From NCBI GenBank assembly GCA_001805695.1, contig MHGT01000007.1, positions 19,001-51,068 on the forward strand: a DNA stretch of 32,068 nucleotides. Direction: 5' to 3'. Shown one piece after another: positions 1 through 32,068 of this stretch (position 1 is its first letter; every line of letters begins with the position of its first letter). Source of the stretch: Omnitrophica WOR_2 bacterium RIFCSPHIGHO2_02_FULL_67_20 (lineage in GTDB: Bacteria > Omnitrophota > Gorgyraeia > Aquiviventales > Aquiviventaceae). The notes beneath the pieces were generated by a model that saw only the letters and a program-made list of their open reading frames with translations, searched no databases and was not told the origin of the DNA. The position numbers and the translations under genes were made by a program.

Positions 1-534
1 GCGGTGGTCGATGACGGCACGGCGAGCGTCGAGACCCGCCTGGGGGCGATCCGGGACCTGGCGCTGGCCCGGCGCTCGACGGATCCCGGCGACGACCTGC
101 TCGTCGTCGGCACCGACAACCTGTTCCGCTGGTCGCTCGCCCGGTTCGTGCAGGAAGCCCGGCGCCATGCCCCGAAGCCGAGCCTGGCGCTCTGGCGGGC
201 GAAGTCGTTGGACGCCGTGAAAGAGTTCGGCGTCGTCACACGGGACCCGACGATGCGCGTCACCGCGTTCGTGGAGAAGTCGTCGCAGCCCCCGTCGGCG
301 GAGGTGGCGCTGTGCGTCTACTTCTTTCCCGGGCCGATGTGCGGGGACATCCAGCGGTTCCTGGACGGCGGGGGCAATCCCGACGCGCCCGGCTACTTTC
401 TCGAGTGGCTGGTGCGGCGGGGCGAGGTCTACGGCATCATGATGCCGGGCGCGTGGTATGATATCGGCTCGCTCGACTCGTACCAGACGGTGCTCAAGGA
501 ATGGCCGCAAGCGGGTGAGGAGTCCGGGGTGTAG
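1..534 (+). CDS. NDP-sugar nucleotidyltransferase (5'-truncated by window edge)
   Basis: Open frame from base 1 (AVVDDGTAS...), with LLVVGTDNLF, FGVV, FVEK and WYDIGSLDSYQ motifs typical of glucose-1-phosphate thymidylyltransferase-like proteins. Confidence 0.8.
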   Translation, partial: AVVDDGTASVETRLGAIRDLALARRSTDPGDDLLVVGTDNLFRWSLARFVQEARRHAPKPSLALWRAKSLDAVKEFGVVTRDPTMRVTAFVEKSSQPPSAEVALCVYFFPGPMCGDIQRFLDGGGNPDAPGYFLEWLVRRGEVYGIMMPGAWYDIGSLDSYQTVLKEWPQAGEESGV

Positions 535-578
535 GGTGAAGGGGTCATCTGCCAAGATCATTCGATAGGAGACCAGAC

Positions 579-1724
579 ATGCGGCGTCATCTGTTTACGT
601 CGGAGTCCGTGACGGAGGGACATCCCGACAAGATTGCGGACCAGATCTCCGACGCGGTGCTCGATGCCATCTATGAGAAGGACCCGAACGGCCGCGTCGC
701 CTGCGAGGCGCTGGTGACCACGGGCCTCGCGTTCGTCGCGGGCGAGATCACCACCTCGTGCTACATCGAGATCCCCCAGATCGTGCGCGAGACAATCCAC
801 CGCGTCGGCTACGTCGAGCCGGAGCACGGGTTTGCCTGGAAGACCTGCGGGGTCGCGACGGCCATCCAGGCCCAGTCGCCGGACATCGCTCTGGGGGTCG
901 ACAAGGGCGGGGCGGGGGACCAGGGCATGATGTTCGGTTATGCGACCCGGGAAACGCCCGAGCTCATGCCGCTGCCGATCATGCTCGCCCACCGCCTGGC
1001 GCGGCGCCTGGCCGAGGTGCGGAAGCAGCGGCTGGTCGACTACCTCCGGCCTGACGGCAAGACGCAGGTGACGGTGGAGTACCACGACGGGCACGCGGCG
1101 CGCCTCGAGGCGCTGGTCGTCAGCGCCCACCACAAGGCCGGCGTGTCCATGGCGCGGATCCGCGGCGATATCAAGCGGCTCGTCATCGAGCCGGTCGTGC
1201 CCAAGCTGTGGCTGGACCGGAAGACCAAGATCTTCGTGAACCCGACCGGCCGTTTTGAGGTCGGCGGGCCGATGGGGGACACCGGCCTGACCGGGCGGAA
1301 GATCGTCATGGACACCTACGGCGGCGTCATCGGCCACGGCGGCGGCGCGTTCTCGGGCAAGGACCCGACCAAAGTCGACCGCTCGGCCGCCTACATGGCC
1401 CGCTACGTGGCGAAGAACCTGGTCGCCGCGGGCGTCGCGGACCGGTGCGAAATCGAGCTCGCCTACGCCATCGGCGTCGCGGAGCCGGTGTCCATCATGG
1501 TCAACACCCATGGCACGGGCAAGCTCTCCGAGGCGAGCCTCCTGAAGATCATCCGGGAGCTCTTCGACCTGACGCCGGGAGGCATCATCCGCACGCTGAA
1601 GCTCCGCCGGCCCATCTACTTCAAGACCGCCGCGTACGGCCATTTCGGCCGCGAGAATGAAGGATTCCCATGGGAAGAAGTGGACCGCGTCAAGGACATC
1701 CAGCGCTCGGCGCGCCACCACTAG
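579..1724 (+). CDS. metK: S-adenosylmethionine synthetase
   Basis: [67 protein letters not shown]-like AGGAGA upstream. Confidence 0.98.
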
Positions 1725-1725
1725 A

Positions 1726-1760
1726 TCAGTAGGCAGAAAGCAGAAGGCAGCAGGCAGCGA
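1726..1760. repeat. Heptad array locus 1 (TCAGTAG GCAGAAA GCAGAAG GCAGCAG GCAGCGA)
   Basis: GCAG at 1733, 1740, 1747 and 1754, exact 7-bp period; metK-ahcY spacer. Confidence 0.8.
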
Positions 1761-1779
1761 ACCGAGGGAGAGGAGTCGC

Positions 1780-3111
1780 ATGGCGAGCCTAACCGCAGAG
1801 CGAGTGGAGACGCAACATGGAGCGAAGCGCTCGATGACCCGACGGAATCCATCCCGCGCGTCCCACATCGCGAATCCCAATCTGGCGAGCGCGGGACGCT
1901 CCAAGATCGATTGGGCGGAGGGCCAGATGCCGGTGCTGGGGCAGATCCGCCGCCGGGCGGCGAAGCGCCGGCCGCTCAAAGGGATGCGCCTGGCCTGCTG
2001 CCTCCACGTGACGACGGAGACGGCGCACCTGATGCTCACGCTCAAAGCCGCCGGTGCCGCGGTCACGCTCTGCGCCTCCAACCCGCTCTCGACCCAGGAC
2101 GACATCGCCGCCAGCCTCGTGAAGGACTTCGGGATCTCGGTCTACGCCGTCCGCGGCGAGGACCGCGACACCTACTACGACCACATCCACGCCGTCCTCG
2201 CGCGCTCTCCCCACATCACGATGGATGACGGCGCGGACCTGGTGTCCACCATTCACAAGCAGCCGCACCGCTTCGGGCAGGACATCATCGGCGGGACCGA
2301 GGAAACGACGACCGGTGTCATCCGGCTCAAGAGCCTGGACGCCCAGGGCAAGCTGCGCTACCCGGTCATCGCGGTCAACGACGCCGACACCAAGCACCTG
2401 TTCGACAACCGCTATGGGACGGGCCAGTCCACGATCGACGGCATCCTGCGCTCGACCAACCGGCTCCTGGCCGGGTCGGTCTTCGTCATCGCCGGCTACG
2501 GCTGGTGCGGGAAGGGGCTGGCGCAGCGGGCCAAAGGTCTGGGGGCTTCCGTCATCGTGACTGAAATCGACCCTATCAAGGCGCTGGAAGCGGTGATGGA
2601 CGGGTTCCAGGTGATGACCATGAAGCAGGCGGCTTCGCGCGGCGAGTTTTTCGTCACGGTGACGGGTTGCTCGAACGTCGTGACCGCGGAGCATGTGGCG
2701 CGGATGAAGGATGGAGCGGTAGTCGCCAACTCCGGCCACTTCGACGTGGAGATCGACCTGGAGGGGGTGAAGCGGATCGCCGCGCGGCGCCAGCAGATGC
2801 GGGAGCACATCACCCAGTTCACGCTGAAGGACGGCCGGCGCGTCAACGTGCTCGGGGAAGGGCGGCTGGTGAATCTGGCCTGCGCCGAGGGGCACCCGCC
2901 GGGGGTGATGGACATGTCCTTCGCCAACCAGGCGCTCTCCGCCGAGTACCTCGTCCAGCACAGCCGCCGCCTGGAGCCGCACGTCTATTCCGTGCCGAAG
3001 GAGATCGACCGCGAGATCGCCCGGCTGAAGCTCGCGGCACTCGGCGTCTCACTCGACCGCCTGACGCCGGAGCAGCAGAAGTACCTCTCGAGCTGGGAAC
3101 TCGGCACGTAG
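1780..3111 (+). CDS. ahcY: Adenosylhomocysteinase (start could also be 1834)
   Basis: [91 protein letters not shown] before ATG 1780. Confidence 0.97.
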
Positions 3112-3114
3112 CAA

Positions 3115-3236
3115 GGTAACCAGTAACCGGTTACCAGCAACCAGCAAGAGCGCCGAAAACCGAAACCGGTAACCAGAGCTTCTGGTTACCGGTTACTGGT
3201 TTCTGGTAACGCCGGCGCCGCCGGTTACGGGGTGCG
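3115..3236. repeat. Heptad array locus 2 with 14-bp perfect hairpin between convergent ahcY and lptG
   Basis: GGTAACC AGTAACC GGTTACC AGCAACC from 3115; CTGGTTA CCGGTTA CTGGTTT CTGGTAA from 3182; AACCGGTAACCAGA(3164-3177)/TCTGGTTACCGGTT(3181-3194) with GCT loop. Confidence 0.9.
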
Positions 3237-4301
3237 CCGGAGGACCCGGACGCACCACCACACGGCCAGCACGTGCGGCGTCCAGACGGCGACGAGCACC
3301 GGCACCAGAGCGCGCTTGCCCATCCCCTCACAGAAGCCCACCAGCAGATAGTAGCCGATGCCCCAGGCCAGGCTGATCCCCAGCCCCTTGAGGTTGCCGC
3401 GGAGCGTGAGCTGGGTCGAGCCCGCGAAGGCGATGAGGCACACCACGAGGTTCATGAGGGGCAGCGTGACCTTCGAGGCGAGCTCGACGGCGTAGCGGCG
3501 CACGTCCATGCCCGTTTGCGCCAGGCGGATGAACAGCAGCCGCAGCTGCCCGTAGCGCATCAGGTCCGGCCGGCTCTGCGGCTCGATGAACGACTCCGGC
3601 TTGACCGGATAGCCGATGAGCCGCTCCACGAACGGCTCCGGTTCCCCCCGCAGTTTGCCCCCCGGTCCCGCCCGGTAGATCGTCCCGTAGAGCAGGAGCC
3701 AGCCATGCTTCGTCCAGACCGCCCGGCTCGCGTACAGGCTCTTCGTGGGCTTGTTGCGCCGGTCGTGCTCCAGAACGGTCAGGTTCTCCAGCTCCTGGGC
3801 CTTCAGGTCCAGCACCCGCGCGTGGTAGAGCCGGTTGAACGCGTCCATCATGGCCACGTTCTCGATGCGTTCGTCCGGCGCCCGGCCGCGGAACGACTCC
3901 TGCCGGAGCCGCTCGTACGCCACGGACGTCTTCGGCACGACGAAGTCGTTGACGACGAAGACGGCGAGGCTCGCGAACCAGCCGACGAACAGGAACGGCA
4001 CGCTGGCGCGCAGGAGACTGGTGCCGCTGGCGTTCATGGCCAGGAGCTCCTGGTGGCGGGAGAGCCGCGAAGCCACGAACGCGCTGCTGAGGAGCAGGGC
4101 CAACGGCGAAGCCTTGACGAAGATGAGGGGAAGAAAGTTCAGGTAGTAGCGGGCGACGGTCCCGACCGGGATGTGGTACCGGAGGATCTCATCCAGGTGC
4201 TCAAAGAGGTCGATGACGCAGCTCAGGAAGAGGAAGACGCACAGGCACCACAACCACACCGGCAGGAGCTGCGTGACGGAGTACCGATCCAAGATGCGCA
4301 T
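3225..4301 (-). CDS. lptG: LPS export permease, YjgP/YjgQ family (LptG-like)
   Basis: MRILDRYSVTQLLPVWLWCLCVFLFLSCVIDLFEHLDEIL, FVASRLSRHQELLAMNASGTSLLR; N- and C-terminal TM segments. Confidence 0.85.
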   Translation of the reverse strand: MRILDRYSVTQLLPVWLWCLCVFLFLSCVIDLFEHLDEILRYHIPVGTVARYYLNFLPLIFVKASPLALLLSSAFVASRLSRHQELLAMNASGTSLLRASVPFLFVGWFASLAVFVVNDFVVPKTSVAYERLRQESFRGRAPDERIENVAMMDAFNRLYHARVLDLKAQELENLTVLEHDRRNKPTKSLYASRAVWTKHGWLLLYGTIYRAGPGGKLRGEPEPFVERLIGYPVKPESFIEPQSRPDLMRYGQLRLLFIRLAQTGMDVRRYAVELASKVTLPLMNLVVCLIAFAGSTQLTLRGNLKGLGISLAWGIGYYLLVGFCEGMGKRALVPVLVAVWTPHVLAVWWCVRVLRRTP

Positions 4302-4317
4302 CAGATCCGCAGCCTTT

Positions 4318-4404
4318 GTGTTACGTGTAACGTGTTACGTGTCACGTCAGGGCGACGGCTGCCCGGTCCTTCCACGTAACACGTGACACGTGACACGTGA
4401 CACG
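4318..4404. repeat. Heptad array locus 3, inverted pair, lptG-lptF spacer
   Basis: GTGTTAC GTGTAAC GTGTTAC GTGTCAC (4318-4345) and ACGTAAC ACGTGAC ACGTGAC ACGTGAC (4374-4401). Confidence 0.9.
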
Positions 4405-4422
4405 AAGGGGACGCGTTGTCCA

Positions 4423-5514
4423 TTACCTTCGGACGGCGCGGGCGATCAGGATGCTGCTCACGATTCCGCCGACGATGTTCGGGCACCACATCGCCAGCCA
4501 GGGTGCCACCCAGCCCTTCAGGGCCACGGCGTTCATCCCGATGGAGGTGAGGTAGTACGCCATGAAGATCCCGAGGACCCACAGGTAGCTGGTGAGCCGC
4601 TCGTGGTGGTGGAGCCGGAGGCCGAGTGAGAGCCCGAAGGCGACGAAGATCAGCGCCGCGAAGGAGGCGGTGATCTTGCGGTGGAGTTCCAGGCTGACCG
4701 GCAGCGTCTCGATCCCCTGCGCGGCGAGTTGGTGGCGCTCGGCGAGCAGCTCCTTGAAGGTCATCTCCTTGAGCTTCTTGCCCATCCGCTCGGGGTCATC
4801 CTGGTCCGTGCGGAGCGCCATGGTATAGTCCGTGAAGTTGACCTTGTAGAACGAGCCGGGGTGCTTAAGGTCCCACTCGTCCACCGTGCCGTCGTAGAGC
4901 CGCAGTTGCACGCCGCGCTTATTTTGCAGGCGATGGAACTCGCCGTGGTCGGCGATGATGGTTCGCGTCGGGCCGTTGGGCTGCGGTTCGTAGATGCGGA
5001 CCCCCTCGAGCTTCTGCCCCTCCACCCGGTAGACGAAGATGAGGTAGGGCGAAAACTCCTTGATGAAGGTCCCCGCCTCGAGGTAGGCGGTGGGCTGCTT
5101 GACGCCGATGGCCTTAAGCTGCCGGCGGAAGGCCAGGTGCGAGGCCGGCACCAGCCGGTCGTTCACGATGACCAGGGCGACGCTGATGACCGCTCCGACG
5201 AGCAGCAGCGGGAACACGAGGCGGATCGGCGGAACACCGGAGGCGCGCATGGCGATGAGCTCGTAGTCAGTGTTCAGCCGGCCGAACGCGAGCGTCATGG
5301 CGACCAGGCAGGCCATCGGCACGGTGAAGCTTAAGAGATAGGGAATCAGGTAGAGGATGAGCCGGACGATGTCGAACGGGCTCACCCCCTTCGAGACGAC
5401 GAGCTCGGTGAACCGGATGATGTTGCCGATGAGCAGCACCGCCGTCAGCCCTCCCATCGTGACGACGAAGGGGGCGGCGTGCTCGCGCAGGATGTAGGTC
5501 CGGAGGATTCTCAT
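4423..5514 (-). CDS. lptF: LPS export permease, YjgP/YjgQ family (LptF-like)
   Basis: MRILRTYILREHAAPFVVTMGGLTAVLLIGNIIRFTELVVSKGVSPFDIVRLILYLIPYLLSFTVPMACLVA...LNTDYELIAMRASGVPPIRLVFPLL. Confidence 0.88.
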   Translation of the reverse strand: MRILRTYILREHAAPFVVTMGGLTAVLLIGNIIRFTELVVSKGVSPFDIVRLILYLIPYLLSFTVPMACLVAMTLAFGRLNTDYELIAMRASGVPPIRLVFPLLLVGAVISVALVIVNDRLVPASHLAFRRQLKAIGVKQPTAYLEAGTFIKEFSPYLIFVYRVEGQKLEGVRIYEPQPNGPTRTIIADHGEFHRLQNKRGVQLRLYDGTVDEWDLKHPGSFYKVNFTDYTMALRTDQDDPERMGKKLKEMTFKELLAERHQLAAQGIETLPVSLELHRKITASFAALIFVAFGLSLGLRLHHHERLTSYLWVLGIFMAYYLTSIGMNAVALKGWVAPWLAMWCPNIVGGIVSSILIARAVRR

Positions 5515-5518
5515 GAAC

Positions 5519-5583
5519 GGTTCGGGGTTCGGGGTTCGGGGTTCGGAGCCATTTCCCCGAACCCTGATCCCTGATCCCTGAAC
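5519..5583. repeat. Heptad array locus 4, inverted pair, comF-lptF spacer
   Basis: TTC at 5521, 5528, 5535 and 5542 (GGTTCGG units); GA at 5559, 5566, 5573 and 5580 (CCCGAAC/CCTGATC units); exact 7-bp period in both arms. Confidence 0.9.
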
Positions 5584-5586
5584 AGT

Positions 5587-6309
5587 CTAGCGCTCATCGA
5601 GCGGGGTCCTTGCGGCGGTCAACACGTACACCCTAGTTGCGCCCGCCCGCTTGAGCGCCAGCGCGCACTCATGAGCGGTGGCGCCGCTCGTGAGCACGTC
5701 GTCCACGAGCAGGATGGTCCGGTCGCGGACATCCCCGGGAAGGGCGGTGAAGGCTTCCCGGACGTTGCGCGAGCGCTCGCGCCATGACAGGCGGGTCTGC
5801 GTCGCGGTCCAGCGCGTCCGCGCCAAGGCGCGCGGCCGGCACGGCTTGCCGAGCGACCGGGCGATGGGGCGGGCCAAGTCCTCCGCCGGGTTGCCGCCGC
5901 CCAGCCAGCGCTTGAGCCCATGGAGCGGGACGGGCACGACCGCCGACACCTCCCCAAGAGGCAGCGACTCGCGCGCCGTCCGAGCCATTCCGTCAGCCAG
6001 CCAGCGGCCCAGTCGCCAGCGGCGGCGGTACTTGAAGCGGCGGATGGCGAGCCGGGCAGGGCCGGCATAACGCCAGGGCGCGCGGGCCAGCTCAAACGCG
6101 CGCGGAGCCTCGCGGCAGGCCGCGCAGTCCATGCGCGCGTCGAAGGCGCCCCGCAGCTCCACGCCGCAGCGCTGGCACGCGGGGGCGAGGGTGGCCGGCA
6201 GGGCGCGCTCGCAGCGGCGGCATACCGTCCGTTCTGCAGGGGAGGGGGCGTCGCAGAGCCGGCACGCCGGCGGATAGAGCAGGTTGGTCAACGCTGCGAA
6301 GAGAAACAC
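5587..6309 (-). CDS. comF: ComF family protein (phosphoribosyltransferase domain, N-terminal CxxC pairs)
   Basis: LLYPPACRLCDAPSPAERTVCRRCERALP, VVPVPLHGLKRWLGGGNPAEDLARPIA, ILLVDDVLTSGATAHECALALKRAGA. Confidence 0.93.
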   Translation of the reverse strand: MFLFAALTNLLYPPACRLCDAPSPAERTVCRRCERALPATLAPACQRCGVELRGAFDARMDCAACREAPRAFELARAPWRYAGPARLAIRRFKYRRRWRLGRWLADGMARTARESLPLGEVSAVVPVPLHGLKRWLGGGNPAEDLARPIARSLGKPCRPRALARTRWTATQTRLSWRERSRNVREAFTALPGDVRDRTILLVDDVLTSGATAHECALALKRAGATRVYVLTAARTPLDER

Positions 6310-6317
6310 GCGCTATG

Positions 6318-6400
6318 ATAACGCTGATGCACGCTGATGGCAACGCTGATTCCAGGCGGATGACGTGGATGATGAAGCTTGACGCTGATACGGCCGTCCG
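6318..6400. repeat. CGCTGAT-type degenerate short repeat, comF-DUF255 spacer
   Basis: AACGCTGAT GCACGCTGAT GGCAACGCTGAT ... GACGCTGAT. Confidence 0.6.
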
Positions 6401-6416
6401 CTAGTCTAATGATGAT

Positions 6417-8710
<2,294 letters not shown>

Positions 8711-8711
<1 letters not shown>

Positions 8712-8908
8712 TGGCCAGCAAAGTTCGAGTGGAGCGCAAGGTCGCGCAGACGGCGCAGGCCGCATCACCGGCGGTCTCGCAGGGGGAGGTCGCGCAGGTG
8801 GCGTATGAGCTGTTTGAGCGCCGCGGAGGCGTGCCGGGGCACGACGTGGAGGACTGGCTTGAGGCGGAGCGGATTGTCAGGGCGCGGCGCCGCGGCGGCG
8901 CGCGATGA
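8711..8908 (+). CDS. DUF2934-like small protein
   Basis: VAQVAYELFERRGGVPGHDVEDWLEAERIVRARR; 1-nt TGATG overlap with upstream CDS. Confidence 0.75.
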
Positions 8909-9327
8909 TCCCACCACCTGCGCCAGCCCCGGTCCGGAAGCCGTGCATCCTCATTGTGGACGACGTGCAGAACATCCTCGCCGTGGTCTCGCGCCGCCTC
9001 CAGAGCTGGGGCTACGAGCCGCTGATCGCGGAGAGCGGCGAGGAGGGGCTCGCCATCGCTGAGGCACAACTCCCCGACCTCATCCTGCTCGACGTCATGA
9101 TGCCCAAGATGAAGGGGCGGGAGGTGTGCGCGCGCCTCAAGGCGAACCCGAAGACCCAGCACATCCCGGTCATCTTCACGACCGCCCTCGGCCTCGCCGA
9201 CCACATCAAGGCGGGGATGGACTTGGGCGCGGCGGACTACATCGTGAAGCCCTTCGAGCCGGCTGAGTTGAAAGAACGCATCGCGAGTGTGTTGGCCCGC
9301 CATCAGCGCGCTGGGAACTCACCCTGA
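8905..9327 (+). CDS. Response regulator receiver-domain protein (single domain)
   Basis: CILIVDDVQNILAVVSRRLQSWGY, DLILLDVMMPKMKG, VIFTTALG, DYIVKPFEPAEL; ATGA overlap with upstream CDS. Confidence 0.93.
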   Translation: MIPPPAPAPVRKPCILIVDDVQNILAVVSRRLQSWGYEPLIAESGEEGLAIAEAQLPDLILLDVMMPKMKGREVCARLKANPKTQHIPVIFTTALGLADHIKAGMDLGAADYIVKPFEPAELKERIASVLARHQRAGNSP

Positions 9328-9390
9328 GGCAACGCGGATAGATCATCTGCGTAATCCAGCTTTTCAATCGGCGTAATCAGCACCTTGGGG
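9325..9390. repeat. GCGTAATC/GCGGAT-type degenerate short repeat, RR-helicase spacer
   Basis: AACGCGGATAGATCATCTGCGTAATCCAGC...ATCGGCGTAATCAGC. Confidence 0.45.
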
Positions 9391-9489
9391 CAGTGCCCGT
9401 CCATCTCCCCTCTAGACCCTCCGTCGAGATTGTGCGACAATAGTGCTTGGCCTATCCGTGTTTTGCATCCCACCACGTTGAAAGGACCA

Positions 9490-10854
9490 ATGGCACCGAG
9501 CGATCACCCATCCAGCACGCCCGTTCCGGCAGCACCCCTGGCGCCTGCTCCACCGGGACCGATGTTCGATGACTTGGGGCTGCACGCGGACCTCCTCAAG
9601 AGCATCCACGACATGGGCTTCATCCGGCCCACGCCCATCCAGGCGCAGGCGATTCCGGTCATCCTCTCCGGCCGGGACGTCATCGGCCTGGCCCAGACCG
9701 GCACCGGCAAGACGGCCGCCTTTGTCCTGCCCATCCTCCACCGGCTCCTGCTGGGCCGGCACAGCCGCCACGTCCGCACCCTCATCGTGGCACCGACCCG
9801 GGAGCTCGCGCTCCAGTCCATGGAGCAGATCAAGGGGCTCTCGCGCCACGTCCCGCTGAAGGGCGTGGCCATCTTCGGCGGCGTGCCGATGGAGCCGCAG
9901 ATCACCGCGCTCGCCCATGGGGTGGACATCATCTCGGCGACCCCGGGCCGGCTCCTCGACCACATCTACTCGGGCCGCATCGACTTCATCGACCTCAGCG
10001 TGCTCGTCCTCGACGAGGTGGACCGGATGCTCGACATGGGCTTCCTGCCCGACATCCAGAACATCCTGCGCCTCCTGCCGCCCAAGCGGCAGAACCTGGT
10101 GTTCTCCGCCACCCTGCCGCCGGAAATCCAGAAGCTGGTCCACCAGATTCTGCACGACCCGGTGACCATCCAGATCGGCCAGCGCTCCTCGCCGGCCGTC
10201 GGCATCCGCCACGCCGTGTACCCGGTGCCGCGGCACCTGAAAACCGAGCTCCTCATGCGGCTCCTCCGCCAGCCCGACATGAGCTCCGTCCTCATCTTCA
10301 CCCGGACCAAGTCCTACGCCTCGCGGCTCTCGGAGGCACTCGGCCAGAAGGGCCTCAGGGTGTCCGTGCTGCACGGCGACCGCAGCCAGAGCCAACGCCT
10401 GCGCGCGCTCGAACAGTTCCGGAAGGGCCGCAGCCAGGTCATGGTGGCGACCGACATCGCGGCCCGGGGCCTCGACATCGACGACATCAGCCACGTCATC
10501 AACTTCGATGTCCCGAACACCCCGGAGGACTATGTCCACCGCATCGGCCGCACCGCGCGCGTCGATGCGACCGGCGACGCCTTCAGCCTCATCTCGCACG
10601 ACGAAGAGCCCATGATCACCGAGATCGAGAAATCGCTCAAACGCACACTCCCCCGCGTGACCCTGCCCGACTTCGATTACAAGCGCGGCGGACCCGGCCC
10701 TTCGCACACCCGTCCCGCGCACGCCGGCCACCACGGTCGCGGCGGCCCTCACCGGCCCGGATCTTCCCACGTCTCCGGCGGTCCTCACGGGTTCGGCGCT
10801 CCCCGCCGGCGCCGCCGCGGCGGCAGCGGACACGGCCCAGGCCGGCCGCACTAA
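9490..10854 (+). CDS. DEAD/DEAH-box RNA helicase (RhlE-like) with His/Gly/Pro/Arg-rich C-terminal tail
   Basis: AQTGTGKTAAF, PTRELALQ, TPGRLLDH, VLDEVDRMLDMGF, FSATLP, ATDIAARGLDID, HRIGRTARV. Confidence 0.95.
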   Translation: MAPSDHPSSTPVPAAPLAPAPPGPMFDDLGLHADLLKSIHDMGFIRPTPIQAQAIPVILSGRDVIGLAQTGTGKTAAFVLPILHRLLLGRHSRHVRTLIVAPTRELALQSMEQIKGLSRHVPLKGVAIFGGVPMEPQITALAHGVDIISATPGRLLDHIYSGRIDFIDLSVLVLDEVDRMLDMGFLPDIQNILRLLPPKRQNLVFSATLPPEIQKLVHQILHDPVTIQIGQRSSPAVGIRHAVYPVPRHLKTELLMRLLRQPDMSSVLIFTRTKSYASRLSEALGQKGLRVSVLHGDRSQSQRLRALEQFRKGRSQVMVATDIAARGLDIDDISHVINFDVPNTPEDYVHRIGRTARVDATGDAFSLISHDEEPMITEIEKSLKRTLPRVTLPDFDYKRGGPGPSHTRPAHAGHHGRGGPHRPGSSHVSGGPHGFGAPRRRRRGGSGHGPGRPH

Positions 10855-10857
10855 CAG

Positions 10858-11928
10858 ATGCACATCGGCCTCGTCGGCCTGCCGCAGGCGGGGAAGAAGA
10901 CGCTCCTGCGCCTCCTCACGCGGGTGGACGCCTCGGCGGCATCACCGGGCAATGGCGCGGTCCCCGGCGTCTGCCCGGTGCGGGACCCGCGCGTGGACCG
11001 TCTCGCCGCGCTCTACCAGCCCAAGAAAATCACCCACGCGACCATCCAGTACCTCCTCATGCCGGACCTCACCAAAGATTCCCCCAAGAACCAGGAGCTG
11101 TTCCGCTCGCTCCTCAACGTGGACGTGCTGGCCGCGGTCGTGCGCGCCTTCACGGACGAGGCGGTCTTCCACCTCGAGGGGTCGGTGGATCCGCTGCGGG
11201 ACATCGACATGATCCTGGCGGAGCTCATCCTCAACGACTTGCTCTTCGTCGAGAAGCGGCTCGAGCGGATCGCCAAGGAGCGCACTCAGCGCAGCGGGAT
11301 GGACCGGGCCAAGGAAGAAACCCTGCTGAAGGCATTCCAGGCCCGCCTGAACGACAGCCTGCCGCTGCGCACGCTCGAGCTCAGCCCAAATGAGCAGCAG
11401 CTCTTGAGCGGGGCACCCCTCCTCTCCTGCAAGCCACTCCTGCTCATCCTCAACGTCGGAGACGAGGACGTGCGCGACAAGCGCCTTGCGGACGACGTGG
11501 CGCAGCGCTGGGCCGCCCACCAGGTCCATGTCGTGCAGGTGTCGGCCAAGATCGAGGAAGAGCTGGCGGCACTCGAGGACCCGGCGGAGCGCGCCGCGTT
11601 CCTGAAAGAGCTCGGCATCGCGGAGTCGGCGATTGACGTCCTCACCCGCGTCAGCTACGAAGCGCTCGGACTCATCTCCTACTTCACGGTCGGCCCTGAC
11701 GAGGTGCGGGCCTGGACGGTGCGTCGGGGCTCGGCAGCGCCGGCGGCGGGCGGCGTCATCCATTCCGACATCGAGCGCGGGTTCATCCGCGCGGAGCTCA
11801 TCAAGTATGGCGACCTCATCAGTCTGGGCAGTGAGCAGGCGGTGGCGAGTGCGGGCAAGGCGCTGTTGAAGGGGAAGGAGTACGTCGTCGAGGACGGCGA
11901 CATCCTCAACTTCCGCTTCAGTGTGTGA
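10858..11928 (+). CDS. YchF/OBG-like protein with degenerate P-loop and C-terminal TGS-like domain
   Basis: MHIGLVGLPQAGKKTLLRLLT, DPRVDRLAALYQPKKITHATIQYL, GLISYFTVGPDEVRAWTVRRGSAAPAAGGVIHSDIERGFIRAELIKYGDLI...KEYVVEDGDILNFRF. Confidence 0.85.
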   Translation: MHIGLVGLPQAGKKTLLRLLTRVDASAASPGNGAVPGVCPVRDPRVDRLAALYQPKKITHATIQYLLMPDLTKDSPKNQELFRSLLNVDVLAAVVRAFTDEAVFHLEGSVDPLRDIDMILAELILNDLLFVEKRLERIAKERTQRSGMDRAKEETLLKAFQARLNDSLPLRTLELSPNEQQLLSGAPLLSCKPLLLILNVGDEDVRDKRLADDVAQRWAAHQVHVVQVSAKIEEELAALEDPAERAAFLKELGIAESAIDVLTRVSYEALGLISYFTVGPDEVRAWTVRRGSAAPAAGGVIHSDIERGFIRAELIKYGDLISLGSEQAVASAGKALLKGKEYVVEDGDILNFRFSV

Positions 11929-11971
11929 GATGAGGAGACAGGATGCAGGACCCCGGACGGGAGGAAAAAAG

Positions 11972-13642
11972 ATGAAGCGAGTCGGATGGGTGCTCGTGGC
12001 GGTGAGCGTGTGGGGTGTCTCCGCCGCTCGTACGGGCGCGGAGACCATCAGCGCGGAGTCGAAGATCACGGCGGTGACGGTGTTCCCGGACCGGGCCGGC
12101 GTGACGCGGCAGGCCACGCTCACCCTGTCCAAGGGCCAGCACACCGTTGCGCTCTCGCCCCTGCCGAGCGGCATCGAGCCGTCCTCCCTGAGCGCCAGAG
12201 GCGCCGGCGAGGCCGAGGTGACGCTCTACGGCGTTCGGCTCGTGACCACGGAGCGCGAGACGGCTCAGGATCCCAAGGTCGAGCAGCTCGAGGACGGCAT
12301 CCGGGACACCCTGCGCAAGCAGCAGCAGCTGCGCAACACCAAGCAGGTCCTAGCGCAGGAGCGGGAGTACCTCGAGTCGATCCACGCCGCGTCGAGCCAG
12401 CAGATCGGCAAGGACCTCATCACGAAATCGCCGAGCGCCTCGGATGCCGCGGCCCTCTTGGCCTTCCTCGACGAGTCGATGCTGAAGACCTTTGAGCGCG
12501 ACCAAAAGGCCGATGAAGAGCTCGAAACACTCGGCCGCGAGCTGGATAAGCTCCAGCGGGAGCTTTCCCGCCTCACCGAGGGCCGGCGCCGGCAGGAAAC
12601 CGCCGTCCTCGTGGAGCTGGAGGCGAGCAAGTCGGGGTCGTTCCGCCTGGAGGTGTCCTACCGGGTCCCCGGCGCCGCATGGGAGCCGGCCTACGAGGCC
12701 CGCGCCTCCGGCGGGTCCGACGAAGTGGAGCTGGCGACCGCCGGGATGGTGCGCCAGCAGACGGGCGAAGATTGGACCGATGTCCTCCTCACCCTCTCGA
12801 CCGCGCGGCCGGCGCTCGCGGGGTCGATGCCGGAGCTCGAACCGTGGTTCCTGAGGCCGTGGGAGCCGGTCGCGTTCGAACGGAAGGCGCGCCTGATGGC
12901 CGCCTCGGCGCCGGCGAGATCTGAAATGGCCATGGGCCAGCTTCAGGAGGGGGCGCCGGCCGAACAACCGGCGAGGGAGCAGGAAGGTCGGGTCGCCTAC
13001 GCGACGGTGGAAGCGGCCGGCCCCTCCGTGACGTTCCGCCTGCCCCGGCCCGCGTCCGTCCCGTCCGACTGGCAGCCCCACAAGGTGCCTGTCGCGTCGG
13101 CCCGGTTTCCGGCGGAGCTGGCGTACGAAACGACCCCCAGGCGGCTGCCGTACGCGTTCCTGCGCGCCAAGGTCACCAACACGAGCGAGGCACTCTACCT
13201 GCCCGGGACGGTGTCGGTCTTCCTCGATGGCACGTTCGTGGCGACCTCGGCGCTGAAGCAGGTCGCACCCGGCGAGTCGTTCGACCTCTACCTCGGCGTC
13301 GATGAGCGCGTGACGGTCGAGCGCAAGACGCTCAAGGAGCGCGTGGAGGTGAGCCTCCTGCCGGGGCTGCGCGGCAAGACCAAGTCTACCGACTACGAGT
13401 TCCTCACCATCATCGAAAACTTCACCGGGCGGCGCGTCAGCGTGACGGTGTTCGACCAGGTGCCGGTGTCGGAGCGCGAGGAGATCGTGGTCGAGTCGGT
13501 CCGCCAGGAGCCGGCTGCGGTCGAGAAGGACGAGGAGAAGCCGGGCGTCTTCCATTGGCAGCTGGACCTTGCCCCGAACCAGAAAGAGGAGCTCCGGCTG
13601 TCCTACCGCGTCAAGCACCCGGTGGAGATGCAAATTCAATAA
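11972..13642 (+). CDS. Mucoidy inhibitor MuiA-like / DUF4139 domain protein with signal peptide
   Basis: ISAESKITAVTVFPDRAGVTRQATLTL, LEVSYRVPGAAWEPAYEARA, LSTARPAL, FLDGTFVATSALKQVAPGESFDLYLGVDERVTVERK, LSYRVKHPVEMQIQ. Confidence 0.88.
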   Translation: MKRVGWVLVAVSVWGVSAARTGAETISAESKITAVTVFPDRAGVTRQATLTLSKGQHTVALSPLPSGIEPSSLSARGAGEAEVTLYGVRLVTTERETAQDPKVEQLEDGIRDTLRKQQQLRNTKQVLAQEREYLESIHAASSQQIGKDLITKSPSASDAAALLAFLDESMLKTFERDQKADEELETLGRELDKLQRELSRLTEGRRRQETAVLVELEASKSGSFRLEVSYRVPGAAWEPAYEARASGGSDEVELATAGMVRQQTGEDWTDVLLTLSTARPALAGSMPELEPWFLRPWEPVAFERKARLMAASAPARSEMAMGQLQEGAPAEQPAREQEGRVAYATVEAAGPSVTFRLPRPASVPSDWQPHKVPVASARFPAELAYETTPRRLPYAFLRAKVTNTSEALYLPGTVSVFLDGTFVATSALKQVAPGESFDLYLGVDERVTVERKTLKERVEVSLLPGLRGKTKSTDYEFLTIIENFTGRRVSVTVFDQVPVSEREEIVVESVRQEPAAVEKDEEKPGVFHWQLDLAPNQKEELRLSYRVKHPVEMQIQ

Positions 13643-13650
13643 AGGCGTTC

Positions 13651-13711
13651 TGGGTTGGGGGTTCAGGGTTGGGGGCACGCCCCGAACCCCGAACCCTGAA
13701 CCCCGAACCGA
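13651..13711. repeat. Heptad array locus 5, inverted pair, abutting yajQ start
   Basis: GTT at 13654, 13661 and 13668; GAA at 13684, 13691, 13698 and 13705; exact 7-bp period. Confidence 0.9.
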
Positions 13712-13716
13712 GTCTG

Positions 13717-14220
13717 ATGGCGCAAGATCATAGCTTTGATTTCGTCTCGAAGGTCAACATGCAGGAGTTCCGCAACGCGCTCCAGCAAGCGCAGCGGGAA
13801 ATCAGCACCCGGTTCGACTTCAAGGGCAGCAGCGCCGCGGTGGTCTTCGAGGACGCGCAATCGCCGCCCCTCCTGAAGGTCACGGCGGACAACCACGCCC
13901 AGCTCTTCAGCGTGGTGGACGTGGTGCACGGCAAGCTCGCCAAGCGCGGCGTCCCGCTGGCTGCGCTCTCGTGGAAGGAGCCCGAGCAGCTGCCGGGCGG
14001 CTCGATGAAACGGCACGCAGCACTCCAGCAGGGCATCTCTTCCGACCAGGCACGAGAGATCGTGAAAGCGATCAAGGATCTGGGGCTGAAGGTTCAGCCG
14101 CGCATCGAGGGCGATGCCGTCCGCGTGTCGGGGAAGCAGCTCGATGACCTGCAGGCGGTGGTCCAGACGGTCACGCAGCGCTCGTTCGGCATTCCGATTC
14201 AAGCGGAGAACTACCGGTGA
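13717..14220 (+). CDS. yajQ: YajQ family cyclic-di-GMP-binding protein
   Basis: MAQDHSFDFVSKVNMQEFRNALQQAQREISTRFDFKGS...QGISSDQAREIVKAIKDLGLKVQPRIEGDAVRVSGKQLDDLQAVV. Confidence 0.96.
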   Translation: MAQDHSFDFVSKVNMQEFRNALQQAQREISTRFDFKGSSAAVVFEDAQSPPLLKVTADNHAQLFSVVDVVHGKLAKRGVPLAALSWKEPEQLPGGSMKRHAALQQGISSDQAREIVKAIKDLGLKVQPRIEGDAVRVSGKQLDDLQAVVQTVTQRSFGIPIQAENYR

Positions 14221-14226
14221 AGAAGA

Positions 14227-14315
14227 GTCCATAGTCCGCAGTCCGCAGTTCGTAGCCGGATCTGTTCGAGGGACAGTCTTGGCTACGGTCTACGGACTAT
14301 CGACTACGGACTAGA
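14227..14315. repeat. Heptad array locus 6, inverted pair, yajQ-DUF378 spacer
   Basis: GTCC/GTTC/GCC at 14227, 14234, 14241, 14248 and 14255; CTAC/CTAT/CTAG at 14283, 14290, 14297, 14304 and 14311. Confidence 0.9.
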
Positions 14316-14328
14316 CACGGAGGTCGGG

Positions 14329-14568
14329 ATGACGGGAGGAAAGTGTTGTGGGGTGTGCAAGGTCGTCGGGCTCCTCGTCGGCATCGGCGCCCTGAACTGG
14401 GGGCTGGTGGGAATCTTCCAGGTGGACCTCGTGGCGAAGCTGTTGGGAGACATGACCATGCCGGCCCGCATCGTCTACGGCATCATCGGGGTGGCGGGCC
14501 TGCTGAAGCTCGTCTCGCTGGTTAAGTGCTGTCCCTGCAGTTCGGGCAGCTGTCAGACCAAGTCGTAA
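14329..14568 (+). CDS. DUF378 family membrane protein with Cys-rich ends
   Basis: VVGLLVGIGALNWGLVGIFQVDLVAKLLGDM...RIVYGIIGVAGLLKL. Confidence 0.85.
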   Translation: MTGGKCCGVCKVVGLLVGIGALNWGLVGIFQVDLVAKLLGDMTMPARIVYGIIGVAGLLKLVSLVKCCPCSSGSCQTKS

Positions 14569-14580
14569 TCCTGTGATCGC

Positions 14581-15546
14581 ATGGCACATCCCATCTCCGG
14601 CTCGGGCGGCGAGATCCTGAAGCTGGGCCCGCCCGCGACGGGAACCATCGTCGTATCGGTGGACGCGCGGCGCGCGCCCTCCCCGTTCACCGCCGCGGTG
14701 CAGACGCTCTTCCCCGGGGGGGAACTGCCGGTGCACCGCTGCCGGGATTGGGATGAGGTGTGGGTGGTGCTCAAGGGGCAGGGACGCGTGACGCTGGGCG
14801 AGGGTGTGAGCACGACGGTCGTGCACGGTGCGGTGCTCTCCGTCCCGCGGCAGACGTGGTTCGGCCTGCGCAACACCGGCAACGGGCCGCTCCAGGCGGT
14901 GGTGGTGTCAGCACCCGCCGGCGCGGACGGGCTCTTCCGGGAACTCGCCCAACTCGGCCACACACCGGACCCCGCGGCCGTCCAGCAGATCGCTGGGCGC
15001 TACGGGGTTGAGCTCCGCCCAGCCGCGCCCGCGCAGGCCGCGCGACCGGAGAGAGGCGGGCGATCTCGGCGGCGCCGGGGCGGGGGGCGAGGGCGGGGCA
15101 GATCGCACCCCGCGTCGGCACAGCCCCAGGCCGCACCACAGCCGGCGCTTCCACCGCCACCGGCCGTGTCCGTTGTCCGGCCGGTTCAGGGAACTGGCGC
15201 GGCGGTCCAGCAGCTGGCCGGTCAGGGCGGGGGCCGCCATCGCCGGCGGCGCAGAGGCGGGCGGGGTCGGGGTGAGGGTCGGAAACCGGCGGTGACGCCA
15301 CCATCCGCACTGCCGTCTCAGGGGCAGAAGCCCCAGCCCTCAGCGCCTCAGCCGTCCGGGTCCGGGCGCTCAAAGAAGCGGGACGGGCGCCGCCGCTCCC
15401 GCCACGTGAAGGAAGTGTACATGGGCGGGAAGTGGGTCCAGGTGTCGGGGGAAGGCCCGGTGATTGCGTCCAGCGACTCCGGCAGGGAGCGCCATCGTCA
15501 AGTGGACGATGACGGCCCCGGCGGCCCGCTCTCCGTATCGCTCTAG
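14581..15546 (+). CDS. Cupin domain protein with Arg/Gly-rich and Pro/Gln-rich C-terminal tail
   Basis: FPGGELPVHRCRDWDEVWVVLKGQGRVTLGEGVSTTVVHGAVLSVPRQTWFGLRNTGNGPLQAVVVSAP, then GGRSRRRRGGGRGRG and GGGRHRRRRRGGRGRG. Confidence 0.8.
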   Translation: MAHPISGSGGEILKLGPPATGTIVVSVDARRAPSPFTAAVQTLFPGGELPVHRCRDWDEVWVVLKGQGRVTLGEGVSTTVVHGAVLSVPRQTWFGLRNTGNGPLQAVVVSAPAGADGLFRELAQLGHTPDPAAVQQIAGRYGVELRPAAPAQAARPERGGRSRRRRGGGRGRGRSHPASAQPQAAPQPALPPPPAVSVVRPVQGTGAAVQQLAGQGGGRHRRRRRGGRGRGEGRKPAVTPPSALPSQGQKPQPSAPQPSGSGRSKKRDGRRRSRHVKEVYMGGKWVQVSGEGPVIASSDSGRERHRQVDDDGPGGPLSVSL

Positions 15547-15571
15547 GTCCGCCAAGCGTCGTCTCGGGTGA

Positions 15572-15674
15572 ACCCCGTACCACGGCCTGACGGCCGTGGC
15601 CTCCTGAGATTCCCTTCGGGTTGACCACCATTCCTCCCCGCCCTGACGGGCGGGGCTTCCCCGTGGTACGGGGT
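15572..15674. mobile_element. 103-bp nested-palindrome element (candidate non-autonomous IS200/IS605-like or REP-type element)
   Basis: 14-bp perfect terminal inverted repeat ACCCCGTACCACGG/CCGTGGTACGGGGT enclosing hairpins CCACGGCC-TGAC-GGCCGTGG and CCCCGCCC-TGAC-GGGCGGGG followed by CTTCC. Confidence 0.65.
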
Positions 15675-15714
15675 GAACGTCACCCGGGTAACGTTTACCC
15701 GTATATAGATGCCG

Positions 15715-15754
15715 GATGCAGGACCCAAGACCTGAGTCTGGCGTCCTGCGTCCT
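15715..15754. repeat. Heptad array locus 7 upstream of lpd
   Basis: GAC at 15722 and 15729, GTC at 15736, 15743 and 15750; exact 7-bp period across the strand flip. Confidence 0.75.
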
Positions 15755-15761
15755 GTTGAAC

Positions 15762-17201
15762 ATGGACCCTGTGAAAGCAGACATTGTTGTCATCGGCGCC
15801 GGTCCCGGCGGATACGCTGCCGCATTCTACGCGGCGGATAAAGGCCGCCGGGTCATCCTCGTGGAGCAGGACGCGCGGCTGGGGGGTGTGTGCCTCAACC
15901 GCGGGTGCATTCCTTCCAAGGCGCTTCTCCACGCGACCGAGCTCATGCGGGAGGCCAAGGAGCTGAGCAGCGCACGCGGCATCACTTTTGGCGAGCCCTC
16001 CGTCAGCCTGGAAAAGCTCCGCGCCTGGAAGGAGTCCGTCCTCGCCAAGCTGGCGGGGGGCATCGGCACGCTGGCGAAGGCGCGCGGGGTGCAGATTCTC
16101 CATGGGCGCGGCCACTTCGAGGACTCCACGACCCTGCGCGTCGAAACGTCGGAGGGGCAGAAGTTCCTCACCTATCAGACCGCCATCATCGCCGTCGGCT
16201 CGAAGCCGGCGATGCCCCAGGCGTTCGATGTGGGCAACCCGCGGATCATGACCTCTACCGAGGCGCTGGACCTTGCGGAGATCCCGAAGGACCTCCTCGT
16301 CGTCGGCGGCGGCTACATCGGCTTGGAGCTTGGCACCGTGTTTGCGACGCTGGGCAGCCGCATCGTGCTCGCCGAGGCGCTGGACTCCATCTTGATGGGG
16401 CTCGACGCCGATCTGGCCCGTCCGGTCCTGCGGTACGCGCAGACACACTTCAAGGAGGTGCGCCTGGGTGCGAAGGTGCTCAAGATGGCCACGAGTAGTC
16501 AACAGATCAAGGTGACGTTCGAGGCGGGGAACGCCCAGAAGGGCGAGCTCTACGACCGGGTCCTGGTCGCCGTCGGGCGCACCCCCAACTGCGCGAACTT
16601 GGGGCTGGAGAATACGAAGGCCGCGCGGAACGAGCGGGGCTTCATCAGGGTCAACGCGCAGCAGCAGACGGACGACCCCGCCATCTACGCCATCGGGGAC
16701 GTCGTCGGCGGCGCCATGCTCGCCCACAAGGCCTCGAAGGAGGCGCGCGTCGCGGTCGAGGTCATCACCGGCGAATCGAGCGCCTTTGAGCGGATCACCA
16801 TCCCGGCGGTCGTCTTCACCGACCCCGAGGTGGCCTGGTGCGGCCTCACCGAGTCCGAGGCCCGGGCGAGGGGGATCGCCGTCGAGGTGGCCAAGTATCC
16901 GTGGTCCGCCTCTGGCCGGGCGCTCTGTCTGGACCGGACGGACGGGCTGACCAAGCTGGTGATCGAGCCGAAGACGGAGCGGATCCTGGGCGTGGGCCTG
17001 GTCGGTGTGCGCGCCGGCGAGCTCATCGGCGAAGGAGTGCTCGCCATCGAGATGGGCGCCACCGCCAAGGACCTAGCCGAGTCGGTTCACCCGCACCCGA
17101 CGCTCTCCGAGACGCTCATGGAGGCGGCGGAGCTCTTCTACGGCACCTCCACCCACGCGCTCTCGCGCCGCCGCCCCAAACCTGCCCAGGCGGAGCGGTG
17201 A
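15762..17201 (+). CDS. lpdA: Dihydrolipoyl dehydrogenase
   Basis: DIVVIGAGPGGYAAAFYAADKGRRVILVEQ, GGVCLNRGCIPSKALLHA, YAIGDVVGGAMLAHKASKEA, HPHPTLSETLMEAAE. Confidence 0.96.
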   Translation: MDPVKADIVVIGAGPGGYAAAFYAADKGRRVILVEQDARLGGVCLNRGCIPSKALLHATELMREAKELSSARGITFGEPSVSLEKLRAWKESVLAKLAGGIGTLAKARGVQILHGRGHFEDSTTLRVETSEGQKFLTYQTAIIAVGSKPAMPQAFDVGNPRIMTSTEALDLAEIPKDLLVVGGGYIGLELGTVFATLGSRIVLAEALDSILMGLDADLARPVLRYAQTHFKEVRLGAKVLKMATSSQQIKVTFEAGNAQKGELYDRVLVAVGRTPNCANLGLENTKAARNERGFIRVNAQQQTDDPAIYAIGDVVGGAMLAHKASKEARVAVEVITGESSAFERITIPAVVFTDPEVAWCGLTESEARARGIAVEVAKYPWSASGRALCLDRTDGLTKLVIEPKTERILGVGLVGVRAGELIGEGVLAIEMGATAKDLAESVHPHPTLSETLMEAAELFYGTSTHALSRRRPKPAQAER

Positions 17202-17229
17202 TGAGCGCGCGCATCCTCGAAAAATAGGC

Positions 17230-17259
17230 TTGACAAGCTTGGGGAATATTCAATATACT
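17230..17259 (+). promoter_or_regulatory. Sigma70-like promoter for rrf2 (TTGACA-N18-TATACT)
   Basis: TTGACA 17230-17235, TATACT 17254-17259, followed by AT-rich symmetric region up to ATG 17282. Confidence 0.6.
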
Positions 17260-17281
17260 TTATCCATAGGATTAATAGTCT

Positions 17282-17749
17282 ATGCAGATGCTTTCGAAGA
17301 AGTCCAAGTACGCGCTCCGAGCGCTCCTCGCGCTGGCCAGACGGCCGAGCGAGGGGCCGGTCCTCATTTCCGAGCTGGCCGAGCAGGAGGGCATTCCCAA
17401 GAAGTTCCTTGAGCTCATCCTGCTCGAGCTGAAGAACAACGGTATCCTCCAGAGCAAGAAGGGCAAGGGAGGCGGCTACTTCCTCGGCCGGAAGCCGGAC
17501 GCGATCAGCTTAGGAGAGGTGATCCGCGTGCTCGACGGTCCGCTCGCCCCGCTGCCGTGCGTCAGCCAGACCGCCTACCACGCGTGCGAGGAGTGCGGGG
17601 ATGAGGCGACCTGCGGCATCCGAGCCGTCATGAAGGATGTCCGGGATGCCACATCCACCATCCTTGACCGCGAGAGCCTGGCCGACGTGCTCAGGCGGAC
17701 GGAGCGGCTGCAGCAAGAGAAGAAGAAGGTGTTGGTGTACGCCATCTGA
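17282..17749 (+). CDS. Rrf2 family transcriptional regulator
   Basis: [57 protein letters not shown], Cys cluster [19 protein letters not shown]. Confidence 0.95.
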
Positions 17750-17795
17750 TTTTTGTCCTCATTACTCTACTAATAGAATAGGGAATATAGACTAT

Positions 17796-18827
17796 ATGAC
17801 AAGACGGCTGGTGTTGGGAGCGCTCGTGGTGGTGATGGTTGCCGTAGCTGGAGGGGTCCTCAACGCGCGCTCTGACGTCGCTCTTAAAGAGCAGACGCTG
17901 TTGAACGTCTCCTACGACCCCACGCGGGAGCTGTATCAGGAGTACAACGCGGCCTTCGCCAAGCACTGGAAGGGGAAGACCGGGGAGGACGTGAAGATCG
18001 AGCAGTCGCACAGCGGCTCCAGCAAGCAGGCCCGCGCGGTCATTGACGGGCTGGAGGCCGACGTCGTGACGCTGGCACTGGCCTACGACATCGACGCCAT
18101 CGCCGGGAAATCCGGGCTGCTGCCGAAGGACTGGCAGAGCCAGCTGCCGCGCCGCAGCGCGCCATACACCTCCACGATCGTATTCTTGGTGCGGAAGGGC
18201 AACCCGAACACCATCAAGGATTGGGACGACCTCATCCGGCCGGGTATTGCCGTCATCACCCCCAACCCGAAGACCTCAGGGGGCGCGCGCTGGAACTACC
18301 TGGCGGCGTGGGGCTACGCCTTAAAGAAGCGGGGAGGCGATGAGGCGAAGGCGAGGCAGTTCATGACGGCGCTCTACAAGAACGTGCCGGTGCTCGACTC
18401 CGGGGCGCGGGGTGCGACGACGACCTTCGTCGAGCGGGGGATCGGCGACGTCCTGATCAACTGGGAGAACGAGGTGCTGCTTGCGGTGCGGGAGTTCGGG
18501 GCGGATCGGTTCGAGCTCGTCGTTCCTTCGGTGAGCATCCTGGCCGAGCCGCCGGTGGCGGTGGTGGACGCGGTGGCGGAGCAGCACGGCACGCTTGAGC
18601 TGGCCCGGGCGTATGTGGACTACCTGTACTCTGAAGAAGGGCAGGAGATTGCGGCCAAGCACTACTACCGGCCGACGCTCGCGTCGGTGGCGGCGGCGCA
18701 CGCGGCACGGTTCCCGGCGGTGGAGCTGTTCACGATCGACGCGGTGTTCGGCGGATGGCAGAAGGCGCAGACAACCCATTTCGATGACGGCGGACTCTTC
18801 GACCAGATCTACCAGCCCGGCCGCTGA
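17796..18827 (+). CDS. Sulfate ABC transporter substrate-binding protein
   Basis: [71 protein letters not shown]; signal peptide. Confidence 0.95.
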
Positions 18828-19677
18828 CGCCGGACTCCGGGTAGCGGCGCCGGCGCGGGCCAGGCGCCGCACTATCCTGCCCGGCTTCGGCCTGACGCTC
18901 GCCTTCACGCTGGCGTATCTGAGCCTCATCGTGCTCATCCCGCTCTCCGCCACGTTCGTGAAGGCGTCAACGCTCGGCTGGGCCCAGTTCTGGCGCGTGG
19001 TGACGGAGCCGCGCTCGCTGGCCTCGTACCGGCTGAGCTTCGGCGCCTCGTTCCTGGGCGCTGCGGTGAACGCGGTCTTCGGTCTGGTCGTCGCGTGGGT
19101 GCTGGTGCGCTACCGGTTTCCAGGAAGGCGCCTGCTGGATGCGCTGGTGGACCTGCCGTTCGCGCTGCCCACGGCGGTGGCCGGCATCACCCTCACGACG
19201 CTGTGCGCGCCGGGCGGGTGGGTCGGCCGGCAGCTCGCGCCGCTCGGCATCAAGGCGGCGTTCAGCCCACTCGGCGTCGTGATCGCGCTCACGTTCATCG
19301 GGTTGCCGTTTGTCGTGCGGACCATCCAGCCGGTCCTGCAGAACCTGGACGCCGAGATCGAGGAGGCGGCCGCGAGCCTGGGTGCTAGCCGCTGGCAGAC
19401 GTGGCGGCGCGTCATCCTGCCCGAGCTGTGGCCAGCACTCCTGACCGGTATCGCACTCGCCTTCGCGCGCGCCGTGGGCGAGTACGGGTCGGTCGTCTTC
19501 ATCTCCGGCAACATGCCGATGAAAACTGAGATCACCCCGCTCCTCATCATCACCAAGCTCGACCAGTACGACTACGCGGGTGCCACCGCGATCGGTGTCT
19601 TCATGCTGGTCGTGTCCTTTGTCCTGCTGCTCGTCATCAACGTGCTCCAGTGGTGGAGCGGACGGCGGGCGGCATGA
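18784..19677 (+). CDS. cysT: Sulfate ABC transporter permease CysT
   Basis: [93 protein letters not shown]. Confidence 0.94.
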
Positions 19678-20489
19678 GGGTCACCGAACCGGCTTCAGTG
19701 CGATGGACCTTGATCGCCATCGCCGTCCTCTTTCTTGGGCTGTTTCTGGTCCTGCCGCTGGCGACGGTGTTGCTGGAGGCGTTCCGGAACGGGGCGGGGG
19801 CGTACCTTGCCGCTCTGCGCGAGCCAGAGGCGCTGGCCGCCGTCCGACTGACGCTGCTCGCGGCCGGCATCGCGGTGCCGCTCAACGTCGTCTTCGGTAT
19901 CGCCGCGGCCTGGGCCATCGCGAAGTTCGAGTTTCCGGGCAAGCAGGCGCTGATGACGCTGATCGACCTGCCGTTCTCCGTCTCGCCGGTCGTGGCCGGC
20001 CTCATCTACGTCCTGCTCTTCGGACGCCAAGGCTGGTTGGGGCCGTGGCTGGCCGCGCACGATGTGACCGTCATCTTCGCCGTGCCCGGCATCGTGCTGG
20101 CGACCCTCTTCGTGACCGTTCCCTTCGTCGCCCGGGAGCTCATCCCCGTGATGCAGGCGCAGGGAACCGAGGAGGAGGAGGCGGCCCGCGTGCTCGGCGC
20201 CGGCGGCTGGCAGACGTTCTGGCGGGTGACCATCCCCAACATCAAGTGGGGGCTGCTCTACGGCGTCATCCTCTGCAACGCGCGGGCGATGGGCGAGTTC
20301 GGCGCGGTTTCGGTGGTGTCCGGCCACATCCGCGGGCGGACCACCACGATCCCGCTCCATGTTGAAATCCTCTACAATGAGTACCACACCGCGGCCGCCT
20401 TCGCCGTCGCCTCGCTCCTGGCGCTCCTGGCGTTGGTGACCCTGATCATCAAGACGTTCGTTGAGTGGAAGGTGCAGCATGAGCATTGA
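19674..20489 (+). CDS. cysW: Sulfate ABC transporter permease CysW
   Basis: [77 protein letters not shown]. Confidence 0.95.
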
Positions 20490-21564
20490 GGTCCGCAACG
20501 TCACGAAGCTCTTCGGCCATTTCGCCGCGCTGAAGGACGTCAGCCTCACGGTGCCTTCCGGCGAGCTGGTCGCCCTCCTGGGCCCCTCCGGGTCGGGGAA
20601 GACGACGCTCCTGCGCATCATCGCGGGGCTGGAAACGCCGGATGAGGGCAGCGTCCACTTCGACGGCGAGGACGCCACGGCGCGCAACCCGCGCGACCGG
20701 CGGGTCGGCTTCGTGTTCCAGCACTACGCGCTCTTCCGCCAGATGACCGTGTTCGACAACGTCGCCTTCGGCCTGCGGGTCAAGCCGCGCTTCGAGCGGC
20801 CCTCGCCGGCCAAGATCGCCGAGCGCGTGCACGAGCTCCTCGCGTTGGTGCAGCTGGAGCGGATGGCCGGCCGCTATCCGTCGCAGCTTTCCGGCGGCCA
20901 GCGCCAGCGGGTCGCCCTCGCCAGGGCGCTGGCGGTGCAGCCGAAGATCCTCCTGCTGGATGAGCCTTTCGGGGCGCTGGACGCGAAGGTCCGGCAGGAG
21001 CTGCGGCGGTGGCTGCGCCGTCTGCACGATGAGATCGGCATCACCAGCGTCTTCGTCACGCACGACCAGGATGAGGCGCTGGAGGTGGCCGACCGGGTCG
21101 CCGTCCTCCACGAGGGGCGCATCGAGCAGGAGGGCTCGCCCGAGGAGGTCTACAATCATCCCGTCTCCCCGTTCGTCTTCCACTTCCTCGGCAACGTCAA
21201 CCTCTTCCACGGGCGCATCGAGGGCGGCACGATGCATGTGGGGGAGTTCAGCCTGGAGCTGCCCAAAGGGACCCAAGCCGACGCCGCCTCCGCGGTCGCC
21301 TACGCCCGGCCCCACCTCTTGGACATCGACCACACGCCGCTACCGGGCCGGCCGCACTTCCGCGCTACGATCCGGCACATCAACGCCGCCGGCCCGGTCG
21401 TGCGGGTGGAGCTGGCGACCGGCTCGGGAGGGATCGTGCACGCGGAGCTGCCGCAGGAGCGGTACCGCGTCCTCGGGCTGCAGCGGGGGGCCGAGGTGTA
21501 CGTCAGCGTGAAGGACATGAAGGTATTCACCAGCCCCCACGGCACGTCCGGCGCCGGCATCTGA
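20479..21564 (+). CDS. cysA: Sulfate ABC transporter ATP-binding protein CysA
   Basis: [86 protein letters not shown]. Confidence 0.96.
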
Positions 21565-21575
21565 ACAGAAGTAGT

Positions 21576-21610
21576 TGACAGTCGGATGGGGAAGCGGAGA
21601 ATGACTGTCA
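21576..21610. repeat. 8-bp inverted repeat TGACAGTC/GACTGTCA after cysA
   Basis: 21576-21583 and 21603-21610. Confidence 0.5.
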
Positions 21611-21640
21611 TTAGAAGTTGTTTCATAAATCCTATGGAGG

Positions 21641-21724
21641 GGATTTCGGTGATTCCAAGAGCTGATTTCAGTGATGAGGTCCGACGGTAATCACCGTAAT
21701 CAGCTTTGAGAAATCACCGTAATC
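21641..21724. repeat. GTGATT/AATCAC-type degenerate nested inverted repeat
   Basis: AGCTGATTTCAGTGAT (21660-21675)/ATCACCGTAATCAGCT (21690-21705), 14/16; outer GATTTCGGTGATT/AATCACCGTAATC, 12/13. Confidence 0.75.
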
Positions 21725-21754
21725 GCTCCCAGCGAGTATTTGCGAAACCAGTTC

Positions 21755-23464
21755 ATGATCACCCGATCGGCGGTTTCCCGTCCCTCCTCATGGCTGGCCG
21801 ACTGCAGCGTGGTGGCGCTGCTCGCCGCCCTGCTCTACGGAGTGGTGCAGGTGGGCCGGCACTGGCAGGCGCCGCTCCAGCTGCGGGTGGACATTGACCT
21901 GAGCCTGTGGGCGCTGCCCGGCTATACCCTGCTGTCGCTCTTGCGGGGTAGTGCCGCCTACGGCGTCTCGCTGGGGTTGGCCCTCGCCTACGGCTACACC
22001 GCCGCGCACCGGCCGCGCGCCGAGCGGCTCCTCCTGCCGCTGCTGGACGTCCTGCAGTCCATCCCGGTGCTCGGCTTCCTGCCCGGTGCGGTCCTCGTCC
22101 TGGTGGCGCTCTTCCCCCGCACCAACACCGGTCTGGAACTCGCCTCTATCCTCATGATCGTCACGAGCCAGGTCTGGAACCTCGCGTTCAGCTTCTACCA
22201 GTCGCTGCGCGGTATTCCCCTCGAGCTTCGGGAAGCTTCGCGGGTCTACCAGTTCAACTGGTGGCAGTGCTTCCGCCGCGTCGAGCTGCCCGCCGCCGCG
22301 GTCGGCCTGGCGTGGAACAGCATGATGGCGATGGCCGGCGGGTGGTTCTTCCTCATGGTGTGCGAGTCGTTCACGCTGGGCTCCCACGACTTCCGCCTCC
22401 CGGGCCTGGGCGCCTACATGAGTGCCGCGATTAGCCAGCGCTCCACGCGAGCTATCGTCGCCGGTCTGGCCGCCATGGTGGTGATGATCACGCTCGTGGA
22501 CCTGTGCGTCTGGCGGCCGGTCCTGGTCTGGGTGCAAAAGTTCCGCATGGAAGAGACGGCGGCTGGAGGCCGGCGGGAGACGCTCCTCCTGACGTGGCTC
22601 CGCCACTCGTGGTTGGCGCGCTCGGCGATGGCCACGGTGGCGCATCCCATCAGCGAGTGGCTCGCGACCGCTACCCATCCGCTCCACGAGCCGCCGGCCC
22701 CTCCGGTGGTGGCGGCCCGCGCGGCGCGTGTGCTGAGCTGGCTGGGTGCCGCCCTCGGTGGTCTCCTCATCATCTGGGCGGCCGTCCGGCTGGTCCGGCT
22801 GCTCGGCGGGCTGAGCCTGGCTGAATGGCTGGATGTGCTGGCCGGGTCGGCGCTGACGTGCGTGCGGGTTTTCGCGGCGGTCCTGCTCGGCAGTCTGTGG
22901 GTGATCCCGGTGGGGATCTGGATCGGCCGGTCGGAGCAATGGCGCAGCCGCTTCCAGCCGCTGGTGCAGATCGCCGCGTCGTTTCCCGCCCCGATGCTCT
23001 ATCCCTTGATCCTCCTCACGCTCCATGCGCTGGGGTGGGGGTTGGGGGTCGGGGCGGTGCTCTTCATGCTCATCGGGACCCAGTGGTATATGCTGTTCAA
23101 CGTGCTCGCCGGAGTCTCCGCCGTGCCCACGGAGCTGCGAGAGGCGGCCCGGGCGTATCGCTTCACCTCGAGCCAGCGGTGGCGCGTCGTCTGGTGGCCG
23201 GCAGTGTTCCCCTACCTCATCACGGGATGGGTCACGGCGGCCGGGAGCGCCTGGAACGCCAGCATCGTCGCGGAGTACGTGTCCGTTGGGCCGCAGATCT
23301 TCGTGACGAAGGGGCTGGGCTCGCTGATTTCGCTCGCCGCCAGCCAGGGCCGCTATGATGTGCTCTCGGCCGGCGTGCTGACGATGGCGGTCCTGGTCGT
23401 CCTCATCAACCGGTACCTGTGGAAGCCGCTCTACCGGCTTGCTGAAACGCGCTACGCGCTCTGA
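21755..23464 (+). CDS. ABC transporter permease, NitT/TauT-like, two fused permease domains
   Basis: Two EAA-like loops (ELREASRVYQFNWWQCFRRVELP and ELREAARAYRFTSSQRWRVVWWPAVFP), multiple TM segments; ATG 21755 or TTG 21740. Confidence 0.85.
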   Translation: MITRSAVSRPSSWLADCSVVALLAALLYGVVQVGRHWQAPLQLRVDIDLSLWALPGYTLLSLLRGSAAYGVSLGLALAYGYTAAHRPRAERLLLPLLDVLQSIPVLGFLPGAVLVLVALFPRTNTGLELASILMIVTSQVWNLAFSFYQSLRGIPLELREASRVYQFNWWQCFRRVELPAAAVGLAWNSMMAMAGGWFFLMVCESFTLGSHDFRLPGLGAYMSAAISQRSTRAIVAGLAAMVVMITLVDLCVWRPVLVWVQKFRMEETAAGGRRETLLLTWLRHSWLARSAMATVAHPISEWLATATHPLHEPPAPPVVAARAARVLSWLGAALGGLLIIWAAVRLVRLLGGLSLAEWLDVLAGSALTCVRVFAAVLLGSLWVIPVGIWIGRSEQWRSRFQPLVQIAASFPAPMLYPLILLTLHALGWGLGVGAVLFMLIGTQWYMLFNVLAGVSAVPTELREAARAYRFTSSQRWRVVWWPAVFPYLITGWVTAAGSAWNASIVAEYVSVGPQIFVTKGLGSLISLAASQGRYDVLSAGVLTMAVLVVLINRYLWKPLYRLAETRYAL

Positions 23465-23477
23465 CGCGACACCCGCC

Positions 23478-24815
23478 ATGCCTGCTGAGACGCCGAACGG
23501 ACACGACCCGCTCGTGAAGCTCGCGAGCGTCGGACACGTGTTTTCGCTGCCGTCCGGCAAGCCGCTCCCGGTCCTGGAAGACATCAACCTCACGCTCGCC
23601 GAGCAGGAGCTGGTGGTTATCCTGGGGCCCTCGGGCTGCGGGAAGTCGACGATCGTGCGCATCGCCGCCGGGCTCCTGAGCCCCACCCACGGCGAGGTGA
23701 CGTACCGCGGACGCCCGGTGCTCGAACCCAACCCGCACGTCGCACTCGTCTTCCAGCAGTTCGCGCTCTTTCCCTGGCTGACCGTCGCCCAGAACATCGA
23801 GCAAGCACTCCTGCCTCAAGGGGTCGGCGCCGACGCCCGGCGCCATCGCGTGGCCGAGGTCATCTCGCTCATCGGGCTGGACGGATTTGAGGAGGCCTAC
23901 CCCCGCGAGCTCTCCAGTGGGATGAAGCAGCGCGTCGGCATCGCCCGGGCGCTGGTGGTGCAGCCCGAGCTGCTCTGCATGGACGAGCCGTTCAGCCAGG
24001 TGGATGCGCTCACCGCGGAGACGCTGCGCAACGAGGTCATCAGCCTCTGGCGGGACACCCGCAAATCGCCCCGCGCCATCCTCCTCGTCAGCCACGACAT
24101 CCACGAGGCGGTCTTCATGGCGAGCCGTATCCTCATCATGTCCGCCAATCCCGGCCGTCTCAAAGCCGCCATCGAGAACCCGATGCCCTATCCGCGCGAC
24201 CCGCGCTCGAGCGCCTACCAGGCGCTGGTGGACCGCCTCCACGACGCCATCACCGGCGTGTACCTGCCGGAGCAGGCGGCCGAGTCCCGGCCGGCCACCA
24301 TCCTGGCCGGGCTCCTGGGCCTTTCGGCGATCACCTCCATTCCGATGGTCGAGGTGCGTGAGGTGATCGGCCTCTTGGACGCGGTCCGGAGCCAGGGCGG
24401 GGACGTGGAGTTTTTCCGGCTCACGGCGGAGCTGGGGCGGGCGTTCACGCGGATCCTCCTGGCCGCCAAGGCCGCGGAGCTCCTGCAATTCCTGGAGACG
24501 CCCCATGACCACCTCGTGCTGACGGAGCGGGGACGCCAGTTCCTGGCCGCCCCCCGCGCGATGCGCAAGCAGCTCTTCCGCGAGCAGCTCCTCCAGGTGC
24601 CGCTGGTAAAGCGGGTGCGGGAGATGCTGGAGCACAGCCCCGAGCACCGCCTGGCCAAGGACATCCTGCTGGAAGAGCTGGCCATCCAGTGCCCGCAGGA
24701 GGACCCGAAACGGCTCTTGCGCATCCTGAGCAACTGGGGCCGCTTCGCGGACCTCTGGACGTCGACCGCCGAGCGCGGCACGCTCACCCTGCTGGGCACC
24801 GCAGCGCCCAAATGA
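23478..24815 (+). CDS. ABC transporter ATP-binding protein, NitT/TauT-like, with C-terminal AAA-associated-like domain
   Basis: ILGPSGCGKSTIVRIAAGLL, ELSSGMKQRVGIARALVVQPELLCMDEPFSQVDALTAETLR; about 170-aa C-terminal extension. Confidence 0.9.
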   Translation: MPAETPNGHDPLVKLASVGHVFSLPSGKPLPVLEDINLTLAEQELVVILGPSGCGKSTIVRIAAGLLSPTHGEVTYRGRPVLEPNPHVALVFQQFALFPWLTVAQNIEQALLPQGVGADARRHRVAEVISLIGLDGFEEAYPRELSSGMKQRVGIARALVVQPELLCMDEPFSQVDALTAETLRNEVISLWRDTRKSPRAILLVSHDIHEAVFMASRILIMSANPGRLKAAIENPMPYPRDPRSSAYQALVDRLHDAITGVYLPEQAAESRPATILAGLLGLSAITSIPMVEVREVIGLLDAVRSQGGDVEFFRLTAELGRAFTRILLAAKAAELLQFLETPHDHLVLTERGRQFLAAPRAMRKQLFREQLLQVPLVKRVREMLEHSPEHRLAKDILLEELAIQCPQEDPKRLLRILSNWGRFADLWTSTAERGTLTLLGTAAPK

Positions 24816-25531
24816 TGCGCCTGCGAAAACCCCGCTTCCTGTTCGTCTACCCGCTGGCCGCGCTGCTCTTTACGGTCGGCCGCATCACCGAGCGGAATCT
24901 GCGGCTGGGCATCCTGCTGATTGCGCTCGGGGAGGCGGTGCGCCTTTGGGCCAACGGCTATGTCGGCCACGTCAAGGTCAACTGGACGGAGCAATCACGC
25001 GGGGACGCCAAGATCGGCCGGTTGATCACCGGGGGGCCCTACGCCTTCGTCCGGCACCCGCTTTACCTCGGGACGGCCGTGATCGGAGCGGGGTTCTGCC
25101 TCATCGTCGGCAGTGTCTGGCTCGCACTCCCGGCGTTCGCCGGCTTTCTGCTCATCTACCGGGTGAAGATGACCGAGGAGGAACGGACTCTGCTGAATGA
25201 ATGGGACAGCACGTACCAGCACTACCATAACGCGGTGCCCCGGTTGATGCCGTGGCGCCCGCGCTATCGGGATCGGCACGGGCGGTGGAGCTGGAAGGGG
25301 GTGGCGGCCAGCAAGGAGTGGAAGACCGCCATCTGGGTGACGGTCATGGTGATCCTGCTCTATTTCTGGGAGGAGGCGGTGCAGCAGCGCGAGCCGCTCT
25401 TCGAGAAGCGCTGGGTCCTGCACGCGTGCCTGCTGGTGGTCCTCGTGGCGCTGATGGCGACCGACGGCCTCGTCGAGCTCATCAAGCGGCGGGGACGGGC
25501 GGGCCGCAGCGCACAGCCAGTTCATAAATAG
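24812..25531 (+). CDS. Isoprenylcysteine carboxyl methyltransferase / PEMT-like membrane protein
   Basis: LITGGPYAFVRHPLYLGTAVIGAGFCLIVGS...YRVKMTEEERTLLNEWDSTYQHYHNAVPRLMPW; ATGA overlap with upstream gene. Confidence 0.82.
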   Translation: MMRLRKPRFLFVYPLAALLFTVGRITERNLRLGILLIALGEAVRLWANGYVGHVKVNWTEQSRGDAKIGRLITGGPYAFVRHPLYLGTAVIGAGFCLIVGSVWLALPAFAGFLLIYRVKMTEEERTLLNEWDSTYQHYHNAVPRLMPWRPRYRDRHGRWSWKGVAASKEWKTAIWVTVMVILLYFWEEAVQQREPLFEKRWVLHACLLVVLVALMATDGLVELIKRRGRAGRSAQPVHK

Positions 25532-25542
25532 AGAAGTTGAGC

Positions 25543-26316
25543 ATGGCGCCGCCTCTGCATTTCACTGAGCAGGGCACTGGAACCGCGCTGCTGCTCCTGC
25601 ACGCGTTCCCGCTGTCGCACGCGATGTGGAGCGGGGAGCTCGCGCGCTTTGCGACGATGCGGCGCGTGATCACGCCTGATTTGCCGGGGTTCGGCCGCTC
25701 GCCGCGGCTCACCACACCGTCCATTCCCGCCATGGCCCGGGCGGTGGCCGCGCTGCTGGATGGGCTGGGCATCCGCGAGCCGGTGATGCTGGGCGGCCTC
25801 TCCATGGGCGGCTACGTCGCGCTCGAGTTCTTCCGGCAGTTTCCCGATCGGGTGAAGGCGCTGGGGCTCTTCTCCACGCGGGCCGCGCCAGACTCGCCGG
25901 AGCAGCGCGCGGGGCGCCTGCAGTTGGCCGGCCAGCTCGCGCGGGACGGCATCGAGGCACTGATGCAGACCGCCGTTCCGAAATTACTGGGGCCAACAAC
26001 GAGGGCCCGCCGGCCCGCGGTGGCGGAGCAGGTCGAGCGGGCCGCCCGGGCGGCGAGCGTGGACGGTGTTGCCGATGCGCTGCGCGCCATGGCCGCGCGC
26101 GCGGATTCGCGGCCCCTGCTCGCCGCCATTGGGTGTCCGACGCTGGTCGTGGCCGGCGGCGAGGACCGAGTGATTCCCGTTGCTGAGAGCGAAGCGATGG
26201 CCAAGGCGATTCCCGGTGCTCAGCTCGCAGTGATCCCGGAGGCCGGCCATGTGGTCAACCTCGAGCAGCCGGATGCGTTTCAGGGCATTGTGGAAGCCTG
26301 GATCCGTCACAATTGA
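25543..26316 (+). CDS. Alpha/beta fold hydrolase
   Basis: LLLLHAFPLSHAMWSGEL, VMLGGLSMGGYVALEFFRQFPDRV, TLVVAGGEDRVIPVAESEAMAKAIPGAQLAVIPEAGHVVNLEQPDAF. Confidence 0.95.
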   Translation: MAPPLHFTEQGTGTALLLLHAFPLSHAMWSGELARFATMRRVITPDLPGFGRSPRLTTPSIPAMARAVAALLDGLGIREPVMLGGLSMGGYVALEFFRQFPDRVKALGLFSTRAAPDSPEQRAGRLQLAGQLARDGIEALMQTAVPKLLGPTTRARRPAVAEQVERAARAASVDGVADALRAMAARADSRPLLAAIGCPTLVVAGGEDRVIPVAESEAMAKAIPGAQLAVIPEAGHVVNLEQPDAFQGIVEAWIRHN

Positions 26317-26323
26317 AAGGAAA

Positions 26324-26351
26324 GGTGCCAGCTACCGCGGTGCCTGGCACC
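26324..26351. repeat. GGTGCCAG...CTGGCACC hairpin (REP-like motif)
   Basis: GGTGCCAG 26324-26331, CTGGCACC 26344-26351; alternative GGTGCC-T-GGCACC. Confidence 0.55.
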
Positions 26352-26390
26352 GGGCTGAAGAAGATAAACGGCTGTGGCGAATAAGACCTC

Positions 26391-26419
26391 TTGCCAAGTG
26401 ATAACAGATATGTTATCAT
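26391..26419 (+). promoter_or_regulatory. Promoter with overlapping perfect operator palindrome for the TA-like locus
   Basis: TTGCCA 26391-26396, 17-bp spacer, TATCAT 26414-26419; TGATAACA-GATA-TGTTATCA at 26399-26418. Confidence 0.7.
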
Positions 26420-26437
26420 TCTATCGGAGTCAGATCA

Positions 26438-26570
26438 GTGCTGGAAGTCCTGTACTACCCTGAAGGGAGCCGCGTGGCTGGTTCACAGCGTTGAGAAGAA
26501 GAGCGCGAAAACGCCAAGGGATGATCTTGAGCTCGCAAGAAGGAGGCTAAAGGAGGTGACGGCTCGATGA
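26438..26570 (+). pseudogene. HigB/Gp49-like toxin remnant, internally deleted and frameshifted
   Basis: GTG 26438 gives VLEVLYYPEGSR; another frame gives AAWLVHSVEKKSAKTPRDDLELARRRLKEVTAR ending at TGA 26568-26570, which overlaps the antitoxin ATG. Confidence 0.7.
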
Positions 26571-26869
26571 GAGGCTTCGACAAGCACTTGCATGAACTAC
26601 TGGAAGCGCACCCGGAAGCGGCATTGGAGCACGCCAAGCTGTTCGCCGAGCTTCCGCTGCCGACGCAGCTGGCCATCATGCGCCGCCGAAGGAAGCTGTC
26701 TCAACGCGCCTTGGCAAGAAAGCTGAGGGTGCGTCAGCCTCATGTGGCTCGGACCGAAAGCGTCCGTCACGACCCACGCATCTCCTCGGTTGTCCGGGCC
26801 GCTAAAGCGGTTCGCTGCCATGTTCTGCTCGTACCGGATGAAGAGCTAAAACGGATCGCGGTGGCGTAA
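26567..26869 (+). CDS. XRE-family HTH protein (antitoxin-like)
   Basis: LPLPTQLAIMRRRRKLSQRALARKLRVRQPHVARTES...DPRISSVVRAAKAVRCHVLLVPDEE. Confidence 0.85.
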   Translation: MRGFDKHLHELLEAHPEAALEHAKLFAELPLPTQLAIMRRRRKLSQRALARKLRVRQPHVARTESVRHDPRISSVVRAAKAVRCHVLLVPDEELKRIAVA

Positions 26870-26885
26870 CAGTCAGGCGTTATTC

Positions 26886-26920
26886 ACGGCCCGTCGGATG
26901 ACCGGCGGGCCGTTTTTGTG
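26886..26920 (+). terminator. Rho-independent terminator after antitoxin gene
   Basis: GGCCCGTCGG-ATGA-CCGGCGGGCC followed by GTTTTTG. Confidence 0.8.
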
Positions 26921-27133
26921 TCCGTGAGAAGCAGGTAGGAGTAAAATAAACTGGTTACTTGTGCCCGGCGCAAGATGGCGCTGAAGCTGCTGAAGGAACT
27001 GAATGGGTATGAATAAGTGTTTCAGCGCGAGCAGGAAATGGTAATGTGGCATCGGAAGTTCCCTGGAATTCCTTGATCATTCCTAAGGTGGTGCCGGATA
27101 AGCAGTGGTCCGTGACGACCCGAGAGCAGTCTG

Positions 27134-27757
27134 ATGAGCAACCAAAGAGCCAATAGCGGAGAGCATGATGCTTGGAGAGTGCTCTTGCCGGTCATCATTG
27201 GTGGAGTGCTCGCAACAGTTGGCGGCATCGTAAGCCAGTATTGTGCGTCGCAGTTTCAATTCTCGACTGAAGCTCGCATCGAGAAGATTCAGGAACAGCG
27301 CCAGGTCTTTGCGCGGCTCATGGGGCGGAAGTTTGCCACCAAGCAACTGCATGTCTCTCGTTACGAGGCGCTCGTCTTTTCTGATTATCACGAGGCGCGT
27401 TGGAAGCGCGCTGGCTCGCCGAACGATTCTCTCGACCTGCAAGAGGCACAGCGCTGGATGCACCGTAGCGAGGATCTTGTTTTCGAGATCGTAAGGAACA
27501 ACCAAATCCTCTTTGAAGACATCGGAGTCGCCCGTGCGCTGTTCCCCAATACGCCGCGCCTTCGCGAATTGGTGGATCGGATTTACAGCTTCAAGGCCCT
27601 GAAAATGTCACAACCTCCAGATGATGCTTCGTTGGAGGAGTTGGTCCAGTGGAAGGACGAGTCTGTTCGGCAGCTACAGTCGGTGGTTGATCGCGAATAC
27701 GGAGAACCAATCGATGAGCTTCTGGTCTACCTCTCGCAGCAGCTTCCGATGGATTGA
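27134..27757 (+). CDS. Hypothetical protein with single N-terminal TM segment
   Basis: VLLPVIIGGVLATVGGIVSQYC then a long soluble, probably helical region; intact ORF, low-GC context. Confidence 0.6.
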   Translation: MSNQRANSGEHDAWRVLLPVIIGGVLATVGGIVSQYCASQFQFSTEARIEKIQEQRQVFARLMGRKFATKQLHVSRYEALVFSDYHEARWKRAGSPNDSLDLQEAQRWMHRSEDLVFEIVRNNQILFEDIGVARALFPNTPRLRELVDRIYSFKALKMSQPPDDASLEELVQWKDESVRQLQSVVDREYGEPIDELLVYLSQQLPMD

Positions 27758-27869
27758 GTTCGGTGGCGGAGCTCTCGAAAGATTTGCCTAACCGAGGTAT
27801 ACACCCGGAACGGAATTCCGGTGACACAATACTATTTCCGAAATGAATAAGCCTCTCGCGGTCGTTACG

Positions 27870-28085
27870 TACGGATGTTCCCTCGACTTGCTCTGCGGCC
27901 GCTTCGCGGCCGTCAAATAAAATGTGGATGAGGGGTCCGGTTGTTCCCTCGTCGCGGATCTCGGCCGTCGGCCTCGACCGCTCCTCAGTTTGGGAGGAAC
28001 ACCTTAGTAATATGTGGATGTGGGGTCCGGTTGTTGCCTCGTCGGAGATCTCCGCCTTCGGCGTCGACTCCTCCTCGGCATCAAC
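27870..28085. repeat. Degenerate direct repeats, two clear copies offset 90 bp plus a partial upstream copy
   Basis: ATGTGGATGAGGGGTCCGGTTGTTCCCTCGTC (27922 on) versus ATGTGGATGTGGGGTCCGGTTGTTGCCTCGTC (28012 on); each has an internal CGGCCGCTTCGCGGCCG / CCGCCTTCGGCG-type palindrome. Confidence 0.8.
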
Positions 28086-28150
28086 CATAGGTCTGGAGTG
28101 AGGATGGTCCTCAGATGAGTAAGAGCATTTTTCTCCAGACCTATGGTTGA
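28081..28150. repeat. 18-bp perfect inverted repeat with 34-nt loop
   Basis: TCAACCATAGGTCTGGAG (28081-28098) / CTCCAGACCTATGGTTGA (28133-28150). Confidence 0.9.
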
Positions 28151-28294
28151 CCATATGTGTCTAAAAGGGGGATTCCTGATAGGGAGATTTGGTGGAGGAG
28201 ACCAAGAAGGCTTGGTAGCGCTTCCTTAGTGCTTCAGACGGTGGCTGAGGGGTTGCAGGTGGCGCTGGCCTCGACGTAACCAGGGAGCCGTAAA

Positions 28295-28675
28295 ATGGTG
28301 GTCAACGAGGCGTTCGGCTGGTTGTGGATTGTGCTGGGTTTCGCTTCAGGAACGCTCCTGGGGCTGAAGTTCCAGAGCGAAAGCTGGCTGGGAGGCTACG
28401 GTTCTCACAGACGGCGACTGATTCGCCTGGGCCACATTTCCTTCCTGGGACTTGGATTTTTGAACATCCTGTTCGCACATAGTCTTCCGCAACTTCGCCT
28501 GAGCCAGGCATGGTTATCGCTGGCTTCGTGGAGTTTGATGCTCGGAGGTGTGACCATGCCAGTGTGCTGTGGCTTGATGGCATGGCGGAAGAATCTGCAA
28601 CCAATTTTCGCCATCCCAGTCGTTGCCCTTCTCATCGGTGCGTTCCTGGTGCTGATCGGTATGGTGCAGCCATGA
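28295..28675 (+). CDS. Small multi-TM hypothetical membrane protein
   Basis: WLWIVLGFASGTLLGL, HISFLGLGFLNILFA, LSLASWSLMLGGVTMPV, FAIPVVALLIGAFLVLIGM; SD AGGGAG; ATGA overlap with next gene. Confidence 0.75.
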   Translation: MVVNEAFGWLWIVLGFASGTLLGLKFQSESWLGGYGSHRRRLIRLGHISFLGLGFLNILFAHSLPQLRLSQAWLSLASWSLMLGGVTMPVCCGLMAWRKNLQPIFAIPVVALLIGAFLVLIGMVQP

Positions 28676-30063
28676 AAGTCGGCTTCATCGCCATGAGTGG
28701 TGTGCGAGCGTACAACGAGGAACTCACGCGAATTGGGCTGACGCTTCCTGGTTTTGTCGAACGCAGCCAGGTCATTGCTTCATTGCCGAGCCTTTCACTT
28801 CTGACATTGGCGGCGATGACTCCACCGCCAATCGAGGTTGAGTATCGTGAGATCAAAGATTTGCGAAACACACCACCCCTTCCTACCGATTACGATCTGG
28901 TCGCCATCTCGTCCTTCTCTGCCCAAATCTACGAAGCCTACCAAGTCGCCGATGAGTATCGCAGACAGGGAATCCCTGTGGTTCTTGGCGGGCTTCATGT
29001 CAGCGTATTACCTGAAGAAGCGAAAACACATTGTACAAGTGTGGTAGTTGGCGAAGGTGAAATATCATGGGGGAAGGTTGTTGCCGATTTCGTTGCAGGG
29101 AAGCTCCAAGACTATTACACCCCTGCTGGGGAGTCGTACAACTTGGCAGACGCTCCGATTCCCCGTTACGAATTGCTAGACATCGAGCAATACAACCGGC
29201 TGACAGTCCAAACCAGTAGAGGCTGTCCTCACCGCTGCGATTTCTGCGCTAGTTCCATTCTGTTGACCCCCAAGTACAAGGTCAAACCTGTTGAACAGGT
29301 CATCGCCGAGATTCGAAGGATCAAGGCGATCTGGAAGCATCCATTCATCGAGTTCGCTGACGACAACAGCTTTGTAATTCGAGAGTATTACAAACGCCTG
29401 CTGCGTGCGCTCAAAGATGAAGGGCTTCGTTGGTTTACGGAAGCAGACATCTCCGTTGCCGAGGATGAGGGGTTGCTGCATCTGATGCGTGAAAGCGGCT
29501 GTCGGCAGGTGCTCATCGGCTTGGAAAGTCCCACACCGCAGGGCTTGGATGGCGTCGAGCAGCGGCGAAACTGGAAACTGAAGAAACTGCCGGACTACGA
29601 GTCAGCGATTCGTACCATTCAAGGGCATGGGATCACTGTGGATGGATGCTTCATCTTGGGACTGGATGGAGATGGTGAAGACATCTTTGATCGCGTCTAC
29701 GAGTTTGTCGAGAATACAGGATTGTATGAAGTGCAACTGACCGTACTGACGCCATTTCCTGGCACGCCGCTCTATCACCGCCTGAGACAGGAAGGGCGTT
29801 TACTCGAAGATCGAGCCTGGCACAAATGCACGCTCTTTGATGTGAATTACGTGCCCAAGCAGATGTCGGTTGAAAGGTTGGAACGTGGATTGGTGGAGCT
29901 ATCAAGAAGGATTTACGATAGTGCGTTTATTCGTGATCGAAGGAGACGCTTTTTCAAGACGCTGCGGAGAAGTGGAGTGGAGTGGTTGCAAAAAATGGAG
30001 GAGGGATGGGGCGATGAGTATCGGGACGATCAAGAAGCTGTTTGTGATCGCCGCGCTGTATGA
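28672..30063 (+). CDS. Radical SAM protein with probable N-terminal B12-binding-like domain
   Basis: VVLGGLHVSVLPEEA..VVVGEGE, TSRGCPHRCDFCAS (CxxxCxxC), FADDNSF, GLESPTPQGLD, GCFILGLDGDGED, LTVLTPFPGTPLY. Confidence 0.92.
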   Translation: MKVGFIAMSGVRAYNEELTRIGLTLPGFVERSQVIASLPSLSLLTLAAMTPPPIEVEYREIKDLRNTPPLPTDYDLVAISSFSAQIYEAYQVADEYRRQGIPVVLGGLHVSVLPEEAKTHCTSVVVGEGEISWGKVVADFVAGKLQDYYTPAGESYNLADAPIPRYELLDIEQYNRLTVQTSRGCPHRCDFCASSILLTPKYKVKPVEQVIAEIRRIKAIWKHPFIEFADDNSFVIREYYKRLLRALKDEGLRWFTEADISVAEDEGLLHLMRESGCRQVLIGLESPTPQGLDGVEQRRNWKLKKLPDYESAIRTIQGHGITVDGCFILGLDGDGEDIFDRVYEFVENTGLYEVQLTVLTPFPGTPLYHRLRQEGRLLEDRAWHKCTLFDVNYVPKQMSVERLERGLVELSRRIYDSAFIRDRRRRFFKTLRRSGVEWLQKMEEGWGDEYRDDQEAVCDRRAV

Positions 30064-30394
30064 TTTTGTTCTGGGTGTAGTCTTTTTGGTGGCTTGGAAG
30101 CAGGTCTACAACTATTTCGGGGTGACGCTCCCGAACCACGATGGCTACGTGCAATTTGGGGCGGCACTGGTGGCAATCTTCGGGGTTGGGTTTTGGCTTG
30201 TGGCGCAGAACCCTGAGCGCAACCGTGACATCATCAAAATGGGTGTCCTGTTGAAAATCGCATATTCGGGCGTAGTGCTTGGACACCACTTCTTCGGGAT
30301 GGTTCCAGGCGTGTGGGTTCCGTTTGCCTGGTGCGATCTTGTTTTTCTAGCGTTATTCGTAGCGGCACTGCGTGCCCTGCCATCAAGGGCGTAG
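30014..30394 (+). CDS. Small multi-TM hypothetical membrane protein
   Basis: KKLFVIAALYDFVLGVVFLVAW, AALVAIFGVGFWLVA, KMGVLLKIAYSGVVLGHHFFG, WCDLVFLALFVAALRAL; overlaps the 3' end of the radical SAM gene. Confidence 0.75.
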   Translation: MSIGTIKKLFVIAALYDFVLGVVFLVAWKQVYNYFGVTLPNHDGYVQFGAALVAIFGVGFWLVAQNPERNRDIIKMGVLLKIAYSGVVLGHHFFGMVPGVWVPFAWCDLVFLALFVAALRALPSRA

Positions 30395-30437
30395 GATAGC
30401 AGAGACTTCTTGCGTGACATAATTGCCCGCTGATCAT

Positions 30438-30650
30438 ATGAATATGACGAAATCCATACATTTAATCACTTACGGCTGTCAGATGAATGAAAGAGATTCC
30501 GAGGAGGTGCTCGGGATGCTGACGGCGCAGGGCTACGAGATCGCCGGGCAGCCGGAAGACGCGGACGTCATCCTCCTGAACACCTGCTCGGTACGAGCCC
30601 ATGCCGAGGAGCGGGCGTTTGGGAAGCTTTCGGGTAGAGAATATTGTTGA
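30438..30650 (+). pseudogene. miaB: Truncated MiaB (N-terminal UPF0004 part only)
   Basis: HLITYGCQMNERDSEEVLGMLTAQGYEIAGQPEDADVILLNTCSVRAHAEERAFGKLS then GREYC*; no radical SAM CxxxCxxC domain follows. Confidence 0.85.
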
Positions 30651-30682
30651 CATACAATCCATTTTCGTAGAATATTGACAGT

Positions 30683-31867
30683 ATGGAATACATCACTAGA
30701 CTGCTGGAACAGAAAATCCGACGGGCCCTCCATCGCAATAGAAGCATCCTGCTCTTCGGGGCCCGGCAGACCGGCAAGACCACGCTGATCAGCCGCTTTC
30801 ACGCGGATCTGGTCATCACCCTCGTGAGGCCGGACATCCGTCAGCGGTATGAAAAGTCACCACAGCTACTGGCCGGTGAGGTGGAGGCGCTCGCCCCCAC
30901 AGCCGCGAACACACGTCCGCTGGTCGTTGTCGATGAAGTGCAAAAAGTGCCAACGTTGTTGGATGTGGTGCAGGACCTCATTGACCGGGGCCGCGCCAAT
31001 TTTGTGCTGACGGGGTCCAGCGCTCGAAAACTTCGCCGCGGCGCCGTCGTCAATCTCCTGCCGGGGCGCGTGGCCACGTTCAGGTTAGATCCGTTCAGTT
31101 TGCGGGAAGTGCCCGCACAGGACGTGCATGAGCGCCTGCTGTACGGGTCGTTGCCCGGCATGCTGGCGGTGCCGGATCGTGCAGATCGAGAAACCGATTT
31201 GGAATCGTATGTGACGACGTATCTGGAAGAAGAGGTGCGGGCAGAGGCGCTTGTGCGGAATGTGGGCGATTTTGCCAGGTTTCTTGAGCTGGCCGCATCC
31301 GAATCCGGCAACATCGTCAACTTGAGAAAATTGTCTCAGGAGATCGGCGTGTCCCATACGACGATCGGGGCCTACTACCAAATTCTCGAAGACTGCCTGA
31401 TCGCCGAGCGGATTGAGCCCGTGACCCACAGCAAGACGAGGAAGAAACTGACCAAATCCGAAAAATACCTGTTCTTTGATTTGGGGGTCCGGCGTCTGGC
31501 AGCCCGAGAAGGCACGAAACTGCCGCGCGATACCTTCGGGCGGCTGTTTGAGCAATTCGTTGGTCTGGAACTGGTTCGGTGCGCCCATGCTGCGCACCGA
31601 ACCCTCGCCATCCGCTTTTGGCGTGATCCGGACGGCCCGGAAGTGGATTGGGTCATCGACGATGAGGGGGCCTATGCCCCCGTGGAAGTGAAATGGACGG
31701 ACCATCCTCGATCCGGCGACATCCGCCATCTGGAAGTGTTCCTCGACGAATATCCCTCGGCCAGGGCCGGGTACATCGTGTGTCACGTGCCGCGTAAAAC
31801 CAAGCTGAGCCGCCGCGTCGTCGCGCTGCCCTGGCAAGCCATTGACGAGCTGATCCCTGCGTCATGA
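30683..31867 (+). CDS. ATP-binding protein, AAA_14 plus DUF4143 type
   Basis: ILLFGARQTGKTTLISRF, VVVDEVQKVPTLLDVVQDLID, FVLTGSSARKLRRG, GRLFEQFVGLELVR, FWRDPDGPEVDWVI, PVEVKWTD. Confidence 0.93.
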   Translation: MEYITRLLEQKIRRALHRNRSILLFGARQTGKTTLISRFHADLVITLVRPDIRQRYEKSPQLLAGEVEALAPTAANTRPLVVVDEVQKVPTLLDVVQDLIDRGRANFVLTGSSARKLRRGAVVNLLPGRVATFRLDPFSLREVPAQDVHERLLYGSLPGMLAVPDRADRETDLESYVTTYLEEEVRAEALVRNVGDFARFLELAASESGNIVNLRKLSQEIGVSHTTIGAYYQILEDCLIAERIEPVTHSKTRKKLTKSEKYLFFDLGVRRLAAREGTKLPRDTFGRLFEQFVGLELVRCAHAAHRTLAIRFWRDPDGPEVDWVIDDEGAYAPVEVKWTDHPRSGDIRHLEVFLDEYPSARAGYIVCHVPRKTKLSRRVVALPWQAIDELIPAS

Positions 31868-31873
31868 CCCGCG

Positions 31874-32026
31874 CGATCTTTCTTCAAACCTATGGGTGAC
31901 CATAGTGGTGCAATACCTGGACTCCCCGCACTATCCAGACAGGCTGTTGCGGAGGACGCCAACCAAGTGTTCGAGGCGCTGGCCGATGGGTTCCGCCTTG
32001 TGCTGGCAGGAATAGAGTTGAAGTGA
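31874..32026. repeat. Second copy of a short repeat/mini-ORF also found degenerate at about 28126-28279
   Basis: TTTCTTCAAACCTATGGGTGACCATAGTG versus TTTCTCCAGACCTATGGTTGACCATATGTG; ORF 31892-32026 MGDHSGAIPGLPALSRQAVAEDANQVFEALADGFRLVLAGIELK. Confidence 0.5.
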
Positions 32027-32068
32027 TCATGGTAGTGACCCGCTCACTGCAGATGCTCACGGCAGTCG

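Follow-up and report, generated by a model that had tools for sequence, protein, structure and literature searches.

A B12-binding radical SAM protein recurs with small membrane-protein partners in about 19 phyla and may modify lipids at the membrane

Three tightly packed genes of an Omnitrophota genome encode a B12-binding radical SAM protein, here termed RSAM, and two small membrane proteins, TMA and TMB. They are located in a 32,068-nucleotide stretch of DNA which in its entirety is called the window. RSAM with recurrent small membrane partners is present in about 19 bacterial phyla, mostly uncultured, and is outside every named family tested. By comparison across genomes the trio consists of real genes in an arrangement beyond chance, and all three are kept as proteins in other phyla. 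The preservation of the arrangement across phyla, together with neighbors which build fatty acids, is indicative of a membrane-bound, so far undescribed enzyme modifying lipids or other greasy molecules. Our tentative reading, which we consider quite possible, is a membrane-docked radical SAM system with an acyl or lipid substrate, most likely operating by methyl transfer via cobalamin. If true, an unrecognized modification of lipids or hydrophobic molecules would be widespread in soils, sediments, and groundwater. The trio is a concrete gene set to match against unexplained membrane-lipid features, and TMA and TMB represent two new families of membrane proteins for which confident models exist. 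A description of the TMA-RSAM-TMB trio was not found in the open-licence papers searched.

All three genes are on the forward strand. TMA (28295-28675) encodes 126 aa with four predicted TM helices, RSAM (28672-30063) encodes 463 aa, and TMB (30014-30394) again 126 aa with four predicted TM helices. A mechanical call opens the RSAM reading frame at 28510; this is an over-extension, and the true start is the ATG at 28672. As read from the sequence, the TMA stop and the RSAM start have an ATGA in common (28672-28675, forward strand). TMB begins exactly 50 nt inside the 3' end of RSAM (30014 vs 30063), and a purine-rich GGAGGAGGGA is positioned just 5' of its start. Both overlaps had been noted in a preliminary description of this DNA and are exact. 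Equally accurate were its remarks that the enzyme carries CPHRCDFCAS, that both partners are multi-TM proteins of about 126 aa and of no recognized function, and that the trio is in a low-GC region (51-55% at 27-31 kb vs ~68% across most of the window). Co-translation had been regarded as likely. Coupling is supported by the exact 4-nt TMA/RSAM overlap, which recurs in 23 of 35 junctions, and we infer that TMA and RSAM are translationally coupled via the ATGA. The widely kept junction is this ATGA, not the 50-nt RSAM/TMB overlap; aligned RSAM homologs end after ~440-450 aa, close to or at the position where TMB begins, and the C-terminal ~20 aa which run into TMB are not common to them.

The RSAM protein of the window exceeds the Pfam gathering cut-offs for the B12-binding (38.0 bits), Radical_SAM (60.8 bits), and DUF4070 (41.4 bits) domains, in agreement with its first designation as a B12-type radical SAM enzyme. 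C185, C189, and C192 of the CxxxCxxC cluster motif (CPHRCDFC) are invariant in 49 aligned members. The three domains and their order are like those of HpnP, and in terms of domain composition HpnP and HpnP-like proteins are the closest described architecture. HpnP is the B12-dependent hopanoid C-2 methylase, i.e., it has a membrane-lipid substrate; among HpnP and HpnP-like proteins activity is confirmed for the HpnP clade only (PMC10697835). RSAM differs in its two or three dedicated small partners in the membrane, encoded with a conserved overlap, in its fatty-acyl gene context, and in its hosts, which mostly are without a hopene cyclase.

A close relative of RSAM is absent from the PDB, the best match being AprD4 (E 2e-14), and RSAM reaches no NCBIfam equivalog cut-off. 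HpnJ is the best match, yet weak (97.5 bits, cut-off 577.6); TIGR04072 gave 68.3 bits (cut-off 360) and HpnR 53.5 bits (cut-off 650), and the 49 RSAM homologs match these three only as remote relatives. TIGR04072 (rSAM_ladder_B12, ladderane-associated) resembles RSAM as a B12-binding radical SAM family annotated with lipid biosynthesis, unlike as they are in score. Anammox genomes are reported to possess a ladderane-associated radical SAM gene with fatty-acid-synthesis neighbors (PMC2649909). HpnJ, PhpK, BchE, and AprD4 are similar to RSAM in the radical SAM core, but RSAM remains far below the curated cut-offs of all of them. Tes and GMGT synthase are not known to depend on such small membrane partners. 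They are archaeal, and both are reported to be radical SAM enzymes acting on membrane lipid chains (PMC8941075, PMC11186832); RSAM is likened to them by description.

TMA and TMB belong to no Pfam family. The 39 TMA members and 24 TMB members gave weak, scattered matches only, and DUF4345, YtxH, and other Pfam families were rejected at scores near noise. AlphaFold predicts confident 4-helix models for both (mean pLDDT 96). Neither model has a PDB fold match at E<=0.001 (Foldseek); V-ATPase subunits and the like are generic helical-bundle matches. TMA has conserved W, G, R, H, and N positions, and the motif WxGGYxSxxRRLxRLGHI is conserved in a predicted cytosolic loop. The cytosolic location of RRxxRLxH is predicted because it is part of a positively charged stretch (positive-inside rule). 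In TMB the residues D17, G21, and K81 are invariant, and the predicted topology is N-in/C-in. Searches for TMB in viral contigs and plasmids, for TMA in plasmids, and for RSAM in phages returned no relatives at that sensitivity, thus there is no sign of carriage by phages or plasmids; plasmid relatives of RSAM are partial and at most ~35% identical.

Scanning a genome collection with the RSAM alignment identified at least 53 loci with ~50-70% identity. Neighboring TMA and TMB genes were counted by six-frame profile searches around the RSAM loci because simple ORF calling missed the overlapping TMA in GC-rich genomes. Among the 53 listed loci TMA is directly 5' of RSAM in 35. TMB adjoins RSAM in 23, of which 18 have it 3' and on the same strand, and both are beside RSAM in 17. 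The same genes are thus adjacent in distant lineages, as a gene-neighborhood check of the trio was meant to reveal. The opposite outcome, a trio not kept together elsewhere or TM reading frames not conserved as proteins, is not what was found, because the trio is conserved elsewhere. By a strict count neither TMA nor TMB is adjacent in 12 of the 53 listed loci, which we count against the membrane-docked reading; L069, L081, and L086 have RSAM without any recognized partner. In two additional loci, L072 and L074, further genes separate TMA from RSAM; in L072 the order is TMA, AMP-ligase, ACP, RSAM, and L074 appears to resemble it. A second set, from an order of Verrucomicrobiota, has TMA directly 5' in 16 of 20 RSAM loci; it partly overlaps the first, G404 and G405 being the hosts of L051 and L052.

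The divergences of TMA and RSAM are correlated (r=0.67, n=37). Of the two small proteins TMA is the tightest RSAM partner; like the pairing of TMB with a second radical SAM family and its occurrence away from the RSAM gene, this was beyond what the earlier reader could see. In five TMA-less loci RSAM follows a gene for ~235 aa with some five TM segments (a weak Yip1 match in one), a 5-TM protein which can thus take the place of TMA. In three Hydrogenedentota loci RSAM follows mutually related genes for 182-238 aa, and the one scanned with Pfam matches hexapeptide transferases.

Co-inheritance was evaluated within two groups. Of 384 Omnitrophota genomes 9 have RSAM and 13-15 have TMB relatives; 7 of the 9 RSAM genomes have TMB (Fisher p ~1e-9, shared ancestry ignored). 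TMA is present in 5 of the 384, four of them within the RSAM set, and in the fifth, G168, the contig ends within the RSAM gene that follows TMA. In the Verrucomicrobiota order 23 of 171 genomes carry RSAM, and all four genomes with a strong TMB are RSAM-positive (p ~2.6e-4, shared ancestry ignored). Three of the four encode TMB away from RSAM, hence the association of RSAM and TMB also holds in trans. The distribution of RSAM is patchy. Horizontal transfer is likely because the RSAM tree mixes phyla; contaminated bins are a possible contribution.

The gene context bears on the substrate. The Omnitrophota locus L034 contains, in order, MFS-acyltransferase, an unannotated gene, DUF2339, a hexapeptide-transferase-like gene, AMP-ligase, FabF, ACP, TMA, RSAM, and TMB. 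By homology to L034, the order in L141 of G168 is FabF, ACP, TMA, RSAM. The order ACP, FabF, TMA, RSAM exists in L048, L051, L052, L059, and L060, four of which are from Verrucomicrobiota while one is labelled Granulosicoccaceae, and a ketosynthase is upstream in 7 of the 20 RSAM loci of the Verrucomicrobiota-order set. In the neighboring ketosynthases the Cys and His of the active site are intact, as is the Ser of the ACPs. These recurrent ketosynthase, ACP, and acyl-AMP-ligase neighbors with intact active sites favor an acyl or lipid substrate. Most of the 53 listed loci have no fatty-acid gene within the operon, therefore this substrate assignment rests on a minority of loci. The preliminary description had suggested that a lipid or a hydrophobic substrate is modified in a membrane-coupled manner; the FabF/ACP/AMP-ligase context and the recurrent membrane partners speak for it, and like the earlier reader we infer it.

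The membrane-docked reading builds on the domains, the invariant CxxxCxxC, gene order, overlap, co-inheritance, and the correlated divergence of TMA and RSAM, further on the TMA Arg/His motif predicted to be cytosolic, the fatty-acyl context, the replacement of TMA by another membrane protein in some loci, and the precedent of HpnP (PMC10697835). TMA, plus TMB where present, would form or help to form a platform at the cytoplasmic membrane for the cytosolic RSAM, presumably as a physical complex of the three proteins. With its 4Fe-4S cluster and SAM, RSAM would activate an otherwise unreactive C-H bond; the substrate, an acyl chain or another lipid, would be bound to an acyl carrier protein or retained at the membrane. 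RSAM probably uses cobalamin, by way of which a methyl group would most likely be transferred; methyl transfer would thus be expected rather than another radical reaction, and the substrate would be acyl or lipid. A far more specific version is a long shot: the trio as a dedicated membrane enzyme that methylates carbons in mid-chain, or forms C-C bonds, on fatty-acyl membrane lipids, e.g., for the C5/C6 methyls of membrane-spanning lipids, with TMB representing a general class of radical SAM membrane partners. Bacterial membrane-spanning lipids do carry extra C5/C6 methyl groups (PMC13274423), and C5/C6-methylated membrane-spanning lipids are a merely conceivable product class of the trio.

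TMB is not restricted to RSAM. Six Omnitrophota loci have a strong TMB in the absence of RSAM; in five of them the gene before TMB encodes a SPASM-type radical SAM protein, complete or in part, and in the sixth an SDR-SPASM fusion precedes TMB with a UbiA gene in between. In Omnitrophota genomes without RSAM, TMB usually accompanies this second radical SAM family (SPASM), often in lipid-like clusters. This is what one would expect of a general accessory, and TMB, perhaps also TMA, might be a membrane redox adaptor between the quinone/thiol pool and radical SAM enzymes, in which case the substrate need not be a lipid. The main support comes from Verrucomicrobiota, where a distant TMB-like 4-TM domain (E ~1e-14) is fused to an AhpC/TSA domain. 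With their thiol-peroxidase domain these fusions hint at redox function rather than docking and count against the membrane-docked reading; they differ from TMB by the attached peroxiredoxin-like domain and are outside RSAM operons in the loci read. In addition, a weak TMB relative in L142 adjoins a thioredoxin-domain gene; this relative and that of L143 have no radical SAM gene beside them. Against redox adaptors, TMB has no conserved Cys, neither TMA nor TMB has a recognized cofactor motif, and the FabF/ACP/AMP-ligase context is left unexplained. We consider a redox adaptor unlikely. The AMP-ligase, ACP, and KS genes adjoining the module in some loci, its patchy distribution, and the mixing of phyla in the tree would also agree with synthesis of a carrier-protein-bound small natural product, the membrane proteins then serving export or self-protection and not as a reaction platform. 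However, TMA is the 5' overlapping gene even in phyla without nearby biosynthetic genes, which is more in keeping with a core partner than with an exporter, and TMA and TMB match no transporter or resistance family; a natural product appears rather improbable.

That RSAM is a hopanoid-type methylase in the role of HpnP, HpnR, or HpnJ can be considered with even less confidence. The domains are the same three as in HpnP (PMC10697835), and HpnJ is the best NCBIfam match. Against this, the HpnJ and HpnR scores are far below the cut-offs, and of 34 RSAM host genomes only 6 have a hopene cyclase scoring above cut-off. The 10 Omnitrophota hosts, among them the incomplete genome of the window and several genomes that are at least 90% complete, have none. 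Hopanoid methylation is unlikely because most hosts have no hopene cyclase; for these the role was rejected, and as a general explanation it is hardly credible.

Several loci have features of their own. A cluster at L026:466-10137 comprises UbiA, OYE, ACP, a serine-palmitoyltransferase/AONS-like gene, a lipid kinase, a ThiL-like gene, KS, SDR, a SPASM radical SAM gene, and TMB; it looks like an undescribed lipid pathway. L025 has a similar cluster by gene order and size, and L027 a shorter version. The TMB-like AhpC/TSA fusion of L162 (1480-2415), with similar ones in L159, L163, L164, and L174, adjoins a flavin amine-oxidase-like gene. Four Omnitrophota loci have the order small rubrerythrin-like protein, TMB, RSAM, the first gene (L031:8964-9392, L032:9669-10082, L036:2265-2672, L037:2711-3127) being named after one weak, sub-threshold Pfam match.

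Downstream of the trio about 70 codons (30438-30650) belong to the N-terminal half of a methylthiotransferase like MiaB, with 71 bits for the UPF0004 domain. This fragment breaks off just before an AAA_14/DUF4143 ATPase gene (30683-31867). A near-identical 20-nt direct repeat, CARACCTATGGKTGACCATA, at 28136-28155 and 31885-31904 encloses the trio along with the MiaB fragment and the ATPase gene. No further copy exists in the available genome sequence, and none is expected by chance in the window; the pair might delimit an inserted segment. An inverted repeat with perfect 18-nt arms and a loop of 34 nt (28081-28150) is directly upstream of the trio, and its right arm overlaps the 20-nt direct repeat. 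Two 69-nt direct repeats, 86% identical and spaced by 90 nt, are located upstream of the trio at 27918-28076.
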